From Arcobacter arenosus (GTDB lineage: Bacteria; Campylobacterota; Campylobacteria; Campylobacterales; Arcobacteraceae): a DNA stretch of 64,000 nucleotides. Each line of letters opens with the position of its first letter. Within the stretch, counting starts at the first letter, position 1. Both the position numbers and the translations under genes were made by a program. The DNA lies in assembly GCF_005771535.1 (NCBI RefSeq), contig NZ_VANU01000003.1:124001-188000 (forward strand), read 5' to 3'. Below are positions 1 to 64,000 of this stretch, piece by piece. The notes under the pieces are model-generated. The model made no database searches, was not told the DNA's origin, and saw nothing but the letters and a program-made list of their open reading frames with translations.

Positions 1-823
1 CTAAGAACTCAATAAATTTAATTGCATTTTCTTTATTAGGAGAATATTTTGCAACACCAGCACCACTTACATTTACGTGTGTACCACCATTTTCAAATTT
101 AGGAAAGAAAATTTTAACTTTTTTTACTGCTTGGGCTTGTGATTCATCTTTGTTATCAACCATTTTACCAATATAATAAGTGTTTGCAATTGCAATTTCA
201 CCGATACCATTTGCAATAGCTTTTACTTGATATCTGTCATTACCTTTTGGAGCCATTGCCATATTTGCAACTACACCTTTAGCCCAGTTTAAAGCATACT
301 CTTCACCATGGTGAGCAATCATACCTGCTAATAATGATTGATTATATTCATTATTTGAAGATCTAACCATAATTTTACCCTTAAATTTTGGATCTGCTAA
401 ATCTTCATATGTAGATAATTCTTTTTCTACTCCTGATCCTAATTTATAAACTGTAACTCTTGCTCTTTTTGTTAAACCAAACCATTGGTTATCTTTATCT
501 CTTAATTTTTCTGGGATTGAACTTATTAATTTTTCTGATTCAATTGCTTGAAAAAGACCTTTTTCTTTTGCTGTATATAATCTTGCAGCATCAACAGTAA
601 TTAAAACATCAGCTGGAGATTTTTCACCCTCTGATTCAAGTCTTTGTACTAAAGCAGAACCTTTTGCTTTTACAACATTTACTTTTATACCTGTTTTTTC
701 TTCAAACATTTTAAATAATACTTTATCAGTATCATAATGCCTTGTTGAGTAAATATTAACCTCGCTTGCAGCATATATCGAACTTGTCAACATAAATGCA
801 CCTAAAAATAATTTCTTTAGCAT
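1..823 (-). CDS. Iron(III) ABC transporter substrate-binding protein (FutA/FbpA type), 3' end outside window
   Basis: This is the periplasmic binding protein of a ferric-iron ABC importer. The start is the ATG at 823, preceded by an AAGGAAA ribosome site. About 274 codons are visible and no stop is reached before the window edge, so the C-terminus is missing. A signal peptide spans about residues 1-18 and ends in SIYA. The mature protein begins EVNIYSTRHYDTDK, typical of the FutA/FbpA iron-binding family, and continues with family-like segments such as KGKIMVRSSNNEYNQS. The transporter subunits, if present, lie outside the window. A Fur-box-like sequence upstream fits iron control. I infer the ligand from family resemblance only. 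Confidence 0.85.
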   Translation of the reverse strand, partial: MLKKLFLGAFMLTSSIYAASEVNIYSTRHYDTDKVLFKMFEEKTGIKVNVVKAKGSALVQRLESEGEKSPADVLITVDAARLYTAKEKGLFQAIESEKLISSIPEKLRDKDNQWFGLTKRARVTVYKLGSGVEKELSTYEDLADPKFKGKIMVRSSNNEYNQSLLAGMIAHHGEEYALNWAKGVVANMAMAPKGNDRYQVKAIANGIGEIAIANTYYIGKMVDNKDESQAQAVKKVKIFFPKFENGGTHVNVSGAGVAKYSPNKENAIKFIEFL

Positions 824-888
824 ACCTATTTTCCTTATTGATAATTATTATTGAAATTATAATGATTGATTCCTTAATAATAACTTAT

Positions 889-907
889 ACTAAGAATGAT
901 TATCAAA
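889..907. promoter_or_regulatory. Candidate Fur box
   Basis: The minus strand reads TTTGATAATCATTCTTAGT here. It resembles one half of the Fur consensus GATAATGATAATCATTATC and lies about 70 bases upstream of the iron-binding protein start. A second AT-rich stretch with imperfect GATAAT/ATTATA repeats follows at 840-872. The role is inferred from motif and context only. Confidence 0.4.
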
Positions 908-921
908 ATAGTTTTTGGGCA

Positions 922-960
922 ATAAAAAAGGGAATAGTAAAAACTATTCCCTTCAATTAA
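922..960 (-). terminator. Rho-independent terminator of the rpsF-ssb-rpsR operon
   Basis: A perfect 9-bp stem GGGAATAGT/ACTATTCCC (930-938 with 943-951) has a 4-base loop. On the minus strand it is followed by TTTTTTATTG. It lies 30 bases after the rpsR stop codon, so it should end that operon. Confidence 0.85.
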
Positions 961-983
961 ATTTTTATGTAAATATTTAAAAA

Positions 984-1241
984 TTATCTAGCGTAAGCTG
1001 CGTCAGTTACATCTTGAGTATCAACAATATATGGAACTAATGCCATATGTCTTGCTCTTTTAATAGCTTTTTCTACCATCTCTTGAGCATTTTTAGAGTT
1101 ACCTGTAAGTCTTCTAGGCATAATTTTACCTCTTTCACTCATAGATAGTTTTAATAACTCAGTGTTTTTATAGTCAATGAAATCAATTTTCATTTCGCTA
1201 TATTTACAAAATTTTTTTCCGTATTTTCTTCTTTCTGCCAT
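984..1241 (-). CDS. rpsR: 30S ribosomal protein S18
   Basis: This is a primary 16S rRNA-binding protein of the small subunit platform, where it pairs with S6. The 85-residue length is normal for S18. The segment from about residue 17 ([21 protein letters not shown]) and the following [28 protein letters not shown] are the family core. It is the last gene of rpsF-ssb-rpsR, a very widely conserved order, with 16 bases between ssb and rpsR. A strong terminator follows. Confidence 0.97.
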
Positions 1242-1257
1242 CTTTAATCCTTATATT

Positions 1258-1806
1258 CTAGAAAGGTATTTCATCATCATCAATATCGATTTCAGGTATT
1301 CTATGTTCAGCTGCTTGACTAGCTTGATTATTCATACCACCATAATTATTTTGACCCATGTTGTTTTGAGGTGCTTGTTGCTGGTTGTATTGATTTGATT
1401 GAGGATTATAACCACCACCTTGGCTATTATAAGAGTTTTGCGCTCCTTGAGCTTGTGGCGCCCCCATATTTTGTGAATCTGCTTTAGAATCTAACATTTT
1501 CATACTATCTACTCTTAAAGCATGTTTACTTCTGTTAGTTCCATCTTGCGCAGTCCATTGTTCAAAAACCAGTCTACCTTCTAATAAAACTTTTGAACCT
1601 TTTCTTAAGTATTGATTAGCAACTTCAGCACTTCTACCAAAAATATTGAAATCTAAAAAACAAACCTCTTCTTTTTGTTCACCAGTTTGTGATTTATATC
1701 TATGGCTAGTTGCAATAGCAGATTTAGCTAATGCTGAACCATTTGGCATATATCTTAGTTCAATATCTCTTGTTAAGTTTCCTACCATTACTATTTTATT
1801 ATACAT
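1258..1806 (-). CDS. ssb: Single-stranded DNA-binding protein
   Basis: SSB coats single-stranded DNA in replication, repair and recombination. The OB fold occupies about residues 1-107 and begins MYNKIVMVGNLTRDIELRY. A glycine-, glutamine- and asparagine-rich linker covers about 112-165. The acidic tip DIDDDEIPF ends the protein and is the docking peptide for partner proteins. The 182-residue length is normal. It lies between rpsF and rpsR in one operon. Confidence 0.97.
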   Translation of the reverse strand: MYNKIVMVGNLTRDIELRYMPNGSALAKSAIATSHRYKSQTGEQKEEVCFLDFNIFGRSAEVANQYLRKGSKVLLEGRLVFEQWTAQDGTNRSKHALRVDSMKMLDSKADSQNMGAPQAQGAQNSYNSQGGGYNPQSNQYNQQQAPQNNMGQNNYGGMNNQASQAAEHRIPEIDIDDDEIPF

Positions 1807-1828
1807 AAGATGTTCCTACAAAATTTAA

Positions 1829-2182
1829 TTAGTTAGCTTTTTTAGCTGCCTCATCGCTCATTTTAGTCCATGCAGCGATCTCTTTTTTACTTTCATATTT
1901 AATGAAAATAAATCTCATGATATTTTCGTTGATTCTATATTGTCTTTCAATTTCAAGAATTCCAGAAGGCTCACCTTTGAAATATGCTACAAAATAGTAA
2001 CCTCTTTTGTTTTTTTCAATTTCATAAGCTAAAGGTCTAGTTCCCATATCATCACAAGCAACGATTTCACCACCGTTTTTTGCAATGTCAGCTTTTACTT
2101 TTTCGATTTGTGCCGCAGTCTCTTCTTCAGTAAGAGTTGGCTTTAAGATAAACATTGTTTCGTAATGTTTTAATTTTGACAT
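1829..2182 (-). CDS. rpsF: 30S ribosomal protein S6
   Basis: S6 forms a heterodimer with S18 on the small-subunit platform. The sequence begins with [20 protein letters not shown] and contains [18 protein letters not shown], both typical of S6. At 117 residues it is slightly longer than the shortest S6 proteins, with a lysine- and alanine-rich tail. It is the first gene of the operon and has an AAGGAG ribosome site. A possible S6:S18 control hairpin lies in its leader. Confidence 0.96.
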
Positions 2183-2187
2183 CAGTT

Positions 2188-2220
2188 CTCCTTATAGTTT
2201 GTGCCGGTATCTTTACAAAT
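2188..2220 (-). promoter_or_regulatory. Candidate S6:S18 autoregulatory leader hairpin of rpsF
   Basis: In the rpsF leader, minus-strand TTTGT (2219-2215) can pair with ACAAA (2202-2198), enclosing AAAGATACCGGC. In many bacteria a leader hairpin with an exposed CCG, mimicking the 16S site, is bound by S6:S18 to control this operon. The CCG and position match. The stem is short and I could not score it against a covariance model. Confidence 0.3.
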
Positions 2221-2259
2221 TGTTAATATCAGCAAGGATTTTTTGTAAAGTGGGAGATT

Positions 2260-3240
2260 TTATCTAATAATAACTGATAGTTTTCTTAAAGAAGCCTGAA
2301 GATAGATATTAGAATCACTAATTTTTGAAGACTTTAGTTCTAGTTCTAAATTTAATAAATATTCTAAAATCTCTAAAAATTTTTCAGGTTTAATACTTAT
2401 TGCAAGTCTAGATTTTTTCTCCCAAACATTTTTAGGGGGAACAAAACCTAAAATCTCTTTTGCATTTGCACTTCCAAAAACCCTTGCATAAGAACTTATC
2501 ATAAAAAGTTGTTGAACAAATGAGGTGATTTGATTTAAAAGGTAAATTTCATTCATCCCCTCTTCTAGCAATAGTTCTAGATCATCACTGATATCTAAAC
2601 AAGATAAAAGATTATGTAAAAAATCTTCAAAGTTAACAGCGCCAATACCAAAACAGTGTCTATTTACTGTATTTGCTGAAATCTTTTCATCTAAAATAGA
2701 AAGTTTTTTTAAATCATTCATACATAAAGACAAGTCTTGTCTATGCATAAAATATAGATGATTAAGTGCTGAAAGTTCACAATTCATATTTAATTGTTTT
2801 GCTTGATTTTCTATCATTTTTACAGCTTCATTTGGGAAAGGAGAAAACATCCTAACACTAACTGCATTAAGTTTTTTTGTAAAATAACCACCCATAGTTT
2901 TAAAATCACCATCTCCCATACAAGAGAAAATAACTTTTGAATCTGGATTTGTATTACAAGCTTCAATTAATTCTGTACACTCTTTTTTATTTAATTTTTT
3001 TTCTAGTTTAATAATAAGAATATTATTAGCTGCAAAAAGTGAAGATTGAAGTAGTTTATTTTTCGCATATTTAAAATCAAAATCGTCAAAATAAAGTTTT
3101 TCTATCTCATCAGGCGATCCCAATGAAGAAGCTACTAACTCTGTATAGTGTTCAACTAAATAATTAGATTGCCCAAAAAACATATAGGCATTAAATTTTA
3201 TATTTTGATTTAAAAGATTATCGAATTCGTTTTTATACAT
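2260..3240 (-). CDS. holA: DNA polymerase III delta subunit
   Basis: The delta subunit opens the sliding clamp within the clamp-loader complex. The 326-residue length and the overall pattern (MYFFGQSNYLVE-type start, a small-residue core with ILIIKLEKKLNKKEC, then SVRMFSPFPNEAVKMIENQAKQL and an alpha-helical C-terminal collar) fit the divergent Campylobacterota HolA. It sits directly upstream of the rpsF operon, 77 bases away. In Campylobacter, as I recall, it neighbours rnr. Here a glycosyltransferase and other genes separate the two. Sequence conservation in HolA is low, so the call rests partly on context. Confidence 0.8.
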   Translation of the reverse strand: MYKNEFDNLLNQNIKFNAYMFFGQSNYLVEHYTELVASSLGSPDEIEKLYFDDFDFKYAKNKLLQSSLFAANNILIIKLEKKLNKKECTELIEACNTNPDSKVIFSCMGDGDFKTMGGYFTKKLNAVSVRMFSPFPNEAVKMIENQAKQLNMNCELSALNHLYFMHRQDLSLCMNDLKKLSILDEKISANTVNRHCFGIGAVNFEDFLHNLLSCLDISDDLELLLEEGMNEIYLLNQITSFVQQLFMISSYARVFGSANAKEILGFVPPKNVWEKKSRLAISIKPEKFLEILEYLLNLELELKSSKISDSNIYLQASLRKLSVIIR

Positions 3241-3267
3241 GATGGAATATTAGCTAATTATTGCTTT

Positions 3268-4488
3268 TTAAAACATTTTCTCAAGTCTATTAAAAAGTCC
3301 AGACCATGTTTTATCCTCTAAAAGTTTTATAACCTCATCTATATCATATTTTTTACCCTCTAAAATTTCACAAGAGGCCTCATCAATAGTTTGTGAGAGT
3401 CTATCTTCAAACTCACAAACATCCTCTTCATATGGGGTATCAACATTTTTTAATCTCGGCATTTTTATATATCTAATAGCACCAAGTTCTTTTAATCTTT
3501 CACCTAAAAAATCATCAAGTCCTGGTAAATCTGTACAAATAACCTTAGCGCCACTAGCTAAAGCTTCAATAACAACTAAAGGTAAACCTTCAAAAAATGA
3601 TGGAAGAATAAAAAGATCACAAGTTCTTAGTAGTTTTTCAAGTTCTTCTTGAGGTACAATCCCTAAATAATTTACCTTTGCTTTTCTATTATCAATACTT
3701 TTTATAATCTCGTCACTTTCAAGGGCACTTCCACTTCCTATTAGATTTAATTCAATATGCTCATATTTTTTACAACTATCAATTGCATTTAAAAGATGGG
3801 GAACCCCTTTGGCATTACACATTTTTCCCACATATGCAATTTTTACATTATCGTTTTTTTCTCTATTTTTATTTGGGAAAAACATATCTGGGTTATAACC
3901 ACTTCCACTCACAATTACTTTTTCTTCTTCCACATCATAATACTCTTGGATTGTTTTCGCTTGGGCAGAGTTTAAGGCAAATAGATATTCACATCTTGAA
4001 ACCTTACTTTTTACTATTGAAGCTAACTTGGGTGAAAGTTTCATTTGTCTTAAATCTGTTCCATGGCATAAAACCAAAGTTTTTAAATTTGGATATAAAT
4101 CTTTAAAAAAAGTACTTAAAAGCCAAATATGATTACAAATTACAACATCAGGTTTAAACTCCTCAATTACACTTGTTATAACTTTTTTAAACTCTTTTTC
4201 ATATGATTCATACATAGTTTCATTTATATCACTATATTTTGTACTTTTATAAGGCATTACATCACTCATCCCAACAACAGGAAAAGGAAGGTTTTCACTC
4301 TCAAATAAAACAGGATAAAAATTTTTTAATTCAAGATTATCTATATCTGGGTCTTGTTCTAAAAGAGGTACTCCTGCAAGTACAGCTTGTTCATAACCCT
4401 TTTCATATCCAGCTTTAAATAATTGTTGTAAAAATACTCCACTTCCAGTTCTTCCTGGTCGTTGAGCTAATGCGTGTAATATTCTCAT
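3268..4488 (-). CDS. Glycosyltransferase, GT4 family
   Basis: This is a GT-B fold retaining glycosyltransferase that would use a nucleotide-sugar donor. The N-terminal acceptor domain begins MRILHALAQRPGRTGSGVFLQQL, with the glycine-rich loop typical of GT4 enzymes. The C-terminal donor domain has KIAYVGKMCNAKGVPHLLNAI and an EGLPLVVIEALASGAKVICTD motif at about residues 299-319, including the E-x7-E pair. Length is 406 residues. The substrate and the glycan made cannot be told. It is inserted between holA and rnr, with no other glycan genes nearby. Confidence 0.85.
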   Translation of the reverse strand: MRILHALAQRPGRTGSGVFLQQLFKAGYEKGYEQAVLAGVPLLEQDPDIDNLELKNFYPVLFESENLPFPVVGMSDVMPYKSTKYSDINETMYESYEKEFKKVITSVIEEFKPDVVICNHIWLLSTFFKDLYPNLKTLVLCHGTDLRQMKLSPKLASIVKSKVSRCEYLFALNSAQAKTIQEYYDVEEEKVIVSGSGYNPDMFFPNKNREKNDNVKIAYVGKMCNAKGVPHLLNAIDSCKKYEHIELNLIGSGSALESDEIIKSIDNRKAKVNYLGIVPQEELEKLLRTCDLFILPSFFEGLPLVVIEALASGAKVICTDLPGLDDFLGERLKELGAIRYIKMPRLKNVDTPYEEDVCEFEDRLSQTIDEASCEILEGKKYDIDEVIKLLEDKTWSGLFNRLEKMF

Positions 4489-4588
4489 AAATTGCCTTAT
4501 TTTAAATAACTTAATGAAATAATATCCAACAATTACTTTTCATAAAATATCAATTTAGTTACAATATCAAAAAAACAAAAGGTTCTTT

Positions 4589-4990
4589 ATGGAAATTGAG
4601 ATATCAACACCTGCCCTACTTTTCCCTGCTATTTCATTACTATTATTAGCATATACAAATAGATTTTTAACAACAGGACAATTAATTAGATCACTAAGTA
4701 AGCAATTAAAAGATAATAAAAGCTCAAACCTTAGTGGACAAATCAAAAATCTGAAAAAAAGAGTTGAACTTACTAAATGGATGCAGTTTTTCGGAGCTTT
4801 ATCAATGCTTTTATGTACCTTATCTATGGCATGTTTGTTTTTAGAATATTATGATTTAGGTAAAAAAATATTCGGATTAAGTCTTATTGCTATGACTGGA
4901 TCATTATGTATTTCTATATGGGAAGTTTATATCTCATCAAATGCTTTAAATTTAGAATTAAAAGATTTAAATGACAAATACAAAAGCTAA
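4589..4990 (+). CDS. DUF2721 family membrane protein
   Basis: This small protein of 133 residues has three predicted membrane segments at about 9-26, 65-88 and 93-116 and a charged cytoplasmic loop between the first two. The first segment, with TPALLFPAISLLLLAYTNRF and then a helix with LIRSL, matches the DUF2721 pattern as I know it. No function is established for the family. It has an AAGG ribosome site and is followed 30 bases later by a DsrE-like gene on the same strand. Confidence 0.7.
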   Translation: MEIEISTPALLFPAISLLLLAYTNRFLTTGQLIRSLSKQLKDNKSSNLSGQIKNLKKRVELTKWMQFFGALSMLLCTLSMACLFLEYYDLGKKIFGLSLIAMTGSLCISIWEVYISSNALNLELKDLNDKYKS

Positions 4991-5020
4991 ATAACTTATA
5001 ATTTTAAAAAAGGAGTTTTC

Positions 5021-5359
5021 ATGCAAAAAGAGGCAAAAATTTTATGGACTACGGACAACAAAGAAACTGCCGAACATATGGTTTTACTTTATGCACATAA
5101 TGCGAAACTAAAAGGGTGGATGGAAGAAGTTTCTGTTTTAGTTTGGGGTGCATCCCAACAATTAATTGCAAAAGATAAAGAGATACAAGAAAAAGTAAAA
5201 GCTATGATAGAAGATGGTGTAAATGTTGTTGCATGTTTAAAATGTGCTGAAAATATGGAGATAGAAGATGGTTTAAACGCTTGTAATATTGATGTATTTT
5301 ATACAGGGGAGTTATTAAGCCAGTGGATAAAATCTGGAGATACTATAATCACTGTTTAA
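5021..5359 (+). CDS. DsrE-like small protein
   Basis: The 112-residue protein has the alternating strand-helix layout of the DsrE/YchN fold: AKILWTTDNKETAEHMVLLYAHNA, then VSVLVWGASQQLI, a helix, VNVVACLKCAENM and IDVFYTGELLSQWIKSGD. The CLKCAEN segment carries the cysteines found in many such proteins, which handle sulfur or act as small structural subunits. The real partner is unknown. The stop codon lies inside a 12-bp inverted repeat shared with the end of the opposite-strand pseudogene. Confidence 0.7.
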   Translation: MQKEAKILWTTDNKETAEHMVLLYAHNAKLKGWMEEVSVLVWGASQQLIAKDKEIQEKVKAMIEDGVNVVACLKCAENMEIEDGLNACNIDVFYTGELLSQWIKSGDTIITV

Positions 5360-5377
5360 GAGATTCTCTTAAACAGT
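5351..5377. terminator. Convergent inverted repeat, likely bidirectional terminator or 3' stabiliser
   Basis: ACTGTTTAAGAG (5351-5362) pairs perfectly with CTCTTAAACAGT (5366-5377) across a 3-base loop. It contains the TAA stop of the DsrE-like gene (5357-5359) and, on the other strand, the TAA stop of the methyltransferase remnant. Neither side has a good T run, so ordinary rho-independent termination is not certain. Confidence 0.5.
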
Positions 5378-5849
5378 ACATATAAATATAATCTTGTATC
5401 TTCCCAAGGCATTGTGTATTCAAAAACCTCATTATCAATTAATTTAAAACCATCACCTAATAGTGAAGAAAATTTTTCAACATTGTAATGTTCTAGTGGT
5501 AAATTTGCACAATACTTAACATCTTGCTTTGCAAACTCTGAAAATAAAACATATCCACCTTTAGAAAGTGAGTTTTTTAAATTTTCAAAATAGATATTTT
5601 TTTCTTCTTCACTTAAAAGAAAATGTAAAACTGCCCTATCAAACCAAACATCACATTTTTTTTGAAAAGTTTTTGAAACATCATATTCAAAAAACTCTAC
5701 ATTTTTTTCTTCTATTCTATTTTTTAAAGTTTCTAATGCTTGTGGACTAATATCATTTAAAATTGTTTTACCAACTCTTTTTCATACCAACCTTGATTGG
5801 TATATTCTACATTTTTAAAAATGTTATCCCAATGATTTTGTGTTTCCAT
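5369..5849 (-). pseudogene. Broken class I SAM-dependent methyltransferase
   Basis: From the ATG at 5849 the minus strand encodes METQNHWDNIFKN and then NQGWYEKE, the typical N-terminus of a small class I methyltransferase. The frame ends at a TAA after 30 codons (5759-5757). From about 5772 a second frame runs to a TAA at 5369 and reads ILNDISPQALETLKNRIEE, then CDVWFDRAVLHFLLSEEE and a normal C-terminus. Between the two blocks the roughly 40 residues expected to carry the glycine-rich SAM-binding motif are missing. A deletion plus frameshift is the simplest reading, and a lone sequencing error would not remove the motif. The ATG overlaps the rnr stop (TAATG), so the gene was once translationally coupled to rnr. 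Confidence 0.85.
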
Positions 5850-7696
5850 TATTTAATCTTTCCAATTATCACTTTCGAAATAATATCAGCTGATTTTATT
5901 ATAACTTTAACATTACTAAATAAAACCTGTCCTCTGTAGTTTTCTATGTGTATCTTAGCTCCGGGAATTTGACCACTTGTTACACATATTCCTCTTTCAT
6001 TATCACTAATCCTTGCTTTTAGTTCTAAGCCTATATTTTTTAAAGCCCATCTTGCATATTTTCTATCCTCATAATCCCAAACCATCTGATCTATTTTTCG
6101 CTCTTGAATAGAGATATGTTCACAAATCTCATCGATGTTTTTTGGAGTTTGTTTTGATTTTAAAATTCTATGTAACACTAAATCTGAATATCTTCTAATA
6201 GGACTTGTAAAATGGGAATATGATTTAAAACCTAAACCAAAATGGCCTAAATTTCTAGATGAATATTTTGCTTGGGTTTGAGCATGAATAATTAAATCAT
6301 CAATCTCTTCCCTTAAGCTAGAGTGTTTTGCTTTTTCTTGAATATGAGTGATAGTATCATGTACATCATTTTGTAATTTTGCATTTATCCCTAAAGCATT
6401 AACATCATCAATCAATTTTGAAATTGCTTTAAAAGGTGGTTCTTCATGTATTCTAAAAATCCCAACAGTATTTACTTTTTTACTAGCTTCAATATTTGCT
6501 AATAACATACACTCTTCAACTAATTGATGAGAAGCAGAAGAGGTTTCAACTTCAATACTTTGTATCTCACTTTTATTATCAAGTTTAAGTCTATATTCGC
6601 TAGACCTAAAATCGTAACCCTTTTCTAATCTTTTTTTTCTAAAAGATTTTGTTACTTCATATAAAGGAATTAAATAATCAAAAATATCTTTTTCTAACTT
6701 TGTAAAAGTATCAAGTTTATCATCTAAAACTCTATCTATCCTTCCATAAGAAAACTTTCGATGGGAGTTTATAATAGCTTCAAAAACTTCACTTTTTTTG
6801 ATACTCATTTTCTCTACATCCAAATATATTTTAAAAACATAAGAGTATCTATCAACACCCTCTTTTAATGAGCACATATCTTCACTTAATTCACCTGGAA
6901 GCATAGGTAAAACTTTTCCAGGCAGATATGCTGAAACACTCTTTTTAAAAGCTTCTTTATCAATTTCACTTCCCTCTTTTACAAAATAAGATACATCTGC
7001 AATTGCCACATATAAAATATTTTCAATAAAATCAAAATAGATTGCATCGTCATGATCTTTTGCACTAGCGGGGTCAATAGTACAAAAAGGAAGTTCTCTT
7101 AAATCAACTCTTTGATTTGTATCATCCATTTTTGCATCAACATCAAGTTTTTTGTATCTATAATCTTCCTTAAAAAGAATTGTTGAGATTTTTTCATCGA
7201 TTTTAGCATCACTAATATTCCCAAGATTTTGTGAAACTTCAAGGGATTTGGAATCAACCAATAAAACATCACCTTCATTAGCATTAATTATTGTTTTGGT
7301 TTGAAGCATAATATTTTCTTTGATTGTAAAGTAATTATCATTTTTTACATAAACTAAAATATCACTTTTGTTCCCATCAAATATTTTTACTATTTTTGCT
7401 TTGATTTTACTTCTTGGATTAAAAACTCTTTTTGCTAAAACAAAATCTCCATCATAAGCTCCATTTAACTGTTCAAAATCTAAATTTAGATTTTTATGTT
7501 CATTATCTAAATCTTCTAAAACCGCTTTATTTTTTTGAACTTTTATTGTACCTACACGATATTTTGAATTAAGTTCCAGTTTATTTTCTTTTTCATTTAC
7601 AACGTCATCTTTTATAAATTCATTTAATATTATTCTTTCTTCTTCTGTGAAGTCTTGGCTATTATTAACTAATTTAATAAATAAGTTCTTTATCAA
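5849..7696 (-). CDS. rnr: Ribonuclease R family 3'-5' exoribonuclease
   Basis: This is an RNB-family exoribonuclease that degrades structured RNA. Cold-shock-like regions fill roughly the first 170 residues. The catalytic RNB signature DPASAKDHDDAIYFD is at about residues 208-222, with the metal-binding aspartates intact. SPIRRYSDLVLHRIL is the conserved C-terminal block of the catalytic domain. At 615 residues it is much shorter than the 813-residue E. coli enzyme and lacks the basic tail. The C-terminal S1 region looks short. It is divergent from the anion-binding protein gene at 7754. Confidence 0.93.
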   Translation of the reverse strand: MIKNLFIKLVNNSQDFTEEERIILNEFIKDDVVNEKENKLELNSKYRVGTIKVQKNKAVLEDLDNEHKNLNLDFEQLNGAYDGDFVLAKRVFNPRSKIKAKIVKIFDGNKSDILVYVKNDNYFTIKENIMLQTKTIINANEGDVLLVDSKSLEVSQNLGNISDAKIDEKISTILFKEDYRYKKLDVDAKMDDTNQRVDLRELPFCTIDPASAKDHDDAIYFDFIENILYVAIADVSYFVKEGSEIDKEAFKKSVSAYLPGKVLPMLPGELSEDMCSLKEGVDRYSYVFKIYLDVEKMSIKKSEVFEAIINSHRKFSYGRIDRVLDDKLDTFTKLEKDIFDYLIPLYEVTKSFRKKRLEKGYDFRSSEYRLKLDNKSEIQSIEVETSSASHQLVEECMLLANIEASKKVNTVGIFRIHEEPPFKAISKLIDDVNALGINAKLQNDVHDTITHIQEKAKHSSLREEIDDLIIHAQTQAKYSSRNLGHFGLGFKSYSHFTSPIRRYSDLVLHRILKSKQTPKNIDEICEHISIQERKIDQMVWDYEDRKYARWALKNIGLELKARISDNERGICVTSGQIPGAKIHIENYRGQVLFSNVKVIIKSADIISKVIIGKIK

Positions 7697-7753
7697 TTTT
7701 TTACCTTATTTTTTCTACATTTATTGTATAATTATTATTACGAGGATATTAAA

Positions 7754-8515
7754 ATGCAATATAGAATCATACTCTCATTCATCTTAACATTTTTATTCAT
7801 AAATAACCTATTTGCTCAAAAACCAACTTTGATATTTTATTGTGGAATTACAATGGTAAAACCAATTACAGAGATGGCAAAAATTATAGAAAAAAAACAT
7901 AACTGTATAATCAAAATATCCCAAGGTGGTTCAAAAGATTTATATGATTCCATTAAATATTCAAAAAAAGGTGATTTGTATCTGCCTGGAAGTCAATCAT
8001 ATAGAACAAATAATTTAAAAGATGGATTATTAGGTGATTTTGTTGAAATAGGTTTTAACAAAGCTGCAATTTTTGTCAAAAAAGGAAATCCTTTAAAAGT
8101 TAGTTCTTTGAATGATTTTTCAAGTGAAGAGTATGCATCAGTTTTATGTGACCCTGAATCAGGAAGTGTTGGTAAAATGACAAAAAATATTTTTATAAAC
8201 TTTAAAGATATCCATTTTTATGAGGAAGTTTTAGATAATACCGTTGAGATAGGAACTGATTCAAGGAATTTAAACAAAGCATTAATAGATAATAGAGCAG
8301 ATATTTCAATAAACTGGAGAGCAACCTCTTTTTGGAAAGAGAACAAAAAATATATTGATATTATTGAAATTGATGATAAATATGCACCAAAAAAGAGACT
8401 TATAATTTCCCTTTTAAAGTTTTCAAAAAACAAAAAAATTGCAAAAGATTTTATGAATTTTGCTATTTCTAAAGAGGGTCAAAAGATAATGAAAAAATAT
8501 GGGTTTTTAAAATAA
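7754..8515 (+). CDS. ModA-like periplasmic anion-binding protein, partner of the adjacent sensor kinase
   Basis: The protein resembles the periplasmic component of molybdate/tungstate-type importers (SBP_bac_11-like). A signal peptide runs to about residue 21 and ends LFAQ. The mature part has an N-terminal strand-helix, an ISQGGSKDLYDSI loop typical of oxyanion binding and DLYLPGSQSY in place of the ModA-type DVFxSA segment. I chose the ATG at 7754, which has GAGG seven bases upstream, over the in-frame ATG at 7724. No permease or ATPase is nearby. Instead a histidine kinase begins four bases after the stop, so I infer that it presents a ligand to that kinase. Confidence 0.75.
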   Translation: MQYRIILSFILTFLFINNLFAQKPTLIFYCGITMVKPITEMAKIIEKKHNCIIKISQGGSKDLYDSIKYSKKGDLYLPGSQSYRTNNLKDGLLGDFVEIGFNKAAIFVKKGNPLKVSSLNDFSSEEYASVLCDPESGSVGKMTKNIFINFKDIHFYEEVLDNTVEIGTDSRNLNKALIDNRADISINWRATSFWKENKKYIDIIEIDDKYAPKKRLIISLLKFSKNKKIAKDFMNFAISKEGQKIMKKYGFLK

Positions 8516-8519
8516 AACT

Positions 8520-10544
8520 ATGACTAAAAAAAATAAAGACAATACCTTACAACAACTAATTTTATTATTAGCAATATTTATTTTAGGTATTTTTTCATTA
8601 ATTTCAATTCATATATTTTTCTTAAATTTAGTGGATAGTCTTGATAAAAAAACTAATAATCTAAAAGCAAAAATAGCCATTGGGGAATATATTGTAAATG
8701 ATATAAATATGATTCGTTCTGACTTTTATGAACTTGCTACTACAGCAACAAATAAAAGGGGAAGGGAGATAATAAACAATAGAATTATTGAAAAAGTAAA
8801 ACTAATGGAAAATGCCTTAGATGTACTTAGAAATGGTGGAACAATAGAAAGAATCATTAGATTAAATGTAGTTGAACATAATAGTATTACAAAAAAAATT
8901 GTTTATAAAAAAGACAAAAATGATATCTCCTTAGAAGTTATAGATTTATCTCCAAAAATTTACCAATTTAAACAAATGCTACAAAGACTAAATATTATGT
9001 TGCAAACACAATATTTTTATAAAAAAAACAAAGATGTAAATAATTTTATGGAATTAAATACTCAAATAAAAAGGTTTTATAAAAGAACTCCAGCTTTTTT
9101 TATAAGAATATCTGAAAATGCAAGTAGGCTTTTATATGAAGGGTCACTAGAACTTGAAGAACTTGAAAATCACATTAAAAAACAAAAAGAGTATTATACT
9201 AATATTGAACTTACTGTGATTTTCTTAATAGTTTTATTATCTTTAATAATAGGTTCAATAATTGCATTTAGAATAAATAAAAACACTAAACTTTTAAAAA
9301 GACAAGAGAGTTTTACTAGAGGAACATTAGATTCTCAAGAGAATATTGTAATTGTAAGTGATGGAGAGAAGATGATAGGTGCGAATAGTGCCTTAATCAA
9401 CTTTTTTGATAATTATAAAAATTTTAATGAATTTGAAAAAGAACACAAATGTATATGTGATTTTTTCGAATATGGTATGGGAGAAAACCTAATTACAGGA
9501 AAGTATGTCAATGAAATGTTATGGTATGAATATATTATCTTAAATCCAGAGATAAACCATAGAGTTATTATGAAAAAAAATGGGAAAAGCCATTATTTTC
9601 TAATCACTGCAACAAAAAAAGATTTAGACAACAACGACTCAATTATAATTGTTACACTAAACGATATTACAAAAGAGATAGAGATTCAAGAAAGACTAAA
9701 ACATCTAAATGAAAACCTTGAGGATTTGGTTGATGAAAAAACAAAAGAGTTACAAGTTCTAAATGAAAACCTCGAAAAAAGAGTTCAACAAGAACTTGAA
9801 GAGAATAGGAAAAAAGATAGAACATTAATCCAACAATCAAGATTTGCAGCATTAGGAGAAATGCTAGGGAATATCGCCCACCAATGGAGACAACCTTTAT
9901 CTGCAATTAGTTCTACTGTTAGTTCTATGAAAATTCAATTAGAGCTTAACTTAGCATCAAAAGAAGAGATAATTAAATCCTATGATTCAATTACAAAATA
10001 TGTTGATTTTTTAGATCAGACTATTAATGATTTTAGAGGATTTTTTAGAAAAGATAAAGAAAAAGTAGAATTTAATATTCTAAAAAAAATAGAAAACTCA
10101 ATAAGTATAACAAGTGCTACATACAAAAATAACTCAATTCAAGTTAAGATAAAAAAAGATAGTGACTCTTACATCGCCTTTGGTTTACCAAATGAATTAA
10201 CACAAGTATTTTTAAATATTTTAAATAATGCAAAAGATATCTTAATAGAAAGAAAAGTAAACAATAGAATAGTTTTTATTGAGATAAGTCAGTCAACACA
10301 AGATTTTACTATCGAAATCTTTGATAATGCAGGGGGAGTTGATGAAGAGATTATCCCAAAAATCTTTGACCCATATTTTACAACAAAACATAAATCACAA
10401 GGTACAGGTATTGGACTTTATATGAGTAAATATATTATTGAAAAAAATATGAATGGTGAACTTGGCATCGAAAATAAACACTTCAAAATTGATGATGAAG
10501 AGTACTATGGAGCATGTTTTAAAATTAAATTACCTAAAATTTAG
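8520..10544 (+). CDS. Membrane sensor histidine kinase with PAS-like region
   Basis: A two-component sensor of 674 residues. Membrane segments at about 12-36 and 226-252 enclose a helical periplasmic sensor region. A PAS-like segment covers about 265-390, then comes a coiled coil. The kinase core has QSRFAALGEMLGNIAHQWRQPL with the phosphorylated histidine at 454. The ATP-binding domain has the N box LNILNNAKDI, then DNAGGVDEEIIPKIFDPYFTTK and GTGIGLYMSKYI. No HAMP domain is obvious. It follows the anion-binding protein with four bases between them. No response regulator is adjacent. Its core closely resembles those of the two kinases at 21430 and 27573. Confidence 0.92.
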   Translation: MTKKNKDNTLQQLILLLAIFILGIFSLISIHIFFLNLVDSLDKKTNNLKAKIAIGEYIVNDINMIRSDFYELATTATNKRGREIINNRIIEKVKLMENALDVLRNGGTIERIIRLNVVEHNSITKKIVYKKDKNDISLEVIDLSPKIYQFKQMLQRLNIMLQTQYFYKKNKDVNNFMELNTQIKRFYKRTPAFFIRISENASRLLYEGSLELEELENHIKKQKEYYTNIELTVIFLIVLLSLIIGSIIAFRINKNTKLLKRQESFTRGTLDSQENIVIVSDGEKMIGANSALINFFDNYKNFNEFEKEHKCICDFFEYGMGENLITGKYVNEMLWYEYIILNPEINHRVIMKKNGKSHYFLITATKKDLDNNDSIIIVTLNDITKEIEIQERLKHLNENLEDLVDEKTKELQVLNENLEKRVQQELEENRKKDRTLIQQSRFAALGEMLGNIAHQWRQPLSAISSTVSSMKIQLELNLASKEEIIKSYDSITKYVDFLDQTINDFRGFFRKDKEKVEFNILKKIENSISITSATYKNNSIQVKIKKDSDSYIAFGLPNELTQVFLNILNNAKDILIERKVNNRIVFIEISQSTQDFTIEIFDNAGGVDEEIIPKIFDPYFTTKHKSQGTGIGLYMSKYIIEKNMNGELGIENKHFKIDDEEYYGACFKIKLPKI

Positions 10545-10555
10545 CTTTACTTAGA

Positions 10556-10561
10556 TATAAT
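10556..10561 (+). promoter_or_regulatory. -10 box of ilvC
   Basis: A perfect TATAAT lies 30 bases before the ilvC start, giving a leader of about 24 bases with an AGAGGAA ribosome site. A -35 element is not evident, as usual in Campylobacterota. Confidence 0.55.
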
Positions 10562-10591
10562 CATCCACAAAATTTTCTAGAGGAATATTAA

Positions 10592-11614
<1,023 letters not shown>

Positions 11615-11650
11615 TTTTTTAAAGTAAGGGATTTTTTCCCTTACTTTTAT
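11615..11650 (+). terminator. Rho-independent terminator of ilvC
   Basis: AAAGTAAGGGA (11621-11631) pairs with TCCCTTACTTT (11637-11647) around a 5-T loop, directly after the ilvC stop. The descending arm is T-rich. Confidence 0.8.
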
Positions 11651-11662
11651 TACACTGCATTT

Positions 11663-12790
11663 ATGACGAAAAGAAAAAATAGAAAAAGAAAATCTTCTAA
11701 AAAACATATAAAAACCCCTAGTAATACTAAACTTATAAATATACTTTTAGTTTTAATTATCCTTCTAATATTACTAATTGGATTTATACTTTTTAACCTT
11801 GATACAAAAAGATTAAAAGAGGTTAACTCTACAGCAAAACAAGTTAGCAATAAAGTTGAAAAAACTGTAAAAAAAGAGATTGATAATTTAACTAAAAAAA
11901 CTAATACTGAATTAGATAAATATATAGATGAAATAAAAATAAAAAAAGATAAATTTGAAGAATATACTGATCATTTTTATGAAGAATATATTGATAAAGA
12001 AACTGTTCAAAAATTAAAAGAACAGGTTGATAAAGTTGAACAAGATATTAAAAAACCTGATATAAAACAAGAACCTAAAAAAGAGATACAAAAACAAGTT
12101 ACTGTAAAAGATAAACCCAAAGCAGTATTAACACAGAAACCAAAATTAGCAATTGTAATAGATGATGTAACAACATCTTATCAATTAAAGTTAATTAATA
12201 AAATAGGATATACAGTTACTCCATCATTTATGCCTCCAACAAAAAGACATCCTGACTCTGCAAAAATTGCCCAAAATTTAGAGTTTTATATGATACATTT
12301 CCCACTTCAAGCAACATCATTTAATAATGAAGAAGCCCATACACTTCATATTGGTGATAGCTATGAAAAAATAGAAAAAAGAGTTGCCCAAATTAGACAA
12401 TGGTATCCAAATGCAAAATATACAAATAATCATACAGGAAGTAAATTTACTGAAAATAAAGAATCTATGGATAGACTTTTTAAAGCTTTAGTAAAATATG
12501 ATTTTATATTTATGGATAGTAGAACTACAGGTAAGACTGTTGGAAAACAAATGGCAGAAAAATATAATATGCCATATATTGTTAGAAATGTTTTCTTAGA
12601 TAATGAACAGGACTTTAACTATATTCAAAACCAATTAAAAAAAGCAATAAGAATTGCAAAGAAAAATGGTTTTGCAATAGCAATTTGCCATCCACATTCA
12701 ATTACATTAAAAACATTAAGAGAATCAAAACATCTATTAAATGATTTAGAAATGGTATATCTAAATCAATTACCTTTTTTAAATAAATAA
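11663..12790 (+). CDS. Divergent polysaccharide deacetylase family protein
   Basis: The 375-residue protein has a basic cytoplasmic N-terminus, one membrane anchor at about 26-44, a long lysine- and glutamate-rich coiled stretch to about 160 and then the deacetylase-like domain. That domain begins PKLAIVIDDVTTSYQL and includes FMIHFPLQA-like and NNHTGSKFT segments, then YDFIFMDSRTT and a late AICHPH motif, as in the divergent polysaccharide deacetylase family. Substrate and activity are unknown. It lies between ilvC and dprA, an arrangement I recall in Campylobacter. Confidence 0.85.
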   Translation: MTKRKNRKRKSSKKHIKTPSNTKLINILLVLIILLILLIGFILFNLDTKRLKEVNSTAKQVSNKVEKTVKKEIDNLTKKTNTELDKYIDEIKIKKDKFEEYTDHFYEEYIDKETVQKLKEQVDKVEQDIKKPDIKQEPKKEIQKQVTVKDKPKAVLTQKPKLAIVIDDVTTSYQLKLINKIGYTVTPSFMPPTKRHPDSAKIAQNLEFYMIHFPLQATSFNNEEAHTLHIGDSYEKIEKRVAQIRQWYPNAKYTNNHTGSKFTENKESMDRLFKALVKYDFIFMDSRTTGKTVGKQMAEKYNMPYIVRNVFLDNEQDFNYIQNQLKKAIRIAKKNGFAIAICHPHSITLKTLRESKHLLNDLEMVYLNQLPFLNK

Positions 12791-12819
12791 TACAAATTTT
12801 TATTTTAATTTATTTTAAG

Positions 12820-12825
12820 TATAAT
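12820..12825 (+). promoter_or_regulatory. -10 box upstream of dprA
   Basis: A TATAAT lies 28 bases before the dprA ATG in a very T-rich stretch, consistent with a sigma-70 promoter. It rests on sequence match only. Confidence 0.45.
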
Positions 12826-12853
12826 CTAAAAAATTATATTAAAAAAGATTATT

Positions 12854-13621
12854 ATGACTAAAGAACTTTCAAATACTATAACTGAACTATCTAATATGAA
12901 AAAAACTCCAAAAACTTTATATTATAGGGGAGATTTAGAACTTCTAAAAAAAAGAAAAGTCTCCATTGTAGGTACTAGAAAACCTTCAAAATATACAAAT
13001 TTAATCACCCATAAAATTGCAATTGAATTAAAAAATAGAGATGTTGCTGTAATTAGTGGTGGAGCAATTGGTGTTGATGCAATTGCCCATAAAGCAGCTT
13101 CAAGTGAAAATACCATTGCAGTGGTAGCAAATGGATTAGATATTAAATATCCAGCAATAAATAAAAAACTTCTTGATGAGATTGAAAAAAACGGTTTAGT
13201 ATTAAGTGCTTATAAGGATGGAGAAAAAGCACGTAACTATACCTTTGTCCAAAGAAATGAGATTGTAGTTGCCTTAGGTGAAGTTTTAATTGTTACTCAA
13301 GCAGATGAAAAAAGTGGCAGTTTAACATCAGTAAAATATGCCCTTGAAATGGGAAAAAAGGTTTACACTATACCCCATAGATTAAATGAAAGTTTAGGTA
13401 CTTTAAAGCTTGTGGAAAAAGGTTTAATTGAAGTGATTTATGATTTAGATAAATTTTTAGATAGATTTGGAAAAGTAAAAAAAGTAGAAGATGAATTCAC
13501 TCTCTTTTTAAACTCTTTTCCAAGTTATGAAGAAGCAATAAGTAAATATTCTAATAAAATATTTGAGTATGAACTTGAAGGGAAAATCAAAATTGAAAAT
13601 GGGAAAGTTTTTCTAATCTAA
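12854..13621 (+). CDS. dprA: DNA-processing protein DprA
   Basis: DprA loads RecA on incoming single-stranded DNA during natural transformation. The Rossmann-like core begins KVSIVGTRKPSKY at about residue 35 and has SGGAIGVDAIAHKAA, then FVQRNEIVVALGEVLIVTQADEKSGSLTSVKYALEMGKKV. These are the diagnostic DprA blocks. At 255 residues it has no room for the extra domains of longer DprA proteins, but the core is complete. Its 3' end overlaps the convergent exporter gene by nine bases. Confidence 0.95.
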   Translation: MTKELSNTITELSNMKKTPKTLYYRGDLELLKKRKVSIVGTRKPSKYTNLITHKIAIELKNRDVAVISGGAIGVDAIAHKAASSENTIAVVANGLDIKYPAINKKLLDEIEKNGLVLSAYKDGEKARNYTFVQRNEIVVALGEVLIVTQADEKSGSLTSVKYALEMGKKVYTIPHRLNESLGTLKLVEKGLIEVIYDLDKFLDRFGKVKKVEDEFTLFLNSFPSYEEAISKYSNKIFEYELEGKIKIENGKVFLI

Positions 13622-14512
13622 CTTCTTATATCCATTTTGTTTTAATAAAGATATAGTAGCTAAAATAGACAATATAATTCCCATAAACATAAATATATTA
13701 ATTTTCTCAGCCTCAAAAATATACATAAATAAGGCAACAACTGCAGGATTTAAATATACATACGCCATCACTTTATTTGGGCCAAGAGTTATTGTTGCTT
13801 TTTGATATAAAAACACAGTAAATAAAGTTGCCCCTATAGATAAATATAACATATAAAAAAGATAATTATCTTCAATCTTTTCCCACTGTAAAGATACATC
13901 TAAAACAAATAAAGCAATACTCATCCAAATAATTCCACCAAATAAAGTCATCAAAGTCAAAACTAAACTGTTGTCATTTTCTTCATAAAAATACTTTACA
14001 CTAATAGAATATAAAGCCATAGATAAAACTCCAAATAAAAATATAATATCCCCATAATTAAAAGTAAGTTTAATCATAGCTTCTATACTTCCATCAAAAA
14101 TAACTATTAGCGTACCAATCATACCCACAAAATATGTCATTAACTTATATATATTTAATTTGTCTTTAAATACAAATCCTGCAAAAAAAGCAGTTATTAG
14201 TGGAACTAACGTAAATAAAGTAGCTGTATTTAATGCACTTGTATATTCTAAAGCTTTAAATAAAAGAATAAAATATAAACTATAGAAAAGACTGATTTTA
14301 AGACCTTTTAAAAAACTATTTTTTATTTTTTCTCTTAATTTCTTTTTCATTAAAATAAAAGGTAATAAAGCAAAAAAAGCTAATACAAATCTAAATAAAG
14401 TAAGAGAGATAGGATGTATAACACCAGATAATTTCCCTGAGATTATAAATGACAAAGCTATTAAAACTGTTGCAATTAATACTAAAATATGTGCTTTTAT
14501 ATTTTCATTCAA
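13613..14512 (-). CDS. EamA/DMT-family transporter
   Basis: An inner-membrane transporter with about ten hydrophobic helices arranged as two EamA repeats, which usually exports metabolites or amino acids. Substrate is unknown. An ATG at 14563 would add 17 residues, but I prefer the TTG at 14512. It has AAGGA seven bases upstream and gives MNENIKAHILVLIATVLIALSF, a normal family start. The gene is divergent from a Crp/Fnr-type regulator about 85 bases away, a common regulator-target layout. The 3' end overlaps dprA. Confidence 0.85.
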   Translation of the reverse strand: MNENIKAHILVLIATVLIALSFIISGKLSGVIHPISLTLFRFVLAFFALLPFILMKKKLREKIKNSFLKGLKISLFYSLYFILLFKALEYTSALNTATLFTLVPLITAFFAGFVFKDKLNIYKLMTYFVGMIGTLIVIFDGSIEAMIKLTFNYGDIIFLFGVLSMALYSISVKYFYEENDNSLVLTLMTLFGGIIWMSIALFVLDVSLQWEKIEDNYLFYMLYLSIGATLFTVFLYQKATITLGPNKVMAYVYLNPAVVALFMYIFEAEKINIFMFMGIILSILATISLLKQNGYKKLD

Positions 14513-14597
14513 ATGAAATTCCTTTTTTTGATTAATTTTATAAAAAAAAATATATTTTGTCATTTACATATGTTGATAAATTAGATAATCTTTCAAA

Positions 14598-15185
14598 ATG
14601 AAAAATGATGAGATACTTAACAGTTTAAAACATACTATGAATTCTTACTATCCTTTAAGTGAAGAAACTTGGAAGGAATTAAACAAAATACTTACTATTA
14701 GAAAAATTAAAAAAGATGAATATGCATTTCATTTCAATGAAAAAATAAATGCTATATCATATGTTTATAAAGGATTATTTAGAGTTTTTGCTGTAAATCA
14801 AAAAGGGGAAGAGTTTAACAAAAACTTCTTTTGGGAAACAAGAGTTTATGGTGATATGATTGCACTATTACAGGATAAGGAGACTCAAACCTCAATACAA
14901 GCATTGGAAGACTCAATTGTTGTTGAAATTACCCATGATAAATATAGACAATTACTTTATAAATATGATGATTTAAAAATGTATCACATTTATTATTTAG
15001 AGAAACATTGGATATTTCAAAAGGATAATATCAGTTATTCTTTAGTTTTAGAAGATGCCTATGATAGATATAAGAGGTTTTTAAAAGAGTATGGTCATAT
15101 AGAAAAAAGATTATCTCAATACCATATCGCTTCATATCTTGGAATTAGCCCTACTCATTTAAGTAGGATAAAAAAGTATTCTTAA
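14598..15185 (+). CDS. Crp/Fnr-family transcriptional regulator
   Basis: The 195-residue protein has a cyclic-nucleotide-binding-type beta barrel at about 25-125 and a C-terminal helix-turn-helix with RLSQYHIASYLGISPTHLSRIKK at about 171-193. The cysteine cluster of FNR is absent, so it is not an obvious iron-sulfur oxygen sensor. The ligand is unknown. It faces the EamA exporter gene and I infer that it controls it. A bidirectional terminator separates it from murC. Confidence 0.85.
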   Translation: MKNDEILNSLKHTMNSYYPLSEETWKELNKILTIRKIKKDEYAFHFNEKINAISYVYKGLFRVFAVNQKGEEFNKNFFWETRVYGDMIALLQDKETQTSIQALEDSIVVEITHDKYRQLLYKYDDLKMYHIYYLEKHWIFQKDNISYSLVLEDAYDRYKRFLKEYGHIEKRLSQYHIASYLGISPTHLSRIKKYS

Positions 15186-15191
15186 ATAAAG

Positions 15192-15228
15192 TTGCCCTAT
15201 TTATTATAACTCACAGGGCAATCTTTTT
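15192..15228. terminator. Bidirectional terminator between the Crp-like gene and murC
   Basis: TTGCCCT (15192-15198) pairs with AGGGCAA (15215-15221). On the plus strand TCTTTTTAG follows, and on the minus strand CTTTATTT follows. The genes converge here. Confidence 0.65.
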
Positions 15229-16531
15229 AGTGTCTTAATTGATAAGTAATATCTCCTGCACCAACTCCTAAAATAATACCTTCAGAATATTCATGTATTA
15301 TTTTACCATCTTTAATAAGTTCAATTTTCCCCTTTGAGGTTTTTAAACTATCTGCAAAAATTGGATTATAATATTCAAACTCTTTTTCAAAATCTATCTC
15401 AATTTTTTGTTCACCTGCAACTGTCCAAATTGGTAAAATTACAAGTTCATCACATCTTCTAAAACATTTTTTAAAACCTTCAAGGTTGTCATTTGTTCTT
15501 GAATATTTGTGGGGTTGCCAAATCACTATTCTTTTATTCATATTTGTTAAATTATCATAAAGTTCAACAGATTTCATAGTTGCATCTATCTCTGTTGGAT
15601 GGTGGGCATAATCATCAATTATGGCCATTTTTTCATTTTTTTGAACCACATCAAATCTTTTTTTAATACCCTTATAATTTGCTAGATTTTCTCTTATTTC
15701 ATCAATTTCCAGTTCATTTAAAGCTGCAAGAATTGCTAAAGAAGCATCAACAGCAATATGGTATCCAAATCCCCAAACTTCAAAATAGCCTAAATCTTTT
15801 AATTCAAATTTTGTAAAAGGTTCACCATCTTTTAAAAGATAAGATAAATTTTTAATATCAACACTTGGATAAAGATAAGTTGCATCTTTTATTTTAAGTT
15901 TTTTGATATCTTTATCTTCACCATTTAAAACTTTTTTTTGTGCAAGGTCTATAAATGTTTCATAAGCTCCATAAAACTTATCTAAGTCATAATGGTAATA
16001 TTCCATATGCTCAGGTTCAGCATTTGTAACAATAGAACAATATGGATTTGAAAGTAAAAAAGAAGCATCTGATTCATCTGCTTCAAAAGCTACTAAATCA
16101 TTTACATATCTAAAGTTTGAACCAAAGTCTTTAGAGATAGCTCCAATTAAAGCTGAACTTTCCAAGATTGAAGCTAAAATTGCTGTTGTAGTAGATTTAC
16201 CATGAGCTCCTGCTACACAATAATTTTTCTTATCACCTAAAATAATTGGCAAAGCTTCTTTTCTTGATAATGTTCTTATTTGTTGAAGTCTAGCTTCAAT
16301 CAATTCTGGGTTTTCATCTGTAACTGCAGCTGAATAGATTACCAAATCTAAGTCATCTGTGATATTTTTTGAATCTTGAGGACAAGATACTTTAATCCCC
16401 TCTTTCTCAAGCTCTTTTGTAATTGGTGAACTTTTCATATCAGAACCACATACTTCATGCCCATCATATTTTAAAAATCTTGCTAAGGCAGAAAGTCCAA
16501 TTCCACCAATTCCTATAAAATGTACTTTCAT
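15227..16531 (-). CDS. murC: UDP-N-acetylmuramate--L-alanine ligase
   Basis: MurC adds the first amino acid of the peptidoglycan stem peptide, using ATP in the cytoplasm. The N-terminal UDP-binding domain begins MKVHFIGIGGIGLSALARFLKYDGHEVCGSD. The ATP loop GAHGKSTTTAIL is near residue 110 and IDDYAHHPTEI is the conserved Mur ligase block. Length is 434 residues. Its ATG overlaps the last base of the preceding gene, so the two are translationally linked. Confidence 0.97.
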   Translation of the reverse strand: MKVHFIGIGGIGLSALARFLKYDGHEVCGSDMKSSPITKELEKEGIKVSCPQDSKNITDDLDLVIYSAAVTDENPELIEARLQQIRTLSRKEALPIILGDKKNYCVAGAHGKSTTTAILASILESSALIGAISKDFGSNFRYVNDLVAFEADESDASFLLSNPYCSIVTNAEPEHMEYYHYDLDKFYGAYETFIDLAQKKVLNGEDKDIKKLKIKDATYLYPSVDIKNLSYLLKDGEPFTKFELKDLGYFEVWGFGYHIAVDASLAILAALNELEIDEIRENLANYKGIKKRFDVVQKNEKMAIIDDYAHHPTEIDATMKSVELYDNLTNMNKRIVIWQPHKYSRTNDNLEGFKKCFRRCDELVILPIWTVAGEQKIEIDFEKEFEYYNPIFADSLKTSKGKIELIKDGKIIHEYSEGIILGVGAGDITYQLRH

Positions 16532-17115
16532 TAACCTTCCAATAAATGTTTTAAATTGTCATACTCTTTTTGTAAAATATCTTTATTTTGTTCTAAATGA
16601 GTATCTAAATCGTATTTAAAATTTGAGATAAAATATCCATATTTTTCATCATCATTTGATGCTTCTAAATCCACTTCTTCTTCATAAAAACTATCTAAGT
16701 CTTTGTTTTTTGAAAGAGCAATAATATGTGTTTGTAAACACTTAGTTAAAAAGGAATCATCAATTATATTTGATAAAACAAATAAAAGTTGTTTTGCTCC
16801 ATCAATATTTTCATAACTATATTTTTCAATTCCATGTTCATAAAAAGCTCTAATATAACAAAGGTCATCACCCTCTAAACTTAGTTTTTTGTTTTCATTT
16901 ACTATTTTTTCTACATTTTCAAAGGAGATTTCTAAAATATTTTGATAAATCTCATTTATCTTATCTTCCCCTAAATCAAGAATTAAATATGAATCTAAAA
17001 CCTCATAAAGTGCAGAAATATTTTTTGTAGCAATGGCATCAGTTCTTGTCTCTTCTAAATATTTCAAAAAATCTGGATTTGTTCTTGCTTGAAAAAGTTC
17101 CTCTTTATCCATCAA
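16531..17115 (-). CDS. Unrecognised acidic helical protein between murC and the aminotransferase
   Basis: I do not recognise this 194-residue protein. It is acidic, has no signal peptide or membrane segment and looks mostly helical, with heptad-like leucine and isoleucine spacing. It starts MMDKEEL; either ATG (17115 or 17112) could be used. The start lies within the end of the aminotransferase gene (11-base overlap) and its stop overlaps the murC start, so the three genes form one tight operon. A role linked to cell-wall precursor synthesis is only a guess from position. Confidence 0.75.
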   Translation of the reverse strand: MMDKEELFQARTNPDFLKYLEETRTDAIATKNISALYEVLDSYLILDLGEDKINEIYQNILEISFENVEKIVNENKKLSLEGDDLCYIRAFYEHGIEKYSYENIDGAKQLLFVLSNIIDDSFLTKCLQTHIIALSKNKDLDSFYEEEVDLEASNDDEKYGYFISNFKYDLDTHLEQNKDILQKEYDNLKHLLEG

Positions 17116-18235
17116 TAAAATCCTTTAATCTTTGTAAAACTTCTCTTGTTTTTGTTTCATTTTCTACTAATGCTATTCTTACATAACCTTTTCCAATACC
17201 ATTTCTTCCTAAGAAACTTCCTGGCAATACTTTTATATGTTTCTCTTTAAAAAGCTCTTTTGTAAATTCTAGCTCATCTTCAACCTCTAGCCAGATATAA
17301 AAAGTAGCTTTTGGAGGAGTAATCCCTAAAATCTCTTGAGCTATTTGAAAATTCTTTCTATAAATTTTTCTAAACTCTTCAACATGATTATCATCATTCC
17401 AAGCAACAGCAGCTGCTTTTTGAAGAGGAACAGGTGCAGCACATCCAATATATGTTCTATATTTCATATACCCTTCTAAAATCTCTTTGTCACCTGCAAT
17501 AAACCCAGATCTTAAACCTGGTGCTGAACTTCTTTTAGAAATTGAATTCATTACAATCACATTTTTAAATTCACTATTTCCAGCTTCAATTGAAGCTTCT
17601 AAAAGAGAAGCTGGTTTTGTTGCTTCATCAAAATAAATTTCAGAATAACACTCATCATTTACTAAAATAAAATCAAACTCTAGTGCTTTTTTTACCCATA
17701 AAGCTAATTCCTCTTTTGTCATCTCTGCAGATGTAGGATTATTAGGATAATTTAAAATCACTAAATCACATTTTTTTAGTTCATCATCACTAAGACTTGC
17801 TTTAAAATCATTCTCTTTTGTTAAATCAATATGTATAACCTCAGCCCTACTAGCAATTGCAGCACCTTCATATATTTGATAAAAAGGATTAGTAAAAGCT
17901 ATAATTGGATTTTTTTTGTCAAAAAGAACATATTGAGGGAAATTAAATAATACCTCCCTTGTACCAAATGTTGGTATTATTTGGTTAAGTTCTAAACTTA
18001 CATTAAATCTATTTTTAACAAAATTTACCATAGCTTCTTTTAAATAGTTTTCCCCTGCACTTGCAGGATATTTTTGTAATAAAGATGTATTCTCTTTTAA
18101 TTCAGATTGGATAAAATCCGGTGTTTGGAATTTTGGCTCACCAATTGTTAAAGCTGATAATTCATACTTTTCATTTGGTGTAATTCCCTCTAATAATTCA
18201 TTTAATTTCTCAAATGGATATTTTTCAAAATTCAT
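17105..18235 (-). CDS. dapC: Class I/II aminotransferase, probable succinyldiaminopimelate aminotransferase
   Basis: A PLP-dependent fold-type I aminotransferase of 376 residues. Characteristic segments are ILNYPNNPTSAEMTKEEL, VNDECYSEIYFD and the PLP-lysine block SISKRSSAPGLRSGF at about residue 230, with the late RIALVEN arginine motif. Campylobacterota proteins of this type are usually annotated DapC (lysine/diaminopimelate pathway). The operon position beside murC fits a precursor role. The family call is firm; the exact substrate is inferred. Confidence 0.85.
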   Translation of the reverse strand: MNFEKYPFEKLNELLEGITPNEKYELSALTIGEPKFQTPDFIQSELKENTSLLQKYPASAGENYLKEAMVNFVKNRFNVSLELNQIIPTFGTREVLFNFPQYVLFDKKNPIIAFTNPFYQIYEGAAIASRAEVIHIDLTKENDFKASLSDDELKKCDLVILNYPNNPTSAEMTKEELALWVKKALEFDFILVNDECYSEIYFDEATKPASLLEASIEAGNSEFKNVIVMNSISKRSSAPGLRSGFIAGDKEILEGYMKYRTYIGCAAPVPLQKAAAVAWNDDNHVEEFRKIYRKNFQIAQEILGITPPKATFYIWLEVEDELEFTKELFKEKHIKVLPGSFLGRNGIGKGYVRIALVENETKTREVLQRLKDFIDG

Positions 18236-18259
18236 TTATTTCCTTTTAATAGTCCCTAT

Positions 18260-19687
18260 TTATTCTTCAATAATTGGTATCAGCAATTGATTAAATTTTC
18301 TCATATCAAATGATATTAAATCTGGATTTGTATATAAAAATTTCCAAGAAAGTCTTTTGTTTAACATACCCTCTTTTAAAGGTAAGATTTGTAAGATATT
18401 TTCTTGTTTTTTTAATTCTCTAATTGGATTTTTATCATTTGAGATAATCTCAATTTTTTCATTAAATATTTTTGATAGATTTTCAAAATGATCAAGTAGG
18501 TGAGTTTTATCCTCATCTTCACCAACAGGGTCCATATCAAAAATCTTTGTTTTTGTTTTAAATTGACTTGCAACATCAAATACAACAGGAGATATTTGCT
18601 CATAAGAGTTTATATCATTTAGAATAATAACTGTTCTTTTAATAGAAGCATTTAAATTTTCCCCTAACTTAAAGATTGGTAGTTTTAAATCTAATAGGTG
18701 TTTAATTTTTGATTTATCTTTAAAGTTTTCATTTGCAAGAATTATCATCCCAATATCTAAAGTTTTTGTATCAGATTTTAATAGTTTTTCCATCCCAATA
18801 TCATGGTAATCCATTTTTATCTCAACGGCATCATTTTTCCCAAATACATCTTTAATATATTCTAAAATACCTACATTTGTAGGTCTTGTAATTCTAATAA
18901 AAAGTTTACTATTTTTTAATCTTTTATTTAAATATTTAAGCTCTTCAACAATATCCAAAACTCTTTTTTTAGAAAGTATAAACATATCAAGATATAAATA
19001 GATATTGTGACCAAAAGGCATTGGAAATTGTCCTTGAGACTTTCCAATTGCATTATAAATTTGCATCAATACAGTTGGTTTCCCAATTACTAAAATAATA
19101 TCATTTGGTTTTAAAATCAAAGAGGGCTTGATATTTACTAACTGGTCATTTCTATATAAACCAAAGATTTTCCAATCTCTTTGTTCAATTGAACCAATAT
19201 ATCTATAGGCATAAGAACTACCAAAAGGTATTTTAATTTCCATAATCTCACCTTGTTTTAGCCCAATATTTTGTGCCATAACAGGAATATTAGGAAGCCT
19301 CTCAACCATCCCATTTGCTAAAACTTCAATACCTTTATAAATATTTAAATAAGGGTCACTTAATTCAATCCCCCAATAATCTAAAATTGAAATTGGCAAA
19401 TTACTTTTTCTACTTCTTATATTTTTAATTACATTTAACATCTCATCTTTTGAATTAAGTGCAACTAATACTTGACTGTGTATATCTTTATCTAAAACCA
19501 TTGCGAGTTTAGACTCAGAAGTGGGGTCAAATTTATAAAAAGTAAAATTGGAAGCTTTGTTTTCAGGAACAATGGAATCATTCATATAAACTACATCATA
19601 ATTGTTGTCTCTTGTATTAGTTTCAACAATTCTTTTCATAAGTTTTTTAGCAACAATACCATCTAAAATTACTAATATTTTTTTCAT
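18260..19687 (-). CDS. COG3400 family TrkA-like protein
   Basis: The 475-residue cytoplasmic protein starts with a nucleotide-binding-like fold (MKKILVILDGIVAKKLMKRIVE). It has a TrkA-C-like region at about 145-205 (GEIMEIKIPFGSSYAY, then LKPNDIILVIGKPTVL) and a second alpha/beta half. This matches the COG3400 proteins of Campylobacterota. They resemble regulatory subunits of potassium channels, but the function is not established. No channel gene adjoins it. It is 24 bases upstream of the aminotransferase gene and may be cotranscribed. Confidence 0.7.
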   Translation of the reverse strand: MKKILVILDGIVAKKLMKRIVETNTRDNNYDVVYMNDSIVPENKASNFTFYKFDPTSESKLAMVLDKDIHSQVLVALNSKDEMLNVIKNIRSRKSNLPISILDYWGIELSDPYLNIYKGIEVLANGMVERLPNIPVMAQNIGLKQGEIMEIKIPFGSSYAYRYIGSIEQRDWKIFGLYRNDQLVNIKPSLILKPNDIILVIGKPTVLMQIYNAIGKSQGQFPMPFGHNIYLYLDMFILSKKRVLDIVEELKYLNKRLKNSKLFIRITRPTNVGILEYIKDVFGKNDAVEIKMDYHDIGMEKLLKSDTKTLDIGMIILANENFKDKSKIKHLLDLKLPIFKLGENLNASIKRTVIILNDINSYEQISPVVFDVASQFKTKTKIFDMDPVGEDEDKTHLLDHFENLSKIFNEKIEIISNDKNPIRELKKQENILQILPLKEGMLNKRLSWKFLYTNPDLISFDMRKFNQLLIPIIEE

Positions 19688-19732
19688 AGGGTATTATATC
19701 AAAAAGTACTAAATATAATATTGCTTATTTGA

Positions 19733-20581
19733 TTAGTTTTTTCCTATAATTTTCAAATAATCTTTATAAAATTCATCAAGAGGCTTTAGCTCATGATCTG
19801 TTAAAACTTTTATACCATTTACATCAACATGTTTAAAACTTTCAAGTTGAATATTATTTTCATTTATATCTTTTTTTATATTATCATGTATATAAATATA
19901 TTTTTCAGCAAAATCTTTTCTATCTAATCCCATAGATACTGGAAATATTTTATTAGACTCTTTTATAATCTCAACTTTTGTTTTTATTTGAGGATTTAAT
20001 TTAACCATAGTATCATACAGTTCTTGCCTTACAACAGAAAATTCGTTCTTAAAAAAAACATTAAAAACCAATTTATTATCTTTTTCAATTTTTTTAAAAT
20101 CTATATTTTTTATATTATTTTTTAAAGTATAATACTCAACCCAATTTTTAGCCATCTCTTCTTTATATAAAATTGTTAAATTTTTTACATTTTTTATATC
20201 ATCTTTGAAATTTTTGTTTTTTATTAAATAAAATTTTGAAAAAGTGTTTTCACCTCTAATAAAACCCCATTTTAAATAAGTGATTTTGTCAAGTTTTTCT
20301 TTATTTGAATAATATTTTCCTGGAGTTATAATTATTGAATATAACTTTTTATTATCATATAGATTTATCATTTCATCAAAGTCATCATAGATTTTAAGAA
20401 TCACTTCATTTTTGTATCTATTATCATTATTGACTTTTGTATTCCAAATTTTAGCAGCAACCATTGCTTGTTTTTTAGAAATAAAAATACCTTCAGGATA
20501 AATACCCATATTAATAACATCATCTTTGGCATTTAAAAAAGAAAAAGATATGATTAATCCAATTAAAATTAGTATTTTCAT
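19733..20581 (-). CDS. PhnD-like periplasmic binding protein (paralogue D)
   Basis: A 282-residue protein with a signal peptide (about 1-18, ending FLNA) and the layout of phosphate/phosphonate-type (PhnD-like) binding proteins. It shares with the three other paralogues in this island the block VFNVFFKNEFSVVRQELYD, then MVKLNPQIKTK and an SNKIFPVSMG-like segment. The ATG overlaps the stop of paralogue C (ATGA). No permease or ATPase is present. It is the last gene of the island. Ligand unknown; I infer a sensing role because of the kinases in the same operon. Confidence 0.75.
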   Translation of the reverse strand: MKILILIGLIISFSFLNAKDDVINMGIYPEGIFISKKQAMVAAKIWNTKVNNDNRYKNEVILKIYDDFDEMINLYDNKKLYSIIITPGKYYSNKEKLDKITYLKWGFIRGENTFSKFYLIKNKNFKDDIKNVKNLTILYKEEMAKNWVEYYTLKNNIKNIDFKKIEKDNKLVFNVFFKNEFSVVRQELYDTMVKLNPQIKTKVEIIKESNKIFPVSMGLDRKDFAEKYIYIHDNIKKDINENNIQLESFKHVDVNGIKVLTDHELKPLDEFYKDYLKIIGKN

Positions 20582-21426
20582 TTTAAAACCTCACCATAAT
20601 TTTTATATAAAACCCCTAACTCTTCTAACTCATTATTCTCTATTAAAAAAACATTTTGAATTTGTACATAAGATAAGACACTTAAATCCACTCTATTATT
20701 GTTGATTTTATCATTTATATCTTTATATATTTTGTCCAAAGTTTCTCCTACTCCATCTCTTGTAAAACCTATAGCCCTAAAAAATATTTTAGGGGATTTT
20801 GCAACAATTTCTGTTTTATTTTTAAATTGTGAGTTATACTGCAACATAAGTTCATATATCTCTTTTGGTATTACTACTACTTTATCTTTATGAAAAAATG
20901 CATCTAAAGCTACAATCTTTTCTGTTTCCTTTTGTATATAATTAATTTTACTTTTTTTATTTTCTATTTCTTTTCTTAATACACTATGTGCCCAAACTTT
21001 TTCTAAATCGTTTTTATAGGAAACCTTTATATTTTTAAAACCTTTAATATCAAAATCTGACTCTTTATTTTTAATCATATAATACTCTATAAATTTAAGT
21101 TTATCCCTACTTAATACCCATTTGTATTTAGAGTATTTTTCAAGAAACTCTTTATTTTTAAAAAAGAAGGTCCCCGTTGTAATAATATTAGTAATTTTTT
21201 TGTCTTTATAATCTTTTAATACATCCTCTTTATTTTCATAAAAAAATACCTCTAATTCCACACCAAGATTTAGTTTTTCAATATTTTTAAGCCAAAGTTT
21301 TGCACCTAGTTTTACTTCTTTTTCTGAGAAATGTATATCTCCATACAATAAACCAAGAGCTATTTTATCTTTAGCATTTAAGTAAAAAGATAAAAGTAAT
21401 AAACTTAAAAATATTTTTTTAAACAT
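20578..21426 (-). CDS. PhnD-like periplasmic binding protein (paralogue C)
   Basis: A 282-residue secreted protein with a signal peptide ending FYLNA and the same family layout as the gene after it. It has the common motif in a diverged form: ALDAFFHKDKVVVIPKEIYE, then MLQYNSQFKNKTEIV and SPKIFFRAIGF. Its start lies three bases after the stop of sensor kinase B, so it is cotranscribed with that kinase. Paralogues C and D probably arose by tandem duplication and then diverged. Ligand unknown. Confidence 0.75.
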   Translation of the reverse strand: MFKKIFLSLLLLSFYLNAKDKIALGLLYGDIHFSEKEVKLGAKLWLKNIEKLNLGVELEVFFYENKEDVLKDYKDKKITNIITTGTFFFKNKEFLEKYSKYKWVLSRDKLKFIEYYMIKNKESDFDIKGFKNIKVSYKNDLEKVWAHSVLRKEIENKKSKINYIQKETEKIVALDAFFHKDKVVVIPKEIYELMLQYNSQFKNKTEIVAKSPKIFFRAIGFTRDGVGETLDKIYKDINDKINNNRVDLSVLSYVQIQNVFLIENNELEELGVLYKNYGEVLK

Positions 21427-21429
21427 ATT

Positions 21430-23031
21430 TTATACCATTGGTATTTTTATAGTAAAGATAACGCCATCATTAATATTTTTAGCCGTTAATTTCCCTTGCA
21501 TATTCTGTTCAACAATTACTTTTGACATATAAAGACCAATTCCTGTCCCTTGGGATTGGTGTTTTGTAGTATAGTATGGTTCAAATATTTTTGGTAAAAC
21601 CTCAGTATCGATTCCTCCACCATTATCCTCTATTTCTAAAACTCCACAGTTGTCTTCCTCATAAATTCTAATAGTAACAAGTGGATTATCTATTTTTCTT
21701 TCAACTAAAATATCTTTTGCATTGGTTAAAATATTCATAACAGCTTGTGAAAATTCATTTGGTAGACCATAAACTTTACCACATTTTTCAAACTCTTTTT
21801 TTACTTCAATATAGTTAAATTTTAAACTTGCCCCAACTAAAGTTAAAGCCCTATCAAGTTCAATTTCAATATCAAATTCTTGTTTTGTTTTATTTGGTCT
21901 AAAGAAATTACTAAAATCATCTATTGTTTTAGATAAATAATTAGAAGTTTTTACAATAGTATCAAGTTTGTCTAATTCCCTTTCATCATCAGACATTCCA
22001 AACTCTTTTTCTAATCTAATTCCTGAAGCTGATGTTGTAATTGCAGATAATGGTTGTCTCCATTGATGTGAAATATTTGCAATCATCTCACCCATTGCAG
22101 CTAGTCTTGATTGCTGTATCATTAGCTCTTCTTGTTTCTCTCTTTTTTTAAGTTCCTCTTTTATCCTAGAATCAAGACTTCTATTTAATTCCTCTAAAGC
22201 TTTAGTTTTATCTTCAAGTTCTTTATTTGTTTCATACAACTCTAAAGTTCTATCTTTTACCTTAATTTCTAAATCTTCCCTAGATTTATGTAAAGCTTTT
22301 TGCGATCTTTCAATTGTTGCAATCATCTCATTAAAACTTGTAGAGAGTTCACCTAATTCATCATTTGATTTATAATCACTTCTAAGTTCTAAATTCCCTT
22401 TTTTAATCTTTTTTGCAACCTTATTTAATTTTATAACTGGCATTGAAAGTTTTTTTGCAATAAGATATGAAACAATAATAATTGTTAAAACACTAAAGAT
22501 AAAAAAAGCAATAAACTCAAGGTACATATTCTTTAAATTTGAATTGTACTCCGCTAAAGAGAGGCTCATATGTAATTCACCCCATTTTGTATTTGATAAA
22601 AAAATAGGATAGTTATATAAAAAAACATCTTTTTTTAAATTTTCGGAATAAACGATTTTATAGGAACTTTCATTAGAATTCTTATTATCATAAATCTCAT
22701 GAAGTTTTTCTTCATAGCTCCAGTTATTGTCTCTAACAACATATGAATCCCCAGTGCTTCTAGAAAAAATCAGCTCTTCAACCATTGAGTTTTGATTTAG
22801 AAACTTATCAAAAACTTCAACAATAATAGAACCATCATTTAAAATAATTGCATCAGAAGAGATATAAATAAGCATTTTTGACATATTTGATGCTTGAGTA
22901 TCTAAAGCTTTAAGAATTTGTGATTTTTGCTTTGATAGGGTATATATAGAATATATAGTAGTAAAGAACATTATAGAAATAAACATTGTTACAAATATTT
23001 TAATAAATATTTTATTACTTCTAATTAACAT
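21430..23031 (-). CDS. Sensor histidine kinase B (HAMP type)
   Basis: A 533-residue membrane kinase. Membrane segments at about 9-30 and 166-190 enclose a periplasmic sensor. A HAMP region follows (SMPVIKLNKVAKKIKKGNLELRSD), then a coiled coil and the kinase core QSRLAAMGEMIANISHQWRQPL with the phospho-histidine at 322. ATP-binding motifs MNILTNAKDIL, then DNGGGIDTEVLPKIFEPYYTTK and GTGIGLYMSKVI are intact. The start overlaps the end of binding protein B (11 bases). The nearest receivers in the operon are those at 25298 and 26720. I infer that the neighbouring binding proteins supply its input. Confidence 0.93.
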   Translation of the reverse strand: MLIRSNKIFIKIFVTMFISIMFFTTIYSIYTLSKQKSQILKALDTQASNMSKMLIYISSDAIILNDGSIIVEVFDKFLNQNSMVEELIFSRSTGDSYVVRDNNWSYEEKLHEIYDNKNSNESSYKIVYSENLKKDVFLYNYPIFLSNTKWGELHMSLSLAEYNSNLKNMYLEFIAFFIFSVLTIIIVSYLIAKKLSMPVIKLNKVAKKIKKGNLELRSDYKSNDELGELSTSFNEMIATIERSQKALHKSREDLEIKVKDRTLELYETNKELEDKTKALEELNRSLDSRIKEELKKREKQEELMIQQSRLAAMGEMIANISHQWRQPLSAITTSASGIRLEKEFGMSDDERELDKLDTIVKTSNYLSKTIDDFSNFFRPNKTKQEFDIEIELDRALTLVGASLKFNYIEVKKEFEKCGKVYGLPNEFSQAVMNILTNAKDILVERKIDNPLVTIRIYEEDNCGVLEIEDNGGGIDTEVLPKIFEPYYTTKHQSQGTGIGLYMSKVIVEQNMQGKLTAKNINDGVIFTIKIPMV

Positions 23032-23917
23032 TATACCTCTTTTTCAAATACTCATATTCTTCAAAAAAGTTTACCATATCTTTCATTTCTTCTTTAGTAA
23101 TTCTTTCTAAAGAAGATTGATCTAACAACCTATAAATGTACTCCAACTTCTTCATAATTTTAAGATTTTCAGTATATTTAAAAAATTTTTCTGTGACTTC
23201 ATTAGGTGTATCTTTATGAAAAGCTCCAACCCCATATAAAAATATTTTTTTTGATTCATCAATTATATTTAATCTTTTTTTCAAAGCAGGATTCAGCTTA
23301 ACCATATTATCAAAAACATTTTTTTTCACTACCGTAAAATCTGCTTTATTAAAATATAAATTCAAAATTGCTCTACTTGCCTTTTTTACATTAACTTGTT
23401 CTTTAACTAAAGATTTATATGGTTTTTTAAATTTTTCTAAACTTTTATAATCTAACCATGTATGAAGATTATCATCACCTAAAAAATTTACATAGACTTT
23501 ATTTTTGATATCTTTTATAGATTTAATTTTTGATTCATTATTAGCTAAAAGTACATAACTATGAAATTTATCTTTAGAAGAAAATGCAAAATATTCTTTA
23601 GTATACTTATCTATTATTTTTCTATTTTTTAGATAATAGTTAAGATAGAAAACTGCATTATTAAATCTCTTGTATTCTATATAAGATTTAAGCATTTCAT
23701 CTTCACTATCAAAAAATTCTATATTTACTTCAAGCTCATTTCTTAAAACTTCAGCTAATAAAGTTTCAACCTTATAAACTGAACTTTTTATTTTATTTTG
23801 CTGAACTTTATCAAAGCTATGTATTGTACAAGCTAGACTATAATTTTTATCTATAAATTCATCTGCATTTAAAAACAATGCCAGAAACAATAGAAAAAAT
23901 AGTCTAAAAGTTTTCAT
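23021..23917 (-). CDS. PhnD-like periplasmic binding protein (paralogue B)
   Basis: A 298-residue protein with a signal peptide of about 18 residues ending FLNA. It carries the family block ILNLYFNKADFTVVKKNVFD, then MVKLNPALKKRLNII and SKKIFLYGVGA. The gene overlaps the TolC gene upstream (14 bases) and kinase B downstream (11 bases). This tight coupling links it to kinase B more than to any transporter. Ligand unknown. Confidence 0.75.
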   Translation of the reverse strand: MKTFRLFFLLFLALFLNADEFIDKNYSLACTIHSFDKVQQNKIKSSVYKVETLLAEVLRNELEVNIEFFDSEDEMLKSYIEYKRFNNAVFYLNYYLKNRKIIDKYTKEYFAFSSKDKFHSYVLLANNESKIKSIKDIKNKVYVNFLGDDNLHTWLDYKSLEKFKKPYKSLVKEQVNVKKASRAILNLYFNKADFTVVKKNVFDNMVKLNPALKKRLNIIDESKKIFLYGVGAFHKDTPNEVTEKFFKYTENLKIMKKLEYIYRLLDQSSLERITKEEMKDMVNFFEEYEYLKKRYNVN

Positions 23918-25292
23918 CTACCTTGCTTCCAACAAGTTTATCAATAGTAGCTAAAGAAAGCATATAATCATGAACACTTTTTAAATATGCAGATTTAACA
24001 TACACTTCCATTAATTGAGATTTAACTAAATCTTCAGCTTCAACCATTTCATATTGGTATCCTTTAAAGTTCATATCACTACTTTCAATTGCAGTATTTA
24101 CTGCATCCTTTAAAGTTTGAACTTGTTCATATCCAATTGAGCTTTTCAAAAACTCATTTTTAAGTTGTAAGGCGATTCCTTCTTCTAAAAGAAGTTTTTG
24201 TTCATTCATAACTTTTTTATCTAGTTTTTTCTCCATTACTTCATTTGTAGTTTTAAAACCATTAAATAAAGACATTTTAACAGCAAGTCCTAAACTCCAT
24301 CTATTTTCATCATCTTCATTTAGATACCCATATTCATATGAGTTATATGTATGACTTACATTTCCAAAAAGATTAACCATTGGGTAATAATCAGATTTTG
24401 ATTCTTTTATTTGTTCATCTTTTATTTTTAAAGCAATATTTATAGTATTAATCTCTGGGTTTAATGAAGAAGCTTTTTTTACTAAGTCCTGAAGTTGTCT
24501 ATTGCTTTTTAAAATTTCTTGTTGGTTGTATTCAATTTTTAAAACATCATCATGTTTTAACCCCATAGTATTTGCTAAAGCTGATCTTAACATCTCTTTA
24601 TTTAATTCAATAGTTGACAAAGCTGATTTAATCATTGATGTTAAAAGTTTAATATTTAAATAATCACTTCTATTAATTTTTAGTTCTGTACCATTTTCTA
24701 AAAACTCTTTAGTTATATCTCTACTAAACTCCATATTTTTGTAAATACTTTCTATTAAAGTATATAACTCATTTGTAAGAATATATCCATAAAAATACTT
24801 TTTAATATCATAAACAACATTTGCTTTTTCCCTTACTATTGCTTGTTTTTTAACCTCTTTATTTAATCTAGCTTGTTCAATAATAGCTGAGATTTTGCCA
24901 CCTGTAAAAATAGGATAATTAACTTCAACTTGACCTCTAATGGTATCTCTACCTTTTGCAATAGTATCAATATCAGCATTAATAGTAGTAGAGCTTAAGC
25001 CAAATGGAGTTAATAAAGCAACCATGTCAGCAGGAAGATTAAATTCCCCTCTTTGCTGATAAATAGTATCTTTACTATCTCTATTCACGTATAAAATGGC
25101 ATCTATACTTGGATAGTTTGCACTTAAGGCTTGCTCATATTGAGCTTTTGCAATATCTAAATTTAATTTTGAAATTCTATTTAATGCATTATTTTTTAAT
25201 GCAGTTTCAATCGCTTTATCAAGATTTACGCTCACCTCGTTTGCACATAAACTTCCCACTAGCAAACTTACTAGAACTAGATTTTTAAACAT
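23904..25292 (-). CDS. TolC-family outer membrane channel protein
   Basis: The 462-residue protein has a signal peptide ending SLCAN and two repeats of outer-membrane efflux type. Typical segments are LDKAIETALKNNALNRISKLN near the mature N-terminus, AQYEQALSANYPSIDAIL, GQVEVNYPIFTGGKISAIIEQA and SLGLAVKMSLFNGFKTTNEVME. Such proteins form a trimeric outer-membrane and periplasmic duct for efflux pumps or type I secretion. Neither an inner-membrane pump nor an adaptor gene is nearby. It sits five bases after the GGDEF gene and overlaps binding protein B. Its presence in a signalling operon is unusual. Confidence 0.9.
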   Translation of the reverse strand: MFKNLVLVSLLVGSLCANEVSVNLDKAIETALKNNALNRISKLNLDIAKAQYEQALSANYPSIDAILYVNRDSKDTIYQQRGEFNLPADMVALLTPFGLSSTTINADIDTIAKGRDTIRGQVEVNYPIFTGGKISAIIEQARLNKEVKKQAIVREKANVVYDIKKYFYGYILTNELYTLIESIYKNMEFSRDITKEFLENGTELKINRSDYLNIKLLTSMIKSALSTIELNKEMLRSALANTMGLKHDDVLKIEYNQQEILKSNRQLQDLVKKASSLNPEINTINIALKIKDEQIKESKSDYYPMVNLFGNVSHTYNSYEYGYLNEDDENRWSLGLAVKMSLFNGFKTTNEVMEKKLDKKVMNEQKLLLEEGIALQLKNEFLKSSIGYEQVQTLKDAVNTAIESSDMNFKGYQYEMVEAEDLVKSQLMEVYVKSAYLKSVHDYMLSLATIDKLVGSKVDENF

Positions 25293-25297
25293 TCTAA

Positions 25298-26584
25298 TTA
25301 ATCCTTCTTATTGAAACTAGATAAAACTACTTGATTTCTTCCATTTTCTTTTGCTTCATATAAAGCTTTATCGGCTAATCTATACATATCTTTTGAATCT
25401 AATAACTTTTCAGAATTTACAATAATTAAACCTGCTGAAATAGTTACATATTCACTGCATAAACTATTTTCATGGGCAATTTTTAAAGACTCTATCTCTT
25501 CTATAATAGATTCTAAAAACTGAAAAGACTCTTCAACACTGTTACTAGTAAATATAAGTCCAAACTCTTCTCCCCCAAGTCTAAAGGCATAATCACTAGC
25601 CCTAGAAGATTTAAGTTTTAAAACATTTGCAATTGCAACTAAAGCTTCATCACCCTTTGGATGTCCATAGGTATCATTATAGCTTTTGAAATAATCCACA
25701 TCAATAATCGCTAAAGAAAGAGTTGTTTTTTCCCTTGTTAATCTTCTATTTTCTTTTTCAATAATTGTATTAAAATATCGTCTATTATAAATATCTGTTG
25801 TTTCATCTTTAATAGCTAATTGTTCTAGTTTTTTCTTATTTGTAATATCTTCTCTAATAGCTAAAAAGTTTTCTATTTCACCCTCTTGATTTAAAACAGG
25901 TGTGATTGTTAAATTTGACCAAAACTCTTCTTGGTTTTTCTTTCTGTTTTTAATTTCAGATTTAAATATCTTCCCTTTTTTTATCTCTTCCCACATTTCT
26001 TTATAAAATTCATCTGGGGTATCTTCATGTCTAAGTATACTATGAGTATTGCCAATTAGTTCCTCTTTTGTGTAACCAATTAATTCACAATAAATACTAC
26101 TTGCATCAATTATGTTACCATCTTTATCTGTAACTGACATCAATACGTTTTCATCTAAAATTTTAAGTACATTCTCTTTTTCAAATAATCTATCTTGTAA
26201 TCTTTTACTTACAACTGATTCTTGAATATTTGTAAGTAACTCTTTTAAATCAACTGGTTTTATTATAAATTTATTAACTTTTAGTTCTATTGCATATAAA
26301 AAATATTCTATATCAGAAAAAGCAGTGGTAATAATAACGGGTGTTGTAGTTTTAAGTTCCCTTAACATATCAATACCATTCATTTTAGGCATTTGTATAT
26401 CTGTAACTATTACATCAGGGTTAATCTTTTTATAAACCTCTATACCCTCAAGACCATTTGAAGCAACATGAAAATTTGGAATAAATCTTTTACAGAAAAA
26501 AGAGACCTCTTCTTTTATCATCTCTTCATCTTCAACATAGAGTACAGTTAGAGATTCTAGTAAATCTTTATTTAACTTTTTCAT
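25298..26584 (-). CDS. Response regulator with PAS and GGDEF domains (probable diguanylate cyclase)
   Basis: A 428-residue protein with a receiver at about 10-125 (LYVEDEE, phospho-aspartate D62 in VIVTDIQMP), a PAS domain at about 135-260 and a GGDEF domain at about 265-425. The active-site motif is GGEEF, which supports cyclic di-GMP synthesis. The residues RASD five positions before it fit the inhibitory I-site RxxD. The receiver N-terminus is closely similar to that of the neighbouring response regulator. It is the first gene of the tight operon down to 19733, after a 135-base AT-rich gap. I infer that one or both kinases act on it. Confidence 0.93.
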   Translation of the reverse strand: MKKLNKDLLESLTVLYVEDEEMIKEEVSFFCKRFIPNFHVASNGLEGIEVYKKINPDVIVTDIQMPKMNGIDMLRELKTTTPVIITTAFSDIEYFLYAIELKVNKFIIKPVDLKELLTNIQESVVSKRLQDRLFEKENVLKILDENVLMSVTDKDGNIIDASSIYCELIGYTKEELIGNTHSILRHEDTPDEFYKEMWEEIKKGKIFKSEIKNRKKNQEEFWSNLTITPVLNQEGEIENFLAIREDITNKKKLEQLAIKDETTDIYNRRYFNTIIEKENRRLTREKTTLSLAIIDVDYFKSYNDTYGHPKGDEALVAIANVLKLKSSRASDYAFRLGGEEFGLIFTSNSVEESFQFLESIIEEIESLKIAHENSLCSEYVTISAGLIIVNSEKLLDSKDMYRLADKALYEAKENGRNQVVLSSFNKKD

Positions 26585-26719
26585 AAAATTTATCCTAAAT
26601 TTTTATCTTGTATTTTCAAAATTGAAACTACTGATTATCATAAGTTTATTATTTTTTTAATTTATTTTATATTAAATAATTTTATAATAGATGTTTACAA
26701 TATTACATTCATGTTATTT

Positions 26720-27586
26720 TTATAAAGCACAAATTTTATTTATTTTTTCTAAACCATTTATATAATCTTTTTTTTCTAAATTTTTATTCAATATCTGATT
26801 TGTAATATTTTCAATTTTTTTTAATTTCTGTTCTTGGGTATCTATAAAAATAAGAACACTTTTATTTGTACTTTTAAAATACTTATGGGTAACAAAAAAT
26901 TCACTTTTTAGATTATGTCCAGTTTTTTTTACTGATATTAAATGACTTTTATCGCTATTTTTAACAATATAATCAATCCAGTTTTCATCTTCTTCTAAAT
27001 TTTCAAGGGTAAAAATATCTTTACATAACTTACTTGCTTCTTTTAATGAATTTATATTCTCATGACCTAATTGCTTTAAAAAATTTTTGTTTGCATATTC
27101 AATCTCTTCCCCATGAAGAATAAACATAAAAGATGGATTACTATCAAGTAAAAACTGCACATAATCATCAAAGTCATCACATAGCTTATTTTGCTTGCCT
27201 AGGTTTAATGATTTTTGAATTACAGCTAACATTTCAATCATATTAATTGGTTTTAAAAGGTATTTTTCAATTCCAAGTTCAATTGCCTTTATTAAATAAT
27301 CACCATCACTATATGCACTTGTTAAAACTATAGGGAAATCTTCTTCAATTTTTAAAATCTCTTCACACATATCTAAACCATTTTTAATAGGCATTTGTAT
27401 ATCAGAAATCACAATATTAGGCTTGTGAGCTTTAAATAAATCAATTCCCTCTTGGCCATTTTTAGCAATAAGAAGTTTTTTTACATATTTTTTAAGAAAA
27501 AAACTAATCTCCTCAACTGTCATATCATCATCTTCTACATAAAGAACTGTTAAATTTTCAAATAGACTTTTATCAACTTTTTTCAA
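26720..27586 (-). CDS. Response regulator with PAS-like region, no DNA-binding domain
   Basis: The receiver (about 8-125) has LYVEDDD and the phospho-aspartate at about 62 in IVISDIQMPIKNG. A PAS-like region covers about 145-265. No helix-turn-helix, GGDEF or EAL follows, so the output is unclear. I chose the TTG at 27586, with AAGGA eight bases before it, which gives MKKVDKSLFENLTVLYVEDD. This parallels the paralogue's MKKLNKDLLESLTVLYVEDE. An upstream ATG at 27640 would overlap the kinase by 68 bases. The start overlaps the stop of kinase A by 14 bases, so it is the natural partner of that kinase. Confidence 0.85.
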   Translation of the reverse strand: MKKVDKSLFENLTVLYVEDDDMTVEEISFFLKKYVKKLLIAKNGQEGIDLFKAHKPNIVISDIQMPIKNGLDMCEEILKIEEDFPIVLTSAYSDGDYLIKAIELGIEKYLLKPINMIEMLAVIQKSLNLGKQNKLCDDFDDYVQFLLDSNPSFMFILHGEEIEYANKNFLKQLGHENINSLKEASKLCKDIFTLENLEEDENWIDYIVKNSDKSHLISVKKTGHNLKSEFFVTHKYFKSTNKSVLIFIDTQEQKLKKIENITNQILNKNLEKKDYINGLEKINKICAL

Positions 27587-29144
27587 TTTTAAATTCCTTA
27601 TATAGTGGTATTTTAACGATAAACTGCGCCCCATTTTCAATATTTCTTACGCTTAATTTACCCTCCATATTTTGTTCAACTATAATTTTTGACATATATA
27701 ATCCAATACCAGTTCCTTTACCCTCTTCTTTTGTAGTAAAATATGGTTCAAAAACTTTATTTATGATATCTTGTGGAATTCCTCCTGCATTATCTTCAAT
27801 AGAAACGATTCCATAATCTTTATCATTTTTTACTGTAATAGTGACTTTTGCATTAGGTATTGAGTTTTCACTAAAAGCATCTTTTGAATTATTCATAATA
27901 TTTAAAATAGTTTGAGAAAACTCATTTGAAAAACCAAATACTTTAATTTTACTCTCAAATTTTTGTATTATCTTAATATTATGATGTTCAAAGGTTGAAT
28001 CAACAATATCTAAGGTTTTTTTAACAATATCATTTAAAACAAAAACCTCTTTTTCTTTATTAGGTTTAAAAAAGTTTCTAAAATCATCAATTGTTTTTGA
28101 CATATTATTAGCCAGAAGATTTACTTTTTTTACTGATTTTTCCATAAACTCATCATCTAACTCATTTAATTCATATGCAAGCTGAACATTTTGCATCACT
28201 AAACTTAATGCATTTAAAGGTTGTCTCCATTGATGTGCGATATTTCCAATCATCTCACCCATAGAAGCAAGTTTTGATTGTTGTATCAACAACTGCTCTT
28301 GTTCTTGTCTTTTTCTAATCTCAGAATCAACCCTTTTTTCTAGATTTTCATTTAAATCATTAAGCTCTTTTGTTCTTTGTTCAACCCTCTCTTCTAATTT
28401 TGAATGGGACTCCCTTAATCTTTTTTGAGTCTCATTTAATGCAGTAACCATTTTATTAAAATTTTGGGCTAATTTTCCTATCTCATCATTAGTTTTAATA
28501 TCAAGTTTCATAGATAAATTACCCTTTGATATCTCTTCCGTAATAGAGTTAAACTGGATGATAGGTGCTGTAATCATTTTTGCTAAAGTATATGAAATAA
28601 GCAAAGAGGTGAAAAGTAAAATTACACCTAAAGTTATAGCATTATTATCAATATTCTCAACTTGTTTTTGGTATTCCACTAAATCTAATTCTAAAATCAA
28701 ATCCCCCCAAATAATATCATTAAAATATACTGGAAAAATATATTTAAAAATCTTTTTATTATATTCGTCTGAATCAAAAATTGAATATGAAAAATCCCTC
28801 GCAATATTTACATTGCCTAACTGCTCTCTTTCTACTAAACTCCAATTGTCTTTTTTTACAATTATTCTACTTCCCTTTTCCCTTGTAATTGTAATAGATT
28901 CTAAATCCTCATTTAATGAAACAAAGTCTTGTACTGATTCCAAAAGGGTAATCTCATCCTCAACTACCATAGCATCACTATTTGAGATATAAATATTTTG
29001 TGCAATACTTTTTGCTTTTATTTGTTGAGCACCTAAAATAGATTCTTTTTGGGTAAAAATAAATTGATAAGTAAAAAATACAAAAATTATAGTCATTGTA
29101 AAAAATATTAGTACAAAGATTTTAAGAAATAAAGTTGATCTCAT
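27573..29144 (-). CDS. Sensor histidine kinase A (HAMP type)
   Basis: A 523-residue kinase with membrane segments at about 7-28 and 167-190, a periplasmic sensor, a HAMP region (APIIQFNSITEEISKGNLSMKLD), a coiled coil and the core QSKLASMGEMIGNIAHQWRQPL with the phospho-histidine at 304. LNIMNNSKDAF, DNAGGIPQDIINKVFEPYFTTK and GTGIGLYMSKII form the ATP site. It is very similar in layout to kinase B. Its ATG shares a base with the stop of binding protein A, and its own end overlaps the response regulator. Together they form a three-gene set of sensor input, kinase and receiver. Confidence 0.93.
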   Translation of the reverse strand: MRSTLFLKIFVLIFFTMTIIFVFFTYQFIFTQKESILGAQQIKAKSIAQNIYISNSDAMVVEDEITLLESVQDFVSLNEDLESITITREKGSRIIVKKDNWSLVEREQLGNVNIARDFSYSIFDSDEYNKKIFKYIFPVYFNDIIWGDLILELDLVEYQKQVENIDNNAITLGVILLFTSLLISYTLAKMITAPIIQFNSITEEISKGNLSMKLDIKTNDEIGKLAQNFNKMVTALNETQKRLRESHSKLEERVEQRTKELNDLNENLEKRVDSEIRKRQEQEQLLIQQSKLASMGEMIGNIAHQWRQPLNALSLVMQNVQLAYELNELDDEFMEKSVKKVNLLANNMSKTIDDFRNFFKPNKEKEVFVLNDIVKKTLDIVDSTFEHHNIKIIQKFESKIKVFGFSNEFSQTILNIMNNSKDAFSENSIPNAKVTITVKNDKDYGIVSIEDNAGGIPQDIINKVFEPYFTTKEEGKGTGIGLYMSKIIVEQNMEGKLSVRNIENGAQFIVKIPLYKEFKIEKS

Positions 29145-30043
29145 CAGTTATATCTCTTTTCTAATTCAAAATACTCTTTGAAAAATTTATTTAAATCTTT
29201 CAAACTCTCATCTTCAATTATAAAAATCGAATCGATTTTTAAAAGATTAATTAATCTTAATGCTTTTTTTGATTTTAATTCTTGAGGATTAGCACCTTTT
29301 GTTAAGAAAAATTCCCTTGATGTAGCATCAGAAGTTTTTGAATACATAGCTAAATTATCAAAAAAAATCTCATCTGACATATCGATTATTTTTACTTTTT
29401 TCTTAATTGCAGGATTAAAACTAACTATAACATCCCAAGCTCTTTTTGTAATAATTCCATAATCTGATTTTCCAAAAAACACACTAAAAACAACTCTTCT
29501 ATCATTTTTCTCTTTCTTTAATTCTTCTAAAAGTTTTTTTGATGATTTTTTATTTATAGTTAAAGAGTTTTTTTCAAGCCAAACATTTGCATTTTTATCT
29601 TCACTTTTTAAAACTAGTTTTTTATTTTTTAAGTCTTTAAAACCTTTTAGTTTTTTTTCACCATCTGCTATAAGATAATATCTTGACCTTTTCTTTTTAC
29701 TTAAAGAAACTCCCCATTTTTTGTATGTTAAAGGATCTAATAAATCTTTATTTCTATAATAAGTAAGGGCATCTAAAATAATTGTGTCCAGTTTTTTATT
29801 TTTATAATCTTTTAGAATTTTTTCTTTTTCATAATAAATATTAATATTTATTTTCATTTTTTCGAATTCTGCAAGTTCTGTTACCCACGAGTTTAATGCA
29901 ACATTTCTATCTTTAAATTTTGATAAAATCCCTGCTTCATTTGAGATGCCAATATTAGCATAATATAAGTAATCGATTTTTTCAGAGGCAGACAAAAATA
30001 TATTTAAAAAAATTATTATTAAAAAAACTCTAATTATTTTCAT
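29144..30043 (-). CDS. PhnD-like periplasmic binding protein (paralogue A)
   Basis: The 299-residue protein has a signal peptide ending FLSAS and the shared block VFSVFFGKSDYGIITKRAWD, then VSFNPAIKKKVKIID and SDEIFFDNLAMY. It is the first gene of the island and overlaps the kinase A start by one base. No transporter subunits are present, so I infer that it binds a ligand and presents it to kinase A. The ligand is unknown; the distant relatives bind phosphonate or phosphate-like anions. Confidence 0.75.
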   Translation of the reverse strand: MKIIRVFLIIIFLNIFLSASEKIDYLYYANIGISNEAGILSKFKDRNVALNSWVTELAEFEKMKININIYYEKEKILKDYKNKKLDTIILDALTYYRNKDLLDPLTYKKWGVSLSKKKRSRYYLIADGEKKLKGFKDLKNKKLVLKSEDKNANVWLEKNSLTINKKSSKKLLEELKKEKNDRRVVFSVFFGKSDYGIITKRAWDVIVSFNPAIKKKVKIIDMSDEIFFDNLAMYSKTSDATSREFFLTKGANPQELKSKKALRLINLLKIDSIFIIEDESLKDLNKFFKEYFELEKRYN

Positions 30044-30070
30044 CTCTTCTCTTTATTCATTTTAGAAAAA

Positions 30071-30076
30071 ATTATA
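30071..30076 (-). promoter_or_regulatory. -10 box of the binding-protein/kinase A operon
   Basis: A TATAAT on the minus strand lies about 28 bases before the paralogue A start, with another TATAAT about 17 bases further upstream. It is divergent from tgt. Confidence 0.4.
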
Positions 30077-30149
30077 ACATTTTTGAGATTATAAATATTC
30101 ATTCATATATTATTTATGTAGTGAAATAATTTTTAAATTGAAGATTCGA

Positions 30150-30155
30150 TATAAT
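30150..30155 (+). promoter_or_regulatory. -10 box of tgt
   Basis: A TATAAT lies 28 bases before the tgt ATG, followed by an AAGGGAT ribosome site. A second TATAAT at 30163-30168 is too close to the ribosome site to be the better choice. Confidence 0.45.
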
Positions 30156-30182
30156 ATTTTTTTATAATAAGGGATAAAATTA

Positions 30183-31307
30183 ATGCAATTTAATATTGAT
30201 GCAACTTCAAATAAAGCAAGAGCTTGTACAATAAAAACAGCTCATAGTACAATAGAAACGCCAGTTTTCATGCCAGTAGGAACACAAGCAACAGTAAAAG
30301 CTCTTGATGCCAATGATATGTTGAGCTTAGGAGCAAAAATTATACTTGGAAATACTTATCATCTTTATCTAAGACCAGGAAGTAAACTAATAAAAAAATT
30401 TGGGGGACTTCATGGATTTTCGAAATTTCCTAACTCATTTTTAACAGATAGTGGTGGATTTCAAGCATTTTCTCTAAGTGATAATAGTAAGCCCGATGAA
30501 AATGGAATCATGTTTAAATCACATATTGATGGAAGTAAACACTATTTCACTCCTCAAAGTGTACTTGATACACAGTATGATTTAGGAAGTGATATTATGA
30601 TGATTTTAGATGATTTAGTTGCCCTTCCAAACACAAAAGAAAGAATTCAAAAATCTATTGAAAGAACAACAAAATGGGCGAAAGAAGCAATTGAATACCA
30701 TAAAAGTCAACAAGAAAAAGGTATTGGGGTAAATCAAAATATTTTTGCAATAATCCAAGGTGGTACAGATAAAGAGTTTAGAAAAATGAGTGCCGAACAA
30801 CTTTGTGCTTTAGAGGATTTCGATGGTTTTGCAATTGGTGGACTAAGTGTTGGTGAACCAAACCAAGATATGTATGATACAGTTGAATGGACAACGCAAT
30901 TTATGCCAGAAAATAAGCCAAGATATCTTATGGGAGTTGGAACACCTGAAGATTTAATAGAAAATATTGAGCGTGGTGTTGATATGTTTGACTGTGTAAT
31001 GCCTACAAGAAATGCAAGAAATGGAACACTATTTACTAGTTTTGGAAGGGTAAATATCAAAAAAGCAAGCTTTAAAGAGGATGAAAAGCCAATTGATGAA
31101 GAGTGTAGTTGCTATACTTGTCAAAACTTTACAAGAGCATATATGAACCATTTATTTAGAGCAGGAGAGATTACATATTTTAGACTTGCATCATTACACA
31201 ATATCCATTACTATTTAAACTTAATGAAACAAGCAAGAGCTGCAATTTTAGCAAATAAGTGGGATGAATTTAAAAAAGAATTTTATTTAAAAAGAGGCGT
31301 AAATTAA
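30183..31307 (+). CDS. tgt: Queuine/preQ1 tRNA-guanine transglycosylase
   Basis: Tgt exchanges the wobble guanine of GU(N) tRNAs for preQ1 in queuosine synthesis. The 374-residue sequence has [16 protein letters not shown] near the start, the [10 protein letters not shown] block with a catalytic aspartate, [14 protein letters not shown], and [17 protein letters not shown] with the nucleophile region. The zinc site is [18 protein letters not shown] near residue 310. All key blocks are present. It starts a short plus-strand group with gatC and an ArsC-like gene. Confidence 0.98.
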
Positions 31308-31372
31308 AGCTTTAATCTCTTTTTCGATAAAATATTAGCCATTTTAATACTTAAGAAGTATAAAGGAACATA

Positions 31373-31663
31373 ATGACAGTTGATGATAAGTTAATTGATA
31401 AATTAGCAAAACTTTCAAGTTTGGAGATTGATGATTCTAAAAAAGAGGGTTTAAAATCAGAACTTGCTGATATTATTAATTTTGTTGAAAACTTAAACGA
31501 GATTGATGTATCAGATATTGAAGCTACATTTAGTACGATTGAGGGTGGTACCCCATTAAGGGAAGATGAATCTAAACAAGATTTAGAGATGTCTGAGCAT
31601 ATTTTAAAACATGCCCCAAAAAGTGAAGAAGGGTATTTTATAGTACCTAAAATTATAGAATAG
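31373..31663 (+). CDS. gatC: Aspartyl/glutamyl-tRNA amidotransferase subunit C
   Basis: GatC bridges GatA and GatB in the complex that makes Gln-tRNA or Asn-tRNA by transamidation. The 96-residue sequence has LIDKLAKLSSLEIDDSKKEGLKSELADIINFVENLNEIDVSDIE, then a short linker and LREDESKQDLE with a final FIVPKIIE, which is the standard GatC pattern. It lies 65 bases after tgt. gatA and gatB are not in the window. Confidence 0.95.
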   Translation: MTVDDKLIDKLAKLSSLEIDDSKKEGLKSELADIINFVENLNEIDVSDIEATFSTIEGGTPLREDESKQDLEMSEHILKHAPKSEEGYFIVPKIIE

Positions 31664-31671
31664 GCCTAAAA

Positions 31672-32016
31672 ATGAATATTACTGTTTATGGAATTAAAAC
31701 ATGTGGTAGTGTTAGAAATGCACTAAAGTTTTTTAAAGACAATAATATAGAAGTAGATTTTTTTGATTTTAAAAAAGAAACACCAAGTGAAGAAAAAGTA
31801 AAAACTTGGACACAAAAAGCAGATATAAATATTCTATTTAATTCAAAAGGTACAAAATATAAAAACCTAGGATTAAAAGAACTTAATCTTGATGAAAATG
31901 GTAAATTTGAATGGTTGGTAAAAGAACCTATGCTATTTAAAAGACCAGTAATTGAATATGATGATAAGGTTTTAGTTGCTTGGAATGAAGAACTTTATAA
32001 AGAGACTTTTTTATAG
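31672..32016 (+). CDS. ArsC/Spx-family thioredoxin-fold protein
   Basis: A 114-residue thioredoxin-fold protein of the ArsC/YffB/Spx group. It begins MNITVYGIKTCGSVRNALKFF, with a single active cysteine followed by GS and the RNA segment typical of the YffB branch. FNSKGTKYKNLGL and LVKEPMLFKRPVIEYDDKVLVAWNEE match the family C-terminal half. The lone cysteine argues against a CxxC Spx. It may be a glutathione- or thiol-dependent reductase, but activity is unproven. It starts eight bases after gatC. Confidence 0.85.
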   Translation: MNITVYGIKTCGSVRNALKFFKDNNIEVDFFDFKKETPSEEKVKTWTQKADINILFNSKGTKYKNLGLKELNLDENGKFEWLVKEPMLFKRPVIEYDDKVLVAWNEELYKETFL

Positions 32017-32023
32017 TCTCTTT
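31999..32023. terminator. Stem-loop at the end of the ArsC-like gene, shared with the convergent DAHP synthase gene
   Basis: AAAGAGACT (31999-32007) pairs with AGTCTCTTT (32015-32023). The stop codon lies in the hairpin. The plus strand then reads ATATGTTTTATTTT. The minus side has no clear T run. Confidence 0.55.
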
Positions 32024-32030
32024 ATATGTT

Positions 32031-33383
32031 TTATTTTCTAGCTTCTTTTAAAGTCTCTGCTATCATAAATGCTAACTCTAATGATTGATCTGCATTTAAC
32101 CTTGGATCACATTGGGTATGGTATCTACTAGGAAGCCCATCTGCTGTAATCGCTGAACTTTTACTTCCAGTACACTCTGTTACATTTTGCCCAGTCATTT
32201 CAAGGTGAATACCACCCGCAACTGTACCTTCTGCTTTATGAATTTGGAAAAACTGCTTTACTTCACTTAAAATATTATCAAAATCTCTTGTTTTATATCC
32301 ATTTGGAGCTTTTTCAACATTTCCATGCATAGGGTCTGATGACCAAACTACATTTTTACCCTCTTCTTTTACTCTTTTTAAAAGATTTGGAAATTTATCA
32401 GCAATTTTATCATGTCCCATTCTAACAATAAGATTTAATCTTCCTGCTTCATTTTCTGGATTTAATGCATCAATTAATTCAATTAATTCATCCTCTTGCA
32501 TAGATGGTCCAACTTTACAACCAATTGGATTATTTATACCTCTAAAATATTCTAAATGTGCACCATCTAATTGTCTTGTTCTATCTCCAATCCATAACAT
32601 GTGAGCAGAACAATCATACCATTTACCACTTAATGAATCTTTTCTTGTAAGAGCTTCTTCATAATTTAATAATAAAGCCTCATGAGAAGTATAAAGCACT
32701 GTTTCTCTTAATTGAGCTGTATTTTCACTAGTGATTCCACACGATTCCATAAATTTTAAAGTTTCAGAGATTTTAGCTGCTAATTGGTCATATTTTTCAC
32801 CAAGGGCATTATCTTTTACAAAATCTAAATTCCATGCATGAACTTTATGTAAATCAGCCATTCCACCTCTTGCAAAGGCTCTAAGTAAGTTTAATGTTGC
32901 AGCACTTTGATTGTAAGCTTTTAAAAGCCTTTTTGCTTTTGGTGTTCTATCTTTTTGAGTAAAATCTACATTATTGATAATATCACCTCTATATGAAGGT
33001 AAGGCAATACCATTTATCTCTTCAAAATCTGCAGATCTTGGTTTTGCAAATTGTCCTGCAATTCTTCCCACTTTTACAACTGGTTTTCCACCAGAAAAAG
33101 TTAAAACAACTGCCATTTGCATCATTACTTTAAATAAATCTTTTATATTATTTGCATCAAAAGCATTAAAAGATTCAGCACAATCTCCACCTTGAAGTAA
33201 AAAAGCATCACCTCTAACTACATCTGCAAGTTTTGATTTTAAAGTTTCAGCCTCTCCAGCAAAAATAAGTGGAGGATATGTTGCTAGTTCTTTTTCAACT
33301 TTAGCAAGTTTCTCTAAATCTGTATATGTTGGTTGTTGTTTAATTGGAAAATCTCTCCAAGAGCTAGGATTCCAAGTATTCAT
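32031..33383 (-). CDS. 3-deoxy-7-phosphoheptulonate synthase, class II
   Basis: The enzyme condenses phosphoenolpyruvate with erythrose 4-phosphate to start the shikimate pathway. The 450-residue length and the sequence ([19 protein letters not shown] start, [39 protein letters not shown] and [18 protein letters not shown]) are diagnostic of the class II (plant-like) AroF/AroG type used by Campylobacterota. The metal-binding cysteine is in GGDCAESF. Confidence 0.96.
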
Positions 33384-33446
33384 AGCTTATCCTTATTTTT
33401 AAATAGGGATGATTTTATCTAAAATATTCTTAAGCTAAATAGTACT

Positions 33447-33471
33447 AAACCCAAAGCTTGGCCTTGGGTTT
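33447..33471 (-). terminator. Stem-loop downstream of transaldolase
   Basis: AAACCCAA (33447-33454) pairs with TTGGGTTT (33464-33471). It lies just after the tal stop on the minus strand. The T run beyond it is short, so efficiency is uncertain. Confidence 0.55.
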
Positions 33472-33477
33472 TATTAA

Positions 33478-34473
33478 TTAATTTTTTTGAAGTTTTTGTA
33501 ATAGGTCTTTAAAAGAATCTTTAAATGACTCAAGCCCATCATTTAATAGTTGCTCGTAAACAGCTTCGATATCAATTTTACTTGATTTTATTGTTTTAAA
33601 AAACTCATCACATTCACTTTCTGTAATGATTTCACTAGGCTCTTTTGAACCATTTTCAATCCACTCATCAATTGTCGCTAAAGGAGCAGTATTAACAGAA
33701 TTTGGATAGATTAAACTATCTACATAATAACTTCCTGGTAAGTCATCACCTTTTACACCTGTACTTGCAAATAAAGTTCTAATATTTTCATTAGCAAATC
33801 TTTCAACTTCATGATAACATTTAGCTGCATTTACAATTCCAAGTTTTCCTGTTTTTAGACCCTTTGCCCTAAATTCAGAATCACACATTCTATCAAATCT
33901 AGAAACAAATACAGAGATAACTGCTTTAATATCTTTATTTGATGCTTTTATCCCTTCGTTTAAAGCTTTTGCACACTCTCTTGCTTGTTCTGGTGAGAAT
34001 ATCAAAGTAGCATTCACATGAATTCCTGCACTTGTTAATTCTCTCATAGCTTCATACCCAGCTTTAGTTGCTGGAACTTTAATCATCACATTTTCAGCAC
34101 CAATTTGAGAATTTAATCTCATACCCTCTTCAATAGTTGCCTTTGCGTCATCACATAAAGCAGGATCCACTTCAATTGAGATAAATCCATCATTAGTATT
34201 ATCTAAATAAAGGTCATTTAATAGTTCTGCCGCTCTTTTAATATCTGTTATTGCAAGCTCTTCATAAATAACTTTTGGCTCATTAGCCTTTAACATTTCA
34301 AACTGTTGTCCATAAGCAACAGAGTTTGTAATTGAAGATTCAAATATTGCAGGATTTGATGTTGCACCATGAATAACTTCATCTTTAATAAGAGCCTGAA
34401 ATCTATTTTCTAAGAAATCTCTTTCTATAAAATCACACCATAATGAAAAATTTATATCCTCTTTTAAACTCAT
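33478..34473 (-). CDS. tal: Transaldolase
   Basis: Transaldolase moves a three-carbon unit between sugar phosphates in the pentose phosphate pathway. The 331-residue sequence has SLWCDFIERDFLENRF, GATSNPAIFESSIT, VSIEVDPALCDDA-like and the active-site block NVMIKVPATKAGYEAMREL with the Schiff-base lysine. VSVFVSRFDRMCDSEF and LFASTGVKGDDLPGSYYVD follow. It may be cotranscribed with serB, which ends 11 bases upstream. Confidence 0.95.
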   Translation of the reverse strand: MSLKEDINFSLWCDFIERDFLENRFQALIKDEVIHGATSNPAIFESSITNSVAYGQQFEMLKANEPKVIYEELAITDIKRAAELLNDLYLDNTNDGFISIEVDPALCDDAKATIEEGMRLNSQIGAENVMIKVPATKAGYEAMRELTSAGIHVNATLIFSPEQARECAKALNEGIKASNKDIKAVISVFVSRFDRMCDSEFRAKGLKTGKLGIVNAAKCYHEVERFANENIRTLFASTGVKGDDLPGSYYVDSLIYPNSVNTAPLATIDEWIENGSKEPSEIITESECDEFFKTIKSSKIDIEAVYEQLLNDGLESFKDSFKDLLQKLQKN

Positions 34474-34483
34474 ATTTTATCTC

Positions 34484-35104
34484 CTATATATAGTCTAATA
34501 TTTTTGTTAAATCTTTTTCATCAACAATTATATTAGCCTCTTTTTTTAAAATATCTTTTGCACAAAATGCAACTCTTTTTGATGCATATGGGAACATCGA
34601 AACATCATTTGCCCCATCCCCAGCAACTAGCGTATTCTCTTTTGATACACCAAGCATTGATTGAACCCTTTGAATCATATCACCCTTAGAAAAACCAAAC
34701 ATCATATCTCCACCAACAAGACCAGTTAAAATCCCATCTTTTTCGTGTAAAATATTTGAAAAATCTGCATCTAAACCTAATTTTTCTTTAGCTGGTGAGG
34801 TTCCAATTCTAAAACCACCTGAAAAACAAACTACTTTATAATCTTGTTTTTTAAGTTCACTAATTAATTCATAAGCACCTGGCATTAAAGGTAAATCTTT
34901 ACAAATCTCTACAGCTTTAGAATACTCTAAACCTTTTAATAAAGATACCCTTTCAACTAAAGACTCAAAAAAATCAAGTTCTCCAGCCATTGCTTTTTCA
35001 GTAATACTCGCAACTTTTTCTTCAAGACCTAAAGGCTTTGCTAAAAAATCGATAGTTTCACCATCCATAAGTGTTGAATCAAAATCAAAAACAGCTAATT
35101 TCAT
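34484..35104 (-). CDS. serB: Phosphoserine phosphatase
   Basis: SerB performs the last step of serine synthesis. The 206-residue HAD hydrolase has DFDSTLMDGETID (DxDxT nucleophile motif at residues 7-11), SGGFRIGTSPAKEKLGLDADF, GGDMMFGFSKGDMI and the metal motif GDGANDVSMF. It has only the core domain, not the ACT-like N-terminal extension. The family also includes close HAD phosphatases, but the SerB motifs fit best. It is divergent from ruvX. Confidence 0.93.
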   Translation of the reverse strand: MKLAVFDFDSTLMDGETIDFLAKPLGLEEKVASITEKAMAGELDFFESLVERVSLLKGLEYSKAVEICKDLPLMPGAYELISELKKQDYKVVCFSGGFRIGTSPAKEKLGLDADFSNILHEKDGILTGLVGGDMMFGFSKGDMIQRVQSMLGVSKENTLVAGDGANDVSMFPYASKRVAFCAKDILKKEANIIVDEKDLTKILDYI

Positions 35105-35171
35105 ACTAAGTTTTCCTAGATTTATTTTTTTAAAGGTATAATAGTATCTAAATTTATCTAAAGGATCCTAT

Positions 35172-35555
35172 TTGAAGCTAGCTTCCATTGATATTGGACT
35201 TAAAAGAATAGGTGTTGCCATATCTCTTACAGGTACAATTGTTACACCCCAAAATGCCATTTTAAGAAAAAATAGAAACCAAGCAGCCAATGATGTAAAT
35301 AGTTTTTTAAAAGAGTGGGAAATAGAAAAACTTATTGTTGGATTTCCTAGTGCAAGTCCTGATATGCAAAAAAGAGTTGCTCACTTTGTAAAACTGCTTG
35401 AACTTGAAATTCCCTATGAGTTTCAAGAAGAAAATATGAGTTCTATTGAAGCAGAAGAGATGATGAAAGGTGAGATAAAATACAAAAGAGATGGAAGAGT
35501 AGACTCCCTAGCTGCAAAAATAATACTTGAAAGGTTTTTATCTAAAAAAAGTTAA
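35172..35555 (+). CDS. ruvX: RuvX/YqgF family Holliday-junction resolvase-like nuclease
   Basis: The 127-residue RNase H-fold protein begins MKLASIDIGLKRIGVAISLTGTIVTPQ, the YqgF signature with its acidic active-site aspartate. EEWEIEKLIVGFPSAS-like and RVDSLAAKIILERFL at the end also fit. It functions in rRNA processing and recombination in other bacteria. The start codon is TTG at 35172 with AAGGAT seven bases earlier. The stop overlaps the convergent acpS by four bases. Confidence 0.92.
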   Translation: MKLASIDIGLKRIGVAISLTGTIVTPQNAILRKNRNQAANDVNSFLKEWEIEKLIVGFPSASPDMQKRVAHFVKLLELEIPYEFQEENMSSIEAEEMMKGEIKYKRDGRVDSLAAKIILERFLSKKS

Positions 35556-35914
35556 CTTTTTTTACTCTTTTTTTCTATATTAACTACAGCTATTGCAAAA
35601 TCTGAATCATGACTTATTGATAGGTATGATTTTTTTATATTAAATTTTTTTCGAATCTCTTTTTTATATTTGATTTTAGGAGCACCATTTTTATCTTTTT
35701 TTATTTTTATATCATGAAAAGAGCATTCTTTCCCAATCCCTGTACCAATAGCTTTACTTGCTGCTTCCTTTGCAGCCCAAAAACCTGCAGCAGTCTCAGG
35801 TCGTTTGATTAATTGTATCTCATCCTCATCTAAAAACCGTTGATAAGCTTTTAAACCAAACTTTTCATACATATTTTTTATTCTATTTATTGAAGTTACA
35901 TCTATTCCAATCAT
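35552..35914 (-). CDS. acpS: Holo-[acyl-carrier-protein] synthase
   Basis: AcpS attaches the phosphopantetheine arm to acyl carrier protein. The motifs MIGIDVTSINRIK with the conserved aspartate, AAGFWAAKEAASKAIGTG and SYLSISHDSDFAIAVV are all present. I use the ATG at 35914, which gives a 120-residue protein of normal length. A longer frame starting at 35986 would run into the divergent permease gene. A TTTACTAACAGG-like leader with an AGG ribosome site precedes the start. Confidence 0.94.
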   Translation of the reverse strand: MIGIDVTSINRIKNMYEKFGLKAYQRFLDEDEIQLIKRPETAAGFWAAKEAASKAIGTGIGKECSFHDIKIKKDKNGAPKIKYKKEIRKKFNIKKSYLSISHDSDFAIAVVNIEKKSKKS

Positions 35915-35945
35915 TATTAACCTGTCTTTTTGTATAATCTGCTTT

Positions 35946-36905
35946 ATGAATTTATTTATTAGAAAAGTATTATACCTTATCATCATGTTATTTATTATTA
36001 GCCTTATTTCTTTTTTGGCTATTCATCTTGCACCTAATTCGTTTTTTGCAAGTGGGGAATTAAATCCTAATATTACAGAAGAATCAATTGAGCAATTAAA
36101 AGCTATTTATGGTCTAGATAAACCTTTATATATTCAGTTTTTCTCTTGGATAGCAGCTATAATTCAACTTGATTTTGGTATCTCCTTTGCAAGTGGAGAG
36201 ATGGTTAAAAATGAGATTCTTGATAGAATTCCAATTACTTTAACTATAAATATAATTTCAATGTTTTTAATATTTATCATCTCTTTATATCTTGGAATAA
36301 AAGCAGCACTTAATAAAGATAGTAAATTAGATAGAGGAATTGGACAATTATCACTTTTAAGTTTTTCGATGCCATCATTTTATCTAGCACTACTTTTGGT
36401 TTTAGTCTTTGCCATAAACTTTGAAGTTTTGCCAATTGCAGGACTTCATTCAGTACCAAATGATGGAAGCTTGACTTATTATTTGGATTTTGCATGGCAT
36501 TTGATTTTACCAATTTTTATAATAGTATTTGGTGGCATTGGAAGTTTAGTTTTATATATTAGGTCACTTACTATCGAAATATTAAAATCAGATTATATAT
36601 TTTTTGCAAAGTCTAGGGGATTAAATAATAAAAAAATTTTAAGATATTATATTTTACCAAATTTATACCCTCCTGTTATAACCCTACTTGGACTTTCACT
36701 TCCAGGAATTATTGGTGGATCAGTAATTTTGGAATCAATTTTTTCAATTGATGGGATGGGATTATTATTTTATCAAAGTGCCTTAAGTCATGATTATCCA
36801 GTTATTATGGGGATTTTGATAATTGGTGCATTTTTAACACTGCTAGGAAATATGCTAGCAGATTTAGTTTTATTAAAATTAAACCCAAATTATGATGGGA
36901 AATAA
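35946..36905 (+). CDS. Dipeptide/oligopeptide-type ABC transporter permease, orphan
   Basis: A 319-residue inner-membrane permease of the DppB/OppB type. It starts with a membrane helix, followed by IYGLDKPLYIQFFSWI and QLDFGISFASG, which is the typical family pattern. The permease loop is SRGLNNKKILRYYILPNLYPPVIT (EAA-like) at about residues 218-241, then LGLSLPGIIGGSVILESIF. No binding protein, second permease or ATPase is adjacent, so the transporter is probably assembled from genes elsewhere. It is followed 20 bases later by panC, perhaps as an operon. Confidence 0.88.
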   Translation: MNLFIRKVLYLIIMLFIISLISFLAIHLAPNSFFASGELNPNITEESIEQLKAIYGLDKPLYIQFFSWIAAIIQLDFGISFASGEMVKNEILDRIPITLTINIISMFLIFIISLYLGIKAALNKDSKLDRGIGQLSLLSFSMPSFYLALLLVLVFAINFEVLPIAGLHSVPNDGSLTYYLDFAWHLILPIFIIVFGGIGSLVLYIRSLTIEILKSDYIFFAKSRGLNNKKILRYYILPNLYPPVITLLGLSLPGIIGGSVILESIFSIDGMGLLFYQSALSHDYPVIMGILIIGAFLTLLGNMLADLVLLKLNPNYDGK

Positions 36906-36925
36906 ATTTATTTTGAGGAAAATAG

Positions 36926-37744
36926 TTGATTATAATTAAGACAGTTGAGCAACTGCAAGAGATTAGAAAAAATATAAATGGTACTGTTGGTTTTGTACCA
37001 ACAATGGGTGCATTGCATAATGGCCATATCTCTTTAATAAAAAAAGCAAGAGAAGAAAATGAGATTGTAGTAGTTTCAATTTTTGTAAACCCTACACAGT
37101 TTTTACCAGGGGAGGATTTAGATGCCTATCCTAGACGCACTGAGGCGGATAAAAAAATTTGTGAAATGTGCAAAGTAGATTATCTTTTTATGCCTGAAAT
37201 CTCTACTATGTATAGAGAAGAAGAGGTTTTAATTAAAGCACCAAATAAAAGCTTTATATTAGAGGGTAAAAGTAGACCGGGGCACTTTGATGGTGTTTTA
37301 CAAGTGGTTTTAAAACTATTTGGAATAGTACAACCAACAAATGCATACTTTGGGAAAAAAGATGCGCAACAATTAAGTTTAATACAACAAATGGTAAAAA
37401 ATCTATTTTTGCCAATTAATATAATTGCATGTGATATTGTTAGAGAATCTGATGGCTTAGCACTTAGCTCTAGAAATGTTTATTTGGATGAAACCCAAAG
37501 AAAAGATGCCCTTTTAATTTCAAAATCACTTTATAGTGCCGCTTCATTAATTGCAAAAAATGTCTTTGATGTAAATGTTATCAAAGATAGAATCTATGAA
37601 GTTATGGAAAAACTTGATGTTGAGTATGTGGCAATAGTAGATAGAGAATTTAATGAGATAAAAACTATTCAAAGGGGAAATAGTATAATTTTAGTTGTTG
37701 CAAGATTTGGCAATACTAGATTATTAGATAATATCTGGCTTTAA
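36926..37744 (+). CDS. panC: Pantothenate synthetase
   Basis: PanC joins pantoate and beta-alanine using ATP. The 272-residue sequence has [21 protein letters not shown] (HIGH-type motif), [30 protein letters not shown] and [12 protein letters not shown]. All are diagnostic. The start is the TTG at 36926 with TTGAGGAA before it. A strong terminator follows the stop. Confidence 0.97.
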
Positions 37745-37769
37745 AGAAAACTCCTTAAGAGTTTTCTTT
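37743..37769 (+). terminator. Rho-independent terminator of panC
   Basis: AAAGAAAACTC (37743-37753) pairs perfectly with GAGTTTTCTTT (37759-37769) across a 5-base loop. The T-rich descending arm is followed by AATAGTTAATTTTTT. It overlaps the panC stop and may also serve the convergent gene. Confidence 0.8.
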
Positions 37770-37774
37770 AATAG

Positions 37775-38155
37775 TTAATTTTTTAGCCATTTAATAGCTT
37801 CATCTTCATTTTCAAAAAACTTCACTTCTCCACTTATAAACCAAGAAGCAATTTTTGAAATATACTCTTGCCACTTTTCGTTTCCATAAATTGCAATTTT
37901 TTCAAACTCACTACCATGTTTTAATCCAAGTTTAAAATCATCCCAAGCAGCTCTTAATTCCCAACCTTCTAACTGTGTTGCATCAATTAAAGCTTTTATC
38001 TTTGCTTCCTTTATCCCAAGCAATGCATTATCAATCATTGGATTAATTTTTTCATAATCCTCGTGACTTAATTTGCCAATAGCTTTTAAAAATAAAAAAA
38101 ACTCATTATCAACTCTATTTATACCAATACTAAGGCCATGTTTATATGATTTCAT
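37775..38155 (-). CDS. SpoIIAA-like (STAS/SEC14-fold) protein
   Basis: The 126-residue protein resembles SpoIIAA-like proteins (DUF3478-type STAS fold). Strand-helix alternation is clear: NEFFLFLKAIGKLSHEDYEKINPMIDNAL, KIKALIDATQLEGWELRAAWDDFKLGLKHGSEFEKIAIYGNEKW and ISGEVKFFENEDEAIKWL. The conserved W-E-x-R-A-A-W-D-D block is typical. Function is unestablished. It is an isolated gene convergent with panC and divergent from rimO. Confidence 0.75.
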   Translation of the reverse strand: MKSYKHGLSIGINRVDNEFFLFLKAIGKLSHEDYEKINPMIDNALLGIKEAKIKALIDATQLEGWELRAAWDDFKLGLKHGSEFEKIAIYGNEKWQEYISKIASWFISGEVKFFENEDEAIKWLKN

Positions 38156-38277
38156 AACGTCCTCCCTATTAGTTTTTTCTTTATCTAATTATATCTAAAG
38201 TAGTAAATTTTTTATATAAACTTATACATTAAAAAAATATGATAAAATTGCGAAAAAATTAAGGCAATATTTTATTT

Positions 38278-39630
38278 ATGAAATTTACAACAGATAAACC
38301 AACTAAATCTTTACACCTTGTAAGTCTAGGTTGTACAAAAAACCTAGTAGACTCAGAGATTATGTTAGGTAAATTAAAAGAATATGAAATTACAAATGAT
38401 GCTTCAAACGCTGATGTTATTATTGTAAATACATGTGGATTTATTGATAGTGCAAAAGAGGAAAGTATCAATACAATTTTAAATCTCCATGATGAAAGAA
38501 AAGAGGAATCAGTTTTAGTAATGGCTGGTTGTTTAAGTGAAAGATATAAAGAGGAGCTTCAAAAGGAGTTACCTGAAATTGATATTTTCACTGGTGTTGG
38601 GGATTATGACAAAATTGATACCCTAGTTAATGAAAAAAGAAGTGCCTTTACAGATGAAGTATTTTTATTAAATGAAGAGAATGATAGAGTTATTACTGGT
38701 TCTTCTTACCATGCATATGTAAAACTAAGTGAGGGGTGTAATCAAAGTTGTTCATTTTGTGCAATTCCATCATTTAAAGGGAAATTACACTCAAGAACTT
38801 TAGAATCTTTAGTAAAAGAGGTTAAAAACCTTGTATCAAATGGATATAGTGATTTCTCTTTTGTTTCACAAGACTCTTCATCATTTTTAAGAGATTTGGG
38901 GATTAAAGATGGTTTAGAGCAACTAATTGAAGAGGTTGAAAAAATTGATGGTGTTAAAACTGCAAGAATTTTATACCTTTATCCTTCAACTACAACATTA
39001 TCATTAATTGATAAAATTGCAGATTCTAAAAAGTTTGTAAACTATTTTGATATGCCATTACAACACATTACACCCTCAATGCTTAAAATTATGAAAAGAG
39101 GAAAAGGTGTTGAACAATTAAATGAACTAATGAATCATATGAAATCAAAGCCAAACTCTTTTGTTAGAACAACTTTTATTGCAGGTCATCCAGGTGAAAC
39201 ACAAGAAGATTTTGAAATCTTATGTAAATATTTAGAAGAGTTCAAATTTGACAGAGCAAATGTGTTTTCATATTCTGATGAAGAGGGAACAAGTGCAGCT
39301 AGCCTTGAAGAAAAAATTCCACAAGAACTAATTGATAGTAGAGCTGAAGCCTTAGGTGAAATTATTTCTAAAACTACTCAAGAATCTTTAGAAAAGGATG
39401 TAGGAAAAGAGTTTGAAGTTTATATTGATGGAGAAAGCCAAGAGCATGAGTACTTATTAAGTGCAAGAAAAACACTTTGGGCACCTGACATTGATGGAGA
39501 GATTTATATCAATGATAATGAACTTTTTGAAGAAAATGGTGAACAACAACAGTTAAAATTTGGACACAAATATACTGTAAAAGTTACTGAACTTGTTGGA
39601 GATAAATTACTAGCAACTGTAATTGCATAA
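38278..39630 (+). CDS. rimO: Ribosomal protein S12 methylthiotransferase
   Basis: RimO adds a methylthio group to an aspartate of ribosomal protein S12. The 450-residue protein has the N-terminal MTTase domain (SLGCTKNLVDSEIMLGKL, VNTCGFIDSAKEES), the radical SAM cluster CNQSCSFC with cysteines at about 154, 158 and 161 and a C-terminal TRAM domain. SLGCTKNLVDSE separates RimO from MiaB. Its stop is followed directly by the tilS start. Confidence 0.97.
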   Translation: MKFTTDKPTKSLHLVSLGCTKNLVDSEIMLGKLKEYEITNDASNADVIIVNTCGFIDSAKEESINTILNLHDERKEESVLVMAGCLSERYKEELQKELPEIDIFTGVGDYDKIDTLVNEKRSAFTDEVFLLNEENDRVITGSSYHAYVKLSEGCNQSCSFCAIPSFKGKLHSRTLESLVKEVKNLVSNGYSDFSFVSQDSSSFLRDLGIKDGLEQLIEEVEKIDGVKTARILYLYPSTTTLSLIDKIADSKKFVNYFDMPLQHITPSMLKIMKRGKGVEQLNELMNHMKSKPNSFVRTTFIAGHPGETQEDFEILCKYLEEFKFDRANVFSYSDEEGTSAASLEEKIPQELIDSRAEALGEIISKTTQESLEKDVGKEFEVYIDGESQEHEYLLSARKTLWAPDIDGEIYINDNELFEENGEQQQLKFGHKYTVKVTELVGDKLLATVIA

Positions 39631-39631
39631 G

Positions 39632-40606
39632 ATGAATCTTCAAATTTCAAAAATCAACACTGAAAAAAACCTACTAGCCTTTAGTGGAGGTGTTGATTCC
39701 TCAGCTTTATTTTTTCTACTTCTAAAAAACAATATCCCCTTTGATATTGCAATTGTTAATTATAATATTAGAGAACAATCTAAGAAAGAAATTTTATATG
39801 CAAAACAACTTGGAGAAAAATACAAAAAAGAAGTTTTTATAAAAGATATCACAGAGGAAATATCATCTAATTTTGAAAAAAAAGCTAGAGATTTAAGATA
39901 TGCTTTTTTTGATGAAATTATTGAACAAAACTCTTATGAGAGTTTAATTACCGCCCACCAATTAAATGATAAATTAGAATGGTTTTTAATGCAATTTTCT
40001 AAAGGTGCTGGATTGGTAGAACTTTTATCATTTGAAGAGTTTAGTATACGAAAGAGCTATCAAATAATAAAGCCTATGCTGAATATATCAAGGGATGAAA
40101 TTTTAAACTTTTTAGAAGAAAATAAAATAAAATATTTCATTGATGAAAGTAATATAGATACTAAATATAAAAGAAACTATTTTAGAAAAAACTATTCAAA
40201 TAAGTTCTTAGATGAGTATAAAGATGGTGTAAAAAAGAGTTTTGAATATCTTAAAAAAGATAAAGACTCATTATATAAAGAAGAATTAGTTTTTCAAAAA
40301 AAAGAGCTTGAAATATTTAAATCTTCAAAGGATTTTAATATAGATATTAGAACCATTGATAAAAGTTTAAAAAGAAGAGGAATATTACTTTCTAAAGCAT
40401 CAAAAGATGAAATTTTAAAACAAAAAGAGTGTGTTATTTCCCATGAAATTTCTATTGCAATAAATGAAGATTTTATTTATATTTGTCCATATATCAAAGA
40501 AATAATGCCAAAAAAATTTAAAGAAAAATGTAGAATCAAACATATTCCAAAGAACACAAGAGCTTATATTTTTAAAGAAAATTTGCTTGAAGATTTAGTT
40601 ATTTAA
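39632..40606 (+). CDS. tilS: tRNA(Ile)-lysidine synthase
   Basis: TilS makes lysidine at the wobble position of the tRNA that reads AUA. The ATP loop SGGVDSSALFFLL is at about residues 17-29 and TAHQLNDKLEWFLMQFSKGAG follows. The protein is about 324 residues, so the C-terminal domain is short compared with E. coli TilS, as is usual in Campylobacterota. I use the ATG at 39632 next to the rimO stop. A TTG nine bases earlier would overlap rimO. Its end overlaps the convergent small flagellar-cluster gene by 12 bases. Confidence 0.93.
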   Translation: MNLQISKINTEKNLLAFSGGVDSSALFFLLLKNNIPFDIAIVNYNIREQSKKEILYAKQLGEKYKKEVFIKDITEEISSNFEKKARDLRYAFFDEIIEQNSYESLITAHQLNDKLEWFLMQFSKGAGLVELLSFEEFSIRKSYQIIKPMLNISRDEILNFLEENKIKYFIDESNIDTKYKRNYFRKNYSNKFLDEYKDGVKKSFEYLKKDKDSLYKEELVFQKKELEIFKSSKDFNIDIRTIDKSLKRRGILLSKASKDEILKQKECVISHEISIAINEDFIYICPYIKEIMPKKFKEKCRIKHIPKNTRAYIFKENLLEDLVI

Positions 40607-40864
40607 AAACCTTTTCATTTTTCTATTTTCAACCATTGTTTGTCTAACATTTTCTTTGTGTTTTTTTAAGAAGTCTATATTTTTATAAAAAAGTTCTGAT
40701 AATCTAAGTAAATCATCATGTTCTAAGTCAAAGTCAGTTATTTTTGTTTCAGTTAGATATTTGTTATACCATCTAACTAGGGCTTGAGCCCTTTCTTCGT
40801 TATCTAGAGAATCAAGATAAATTAATTCTTCTAGAGCTTTTAAAGACCAGTCTCTTCTTTCCAT
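40595..40864 (-). CDS. Unrecognised small helical protein after fliS
   Basis: I do not recognise this 89-residue protein with certainty. It is charged and helical, without signal or membrane segments. Its start lies inside fliS (25-base overlap), so it is translated from the same message. A FliT-like or FlgN-like chaperone role would suit the position, but no clear motif supports it. Confidence 0.65.
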   Translation of the reverse strand: MERRDWSLKALEELIYLDSLDNEERAQALVRWYNKYLTETKITDFDLEHDDLLRLSELFYKNIDFLKKHKENVRQTMVENRKMKRFLNN

Positions 40865-41196
40865 GCGTCAATCAAACCTTGAACAACTTTCATAACTTGA
40901 TTGATAGAATTAACGTTATCATCAATACCTGCACTAAATAGAGTTTCAATTTGATAAAGATATAAACCATCAAGATAATATGCTACATCTCCACCATCAA
41001 AATCTAAAACATTTCTAAGCTCATCAAAAATTGCAACAGATTTATTTATATATGTAAATTTAGACTCAATATCTCCACTTTCCATAGATGCTTTAACAAA
41101 TGAAAGATACTTTAATAAACCTTCATAAAGTTTAAGTACCAATACATAAGGGTCATCAGATACTGCATTATGTTGTTGATAGGCTTCAATTCCCAT
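40840..41196 (-). CDS. fliS: Flagellar export chaperone FliS
   Basis: FliS binds flagellin in the cytoplasm and keeps it unassembled. The 118-residue helical protein has the typical start (MGIEAYQQHNAVSDDPYVLVLKLYEGLLKYL) and NKSVAIFDELRNVLDFDGGDVAYYLDGLYLYQIETL, both family blocks. It follows fliD with a terminator-bearing gap, so it probably has its own promoter. Confidence 0.95.
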   Translation of the reverse strand: MGIEAYQQHNAVSDDPYVLVLKLYEGLLKYLSFVKASMESGDIESKFTYINKSVAIFDELRNVLDFDGGDVAYYLDGLYLYQIETLFSAGIDDNVNSINQVMKVVQGLIDAWKEETGL

Positions 41197-41261
41197 ATAT
41201 TAACTCCAATTAATTCATTTGAGGAAAAGTATATTATATCTTTACTTAAAGAAAGTTATGA

Positions 41262-41293
41262 AAGAAAAGCCAATACTACGAATGAGTATTGAC
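41262..41293 (-). terminator. Terminator of flgK-fliD
   Basis: On the minus strand GTCAATACT pairs with AGTATTGGC (41285-41293 with 41269-41277) around the loop CATTCGT, and TTTTCTTTC follows. It starts 11 bases after the fliD stop. Confidence 0.8.
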
Positions 41294-41303
41294 TTTATAA
41301 TTT

Positions 41304-42989
41304 TTAGTTACTTGCTACTGATTGTTCTATCATTAGACTTAAACCTGAGAATGAAGATTCCATTTGTGTTATTATGGTTGCATAAGAAGCAAACTGTTGT
41401 GCTAATAAAGAATATTTACTCTCTAAAGCTTTTTCAGCTTTTTCTTTTTCCTCTTCTAAGGTTTCTTGTCTTTCAGTAAGACGCTCTTCATAAGTATAAA
41501 GTATACCCTCAAATCCATCTAAAGCATCAATATACTCTTTAAGTTCAGATCCTAAACCCATTATAGTCTGAGATTCACCATTTGCATCTTTTCCATAAGA
41601 ATCAAAAAATAAACTTTTCAAACTTTCATAATCATCTGCAATAACTTCATTTAATCTTTCAGTATCAACTGATAAAGTACCTGATTTATCAAGATCTAAT
41701 CCTAGATTAAAAATATTAAATTCACCATTTTCACCATAATTTTTGAAAATTTTATCTTTAATACTTTCCATCATAGTTCTTAATGAATCAGTGTCTCTCA
41801 TAGGTGAATCAGCACTATAAAGTTCTGTATTTACTAACTCAACTAATTCATTATATTTATTCACGAAGTTTTGTAGGTAAGTCTCTACATATGTTGAATC
41901 TTCTTCAATAGAAATAGTTGAATAATCGTTTGGGTCATTTGGGTCATTTGCTTCAACAGCAGTTATTTTTAATCCCCCATCAACTGTAATTACATTTGAA
42001 GAAATATCATATTCAACTCCATTTACAGTTGCATTTAGATTTTGAGCTTGGATAGTTTGCCCATTTTTACTTGAGGCAAGACCAAAATTAAAATCATCTT
42101 GTGTAACTGAAACTTCAGCGCCATCAACTCTACTAATAATAAGTTTATCATTTTCATAAGATGCATTAAATGTAGCACTAGCGTCAATTTTAGTAGCTAA
42201 ATCTTGATAACTTTCAGTAGTTCCATCTAATGTAAAAGTTTCACCATCTATAACTATTGAACCAGTACTTGGGATATCTGTTGATGTATAACTATTTGCA
42301 GCTGTACTTGTAGTTCCAAATCCTAAACTTTGTGAAGTACTTTGAGAAATTTTTAAAGCATTTGCTTCACCTGAATTTGCACTTTTTATAACAATTCTAT
42401 ATGAATCATCACTAACTTTTTCTAATGATGCAGTAATATTTGCATTATAATTAATCTCTGTAACTAACTCTTCATAATTTTTGTTAGCTGTATTAAAAGT
42501 ATAATTTTCAGAAAATAATCCATCATCACCTGCAATTGCAATAGTTAATTCACCATCATTTATATCATTTTCAAGATTTGCACTATTAATTAATACAGAT
42601 TGATAAACATCTCTTGTTGCTAATTGATCAACTTTTACAATTGTTGAACCTGTATTAAGTGAACTTTCACTTGCTGCATCAAAAACTACAGATGTTCCTG
42701 TTGTATTAGCCGATTTTAAATCAAAAACTGTAGTTCCTGAACTTGTAAATTGGTAAAAAGGCTCAACTGCCTCTAAAAGTTCATTTGCCTTAGCAGTAAT
42801 AGCAGCTAATTTAAGTTTTTCACCGTCACTAGTTTCACCATCTTCACTTGCAACCCTTGTAATAGCATCAAGTCTATTTTCAATAGGTTCAACTGTTGAT
42901 TTTCTTTCTGCATCTTTTAATTTATCAATTAACTCTTGGTTTAGTGTTGAGGCTTGTCCACTTCCAAGTCCTAAAATACCATCAGCCAT
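41304..42989 (-). CDS. fliD: Flagellar filament cap protein FliD
   Basis: FliD caps the filament and guides flagellin assembly. At 561 residues it has the conserved N-terminal helical start (GLGSGQASTLNQELIDKLKDAERKS) and a conserved C-terminal coiled region (LYTYEERLTERQETLEEEKEKAEKALESKY, then FASYATIITQMESSFSGLS). The middle is a long threonine-, serine- and asparagine-rich variable part. It is 10 bases from flgK and transcribed after it. Confidence 0.95.
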   Translation of the reverse strand: MADGILGLGSGQASTLNQELIDKLKDAERKSTVEPIENRLDAITRVASEDGETSDGEKLKLAAITAKANELLEAVEPFYQFTSSGTTVFDLKSANTTGTSVVFDAASESSLNTGSTIVKVDQLATRDVYQSVLINSANLENDINDGELTIAIAGDDGLFSENYTFNTANKNYEELVTEINYNANITASLEKVSDDSYRIVIKSANSGEANALKISQSTSQSLGFGTTSTAANSYTSTDIPSTGSIVIDGETFTLDGTTESYQDLATKIDASATFNASYENDKLIISRVDGAEVSVTQDDFNFGLASSKNGQTIQAQNLNATVNGVEYDISSNVITVDGGLKITAVEANDPNDPNDYSTISIEEDSTYVETYLQNFVNKYNELVELVNTELYSADSPMRDTDSLRTMMESIKDKIFKNYGENGEFNIFNLGLDLDKSGTLSVDTERLNEVIADDYESLKSLFFDSYGKDANGESQTIMGLGSELKEYIDALDGFEGILYTYEERLTERQETLEEEKEKAEKALESKYSLLAQQFASYATIITQMESSFSGLSLMIEQSVASN

Positions 42990-42999
42990 AATAAACCCC

Positions 43000-45273
43000 T
43001 TATCTTCTTATACCAAGTAAAGTTTGAAGCATCTCATCAACCACAGTAATAATTTTTGCATTTGCTGTATAGGCTGCTTGAAATTGAATCAAATTTATCA
43101 TCTCTTCATCACTATCAACTTTTGTTAATTGTTCATAACTAGCTTCAAGTGATTGAACAACTGCAGTTTGCGTTTCTTTTAAGAAATCATTGTTTTCTTT
43201 ATCCGATGAAATATTTACTCTTACTTCTTGAAAAAATTCACTAAAAGATGATTTCTCTTGTGTACTTCCATCTTGGGCAAACCCATCAAAATCAATATCA
43301 TCTTTCCACTGCATAGAACTAATATAATCTAAATCTTCTTGATCTAAATCATTTACCATCTCTTCATTAAACACTAATGTTTTTACAGTACTTCCACTAA
43401 AAAGCCCTAAGGTTTCTACAGTTTTCGTACCATTATATGAATCTGTTGAAATATTTCCATAGGTATAACTTCCATTATCTTCAACAACATACTTACTATA
43501 AATATCACTTAATGCGGAAGCTAATGAATCTAATTTATCCTTATAATCTATGATTTTGTTATTTGGTGATGTAGTAGTTAAATTTTCTAATTGTGCTTTT
43601 ATAATACCCGAGTTTACATTCACCTCGCTATCATAAACTGCTAAATATACTTTATTTTCGGCATCCACACTTTGATAGTCATCTTTAAATATTGTATCAT
43701 TTCCATCTGTAGCTGTTGTGATTGAAATTCTTCCTATAAAAGAACCATCTGTTCCATCTTGGTTTGCTTCAACTACTAAAAACTTATCAGATGAAAATAA
43801 ATCTATTTTATTTCCATCTTCATCAACTTCATAATTACCATTAAAAGCAGTAACTTTTTCAGAAATATATGTATTATGATTTATTTCATATTTAAGGGCT
43901 CTAATAAAATTAGTTTCATCAATTTGATCTGCAACACCATCATTATCTAAGTCAACTTGATTTCCATTTGCATCAAGAACATAATCTCCAAAAGTTACTG
44001 AAACTTCATGGGTGTTATCAAATTTATAAGTTATAGTTGTATCAACATCAGATAGACCTGTTCCTACAGTTCTTTGCACATTTATACTATCACCGGCATC
44101 GGGAAAATTAACTGTATTATCAGAATTTGCAGTGTATGTTCCATCCCCATTGTCAGTCCAGTTTGCACTTCCTGAAATAAATGTTGTTAAATCACTATCT
44201 GCATCTGTTGTAATTGTTATTGTATCACCAGTTTTAAAATCAAAACTATCACCATTAGATTGTGCAGTAACTTCAAAAGTTAATACACCCTCTTGGGTAA
44301 TTTTAAATGGTTCAGTACCATTTATTCCCCCATCGATTAAAACTTTTCCTTCAGTTTCATCATAATCAAGAGCTATTGCTGACTCTCCATTTGGAGTAAA
44401 TGTGATTCCTGAATCAAGAATCATATTGTTATTAGATGCACCTGTTAAAACCAATTCTTGGATTTCAAAAGTTCTTCCATTTGCAATACTATCAATTGCA
44501 GTTCCATTTGCATCTTCAGTTGCAAATCTATCGATTTGAGTTGTGTTATCTTCTACTAGATTAACTTCTCTAATATTTGTATTATATCTAACAGCTATTG
44601 CTCCACCAATTTTTAATTGATAATCACCATCTGTTCTATCAACATCTATATCAACTAAAGCAGATAACTCTTTTTCAAGCTGATCTCTTTTATCAAGTAA
44701 ATCATTTGTAGAATTATTAGATAATCCCATTTGTTGATTTAACTCACCAATATCATTTAATATTGCATTTATCTCTTGAACATTATCTTCAAGTCTGTTA
44801 TAAGTAATACTTTCTTGTTGCTCTATATTTTCATATAAATTTTGTAAAGAATCTACTAAATTACTACCTGTAGTTTTAAGTGTAGTTTTATAAAGCTCAG
44901 AACTTGGTGTTGTTCTTAAATTTTCTACTGCTTGAAAGAATCTATTTAAATCGTTTGAGAAACCCGAAGTATCAGTTTCTTTAAACATCTGTTCTACATT
45001 TCCAACAATAGATGAGATTTCATCATAATAACTATTTTTAGTATTCTCTTTCATTATGTTATTAAACATATATTCTGAAGTGATTCTATAAGCATTGTCT
45101 GCTCTAACACCACTTCCAGTAAATCTAGAGTCTCCTAAAGTTAATTCACTTAGTTGGACTACCCTTTTTTTGTAGCCAGGAGTGTTTTCATTAGCTATAT
45201 TATTAGAAACATTTTCAACAGCTATTTTCGCTGCACTAAGCCCAGTTTGGGCTACATTTAAAGATTTTAGCAT
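43000..45273 (-). CDS. flgK: Hook-filament junction protein FlgK (HAP1)
   Basis: FlgK joins the hook to the filament. The conserved N-terminal part (MLKSLNVAQTGLSAAKIAVENVSNNIANENTPGYKKRVVQL) and C-terminal part (EEMINLIQFQAAYTANAKIITVVDEMLQTLLGI) are normal. At 757 residues it is some 200 longer than E. coli FlgK (547), because of a large variable middle. That middle contains a DNGDGTYTA segment near 375, resembling bacterial Ig-like domains, and DANGNQVDLDNDGVADQID at about 430-450, which looks like a thrombospondin-3-type calcium loop. CAAGGAGGT is a strong ribosome site. No sigma-54 (GG-N10-GC) or sigma-28 promoter is visible upstream. Confidence 0.95.
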   Translation of the reverse strand: MLKSLNVAQTGLSAAKIAVENVSNNIANENTPGYKKRVVQLSELTLGDSRFTGSGVRADNAYRITSEYMFNNIMKENTKNSYYDEISSIVGNVEQMFKETDTSGFSNDLNRFFQAVENLRTTPSSELYKTTLKTTGSNLVDSLQNLYENIEQQESITYNRLEDNVQEINAILNDIGELNQQMGLSNNSTNDLLDKRDQLEKELSALVDIDVDRTDGDYQLKIGGAIAVRYNTNIREVNLVEDNTTQIDRFATEDANGTAIDSIANGRTFEIQELVLTGASNNNMILDSGITFTPNGESAIALDYDETEGKVLIDGGINGTEPFKITQEGVLTFEVTAQSNGDSFDFKTGDTITITTDADSDLTTFISGSANWTDNGDGTYTANSDNTVNFPDAGDSINVQRTVGTGLSDVDTTITYKFDNTHEVSVTFGDYVLDANGNQVDLDNDGVADQIDETNFIRALKYEINHNTYISEKVTAFNGNYEVDEDGNKIDLFSSDKFLVVEANQDGTDGSFIGRISITTATDGNDTIFKDDYQSVDAENKVYLAVYDSEVNVNSGIIKAQLENLTTTSPNNKIIDYKDKLDSLASALSDIYSKYVVEDNGSYTYGNISTDSYNGTKTVETLGLFSGSTVKTLVFNEEMVNDLDQEDLDYISSMQWKDDIDFDGFAQDGSTQEKSSFSEFFQEVRVNISSDKENNDFLKETQTAVVQSLEASYEQLTKVDSDEEMINLIQFQAAYTANAKIITVVDEMLQTLLGIRR

Positions 45274-45338
45274 ATTACCTCCTTGACTATTATGGGCATA
45301 TTATTACTTATTATTACATTACAATTCTTAAAATTAGA

Positions 45339-46037
45339 TTAAAAGGGATAGAAGAAAAATTTCAGTATTTTCCAACCAAAAGGTATATGCATAACATCTT
45401 GCTCTTCACCCTCTTTTTCATAAAGTATTTTTAAATTAGCAACTTGTGAAGAATCTACACTATTATCAGGTGTAATATCATAAGGTCTTATAACTCCAGT
45501 GATTGTTATTGATTGCTTTTGACCATCAACTAAAATCTCTTTAAAACCCTTTACAAAATAATTACCATTTGCGTATGTTTCTTCAATTATAACTGAAACA
45601 GTAGTTGAAAAATCTTCACTTAAACTTGTAGTTACATCACCTTTATTACTAGAAGAAGAACTTGATTCATACCCTAAATTTGTAATTGGATTTATAAAAT
45701 TAGCAACTTTTTCAGCAACTCCGCCAGCTGTACCTGCAGTTGCAGATAATCCTGTGCTTGAAGCGTTTCTATCTGAAGTAGTTTCCCTTGAATTACTAGT
45801 GTTTGACGATAAAGATTCATTTATTTTAATTTGAAGGATATCTCCTATTTGTAAATCTTTTTTATCAGCAAATAAAGATGGACCCTTTAGAGTATATAAA
45901 GAACCTTTGTTTCTTTTTACAACAGGAGCAGGTTTAGGAACTTGCATCTCTGGTTTTTTAAAATCTATTTTTGGTTCTTGAGAAACACAACCTAAAAAAA
46001 GAAAAGGCATTAAAAAAATTAGTAAACTATTTTTCAT
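45339..46037 (-). CDS. flgH: Flagellar L-ring protein FlgH
   Basis: FlgH is the outer-membrane lipoprotein ring of the flagellar basal body. The ATG at 46037 gives MKNSLLIFLMPFLFLGCVSQ, a lipoprotein signal with the lipobox cysteine at about 17. A TTG 15 bases upstream is less likely. NKGSLYTLKGPSLFADKKDLQIGDILQIKINESL and EDFSTTVSVIIEETYANGNYFVKGFKEI are family motifs. About 232 residues is normal. It overlaps the preceding gene by 11 bases. Confidence 0.93.
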   Translation of the reverse strand: MKNSLLIFLMPFLFLGCVSQEPKIDFKKPEMQVPKPAPVVKRNKGSLYTLKGPSLFADKKDLQIGDILQIKINESLSSNTSNSRETTSDRNASSTGLSATAGTAGGVAEKVANFINPITNLGYESSSSSSNKGDVTTSLSEDFSTTVSVIIEETYANGNYFVKGFKEILVDGQKQSITITGVIRPYDITPDNSVDSSQVANLKILYEKEGEEQDVMHIPFGWKILKFFFYPF

Positions 46038-46455
46038 TATATTTACTTTCAATAATATATTTTAAATCTAATGCAATTTTGATATCTTTTAAATCTTTTT
46101 TGATAAGTGCAGTTGTTCCATATCTAACTTTTAATGCATCTAAATTAGTATCTGGGTCAACAACTATAAGTGCTTTGTTTGATATAAGTTTTACATCAAT
46201 AACTTTTCGTTGACCTATTAAATCAACTGCAGTTTCAATTTCACGATAGATAATTCGCTCAATTTTTCTACTTTTTTCTTCTTCTTTATTTTTCTCAATT
46301 AATTGTAGCTGCTTTTGATTTTCTAACTCTTGCTGTTTTGCATATTCTTCACTCATATGAAAATAGTAATATACAAACATACTTACAACAGCAAGAGCTG
46401 AAATAAGCTTAATAAGATTCCGTTTTTTATTATTTCTTTTTACAGCTACAATCAT
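46027..46455 (-). CDS. Unrecognised single-pass membrane protein in the flagellar cluster
   Basis: I do not recognise the family of this 142-residue protein. A basic N-terminus precedes one membrane segment at about 16-34, then a lysine- and glutamate-rich helical stretch and a small strand-containing C-terminal domain (VKLISNKALIVVDPDTNLDALKVRYGTTALI). It starts five bases after fliL. Position suggests a flagellar or basal-body role, but nothing in the sequence proves it. Confidence 0.75.
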   Translation of the reverse strand: MIVAVKRNNKKRNLIKLISALAVVSMFVYYYFHMSEEYAKQQELENQKQLQLIEKNKEEEKSRKIERIIYREIETAVDLIGQRKVIDVKLISNKALIVVDPDTNLDALKVRYGTTALIKKDLKDIKIALDLKYIIESKYNEK

Positions 46456-46460
46456 AGTTT

Positions 46461-46991
46461 TTATTTAATCACAAATGTTGTAAATAATATTTTTTTAATA
46501 TTATTTCTTTTTATATCATCATTATTTGCTGTAACTTCATTGATAATGTTATTAATATCTTCCATTAACTCTTCTTTTAACAACTCTTTTCCACCAACAG
46601 TTAACAATTCTTCAGAACTTCTTGCACTAATTTGTCCAATTACTACATCTACAATTTCTGCCTTATACTCTTCTACTATTGATTCTATTGTAGGTTCTGT
46701 ACTTTTTAAAGAAAAAGAAAGTTTCATTAATTTTTCTCTTCCTTTAGCATTAGTGATATTTAAAACCAAATCATTTATTGCAGCTTTATATGTTTCGTTA
46801 GAATCACCAGCTTCCTCTTTTTTAACCTGCTCAGTTCCTTGTTGCTGTTGACCTGATAATACTCCACTTGAATACAATAAATATCCTCCAGCACCAACTG
46901 CAATTAATAATATAACTATTAATGCAATAAGAACTATCATTAGTCCTTTTCCACCGCCAGATTTTTTTACTTCTTCGTTTTCTTCAGCCAT
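46461..46991 (-). CDS. fliL: Flagellar basal body-associated protein FliL
   Basis: FliL is an inner-membrane protein that supports the stator units. After an acidic cytoplasmic N-terminus it has a membrane segment at about 16-39 (GLMIVLIALIVILLIAVGAGGYLLY) and a periplasmic domain with DLVLNITNAKGREKLMKLSFSLKSTEP, ending NNIKKILFTTFVIK, both typical of FliL. Length is 176 residues. It is three bases from the MotE-like gene. Confidence 0.92.
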   Translation of the reverse strand: MAEENEEVKKSGGGKGLMIVLIALIVILLIAVGAGGYLLYSSGVLSGQQQQGTEQVKKEEAGDSNETYKAAINDLVLNITNAKGREKLMKLSFSLKSTEPTIESIVEEYKAEIVDVVIGQISARSSEELLTVGGKELLKEELMEDINNIINEVTANNDDIKRNNIKKILFTTFVIK

Positions 46992-46994
46992 AAA

Positions 46995-47492
46995 TCACCC
47001 TTCATCTTTATTATTTATTTTATACTCTTGTAACATCTGTGTCAATAAAGAAGCATTTTTAGGACTTAAGTACCTCATAAAAGATGTTACCTTCGCTTCT
47101 TTTAATCTTAAGATTATATCGAAAACTCCCTCAAGATTTCCATCACTAATCATTTGATTAAAAATTTCTGCAGCAATTTTAGGCTTCATTTTATTATAAA
47201 TTGTTGAAATCTTACTATCAACTTCACCTTTTATATCAGATAAAAGTTTTTTATTTTCATCCCGTAAAGCTTCAATTTGTTTCTTTTCGCTTTCTACTTT
47301 TTTTAGTAATGTTTCTAACTCTTTTTTTCTTTCTTGATACTCTTTTTCTTTTTTATTATAAAAATTGTTAAGTTCTTTTTTTAATTCTTTAACTTCTATT
47401 TTTTGCTTAATTAATGCGGCACTACTAACTCTTTCCTCTTGGGCAAAAGAGAATGAAAATAATAAAATTGTTGCTAATATTAACCTATTCAA
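46995..47492 (-). CDS. MotE-family periplasmic protein
   Basis: The 165-residue secreted protein has a signal peptide (ending SFAQ), a long coiled coil at about 30-100 and a C-terminal MgtE_N-like module with KMKPKIAAEIFNQM and YLSPKNASLLTQML. That is the MotE pattern, proteins that assist flagellar motor assembly in the periplasm. The family call rests on this pattern and the position between the fliJ-like gene and fliL. Start and end overlap or adjoin neighbours. Confidence 0.8.
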   Translation of the reverse strand: MNRLILATILLFSFSFAQEERVSSAALIKQKIEVKELKKELNNFYNKKEKEYQERKKELETLLKKVESEKKQIEALRDENKKLLSDIKGEVDSKISTIYNKMKPKIAAEIFNQMISDGNLEGVFDIILRLKEAKVTSFMRYLSPKNASLLTQMLQEYKINNKDEG

Positions 47493-47917
47493 AAATTCTC
47501 CTGTTCACTAATATATTTACTTTGGATATATTCACTTGCGGCTTCCTCTTCCATATAAAGAACCTTTCTAAAAGCTTCATCTTTTTGCTCTTTTAGAATA
47601 TAAGCATATTGTTCTGTTTGCTTTTGCAATTCAACAATTTCTATAACTAAACTCTCAACTTGTTTTTGTAAAACAATTTTTTCATTATTAAGCTTTACAA
47701 TATGCTCTTTCATAGTGTTTTTATGAATTGCTAATACTGCAAAATCTGATATAGCACCATGTTTTTGAACTGAAGTTGTATTAATTTTGTTTTCTGTAAA
47801 CATAATCTCATCCTCAATACGAGAAATTCTTGCCATTAATTGACCCTTTTCAATTAATTTCTGATCAGTTTGCATTTTTTTTAATTCATGGAGCTTTTTT
47901 ATCATATTACTGTCCAA
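47489..47917 (-). CDS. FliJ-like coiled-coil protein
   Basis: A 142-residue cytoplasmic protein made almost wholly of coiled coil. FliJ, the stalk-like partner of the FliI ATPase in flagellar export, has this length and makeup, and this gene sits between fliQ and the MotE-like gene. FliJ is poorly conserved in sequence, so the call is from shape and position. It overlaps the MotE-like gene start by four bases and fliQ by 11. Confidence 0.6.
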   Translation of the reverse strand: MDSNMIKKLHELKKMQTDQKLIEKGQLMARISRIEDEIMFTENKINTTSVQKHGAISDFAVLAIHKNTMKEHIVKLNNEKIVLQKQVESLVIEIVELQKQTEQYAYILKEQKDEAFRKVLYMEEEAASEYIQSKYISEQENF

Positions 47918-48167
47918 AAGTTAATATCAAACCCCACAAATCTGTGGTATAGGTTTTGATATTATCACCTATCCAAGGTAATGAAATAAGAATAAAAACT
48001 GAAACAAATATAACTTTTGGAACAAAAGTTAATGATGCATCTGAAACTTGTGTTACTGCTTGAAAAATTGAGATTATAAGACCAATAACCATACTTACTA
48101 TAAGTGATGGCAAACCAAGTATTAAGATTATTTTTACTGTATTTTCTGCAATACCAATTAAATCCAT
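47907..48167 (-). CDS. fliQ: Flagellar export apparatus protein FliQ
   Basis: FliQ is a core part of the flagellar type III export gate. The 86-residue protein has two membrane helices and the family sequence (ENTVKIILILGLPSLIVSMVIGLIISIFQAVTQVSDASLTFVPKVI). It begins one base after the acidic gene ends. fliP and fliR are not in the window. Confidence 0.95.
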   Translation of the reverse strand: MDLIGIAENTVKIILILGLPSLIVSMVIGLIISIFQAVTQVSDASLTFVPKVIFVSVFILISLPWIGDNIKTYTTDLWGLILTFGQ

Positions 48168-48168
48168 A

Positions 48169-49095
48169 CTAATCTTTAACTTTTACTGTAATCTCCAGCG
48201 TTTTGTTATTTAATAACTGTGAGATTAGTTTTGCTATATCATCTACACTTGAACTACCAATATCAATACTTTCTGATTTATTATCTTTTTGTAATTCAGT
48301 TGTTTGTACTTTGCTTGGAAGTGGTTGAGTTGACAACTCTTCATTATCTAAACCATCTAAAGCTGCTAAAATATCAGCTTCATTTAATGCATCAAATTCT
48401 GCAAATTCATTGGGCATGTCAACTCCTTGAGTATTCTCTTCTTTTTTTTCTTCTATAATATCAAAATCTTCTTCAAAACTCAAATCTTTAATGGAAGATA
48501 AAATATCTTCATCTTGATTATCTTCTGAATTTTCAATCTCTTTTTCATCTATTTGTTCAATAAATGAAGATAAATCATCAATCTCTTCTATTACTGGTTC
48601 TATTGAGGATTTTTTTTCATTCCTATTAGATAATAGATTACTTAGTTCATCATCTAATTGAACATAATTTTTTTCATCACCCTCATCTTTTTCATATGCA
48701 TCTTCAACAATCTCTACAATTGAATCTTGAATATCATTTGATTCTTGTACAAAGGCTTCAGTTTCAAGTTTTTTTATAATATGTTTTGATAATTCTTCCA
48801 TTGAATCAACGGAGATATCACCAATTCCATGATCCAATAAATACTCTTGTTCTATACCATCTTTTGGTTTGAAAAAATTTATTTTTTGATTTAAAGTATT
48901 TTTTTTGATAATTTTTGAATCATCAATTAAATAGATGTTTTTTGGATTATCTTCAATAGCATTCTTTAAACTTTCTAAAGTTTTTAATTCTTTGATTTCA
49001 CCGTTTTCATCGAGTCTAAACTTTATGTTTGAATGATTTAGTAATTCTTTTATCTCTTTTGTGAAGCTTTCACTTCCATAAATATATATAATCAA
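48169..49095 (-). CDS. Unrecognised acidic two-part protein at the head of the flagellar operon
   Basis: I do not recognise this 308-residue protein. The first 110 residues form an alpha/beta fold (MIIYIYGSESFTKEIKELL, NIYLIDDSKII), perhaps receiver-like. A very acidic, low-complexity middle at about 115-265 is followed by a short ordered tail, SVDDIAKLISQLLNNKTLEITVKVKD. No signal or membrane segment is seen. The gene starts the minus-strand flagellar cluster and is divergent from flgI. A regulatory or assembly role is possible but not shown. Confidence 0.75.
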   Translation of the reverse strand: MIIYIYGSESFTKEIKELLNHSNIKFRLDENGEIKELKTLESLKNAIEDNPKNIYLIDDSKIIKKNTLNQKINFFKPKDGIEQEYLLDHGIGDISVDSMEELSKHIIKKLETEAFVQESNDIQDSIVEIVEDAYEKDEGDEKNYVQLDDELSNLLSNRNEKKSSIEPVIEEIDDLSSFIEQIDEKEIENSEDNQDEDILSSIKDLSFEEDFDIIEEKKEENTQGVDMPNEFAEFDALNEADILAALDGLDNEELSTQPLPSKVQTTELQKDNKSESIDIGSSSVDDIAKLISQLLNNKTLEITVKVKD

Positions 49096-49179
49096 AGATA
49101 ACCCTAAAATTATTTTTTGAAAAAATTATACCTACATTTTATAAAATTTTAGATAAAATATTTCAACAATCTAAGAGGT

Positions 49180-50241
49180 GTGAAATTGAGGATACTAATA
49201 ACTTTTTTTTTAATTGTAAATTTTTTAAGTGCCATTACAATAAAAGATATTTCTAATATAGTTGGGATTAGAGACAACCAACTTATTGGATATGGTCTTG
49301 TTGTTGGGTTAGCTGGTACTGGAGATAAATCACAATTTACTATGCAATCTTTACAAAATTTACTTAGAAACTCATATATTAAAATACCAACATCATCAAT
49401 AAAATCAAAAAATATTGCAGCTGTTATGGTGACAGCAGAATTACCCCCTTTTTCAAGACAAGGGGATAAAATAAAAGTTAAGATATCTGCAATTGGTGAT
49501 GCAAAATCAATCGACCATGGGCAACTTTTATTAACTCAACTTAAAGCTGTAGATGGTCAAGTTTATGCATTAGCACAAGGGGCAATTGTATCAGATTTAG
49601 AAAACCCTACAACAGGTTATATCTACGAGGGGGGAACTATAGAAAATGAGGTTGATTATTCTTTACAAGATGAAGATTCTATTACCCTAAGTTTATTTAA
49701 AAATGATGCTAAACAAGCCTTTACAGTAGAAGAAAAAATCAATAAAAAATTTGGTCAAAAAATTGCTATGGCTGTTGATACAAGAACAGTACAAGTGAAA
49801 AAACCTGCAAATATTTCAACTGTAAAATTTATATATGATGTTCAAAGTATTCAATTAGATTCTGATTTCAAAAAGAAAATTGTTATTGATATGAATAGAG
49901 AAACAATAATTGCAGGTGCAGATATACCAATTGACCCTGTTACAATAGCAAGAGAAAACTTTACAATTAGAATAAAAAAATCCCCTTTAAATGAAAATCA
50001 ATGGGATGATAATAAAGTAAATCCAGGAAAAGATATTGGGGATGATGTAAAACTAGATAATAAACCAATTGCTGTAAATATTGATAACACTTTGATGAAC
50101 TCTAAAGAAGCTCCAACAGTTTCTGATTTAGTTAGAGCTATGAAAGTTATGAAACTTCCTATGACTGATATAATTGAAACAATTAAAATTATCAAAGAGA
50201 TGGGCGCATTAAACAATGTTGAACTGGATATAAGAGGATAA
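49180..50241 (+). CDS. flgI: Flagellar P-ring protein FlgI
   Basis: FlgI forms the ring around the rod in the peptidoglycan layer. The start is a GTG at 49180 after AAGAGG, giving a signal peptide (MKLRILITFFLIVNFLSA). The mature part reads DISNIVGIRDNQLIGYGLVVGLAGTGDKSQFTMQSL, which is diagnostic, and ends LVRAMKVMKLPMTDIIETIKIIKEMGALNNVELDIR. Length is 353 residues. fliM follows after one base. Confidence 0.97.
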   Translation: MKLRILITFFLIVNFLSAITIKDISNIVGIRDNQLIGYGLVVGLAGTGDKSQFTMQSLQNLLRNSYIKIPTSSIKSKNIAAVMVTAELPPFSRQGDKIKVKISAIGDAKSIDHGQLLLTQLKAVDGQVYALAQGAIVSDLENPTTGYIYEGGTIENEVDYSLQDEDSITLSLFKNDAKQAFTVEEKINKKFGQKIAMAVDTRTVQVKKPANISTVKFIYDVQSIQLDSDFKKKIVIDMNRETIIAGADIPIDPVTIARENFTIRIKKSPLNENQWDDNKVNPGKDIGDDVKLDNKPIAVNIDNTLMNSKEAPTVSDLVRAMKVMKLPMTDIIETIKIIKEMGALNNVELDIRG

Positions 50242-50242
50242 G

Positions 50243-51340
50243 ATGGCTGAATTTTTAAGTCAAGATGAAATTGATGCACTTTTAGATATTGCCGAAGCTG
50301 GAGAAGATATAGATGCTTCTACAGAAGAACAGATAATATCAAAAGAAAAAAACTACTCTATTTATGATTTTAAAAAGCCAAATAGAATCTCAAATGAGCA
50401 ATTCAAAGCTTTTTCAACTTTACATGATAAGATGTTAAGGGATTTAATTACTGACCTTTCAGCTATGCTTAGAAAAATAGTTGATATTAAACTTTACTCA
50501 ATTGAACAAATGACTTATGGTGAGTTTATCCTTTCTATTCCTCAATTAACTTCACTTAATACCCTTTCAATTAAACCCCTTGAAGGGAGAATTGTTATTG
50601 AGTGTAACCCTGGTATTTCCCATAAGATTATTGCAGAATTATTAGGAAGTGGTGCAGTTGCTGCAAGTGATAATTTAGATAGAGAATTAACAGAAATTGA
50701 AGTAAATATTTTTGAACACTTCTATAAAATGTTTATAAAACATCTTTATAGAGCTTGGGATGAAGTTACAACTTTAAATTTTAAAATTGAATCTAGAGAT
50801 ACAAATGCAAATGCAATTCAAATTATCTCAGACCATGAAATTGTATTACTAGTTGTACTTGAAATAACTATTGATGAAGAATCAGGTTTCTTATCTATTT
50901 GTTATCCTATTTCATATATTGAAACCCTATTAAATAAAATTGTTGAAAAGATGTTTAATGAGGGTAAAAATAAAAAAGCTAGTAGAAAAAAAGATATTAC
51001 AACGCTAATTTCTGGTGCAAAAATGAAAGTTGAAGCAATTATGGCTGAAACAGAATTAACAGTTGAAGAGCTACTAAAAATTAAACCTAATGATGTAATA
51101 GTATTTAATAAAAATGCAAGCTCTTCATCTTCAAAACTTTATGTAAATAGAACTGAAAAATTCTTAGGTGTTTCGGGGATATCAAACAATAGAAAAGCTG
51201 TTCAAGTGAAATCTAATTTAGACCATGAAAAACAAGAAACTTTAGAAATTTTAAGATTAATGAGAGAAGATAGAATTAAAAAATCACAAGAGTCTAAAGA
51301 GAATATCAAAAGACTCTTAAGTGAAAGAGGAAGAAAGTAG
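50243..51340 (+). CDS. fliM: Flagellar motor switch protein FliM
   Basis: FliM is part of the C-ring and binds CheY. The N-terminal CheY-binding segment is conserved in a form MAEFLSQDEIDALLD. The central domain (ISNEQFKAFSTLHDKMLRDLITDLSAML) and the C-terminal SpoA-like part (TELTVEELLKIKPNDVIVFNK) are present. At 365 residues it is slightly longer than usual, with a basic C-terminal tail. It shares an operon with flgI. Confidence 0.96.
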   Translation: MAEFLSQDEIDALLDIAEAGEDIDASTEEQIISKEKNYSIYDFKKPNRISNEQFKAFSTLHDKMLRDLITDLSAMLRKIVDIKLYSIEQMTYGEFILSIPQLTSLNTLSIKPLEGRIVIECNPGISHKIIAELLGSGAVAASDNLDRELTEIEVNIFEHFYKMFIKHLYRAWDEVTTLNFKIESRDTNANAIQIISDHEIVLLVVLEITIDEESGFLSICYPISYIETLLNKIVEKMFNEGKNKKASRKKDITTLISGAKMKVEAIMAETELTVEELLKIKPNDVIVFNKNASSSSSKLYVNRTEKFLGVSGISNNRKAVQVKSNLDHEKQETLEILRLMREDRIKKSQESKENIKRLLSERGRK

Positions 51341-51352
51341 TAAAATTTAATT

Positions 51353-52369
51353 TTACCCTTCAATACTCCAAGCTAAAGTTTCACCTGCATACATTGGTAC
51401 TACATTTTCACTATTATAAGTGTAAATTTGAGGCACTACAAAATCTTTTTGTACTAGTTTAATAGTTTTCTCTACAGGTTTAAAATCATATATGTTTTGT
51501 GCATTTAAACTAACAAATGCATTTAAATTTTCCAGTTTACCATTTTTATCAAACAGTTCAGTTAATACTTGTAAAGCTATAGGAGATGTAAATACTCCAG
51601 CAGCACAACCACAACACTCTTTTTTGTGTTTTGGATGGGGTGCACTATCACTTCCAAACATCAATTTAGGATGAGCTTCAAGTGCAGCATTTAATAAAGC
51701 ATCTCTATCTTCTGGTCTTTTTGCAATTGGTTTACAAAAAAGATGAGGCTGTAACATACCCCCTGCTACATCATCTAAAGTAATTAATAAATGATGTAAA
51801 GTAACTGTTGCATATAGATTGTCGTATTTATCTAATAACTCAATAGCATCTTTTGTTGTGATATGTTCCATAATAATTTTTAGATTAGGGAATGAAGAGG
51901 CAATAGACTCATAAATAGGCATAAACTCTTTTTCTCTATCCATAACAAATCCATTTGTTTCACCATGGATACATAAAGGGATTCCAAGTTTACTCATTGA
52001 TTCTAAAGTTGGTCTTAAATTTTCAATATCCATCGATGATACACCAGTTTCAGAATTGGTTGTAATCCCAGCAGGATAAAGTTTAATTGCAATAATTTCA
52101 TCTTTTATATCTTCTAAAAAAGAGAAAGAATAATCGTCTTTAAAAAATAAAGTTACATAGGGTTCAAAATCATCACCATTACAAGATTCTAAAATTCTTT
52201 GTTTATATGATAAAAGGGCTTCCTTTGTGGTAATAGGTGGTACTAAATTAGGCATTATTAGTGCACCTGAAAAGGTATTTGAAGTAAGTGGCCCCACAAG
52301 TTTTAACATCTCACCATCTCTTAGGTGAAGATGCATGTCAAGTGGAGAATTAATTTCAAAAGTACGCAT
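51353..52369 (-). CDS. pyrC: Dihydroorotase
   Basis: PyrC closes carbamoyl aspartate to dihydroorotate in pyrimidine synthesis. The 338-residue protein has the zinc motif [10 protein letters not shown], the conserved lysine in [19 protein letters not shown] and [13 protein letters not shown] with the catalytic aspartate. It starts one base before the stop of the PII gene ends, so it is likely cotranscribed with that gene and with amtB2. Confidence 0.96.
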
Positions 52370-52370
52370 A

Positions 52371-52712
<342 letters not shown>

Positions 52713-52795
52713 TCATTTCCTTTTTTTGATTGTCATATTTTAGCAAAACTTAGTTAAATCTAAATTATTACACTCTTTTATATCTAAATTATTAA

Positions 52796-53989
52796 TTAAA
52801 ATGCTCTTTTGAACTCAGGATAAGCTTCAACACCACATTCATCTACATCAAGTCCTTGCATCTCTTCATCATCTGCTGCTCTTAATGCAACTATTTTATT
52901 TATAATAAACAATACAACAAAAGAAACACAAAAAGCAAAAATACCAACTACTACAACACCTTTTAATTGTCCAATAAATGTTATATCATCTCCATTGCTT
53001 GCAAAAATTCCAACTGCTAATGTTCCCCAAATACCATTTAATAAGTGAACAGATAAAGCACCAACAGGGTCATCAAGTTTTAATTTATCAAAGAAAGATA
53101 CTCCAATAACAACAATAACACCACCAATTGCACCAATTAAAATTGGAGTATAAATGTCATATAAATCTGGTCCTGCAGTAATTGCAACTAATCCACCTAA
53201 AGCACCATTTAATACCATTGTGATATCAAGTTTTTTATATTGGAAGTACATAATTATTGAAACAATAATAGCACCAGCAAGTCCAGCTGTATTTGTATTC
53301 ATAATTGTTAAAGCAACTGCATCTGCATTCTCTTTTGAAGCTATTGAACCAACAGAACCTCCATTAAATCCAAACCAACCAATCCATAAAAGAAAAGCAC
53401 CTAAAGTTACAAGTGGGATATTTGAAGCAGGGATTACTCTAACTCCACCACTTTTAGGGTATCTTCCTTTTCTAGCACCAATTATAATAATAGCAGCTAA
53501 TAAAGCCCATCCACCAGTACTGTGAATAACTGTTGATCCAGCTAAGTCATACATTGATAAATCTAAAAATGTTCCATCAAGCATATCTGCTCCCCATGAC
53601 CAATTTACAACAGTTGGATAGATAAAACCACCCATAATTACTGTAAAGATTGCCAAAGGAATAACCTTTGCTCTTTCACTTACACCACCTGACATAATAT
53701 TAATTACTTTACCAACAAAAGCCATTTGAAAAAGAAAAGCTGCCCATTTTGACATTGAATCACTTCCAAAATCACCAAAAGCAATTGAGTAACCAACAAG
53801 TAAAAATGCCATTGATGCAATTGCATAAATCATAGTGTTTACCATTAATACCGCTGAAACATTCTTTGTTCTAACAAGTCCAGCTTCTAGCATAGCAAAT
53901 CCAGGAACCATAAAAATAATTAACGTCATTGCAAATAGTGCAAAAAACGTATCAATAACATAACTAACTGATTGTAAATCCATATTCAA
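52796..53989 (-). CDS. amtB: Ammonium transporter AmtB (copy 2)
   Basis: The 397-residue integral membrane protein has about 11 helices, with the family blocks AMLEAGLVRTKNVSAVLM, DLAGSTVIHSTGGWALL, LWIGWFGFNGGS and GALSVHLLNGIWGTLA containing the twin-histidine pore residues. The C-terminal tail (DVDECGVEAYPEF) resembles that of copy 1. An operator palindrome and a TATAAT lie upstream. A glnB-type gene follows. Copy 1 is 409 residues and separately promoted. Confidence 0.96.
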   Translation of the reverse strand: MNMDLQSVSYVIDTFFALFAMTLIIFMVPGFAMLEAGLVRTKNVSAVLMVNTMIYAIASMAFLLVGYSIAFGDFGSDSMSKWAAFLFQMAFVGKVINIMSGGVSERAKVIPLAIFTVIMGGFIYPTVVNWSWGADMLDGTFLDLSMYDLAGSTVIHSTGGWALLAAIIIIGARKGRYPKSGGVRVIPASNIPLVTLGAFLLWIGWFGFNGGSVGSIASKENADAVALTIMNTNTAGLAGAIIVSIIMYFQYKKLDITMVLNGALGGLVAITAGPDLYDIYTPILIGAIGGVIVVIGVSFFDKLKLDDPVGALSVHLLNGIWGTLAVGIFASNGDDITFIGQLKGVVVVGIFAFCVSFVVLFIINKIVALRAADDEEMQGLDVDECGVEAYPEFKRAF

Positions 53990-54015
53990 CCCTCAACAAT
54001 TTTTTTGTAAAGAGC

Positions 54016-54021
54016 ATTATA
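54016..54021 (-). promoter_or_regulatory. -10 box of amtB2
   Basis: A perfect TATAAT on the minus strand lies 26 bases before the amtB2 start. It lies 31 bases from the operator palindrome at 54053. A GTTGAGGG ribosome site follows. Confidence 0.6.
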
Positions 54022-54052
54022 TAGTTTAATAAGATATTTTCAATGATAAGTT

Positions 54053-54069
54053 TGTATAAAAAATATACA
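54053..54069. promoter_or_regulatory. Operator palindrome TGTATA-N5-TATACA upstream of amtB2
   Basis: A perfect 6-5-6 inverted repeat with an A-tract spacer on the plus strand. Its reverse complement, TGTATATTTTTTATACA, is identical to sites 55765-55781 and 55913-55929. It lies between the terminator of the amtB1-PII unit and the amtB2 promoter. It has the arm and spacer lengths of an NtrC site. The binding protein is inferred, not shown. Confidence 0.75.
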
Positions 54070-54080
54070 GCGAGATAAAT

Positions 54081-54117
54081 TTTATATCAGTGAAGAATAA
54101 TTCTCCACCGATATAAA
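54081..54117 (-). terminator. Terminator of the amtB1-PII unit
   Basis: On the minus strand an arm TTTATATCGGTGGAGAA can pair along 17 positions, including G-U pairs, with TTCTTCACTGATATAAA around a 3-base loop. It lies six bases after the PII stop. The downstream T run is short (ATTTATC). Confidence 0.75.
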
Positions 54118-54122
54118 GGGGC

Positions 54123-54464
<342 letters not shown>

Positions 54465-54481
54465 TTAAATCCTATTCTCTA

Positions 54482-55696
54482 TTAAGCTTTTTTGAACTCT
54501 GGATAACACTCAAGACCTGTTTCGTGAATATCAAGACCAGTGATTTCAGTTTCTTCATCAACTCTTAGTCCAACAACTAAGTCTAAAATCTTCCAAACAA
54601 TGAATGAAACAATGAATACGAATGCACCAATTACAACAATACCTTTGATTTGAGCCATGATTGTTACATCTGGATTAAAGATACCAACTGCTAATGTTCC
54701 CCAGATACCTGCTACTAAGTGAACAGATAAAGCACCAACTGGATCATCAATTCTTAACTTATCGAAGAATGGAACAGCAAATACAACAATCGCACCACCA
54801 ACAATACCTTCAATAAATGCAACTAACATACCTAAGTCTGGACCAGCAGTACAAGAAACAAGTCCTGCTAAAGCACCATTAAGAACCATAGTTAAATCAA
54901 CTTTTTTGTATAGAAGTTGAGTTAAAATAGCAGCCATTACAGCACCAGCTGCAGCAGCCATATTTGTATCAGCAACAACTAAAGCAATCCCATCAATATC
55001 AGCTTTTGAACCTAAAGCTAATTGAGAACCACCATTAAATCCAAACCATCCCATCCATAAAATGAATGTACCTAAAGTTGCAAGAGTTAAGTTTGAACCA
55101 GGAATTGGTCTTACTTTACCATCTTTAGTATATTTACCTTTTCTAGCTCCAAGGATTAATACACCTGCTAATGCAGCCCATCCACCAACAGAGTGAACAA
55201 TTGTAGAACCAGCGAAGTCAGAGAAACCAGCTATTAAACCACCAAGCTCAGTTCCACCCCATGTCCAGTGACCTTGAATTGGGTAAATTACACCTGATAA
55301 AACAACAACGAAAATTAAAAAAGGCCATAATTTCATTCTTTCTGCAATTGTACCTGAAATAACAGATGCAGCAGTAGCAACGAACATAACTTGGAAGAAG
55401 AAGTCTGCTGCAGCTGGATATCCAGAGTCAGGACCATTTTCCATAGAAATTGTTGAGAAACTTCCCATGAAAGAAGAACCGTCACCATACATTAAGTTAT
55501 ACCCAATGAAGTAATACATAATACAAGAGATTGCAAATAATGCAATATTTTTTGTTAATACCGTAGCATTATTCTTTGATCTTGTAAGACCAGATTCTAG
55601 CATAGCAAAACCTGCTGCCATCCACATTACTAATACACCAGAAAATACAAATAGAAATCCATCTAATATGTATTTTAAGTCGTTAAAATTTTCCAT
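54482..55696 (-). CDS. amtB: Ammonium transporter AmtB (copy 1)
   Basis: An ammonium channel with about 11 membrane helices. Blocks AMLESGLTRSKNNATVL, DFAGSTIVHSVGGWAAL, LWMGWFGFNGGSQ and GALSVHLVAGIWGTLA carry the pore residues. I start at the ATG 55696 because AAGGA lies six bases ahead. An ATG at 55711 would place that ribosome site inside the gene. The codon use is GC-richer and more ordered than in copy 2, suggesting high expression. Two operator palindromes lie upstream. Confidence 0.96.
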   Translation of the reverse strand: MENFNDLKYILDGFLFVFSGVLVMWMAAGFAMLESGLTRSKNNATVLTKNIALFAISCIMYYFIGYNLMYGDGSSFMGSFSTISMENGPDSGYPAAADFFFQVMFVATAASVISGTIAERMKLWPFLIFVVVLSGVIYPIQGHWTWGGTELGGLIAGFSDFAGSTIVHSVGGWAALAGVLILGARKGKYTKDGKVRPIPGSNLTLATLGTFILWMGWFGFNGGSQLALGSKADIDGIALVVADTNMAAAAGAVMAAILTQLLYKKVDLTMVLNGALAGLVSCTAGPDLGMLVAFIEGIVGGAIVVFAVPFFDKLRIDDPVGALSVHLVAGIWGTLAVGIFNPDVTIMAQIKGIVVIGAFVFIVSFIVWKILDLVVGLRVDEETEITGLDIHETGLECYPEFKKA

Positions 55697-55726
55697 ATTT
55701 TTCCTTTTCAAAAAATGTATGACGAA

Positions 55727-55732
55727 ATTGTA
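55727..55732 (-). promoter_or_regulatory. -10 box of amtB1
   Basis: A TACAAT on the minus strand lies 30 bases before the amtB1 start and 32 bases from the operator at 55765. A GG-N10-GC sigma-54 site was looked for and not found. Confidence 0.55.
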
Positions 55733-55756
55733 ACAGATAAAAACCTGAGTGAATAC

Positions 55757-55781
55757 ATATACAGTGTATATTTTTTATACA
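55757..55781. promoter_or_regulatory. Operator cluster upstream of amtB1
   Basis: Three half-sites stand in a row: TATACA (55758-55763), TGTATA (55765-55770) and TATACA (55776-55781). The first two form a 1-base-spaced palindrome ATATACA-G-TGTATAT. The last two form the 6-5-6 palindrome TGTATA-TTTTT-TATACA. The latter is an exact copy of 55913-55929 and of the reverse complement at 54053-54069. Confidence 0.75.
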
Positions 55782-55912
55782 TATATTCCTTAATAATTAG
55801 TTAGTGTACATATGTAAGTCTGCTTTTTTTGGTCTCTCTAGATAATTTTATTGAAAAAATAAATTTTAAACGATTTTTTATTAATTTTACATATTTGTAT
55901 TTTTTAAATAAT

Positions 55913-55950
55913 TGTATATTTTTTATACATTCATTTTATATACAGTGTGT
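55913..55950. promoter_or_regulatory. Operator cluster upstream of the glnD operon
   Basis: TGTATA-TTTTT-TATACA at 55913-55929 is followed nine bases later by TATACA (55939-55944), then G and an imperfect TGTGTT. It roughly mirrors the cluster before amtB1. A TATAAT at 55951-55956 lies just ahead of the ribosome site AAGGAG, so the message would have a very short leader. Confidence 0.65.
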
Positions 55951-55971
55951 TATAATAAAAAAGGAGTATAA

Positions 55972-56832
55972 ATGAAAGAATATTTAGATGTATATTTTCA
56001 AAATAGAAATAAAATTGAAGACTTTATAGAAGAGACTTTTCTAAAAATTGGAGAACTTAAAAATTTAAGAGAAACGGGCTTTAAAGATGTATTTAAACTT
56101 TTCCCATCATTGGAACTTGTTTATATTATTGATAAAAAGTCAAAGATGCAAATTTCTCCAAATTATTTTAGAAACTATGAAGATAAAAAAGCTTTAGATG
56201 TTTCTAGGGATTATCTTTTAGGAAAAATTAATTTTGATCAAAAAACAAACTCTGCTTTTACCTCAGCTTATGTAAGTAGTGCCACAAAAAATTCTTGCAT
56301 AACTTTTTGTGTAAAAGAGGAAGATTATATAATATTTTTTGATTTTAAAATAGAAACTATTTTGGAAAGATTAAGTTTAATAGAACTAAATAAACCTTTT
56401 CATACTATAACTAAGACTTTTTATTCCATTGCGGGTTATTCGATGTTTGCTTTGTCTTTATTTATAGTTTGTTATTCAATATATGATTTTAGTCATTCAT
56501 TTTTGATAAAAGGTATTTTCGATTTAGACACAATTTTTAAACCTATTATTGCATTAACTTTAGGTATTGCAATATTTGATTTGGCAAAAACAATTTTAGA
56601 GCAAGAAGTGTATTTTAAAAGTTATTCAAAAAACTCTAAAGTTGAAACAAAAATGATTACTAAATTTTTAATTTCAATTATTATTGCTTTATCTATTGAA
56701 GCTTTAATGGTTGTATTTAAAATTGCAATTAATGATTATGACAAAATGATTAATGCATTTTATTTGATTGCAGGTATATCACTGATAATGATAGCATTAT
56801 CAATATTTATTCATTTAACAAAAAAGAAATAA
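55972..56832 (+). CDS. Membrane protein with PDC-like N-terminal domain, function unknown
   Basis: The 286-residue protein has an N-terminal domain of about 145 residues with a PDC/GAF-like pattern (FPSLELVYIIDKKSKMQISPNYF), which precedes four membrane segments at about 147-170, 183-207, 230-250 and 262-282. There is no signal peptide, so the domain is probably cytoplasmic. Function is unknown. It is the first gene of an operon with the NtrC-like gene (28-base gap) and glnD, behind an operator cluster. A sensor role in nitrogen control is an inference from position. Confidence 0.75.
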   Translation: MKEYLDVYFQNRNKIEDFIEETFLKIGELKNLRETGFKDVFKLFPSLELVYIIDKKSKMQISPNYFRNYEDKKALDVSRDYLLGKINFDQKTNSAFTSAYVSSATKNSCITFCVKEEDYIIFFDFKIETILERLSLIELNKPFHTITKTFYSIAGYSMFALSLFIVCYSIYDFSHSFLIKGIFDLDTIFKPIIALTLGIAIFDLAKTILEQEVYFKSYSKNSKVETKMITKFLISIIIALSIEALMVVFKIAINDYDKMINAFYLIAGISLIMIALSIFIHLTKKK

Positions 56833-56860
56833 ATTATAGTATAATTTAAGAAGGTGAAAC

Positions 56861-57619
56861 ATGGAAAACTATATAGCAATATCTAAAAACTCAAAGGAGA
56901 TTTTAAACTCTGCACATTTACTTCAAAGTGTAGAAGTTAATGCTTTAATCTCAGGTGAAGCAGGAGTTGGTAAAAAATCTCTTGCTAAATATATATTACC
57001 AAAAGCTCCTCTATTTAAGGCAAAAAATCTTCAACAAGATATCGCTGATAATATTATCAATCTACAAAACTGTTCAATAATTATTGATAAAATTGAAAAT
57101 ATTACTAATATCGATTTACTAATTAATTGGGTAAACGAAAATGGTATTAGAGTTGTTGCTACAACAATGAAAGATGATTTAAATACGAAATTAGAAGAAC
57201 TTTTTTCTATTACTATAGAGCTACCCCCTTTAAAAGATAGAGAAGAAGATGTAAAAGCTTTAACATCTAAGTTTTCTAAAGAAGCAAGTAGCACATTAGA
57301 TTTAGATTTAATAGTACCTTCTAGATTAATGATAAATATTTCAAATAATGCACACAGTTTAAGAAAATCTATATATTTTTCATACCTTTTTGAAACTATT
57401 GGTGAAGATGAAATTTTAATGTTTATGGAAAACTATATGTTCTCAAATATGGAAGGGGAAAACTCATATAAAGATTTTCTATATTTATTAGAAGTACCTA
57501 TGTTAAAAGCTGCTACAAAAAAATATAAATCACAAGTACAAATGGCAAAACATTTAGGGCTAAATAGAATCACTCTTCGAAAAAAATTAGACAGTCACAA
57601 GGAATTTTTAGATGGTTAG
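56861..57619 (+). CDS. NtrC-like protein lacking receiver and GAFTGA loop, with Fis-type DNA-binding domain
   Basis: The 252-residue protein starts directly with an AAA+ region. The Walker A is GEAGVGKK at 32-39. A Walker B-like CSIIIDKIEN (71-80) has lysine in place of the usual glutamate. LPPLKDREEDV near 121-131 matches the LPPLRxRxxDI motif of sigma-54 activators. The stretch between Walker A and B is too short for the GAFTGA loop, so contact with sigma-54 is not expected. A Fis-type helix-turn-helix (QVQMAKHLGLNRITLRKKLD) ends it at about 226-245. No receiver is present. It overlaps glnD by eight bases, which points to nitrogen control. Confidence 0.8.
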   Translation: MENYIAISKNSKEILNSAHLLQSVEVNALISGEAGVGKKSLAKYILPKAPLFKAKNLQQDIADNIINLQNCSIIIDKIENITNIDLLINWVNENGIRVVATTMKDDLNTKLEELFSITIELPPLKDREEDVKALTSKFSKEASSTLDLDLIVPSRLMINISNNAHSLRKSIYFSYLFETIGEDEILMFMENYMFSNMEGENSYKDFLYLLEVPMLKAATKKYKSQVQMAKHLGLNRITLRKKLDSHKEFLDG

Positions 57620-60146
57620 TGAACTAAATATTGAAATTGAAGAACTTATATCTCAAGGAGCACAAGATTTTGAAATCTCAAAAATTTTTAGAAATTATTT
57701 TAAAAAATATGTAGACTCTATTGATACTACCCTTGAAACTACAGGTGGAAAAGACTTCTTTGTTCAACATACAAAACACACTGATAAATTTTTAATCGCT
57801 TTATACAAATATATACTAAGAAAACATTTTAAAAACTACCAACCAATGAGTACCTCAATACCTATTACATTAATTGCCTTAGGAAGTTATGGAAGGGAAC
57901 AATTATGTATCTACTCAGATGTAGATTTAATGCTTTTATATGAAGATGTTCCAGGTTATAACTTAAGAGCTATTATGGAAGATTTTATTACATTAGCTTG
58001 GGATTGTGGATTAAAACTTGGTTCAAGAGTTCATGAATTAAAAGATATTGCAGAGAGTGTAAAAGAGGATATTACAATTAAAACCTCTATTATTGAATCA
58101 AGAATGATTTATGGTTCAAAATATCTTTGGTATGGATATGAAAATGTATTAAAAAAGATAAAAGAAACAGATCAAAAAGAGTTTGTATTAGAAAAACTTG
58201 AGGAGCATAAACAAAGACTTCAAAAATTCCCACTTAAAATGGAACCAAATATTAAAGATGGTTATGGTGGAATGAGAGAATCTAATATGGTATTTTGGAT
58301 GGCAACAGTTATCCATGGAGTTTATGATACAAAAGAACTAATTGGCCAAGAGTTTACAGAAGATGAATATAAAAAATATAGAGCAGCTTTAGAGTATATT
58401 TTTCAAGTAAGAAATGCATTACATAATATTTCAAAGAAAAAACTTGATGTTGTAAATTTTGATGTCTTACCAGAACTTAGTACAAAACTAGGTTTTAATC
58501 ATACTCCTCGTTTAACAAAAGAGCGTCAGTGTATGTCTAAAATCACTGAATCTTTACATAGAATTCACCATTTTTCATGCACCATGGTTAAAAAATTTAC
58601 AAGACAGGTTTTATTTGAAAAAGAGAATATATCTAAACTTAAAAAATATAGATTTAAAAAAAATCTTTATATTATTGATGATAAATTATACTGTTCTTTT
58701 TCAAATAAACCAAAAACCTTAAATGCCTTAATTAAAGAGTTTATTGAACTTCCAGATACGATAAAAGCTTTTGATAGATCATATCTTTATTATGTAAGCA
58801 GAACTAAGATTCCAAGTAAACAAACTAAAGAGTTAAAAAAGAATATAAAAACACTATTATACAAACCAAATTTATATCCACTTATAAAAATGATTTATAA
58901 TGGTAGGCTTTTCCAAGCAATTTTACCAATTGGGAAAAAGATTGTAAATCAACCACAATTTGATGGATACCACCAACACCCCGTTGATATACATTCAATA
59001 AAAACATTAAAAAAACTTGAAGAGATTAAAGACCCTTATGTTCAAGAAGTTTATGACTCAATGGATGAAAAAGATAGAGCTTTAGTTCGGCTTGTTGCTT
59101 TACTACATGATGTGGGGAAAGGAAGAGTTGTAGACCATCATATTGCAGGGGAAAAACTATTTAAAAATATGACTAAAGCCTTTGATTTTGATCCTATTCA
59201 TATTCAAAGGGGTGCAGTACTAGTAAGATACCATAATATGATGAGTAAAGTTGCAACTAGCAAAGATATTTATTCTGAAAAAGTGATTCTTGCCTTTACT
59301 GCATTATTAGAAGATGAGCTAACTCTAAAGATGCTTTATGTTGTTACATATGCTGATATTTCTGCTGTTGGAGATAGTGTATATAAAAGTGCAACCTCTT
59401 CACTTTTAAGACAATTATATCTTCAATCTTTACCTGCTTTTGAAAATAAAAGTTTATTAAATGAAAATGTAAGAAGACACAAAAAAGAAGAAACAATTAA
59501 AAAATTAAAAAGATATAAAGAGTTGTCTCAAATTAAGAAGAAAAAACTTATGTATATCTCTTCAAATCAAATTTTCTTACAACTTAGAGCAAGTGAAATT
59601 ATGGATATTGCCCTTGATGCATATGAGGTAAAAGATTTTAAATATGAGATAGATAATACAAAAAATCTAAGAATAAAAATTATTAGAGCAATACCTCTAA
59701 ACTTAGGTTACATGCTTGGTAAATTAGAGTTTTTAAATATCTCTACATTAAATATTTTCAAACTTTATGATGATAAAAAATACTTTGAAATTAGGTTTGA
59801 TGAAGGGGTTGATGAAGGTGATTTAATCTATATAGATAGTGTTATAAAAGATTCATTTGATATGACTAGAAAAACAAAACTTTTATCACCTGAAATAAAA
59901 AAAGAAAATATCACTATTGATTGTAATCACTCAGCATATCTTGCTTCGATGCATGTAGTTGCAAAGGATCAAAAAGGTCTTTTTGCTTATATTGCAAAAG
60001 TGTTTGATGACTTTGAAGTTGAAATTGAAAGTGCAAAATTAAGCTCAATGAAAAAAGTAGCAAATGATTTATTCCTTATTGAAAAAAATGGAAACTTCTG
60101 CGCAAACCAAGATAAAATCATAGAATCCCTTTGCAGTAAAAAATAA
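57612..60146 (+). CDS. glnD: Bifunctional PII uridylyltransferase/uridylyl-removing enzyme
   Basis: GlnD uridylylates PII when glutamine is low and removes UMP when it is high. The 844-residue protein has the nucleotidyltransferase motif GSYGREQLCIYSDVDLMLL at 91-109, a central helical region, an HD domain with ALLHDVGKG (H499, D500) and C-terminal ACT domains, the last with ASMHVVAKDQKGLFAYIAKVFDD. All catalytic blocks look intact. Both PII proteins in the window have the target tyrosine 51. It shares an operon with the NtrC-like protein. Confidence 0.96.
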   Translation: MVSELNIEIEELISQGAQDFEISKIFRNYFKKYVDSIDTTLETTGGKDFFVQHTKHTDKFLIALYKYILRKHFKNYQPMSTSIPITLIALGSYGREQLCIYSDVDLMLLYEDVPGYNLRAIMEDFITLAWDCGLKLGSRVHELKDIAESVKEDITIKTSIIESRMIYGSKYLWYGYENVLKKIKETDQKEFVLEKLEEHKQRLQKFPLKMEPNIKDGYGGMRESNMVFWMATVIHGVYDTKELIGQEFTEDEYKKYRAALEYIFQVRNALHNISKKKLDVVNFDVLPELSTKLGFNHTPRLTKERQCMSKITESLHRIHHFSCTMVKKFTRQVLFEKENISKLKKYRFKKNLYIIDDKLYCSFSNKPKTLNALIKEFIELPDTIKAFDRSYLYYVSRTKIPSKQTKELKKNIKTLLYKPNLYPLIKMIYNGRLFQAILPIGKKIVNQPQFDGYHQHPVDIHSIKTLKKLEEIKDPYVQEVYDSMDEKDRALVRLVALLHDVGKGRVVDHHIAGEKLFKNMTKAFDFDPIHIQRGAVLVRYHNMMSKVATSKDIYSEKVILAFTALLEDELTLKMLYVVTYADISAVGDSVYKSATSSLLRQLYLQSLPAFENKSLLNENVRRHKKEETIKKLKRYKELSQIKKKKLMYISSNQIFLQLRASEIMDIALDAYEVKDFKYEIDNTKNLRIKIIRAIPLNLGYMLGKLEFLNISTLNIFKLYDDKKYFEIRFDEGVDEGDLIYIDSVIKDSFDMTRKTKLLSPEIKKENITIDCNHSAYLASMHVVAKDQKGLFAYIAKVFDDFEVEIESAKLSSMKKVANDLFLIEKNGNFCANQDKIIESLCSKK

Positions 60147-60155
60147 TCTTAAAAC

Positions 60156-60186
60156 AATTAAGTAAATAACTTAATTATTTATTAAG
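60156..60186. repeat. Overlapping inverted repeats upstream of the small-gene operon
   Basis: AATTAAG (60156-60162) pairs with CTTAATT (60170-60176), whose first six bases also pair with ATTAAG (60181-60186). The shared middle arm lies in the -35 region of the promoter at 60198. It could be an operator or simply the weak end signal of glnD. Confidence 0.4.
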
Positions 60187-60197
60187 ATTTGTGCCAT

Positions 60198-60203
60198 TAT
60201 AAT
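60198..60203 (+). promoter_or_regulatory. -10 box of the small-gene operon
   Basis: A perfect TATAAT lies just ahead of the 60209 hairpin, so transcription should start at about 60209-60211. Confidence 0.55.
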
Positions 60204-60208
60204 TTGAT

Positions 60209-60241
60209 TAAAGGACATCAAGCTACTTTAGATGTCCTTTA
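60209..60241 (+). promoter_or_regulatory. 5' leader hairpin
   Basis: TAAAGGACATC (60209-60219) pairs perfectly with GATGTCCTTTA (60231-60241) around the 11-base loop AAGCTACTTTA. Given the -10 box, the hairpin would sit at the very 5' end of the message, directly before the AAAAGGA ribosome site. No T run follows, so it is not a standard terminator. It may protect the message. Confidence 0.5.
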
Positions 60242-60253
60242 AAAGGATGTGTG

Positions 60254-60568
60254 GTGAAGATGCAGCAAGCTTTTGGGGCAAAAGTTACTACTTTAAAGTT
60301 CGAAAATAAAATCGCAACATATGCTGTATTTTTAAAAAAGACAGCAAATAGAGATCAAAAAATATCACTATTTAACAATTTAAAAAAATTAGTGTCAACT
60401 GAAATATGGACAAATGAGAATATTGATTTTATTATTATTGAATTAACTTTAAGTAAAAAAAAGTATATTCAAAATAATAATCTAATCTCCTATATTGGCG
60501 AGGTACAAATTGATTTAAATAAGTTAAATAGATTAATGACAGGAGACTTCTCTTTAGCTGAAATATAA
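60254..60568 (+). CDS. Unrecognised small protein, first gene of the five-gene operon
   Basis: I do not recognise this protein of about 104 residues. It has alternating strands and helices (ATYAVFLKKTANRDQKISLFNNLKKL, IDFIIIELTLSKKKYI, YIGEVQIDLNKLNRLM), no signal and no membrane segment. Start choices are GTG 60251, GTG 60254 and ATG 60260; GTG 60254 has the best distance from AAAAGGA. It lies 13 bases ahead of the next gene. It does not share the module of the later four genes. Confidence 0.65.
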   Translation: MKMQQAFGAKVTTLKFENKIATYAVFLKKTANRDQKISLFNNLKKLVSTEIWTNENIDFIIIELTLSKKKYIQNNNLISYIGEVQIDLNKLNRLMTGDFSLAEI

Positions 60569-60580
60569 AAAGGATATACA

Positions 60581-61117
60581 ATGAGCGTAGGACAAGAACT
60601 CTTAGATGTACCATTACCACAGATGGTATCTGACTTAGCAATGGGTGTAGCTACAGCACAAGAAGCTTTAGACAACAATTCACTACAAACAACATTAGAA
60701 CTTGCAAAACCAGAAAATGCCATTAGTTTTGTTCCAAAAATTGTTGGAACAATTAATCCTGATACGGGAGAATCAAATATAACTCAAGTAGAAGCAAAAG
60801 ATATCCCACTTATTGCTTTTATACGACCGACATGGTATCAATTCTCTGAAACAACTATTGAAGTTTCTATGGATATAAAAACTTCAATGCAAAAGGAAAC
60901 TAATGTAAAAGTTGGTTTTAAAGCAAAAGCTGGATGGGGTCCATTTTCTGCTTCCATAAAAACAGATGTAGAGCATAATAGAAAGTTTGGTAAAGAAGTA
61001 CATGGGACAAGTAAACTTACTGTAAAAATGGTTCCAGTACCTCCACCACCTTTATTATTGCCAGAGGTTGATATACAGGTTTTACAACCGGCTAATCCAA
61101 CACCACCTGTTAATTAA
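60581..61117 (+). CDS. DUF2589-like small protein
   Basis: The 178-residue protein begins with a helix (LPQMVSDLAMGVATAQEALDNNSLQ), followed by an IPLIAFIRPTWYQFSETTIEVSMDIK segment, a glycine-rich loop and TSKLTVKMVPVPPPP near the end. The layout recalls DUF2589 proteins as I know them, which have a helix, a core strand motif after a proline-rich turn and a final strand. The proline-rich tail is unusual. It is a clear paralogue of the next gene. Function unknown. Confidence 0.6.
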   Translation: MSVGQELLDVPLPQMVSDLAMGVATAQEALDNNSLQTTLELAKPENAISFVPKIVGTINPDTGESNITQVEAKDIPLIAFIRPTWYQFSETTIEVSMDIKTSMQKETNVKVGFKAKAGWGPFSASIKTDVEHNRKFGKEVHGTSKLTVKMVPVPPPPLLLPEVDIQVLQPANPTPPVN

Positions 61118-61125
61118 TAGTTTTA

Positions 61126-61151
61126 TTCATAGTAGAATTTTCTACTATGAA
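61126..61151. repeat. Intergenic hairpin between the two paralogues
   Basis: TTCATAGTAGAA (61126-61137) pairs perfectly with TTCTACTATGAA (61140-61151) with a 2-base loop. No T run follows on the plus strand. It may slow transcription or mark an RNA processing site and so set gene dosage. Confidence 0.5.
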
Positions 61152-61185
61152 TTAAAACCTTAAACATAGATATAAGGAATATATC

Positions 61186-61665
61186 ATGCCTATACCAAAA
61201 GAATATAAAGAGATATCAGCAAGCTTATCTGATTTTGTGGAAGAGATGTCTTTAGCTATTGCTCAATCTAAAAAAAGCTTAGATGAAAGTTCATTAAATA
61301 CATTAAAAGAATTAGCGAAAACTGATATTGAAATCCCAATTTTGAAACAAGAAATAACTCAAAATGGTGTAAAAGATAAGATTTCATATGTAAAAGTTTC
61401 AGCTTTATCTTTAGGTATGAAACCAACTTTTTATGAATTTAGTGAAACAAAAATAGAAGTTTCAATGGATTTAAGTGTAGCAGAGGAAGTAACTTCAACA
61501 ACAAATACTAAAAAGAAAAAATTGTTTGTTAATACAAAAGATATAAAAAATGAAAGGCGATTTGAATCAAATCTGAATGCTTTTAGTAAATTATCTATAA
61601 CAATGGTACCAGTACCAGCACCTAATAATATACCTGAGATAATCCAAGAATATGAAAACAAATGA
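61186..61665 (+). CDS. DUF2589-like small protein, paralogue of the preceding gene
   Basis: The 159-residue protein shares its layout with its upstream neighbour: a helix (LSDFVEEMSLAIAQSKKSLDESSLN), then MKPTFYEFSETKIEVSMDLS in place of RPTWYQFSETTIEVSMDIK, a basic loop and FSKLSITMVPVPAP at the end. No signal or membrane segment. Tandem duplication is the simplest origin. The next gene begins inside its last codons. Function unknown. Confidence 0.6.
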   Translation: MPIPKEYKEISASLSDFVEEMSLAIAQSKKSLDESSLNTLKELAKTDIEIPILKQEITQNGVKDKISYVKVSALSLGMKPTFYEFSETKIEVSMDLSVAEEVTSTTNTKKKKLFVNTKDIKNERRFESNLNAFSKLSITMVPVPAPNNIPEIIQEYENK

Positions 61666-61891
61666 TTTCTTTGAAATAGTTTCAGATTCTTTATTAGATG
61701 CCTATAAGATTAACAAAAAAATTGAGAAGGATAAGCTTTTAATAAAAGATATTGAGTTAGAAATTAGTTTCTCTCCTGATTCTGAACTTAAAAATATATC
61801 TTTAGCAAAGTTGGAAAATAAATTTATGGATAAATATAAAGAGACAAGCTACTTTAATATTTGTATAAAAGCATCTGCAAAAAGGAAATAA
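61652..61891 (+). CDS. Unrecognised 79-residue protein with a reduced form of the same module
   Basis: The ATG at 61652 overlaps the preceding gene by 14 bases and the ribosome site is weak, so translation is probably coupled. The protein has a helix (FFEIVSDSLLDAYKINKKI), a strand (IKDIELEISFS) and a final strand (SYFNICIKASAKRK). The order matches the helix, IEVSM strand and terminal strand of its neighbours, suggesting a minimal relative. Confidence 0.6.
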   Translation: MKTNDFFEIVSDSLLDAYKINKKIEKDKLLIKDIELEISFSPDSELKNISLAKLENKFMDKYKETSYFNICIKASAKRK

Positions 61892-61892
61892 A

Positions 61893-62390
61893 ATGCCAAA
61901 TTTTGAGAAAATTACGGAGATAGAAAGAAAACTTAATACAATTGATAAAAAGCAATTGCAAAGTTTTAAACAAAGTTACAAAATTCAGGAAACAAAAGCT
62001 ACAAAATTAAGCGATGAAAATAAAACCTTGAAAATGGAAGTCAAAAATATAGAAAAGGAAAAAGTAAATCTTCAAAAACTTTTAGAAAAGCAAGAGATTC
62101 AACTAAGACAATTTGAAGAGTTAAAAAGAATCAAGCCTTTATACCAAAATGATTTCAATAATTTCATAGCTAGCTCAGTAAAAGCACTTCAAAATAATCT
62201 AGAATCAGATGATGATAGTGATTATGAATTTATGATTAGGGATGTACAAATTGAAGCTCTTGTTTCCACAGAAAATAGAAATGGAAAATTATCATATGTG
62301 ATTCCTACTTCTACTCAGTTAAAAGAGATTGATGGCAATAAATTACAAAGATTGAAATACTCTTTAAGTGTTGTACCAAAAAGTAGATAG
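61893..62390 (+). CDS. Unrecognised coiled-coil protein with a C-terminal module like its neighbours
   Basis: A coiled coil fills about residues 1-85. The rest (FNNFIASSVKALQNNL, then IRDVQIEALVSTENRNGKL and LQRLKYSLSVVPKSR) repeats the helix, strand and final-strand pattern of the other small genes. It resembles my memory of the trypsin-co-occurring (Trypco2) type of small domain, but I cannot test this. It has an AAAGGA ribosome site one base from the previous stop zone. It ends the operon. Confidence 0.6.
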   Translation: MPNFEKITEIERKLNTIDKKQLQSFKQSYKIQETKATKLSDENKTLKMEVKNIEKEKVNLQKLLEKQEIQLRQFEELKRIKPLYQNDFNNFIASSVKALQNNLESDDDSDYEFMIRDVQIEALVSTENRNGKLSYVIPTSTQLKEIDGNKLQRLKYSLSVVPKSR

Positions 62391-62399
62391 TTTTATAAA

Positions 62400-62425
62400 G
62401 GAGAAGAAAAGTTTAATTCTTCTCC
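62400..62425. terminator. Convergent terminator between the small-gene operon and the acyl-ACP ligase
   Basis: GGAGAAGAA (62400-62408) pairs with TTCTTCTCC (62417-62425) around an 8-base loop. On the minus strand TTTATAAAAC follows; on the plus strand the T run is absent. Confidence 0.65.
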
Positions 62426-62440
62426 AAAGTAAATTGATTA

Positions 62441-64000
62441 TTAACTTTCTAAAGCCATTTTAGAAGCTAATTTAAAATCTGTTTTTCCACTTCCTAATTT
62501 TGGAACATTTTTAACAATTTTATAAACACTTGGTATCATTAAATTATTATCAAATTCATCTTTTATCTTCTTTTTCAAACTAAATAGTTCTTCTTCATTT
62601 ATGTTTGAAATTAAAGCAACAATTTTTTCACCTTTTTTTTCATCTTTAATTGAGGTTGTAACAACATCAATCTCATCATTTGGTAAAACTCTTCTAATAT
62701 TCTCTTCAACTGCTCCAAGACTAACCATTTCTCCGCCAAGTTTTGCAAACCTTGAATACCTATCAACAATAGTTAAAAAACCATCCTCATCAAGTCTGCC
62801 TTTATCACCTGTTATATAATAAGTTTTACCATCTAATTTTTTTAATACCTCTTTTGTTTTTTCCTTATCTTTTAAATACCCTTTCATAACCTGAACACCA
62901 GAAATTAAAATCATCCCCTCTTCATTTGTTTCAAGCTCTTTAAAAGTATCTGGGTCTACTATTTTAAATGTTGTTCCAGGGATTGGCATACCTACAGTTC
63001 CATTTTTATGTCCAATTTGAACTGTTCCATCAGGAGCTTTTACTTCTGGAAGATTACATGAAGCCACAGGTGTAGTTTCAGTTACCCCATACCCCTCTAA
63101 AATCTCTTTTTCAAATTTTGTTGTAAAATCTTCCCTAACCTTTGATGATAGTTTTTCAGCTCCTGCAACTACAAGCCTAAGACTAGTAAACATCTCTTTT
63201 TTAAGTTTTGCATTTTTTGTATAAAGCCTAAAAAAAGTAGAAGTTCCGAGTATAATTGTCCCTTTATATTTTTCTACTAACTTACCAATTGCATAACCAT
63301 CAGTTGGGTCAGGATGGGATACACATCTAATCCCTTCAATAAGAGGTAAGAAAAGGGTTACAACTGTTCCAAAAGCGTGAAAAAATGGTAAAGAACCAAC
63401 AAAAACATCTTCATCATTTACATTTATAATTGCAGCAATTTGTTGACAATTTCCAACAACATTTTGGTGGCTTAATTCAATCCCTTTAGGAATACCTTCA
63501 CTTCCACTAGAAAACATTATTAAAGCTGTGTCATCTTTTTTAGTTCTTTTTATATGCAAATCTTTTAGTAAAAAAGTAGGTAAAATAATTACACTTAAAA
63601 GAGTTAATAAACCTTTAACTTTTGTAATTTGACTTTTCATATCTTCAACATATAAAATCTCACATATATCCAATACCTCATCAATATCAACACCTTTTTC
63701 TTTTAATTTAACTATAAACTTTTTAGAGGTGATTATTGTTTGAATTTCTGCTTTTTTAACACTTTCAACTAAAGCTTGTATTGATGCAGTAAAATTTAAA
63801 TTTATCGCCGTTTTACCTAACATTAAAACTGATGTATTTAAAAAAGCTCCACCGGCACTTGCAGGGAGTAGAAGTCCAATATTTTGTCCTTTTACTTTTC
63901 TTTTCATAATATTTTTAAAAAGAATTGAAGCTGTTAAAAATTTATATGCTGTTAATTCAACTCCAGTTGAATCTGCAAAAATCAGGTCCCCTTTAATCTG
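62441..64000 (-). CDS. aas: AMP-forming acyl-ACP synthetase (Aas-type) C-terminal part, 5' end outside window
   Basis: The frame is open to the window edge: before the ATG at 63907 it continues upstream with DLIFADSTGVELTAYKFL, so the true start is beyond 64000. At least 519 codons are visible. The AMP-binding motifs are FSSGSEGIPKGIELSHQNVV, GYGVTETTPVAS and YYITGDKGRLDEDGFL, with a C-terminal GSGKTDFK lysine block. The DSTGVELT segment is characteristic of Aas, which reactivates fatty acids and reacylates lysophospholipids. Its acyltransferase half would be upstream of the window edge. Confidence 0.85.
   Translation of the reverse strand, partial: QIKGDLIFADSTGVELTAYKFLTASILFKNIMKRKVKGQNIGLLLPASAGGAFLNTSVLMLGKTAINLNFTASIQALVESVKKAEIQTIITSKKFIVKLKEKGVDIDEVLDICEILYVEDMKSQITKVKGLLTLLSVIILPTFLLKDLHIKRTKKDDTALIMFSSGSEGIPKGIELSHQNVVGNCQQIAAIINVNDEDVFVGSLPFFHAFGTVVTLFLPLIEGIRCVSHPDPTDGYAIGKLVEKYKGTIILGTSTFFRLYTKNAKLKKEMFTSLRLVVAGAEKLSSKVREDFTTKFEKEILEGYGVTETTPVASCNLPEVKAPDGTVQIGHKNGTVGMPIPGTTFKIVDPDTFKELETNEEGMILISGVQVMKGYLKDKEKTKEVLKKLDGKTYYITGDKGRLDEDGFLTIVDRYSRFAKLGGEMVSLGAVEENIRRVLPNDEIDVVTTSIKDEKKGEKIVALISNINEEELFSLKKKIKDEFDNNLMIPSVYKIVKNVPKLGSGKTDFKLASKMALES

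Follow-up and report, generated by a model that had tools for sequence, protein, structure and literature searches.

Gene content and layout of the island

Within the window, a 64,000-nucleotide stretch of an Arcobacter arenosus contig, nine genes lie on the minus strand between positions 30043 and 19733, in the order SBP1-HK1-RR-(135 bp)-DGC-TolC-SBP2-HK2-SBP3-SBP4. SBP1 (29144..30043) is a secreted binding protein with the PhnD fold and the proposed ligand receptor of the membrane kinase HK1 (27573..29144), RR (26720..27586) is a receiver protein, and DGC (25298..26584) is a response-regulator diguanylate cyclase of the receiver-PAS-GGDEF type. The outer-membrane channel TolC (23904..25292), identified by PF02321 (OEP), is followed by another PhnD-fold binding protein, SBP2 (23021..23917), directly upstream of the second kinase, HK2 (21430..23031), and then by two diverged members of the SBP family, SBP3 (20578..21426) and SBP4 (19733..20581). 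An earlier reading of the sequence alone (hereafter, the first-pass annotation) had proposed these nine genes, and all nine open reading frames are indeed found at the positions it gave.

The genes overlap or are closely spaced, as had been noted, with small overlaps of 1 to 14 bp, namely, 1 bp (stop/start) between SBP1 and HK1, 11 bp between SBP2 and HK2, 14 bp between SBP2 and TolC, and 4 bp between SBP3 and SBP4. The binding proteins had been described as starting or ending inside the kinase genes; SBP3 starts 3 bp past the end of HK2. Taken alone, gene overlap is a weak argument for a receptor role. The division into two transcripts, also proposed, had the gap between RR and DGC (26585..26719) as its sole basis: the gap exists, but the minus-strand search of the island detected no terminator, and promoter-like matches only at the background level. 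In related loci (L028, L041, L044), a gene for an 860-aa kinase is located between RR and DGC. RR itself most likely starts at TTG 27586, behind the ribosome-binding-like AAGGA, yielding a protein of 288 aa. An Rfam search returned no match, and a 144-aa plus-strand open reading frame (28558-28992) inside HK1 was taken as a chance occurrence, being antisense to a conserved gene. A TrkA_C-domain gene (window 18260-19687) flanks the TolC-SBP2-HK2-SBP3-SBP4 part of the island (module B below) at a fixed location bounded by tgt and murC; this gene is highly conserved (64-84%) and occupies the same site also where no SBP adjoins it (L096, L097).

The binding proteins

The Phosphonate-bd domain (PF12974) is recognized in SBP1 (37.2 bits) and SBP2 (39.1 bits), with both scores exceeding the 27-bit cut-off. 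A Pfam search of SBP3 and SBP4 produced no significant match; both are detected by a family profile built without either protein and without their orthologues (E 4.6e-19 and 6e-27, respectively). The four related PhnD-like proteins of the first-pass annotation are thus recovered, two by Pfam and two by the family profile, with 34% (SBP2), 27% (SBP3) and 31% (SBP4) identity to SBP1.

The AF2 model of SBP1 (17 sequences; pLDDT 87) has ArrX, AioX and PtxB as its best PDB folds (Foldseek E 7e-16 for the best match), with near-tied VIA Z scores of 21.0 for ArrX (254 aligned, 4.7 A), 20.7 for PtxB and 19.7 for AioX. Of these, ArrX and AioX act as the sensors of established three-component systems (PMC5908839). 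Because the uptake protein PtxB nearly ties with these sensors, the fold of SBP1 fits a sensor and a transport protein alike.

The name PhnD had led to the proposal of an anion-like signal. Among the AioX pocket positions tested (Tyr131, Ser161, Ser163, His192 and Asp210 in the AioX numbering, with Tyr88 and Cys106 left out), none is conserved in the family: across 65 aligned SBPs, the position of Ser161 holds 4 Ser, that of Ser163 holds 17 Ser, and that of His192 is mostly Glu/Asp, in a mapping that is limited to the mappable AioX/PhnD positions and employs a remote alignment with AioX. Given that the mapped oxyanion-pocket positions are not conserved, we drop the term "anion-like" and assign no ligand class. 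Among the 65 family members, Phe190 and Asn210 (SBP1 numbering) do not vary, and Pro211 hardly does.

The kinases and their sensor domain

HK1 and HK2 are 40% identical and share the architecture TM - single Cache periplasmic domain - TM - HAMP - HisKA - HATPase. In both, Pfam identifies HAMP and HATPase_c, in agreement with the two HAMP-type kinases annotated previously; HisKA is above the cut-off in HK2 and just under it in HK1, where the H-box and the ATPase boxes are intact. The sensor domain was modelled as a single Cache (pLDDT 86.5), with fold matches to WalK, dCache receptors and CitA, and the sensor profile matches HK2 with E 1.6e-66.

Between relatives, the least conserved parts are the SBPs (32-39% identity) and the Cache domain (31-57%), and the better conserved ones are the kinase core (60-75%), TolC (61-69%) and DGC (54-63%). 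Such fast divergence of both SBP and Cache would fit ligand-driven change of a receptor together with its partner.

Co-occurrence and modular organization in Arcobacteraceae

Among 104 genomes of the family, the SBP profile gives 64 matches in 30, and a profile covering the N-terminus and the periplasmic part of the kinases gives 37 strong matches in 27. Both families are present in 27 genomes, the SBP only in 3, the kinase sensor only in 0 and neither in 74 (Fisher P 6e-22, a value that ignores the relatedness of the genomes). Two of the SBP-only genomes (G012, G088) are highly fragmented, and the third (G098) is 85% complete. The finding that the kinase sensor never occurs without the SBP family is the strongest evidence that SBP and receptor act together.

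Neighbourhoods were read for most SBP loci in the family. An SBP gene is located directly upstream of the kinase in 30 of the 37 cases; in the remaining seven, the SBP is downstream (G047), the kinase lies at a contig edge (G056, G089), the SBP is broken (G096), or the SBPs are elsewhere (the second kinase of G051, G057, G091). The partners persist even when split: G051 and G091 each encode TolC-HK without a neighbouring SBP and a solo SBP elsewhere in the genome, and in G056 and G057, TolC-SBP and HK-DGC occupy two different sites. The gene arrangement is that expected of an SBP-stimulated transmembrane receptor (PMC9602780), with a gene for a secreted SBP tied to a membrane receptor that has a periplasmic ligand-binding domain.

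Two modules can be delineated. Module A consists of SBP1-HK1, followed in many genomes by a ~600-aa protein, a ~300-aa RR, a ~860-aa kinase and RR-PAS-GGDEF; the ~600-aa protein has a receiver-PAS-PAS-HD composition in Pfam and an HD-GYP motif in its sequence, that is, it belongs to the c-di-GMP phosphodiesterase type. Module B comprises TolC-SBP2-HK2 followed by 0-3 more SBPs, mostly at one fixed place, with tgt on one side and the TrkA_C gene on the other. G013 has the two modules joined beside tgt, an arrangement shared with the window, and its module A is complete; compared with G013, the window is without the HD-GYP and 860-aa kinase genes but retains RR and DGC. In G003, G014 and G015, A and B reside at separate sites. 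Being joined in G013 and the window but separate in other genomes, A and B are independent units, and each is built around a pair of SBP and kinase.

Several of these genomes hold other features of note. In G083 (L055 11051-14232), an insertion of ~1.8 kb, probably a mobile element, interrupts the HK1 gene; it carries a 454-aa open reading frame on the opposite strand, and both halves of the kinase gene remain. Beside tgt in G004 (L036 13554-16937), there are many short open reading frames with the repeated translations FQYIICFDS / YFNTLYVLIQ, which suggests a CRISPR-like array at the chromosomal site of module B. In two of the three weak extra matches to the sensor (G021, G025), a lipoprotein gene overlaps the kinase start; the G021 lipoprotein partially matches the SBP family, and the one in G025 resembles it on visual inspection. 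These overlapping genes for a diverged SBP-like lipoprotein and a Cache kinase, located near receiver proteins (L101 5123-7665 in G025, L102 5928-8485 in G021), possibly represent a second, related receptor type in Arcobacteraceae.

Receivers and a probable connection to cyclic di-GMP

Cyclic di-GMP is the signal by which bacteria choose between swimming and settling. DGC combines Response_reg (79 bits), PAS and GGDEF (139 bits) domains in Pfam; the phosphorylatable receiver Asp lies within VTDIQMP, the GGEEF motif is intact, and a RASD (I-site) motif is present, as expected of a PleD/WspR-like response-regulator cyclase. RR contains Response_reg and a weak PAS domain, without a DNA-binding output domain. 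Along its entire length it shares 58% identity with the 301-aa RR encoded by the complete G013 cassette and is, accordingly, the orthologue of a separate protein rather than a truncated HD-GYP protein, an assignment that we considered and rejected.

The first-pass annotation had suggested that the island as a whole links an external signal to cyclic di-GMP and had treated both kinases as possible phosphodonors for both receivers. For module A (SBP1-HK1-RR-DGC), the connection is supported by the HD-GYP protein in the operon of relatives and by DGC itself, an orthologue of which occurs in each of the 15 genomes counted as having the HK1 module. This support does not extend to HK2: a search of the genomes with module B only (G004, G005, G006) found no DGC orthologue, so the output of HK2 need not be c-di-GMP. 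As DGC orthologues accompany module A and not module B, the notion that both kinases necessarily feed both receivers is rejected.

Cassettes outside Campylobacterota and exchange of the output module

When named genomes were scanned with the kinase profile, most matches were generic kinases, and four loci (L104-L107) were informative. L106, on the Poseidonibacter ostreae contig NZ_WFKJ01000019.1, is 100% identical to L054 (G093); the other three are full-length kinase relatives in non-campylobacterial MAGs, with the gene orders HDGYP-TolC-SBPx4-HK in L104 (a MAG labelled Thiobacillus sp.), HDGYP-TolC-SBPx7-HK in L105 (a MAG labelled Tepidiphilus sp.) and HDGYP-TolC-SBP-HK in L107 (an uncultured proteobacterium). 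The SBP family is rare in these groups, being represented in 3 of the 369 sampled genomes of the class of L105 and 3 of the 399 sampled genomes of the order of L104, seeds included.

The gammaproteobacterium G770 (L184) has the arrangement TolC-SBP-[809-aa protein]-SBP-SBP; in the 809-aa protein, the sensor domain of the cassette kinases (iE 1.8e-21, from a search of small size) is joined to HAMP, GGDEF and EAL instead of a kinase. G612 (L185) has a lipoprotein SBP gene ahead of that for a Cache-HAMP-PAS-GGDEF-EAL protein, with only a weak sensor match and without TolC. These architectures indicate that the output module, either a kinase or a c-di-GMP enzyme, was exchanged while SBP and sensor were kept together, and the swap in L184 supports a probable link of the sensor domain in general to c-di-GMP.

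The TolC-type channel

The 21 cassette TolCs, among them those of L104, L105, L107 and L184, all fall into a single clade (support 1.00) that is separated by a long branch from the 11 TolC-family paralogues of the window genome; the tree, which lacks gammaproteobacterial outgroups, shows only that the cassette TolCs are closer to one another than to host paralogues. TolC can thus be regarded as a component of the cassette. It adjoins an SBP in most module-B loci and in 4 of the 5 cassettes read outside Campylobacterota, and this adjacency persists without an adjoining kinase in G056 and G057. Module A has no TolC in several genomes (L031, L033, L043, L045), and no inner-membrane pump or adaptor gene is present in the cassette. 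We know of no parallel to this conserved pairing between a TolC-type channel and a sensory SBP, which suggests that orphan outer-membrane factors may have a role not recognised so far.

Receptor cassette or uptake system

The first-pass annotation reported no ABC permeases or ATPases and considered the SBPs to be ligand receptors rather than uptake proteins, a view that a cognate permease would have contradicted. Pfam indeed identifies no ABC ATPase or permease in the island, and in a genome-wide search for PhnE, the best match scored 76.9 bits, against the family cut-off of 216.7 bits. Thus, the pair that would define ABC uptake of phosphonate or phosphite, a cognate PhnE permease (sought genome-wide) and a PhnC ATPase (sought in the island), was not found. 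Two other loci can be mentioned. A solo SBP in G087 (L062 7143-10625) comes immediately after what appears to be an operon for a tungstate transporter (tupABC-like, with a TupC-like ABC gene), which has its own TupA-like binding protein. The only strong PhnD-like protein of the window genome (C10:21255-21947; L088 7226-8008) has no permease nearby, and its gene is located just upstream of that for a 601-aa HAMP-HisKA-HATPase protein with a receiver-like C-terminus.

Taken together, co-occurrence, gene order, split partners, the absence of a permease and the GGDEF-EAL swap strongly support the receptor role, and we consider it likely that the island is a dedicated receptor cassette for extracellular signals, not an uptake system. 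The cassettes outside Campylobacterota and the single-chain fusions of PhnD domains to signalling outputs in other Campylobacteria (below) also speak for this reading. Under this scenario, the secreted PhnD-fold SBPs would capture the ligand in the periplasm, and a loaded (or empty) SBP would dock, presumably by direct contact, on the single Cache domain of the membrane kinase and set its activity. In module A, HK1, so controlled by SBP1, would phosphorylate both the neighbouring RR and DGC, raising or lowering c-di-GMP. In module B, HK2 would be the common receptor of SBP2, SBP3 and SBP4, with a receiver that is perhaps that of module A or is encoded elsewhere. The TolC-type channel probably controls how the ligand enters or leaves across the outer membrane.

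Alternatively, the SBPs could serve an unlinked ABC transporter, with the kinases merely regulating uptake or moonlighting with it. Apart from the PhnD fold and the tie with PtxB, this option draws on the unlinked SBP genes in several relatives, where about ten SBP loci have no adjoining kinase, and a distant or non-canonical permease can be envisaged; nevertheless, it appears very unlikely, given that no ABC gene occurs within the cassette in any of the loci read, that the genome has no PhnE above the cut-off, and that 1-7 SBPs are kept beside the receptor gene across distant lineages, the sensor domain never being found without the SBP family. The latter pattern, seen across the 104 genomes, also weighs against the possibility that small ligands are bound by the HK1 and HK2 Cache domains themselves, with the SBPs only buffering or delivering them and no obligatory protein contact. 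Single Cache domains, such as those of CitA and DcuS, which are among the fold-search matches, do bind ligands directly, but the joint fast divergence of SBP and Cache is another argument against this alternative, which we consider unlikely.

A further possibility extends the receptor reading rather than excluding it: TolC could be the main effector, with the SBPs reporting the periplasmic level of an exported compound and thereby tuning export and c-di-GMP, in a form of self-signalling or efflux homeostasis. The single clade of cassette TolCs and their persistent adjacency to SBPs are compatible with such a role, but the lack of a pump or adaptor gene and the TolC-less module A make it rather improbable. 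More tentatively than the receptor cassette itself, but with better prospects than these alternatives, we can envisage a mobile multi-receptor cassette, in which a dedicated TolC-type channel, 1-7 tandem diverging SBPs and one Cache receptor would be combined with an interchangeable output (a kinase with HD-GYP/GGDEF receivers, or a fused GGDEF-EAL), so that the c-di-GMP level would integrate several extracellular ligands or a ligand exported by the cell itself. If the receptor cassette is what we take it to be, binding proteins are used here only as receptors, and their tandem copies would let one kinase hear several ligands and be wired to c-di-GMP.

Relationship to known systems

Stimulation of a membrane receptor by an SBP without transport is an established principle, exemplified by AioX-AioS and NspS-MbaA (overviews in PMC9602780, PMC8846402). 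The island resembles AioX-AioS-AioR and ArrX/ArxX (PMC5908839) in that a separate gene for a secreted PhnD-fold SBP lies beside a kinase and a response regulator with no transporter, and ArrX and AioX are among the nearest PDB folds to the SBP1 model. The cassette nevertheless falls outside the AioX family, because neither the oxyanion pocket nor the type of response regulator matches: those systems employ AtoC- or CitB-type regulators, whereas the island encodes only RR-PAS and RR-PAS-GGDEF. It also differs in having no adjoining arsenic enzyme genes, several SBPs per kinase and a dedicated TolC.

In NspS-MbaA of Vibrio cholerae (PMC8967002), a transport-independent SBP controls c-di-GMP via a membrane receptor, a logic shared by the gammaproteobacterial L184, with its SBP and membrane GGDEF-EAL protein. 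NspS is a polyamine-binding protein, whereas the window encodes PhnD-type SBPs, a two-step kinase/receiver route, tandem SBPs and TolC; the combination of a polyamine-type SBP with a membrane GGDEF-EAL protein is not seen here, and a GGDEF-EAL partner occurs only in L184 and L185. The tetrathionate and thiosulfate kinases TtrS and ThsS (PMC5408782) likewise use a PhnD-like domain as sensor kinase input, but within the kinase chain, unlike the separate secreted protein and Cache domain of the cassette. A literature search for the cassette as such retrieved nothing relevant; what is new in it is the set of tandem diverged PhnD-fold SBPs that would share one Cache receptor, the dedicated TolC clade, and the kinase or GGDEF-EAL output.

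PBP-clan domains are frequent in GGDEF, EAL and HD-GYP proteins, and only SBP_bac_3 has been studied in c-di-GMP networks (PMC8846402), so the cassette offers a testable PhnD-type case. Those proteins are single-chain sensors, whereas in the cassette the receptors are separate and multiplied. Among long Campylobacteria open reading frames with Phosphonate-bd matches, 14 of the 18 sampled contain GGDEF or EAL motifs; in a Pfam check of nine such frames, PhnD is fused to GGDEF, EAL or HD in seven and to HisKA in two.
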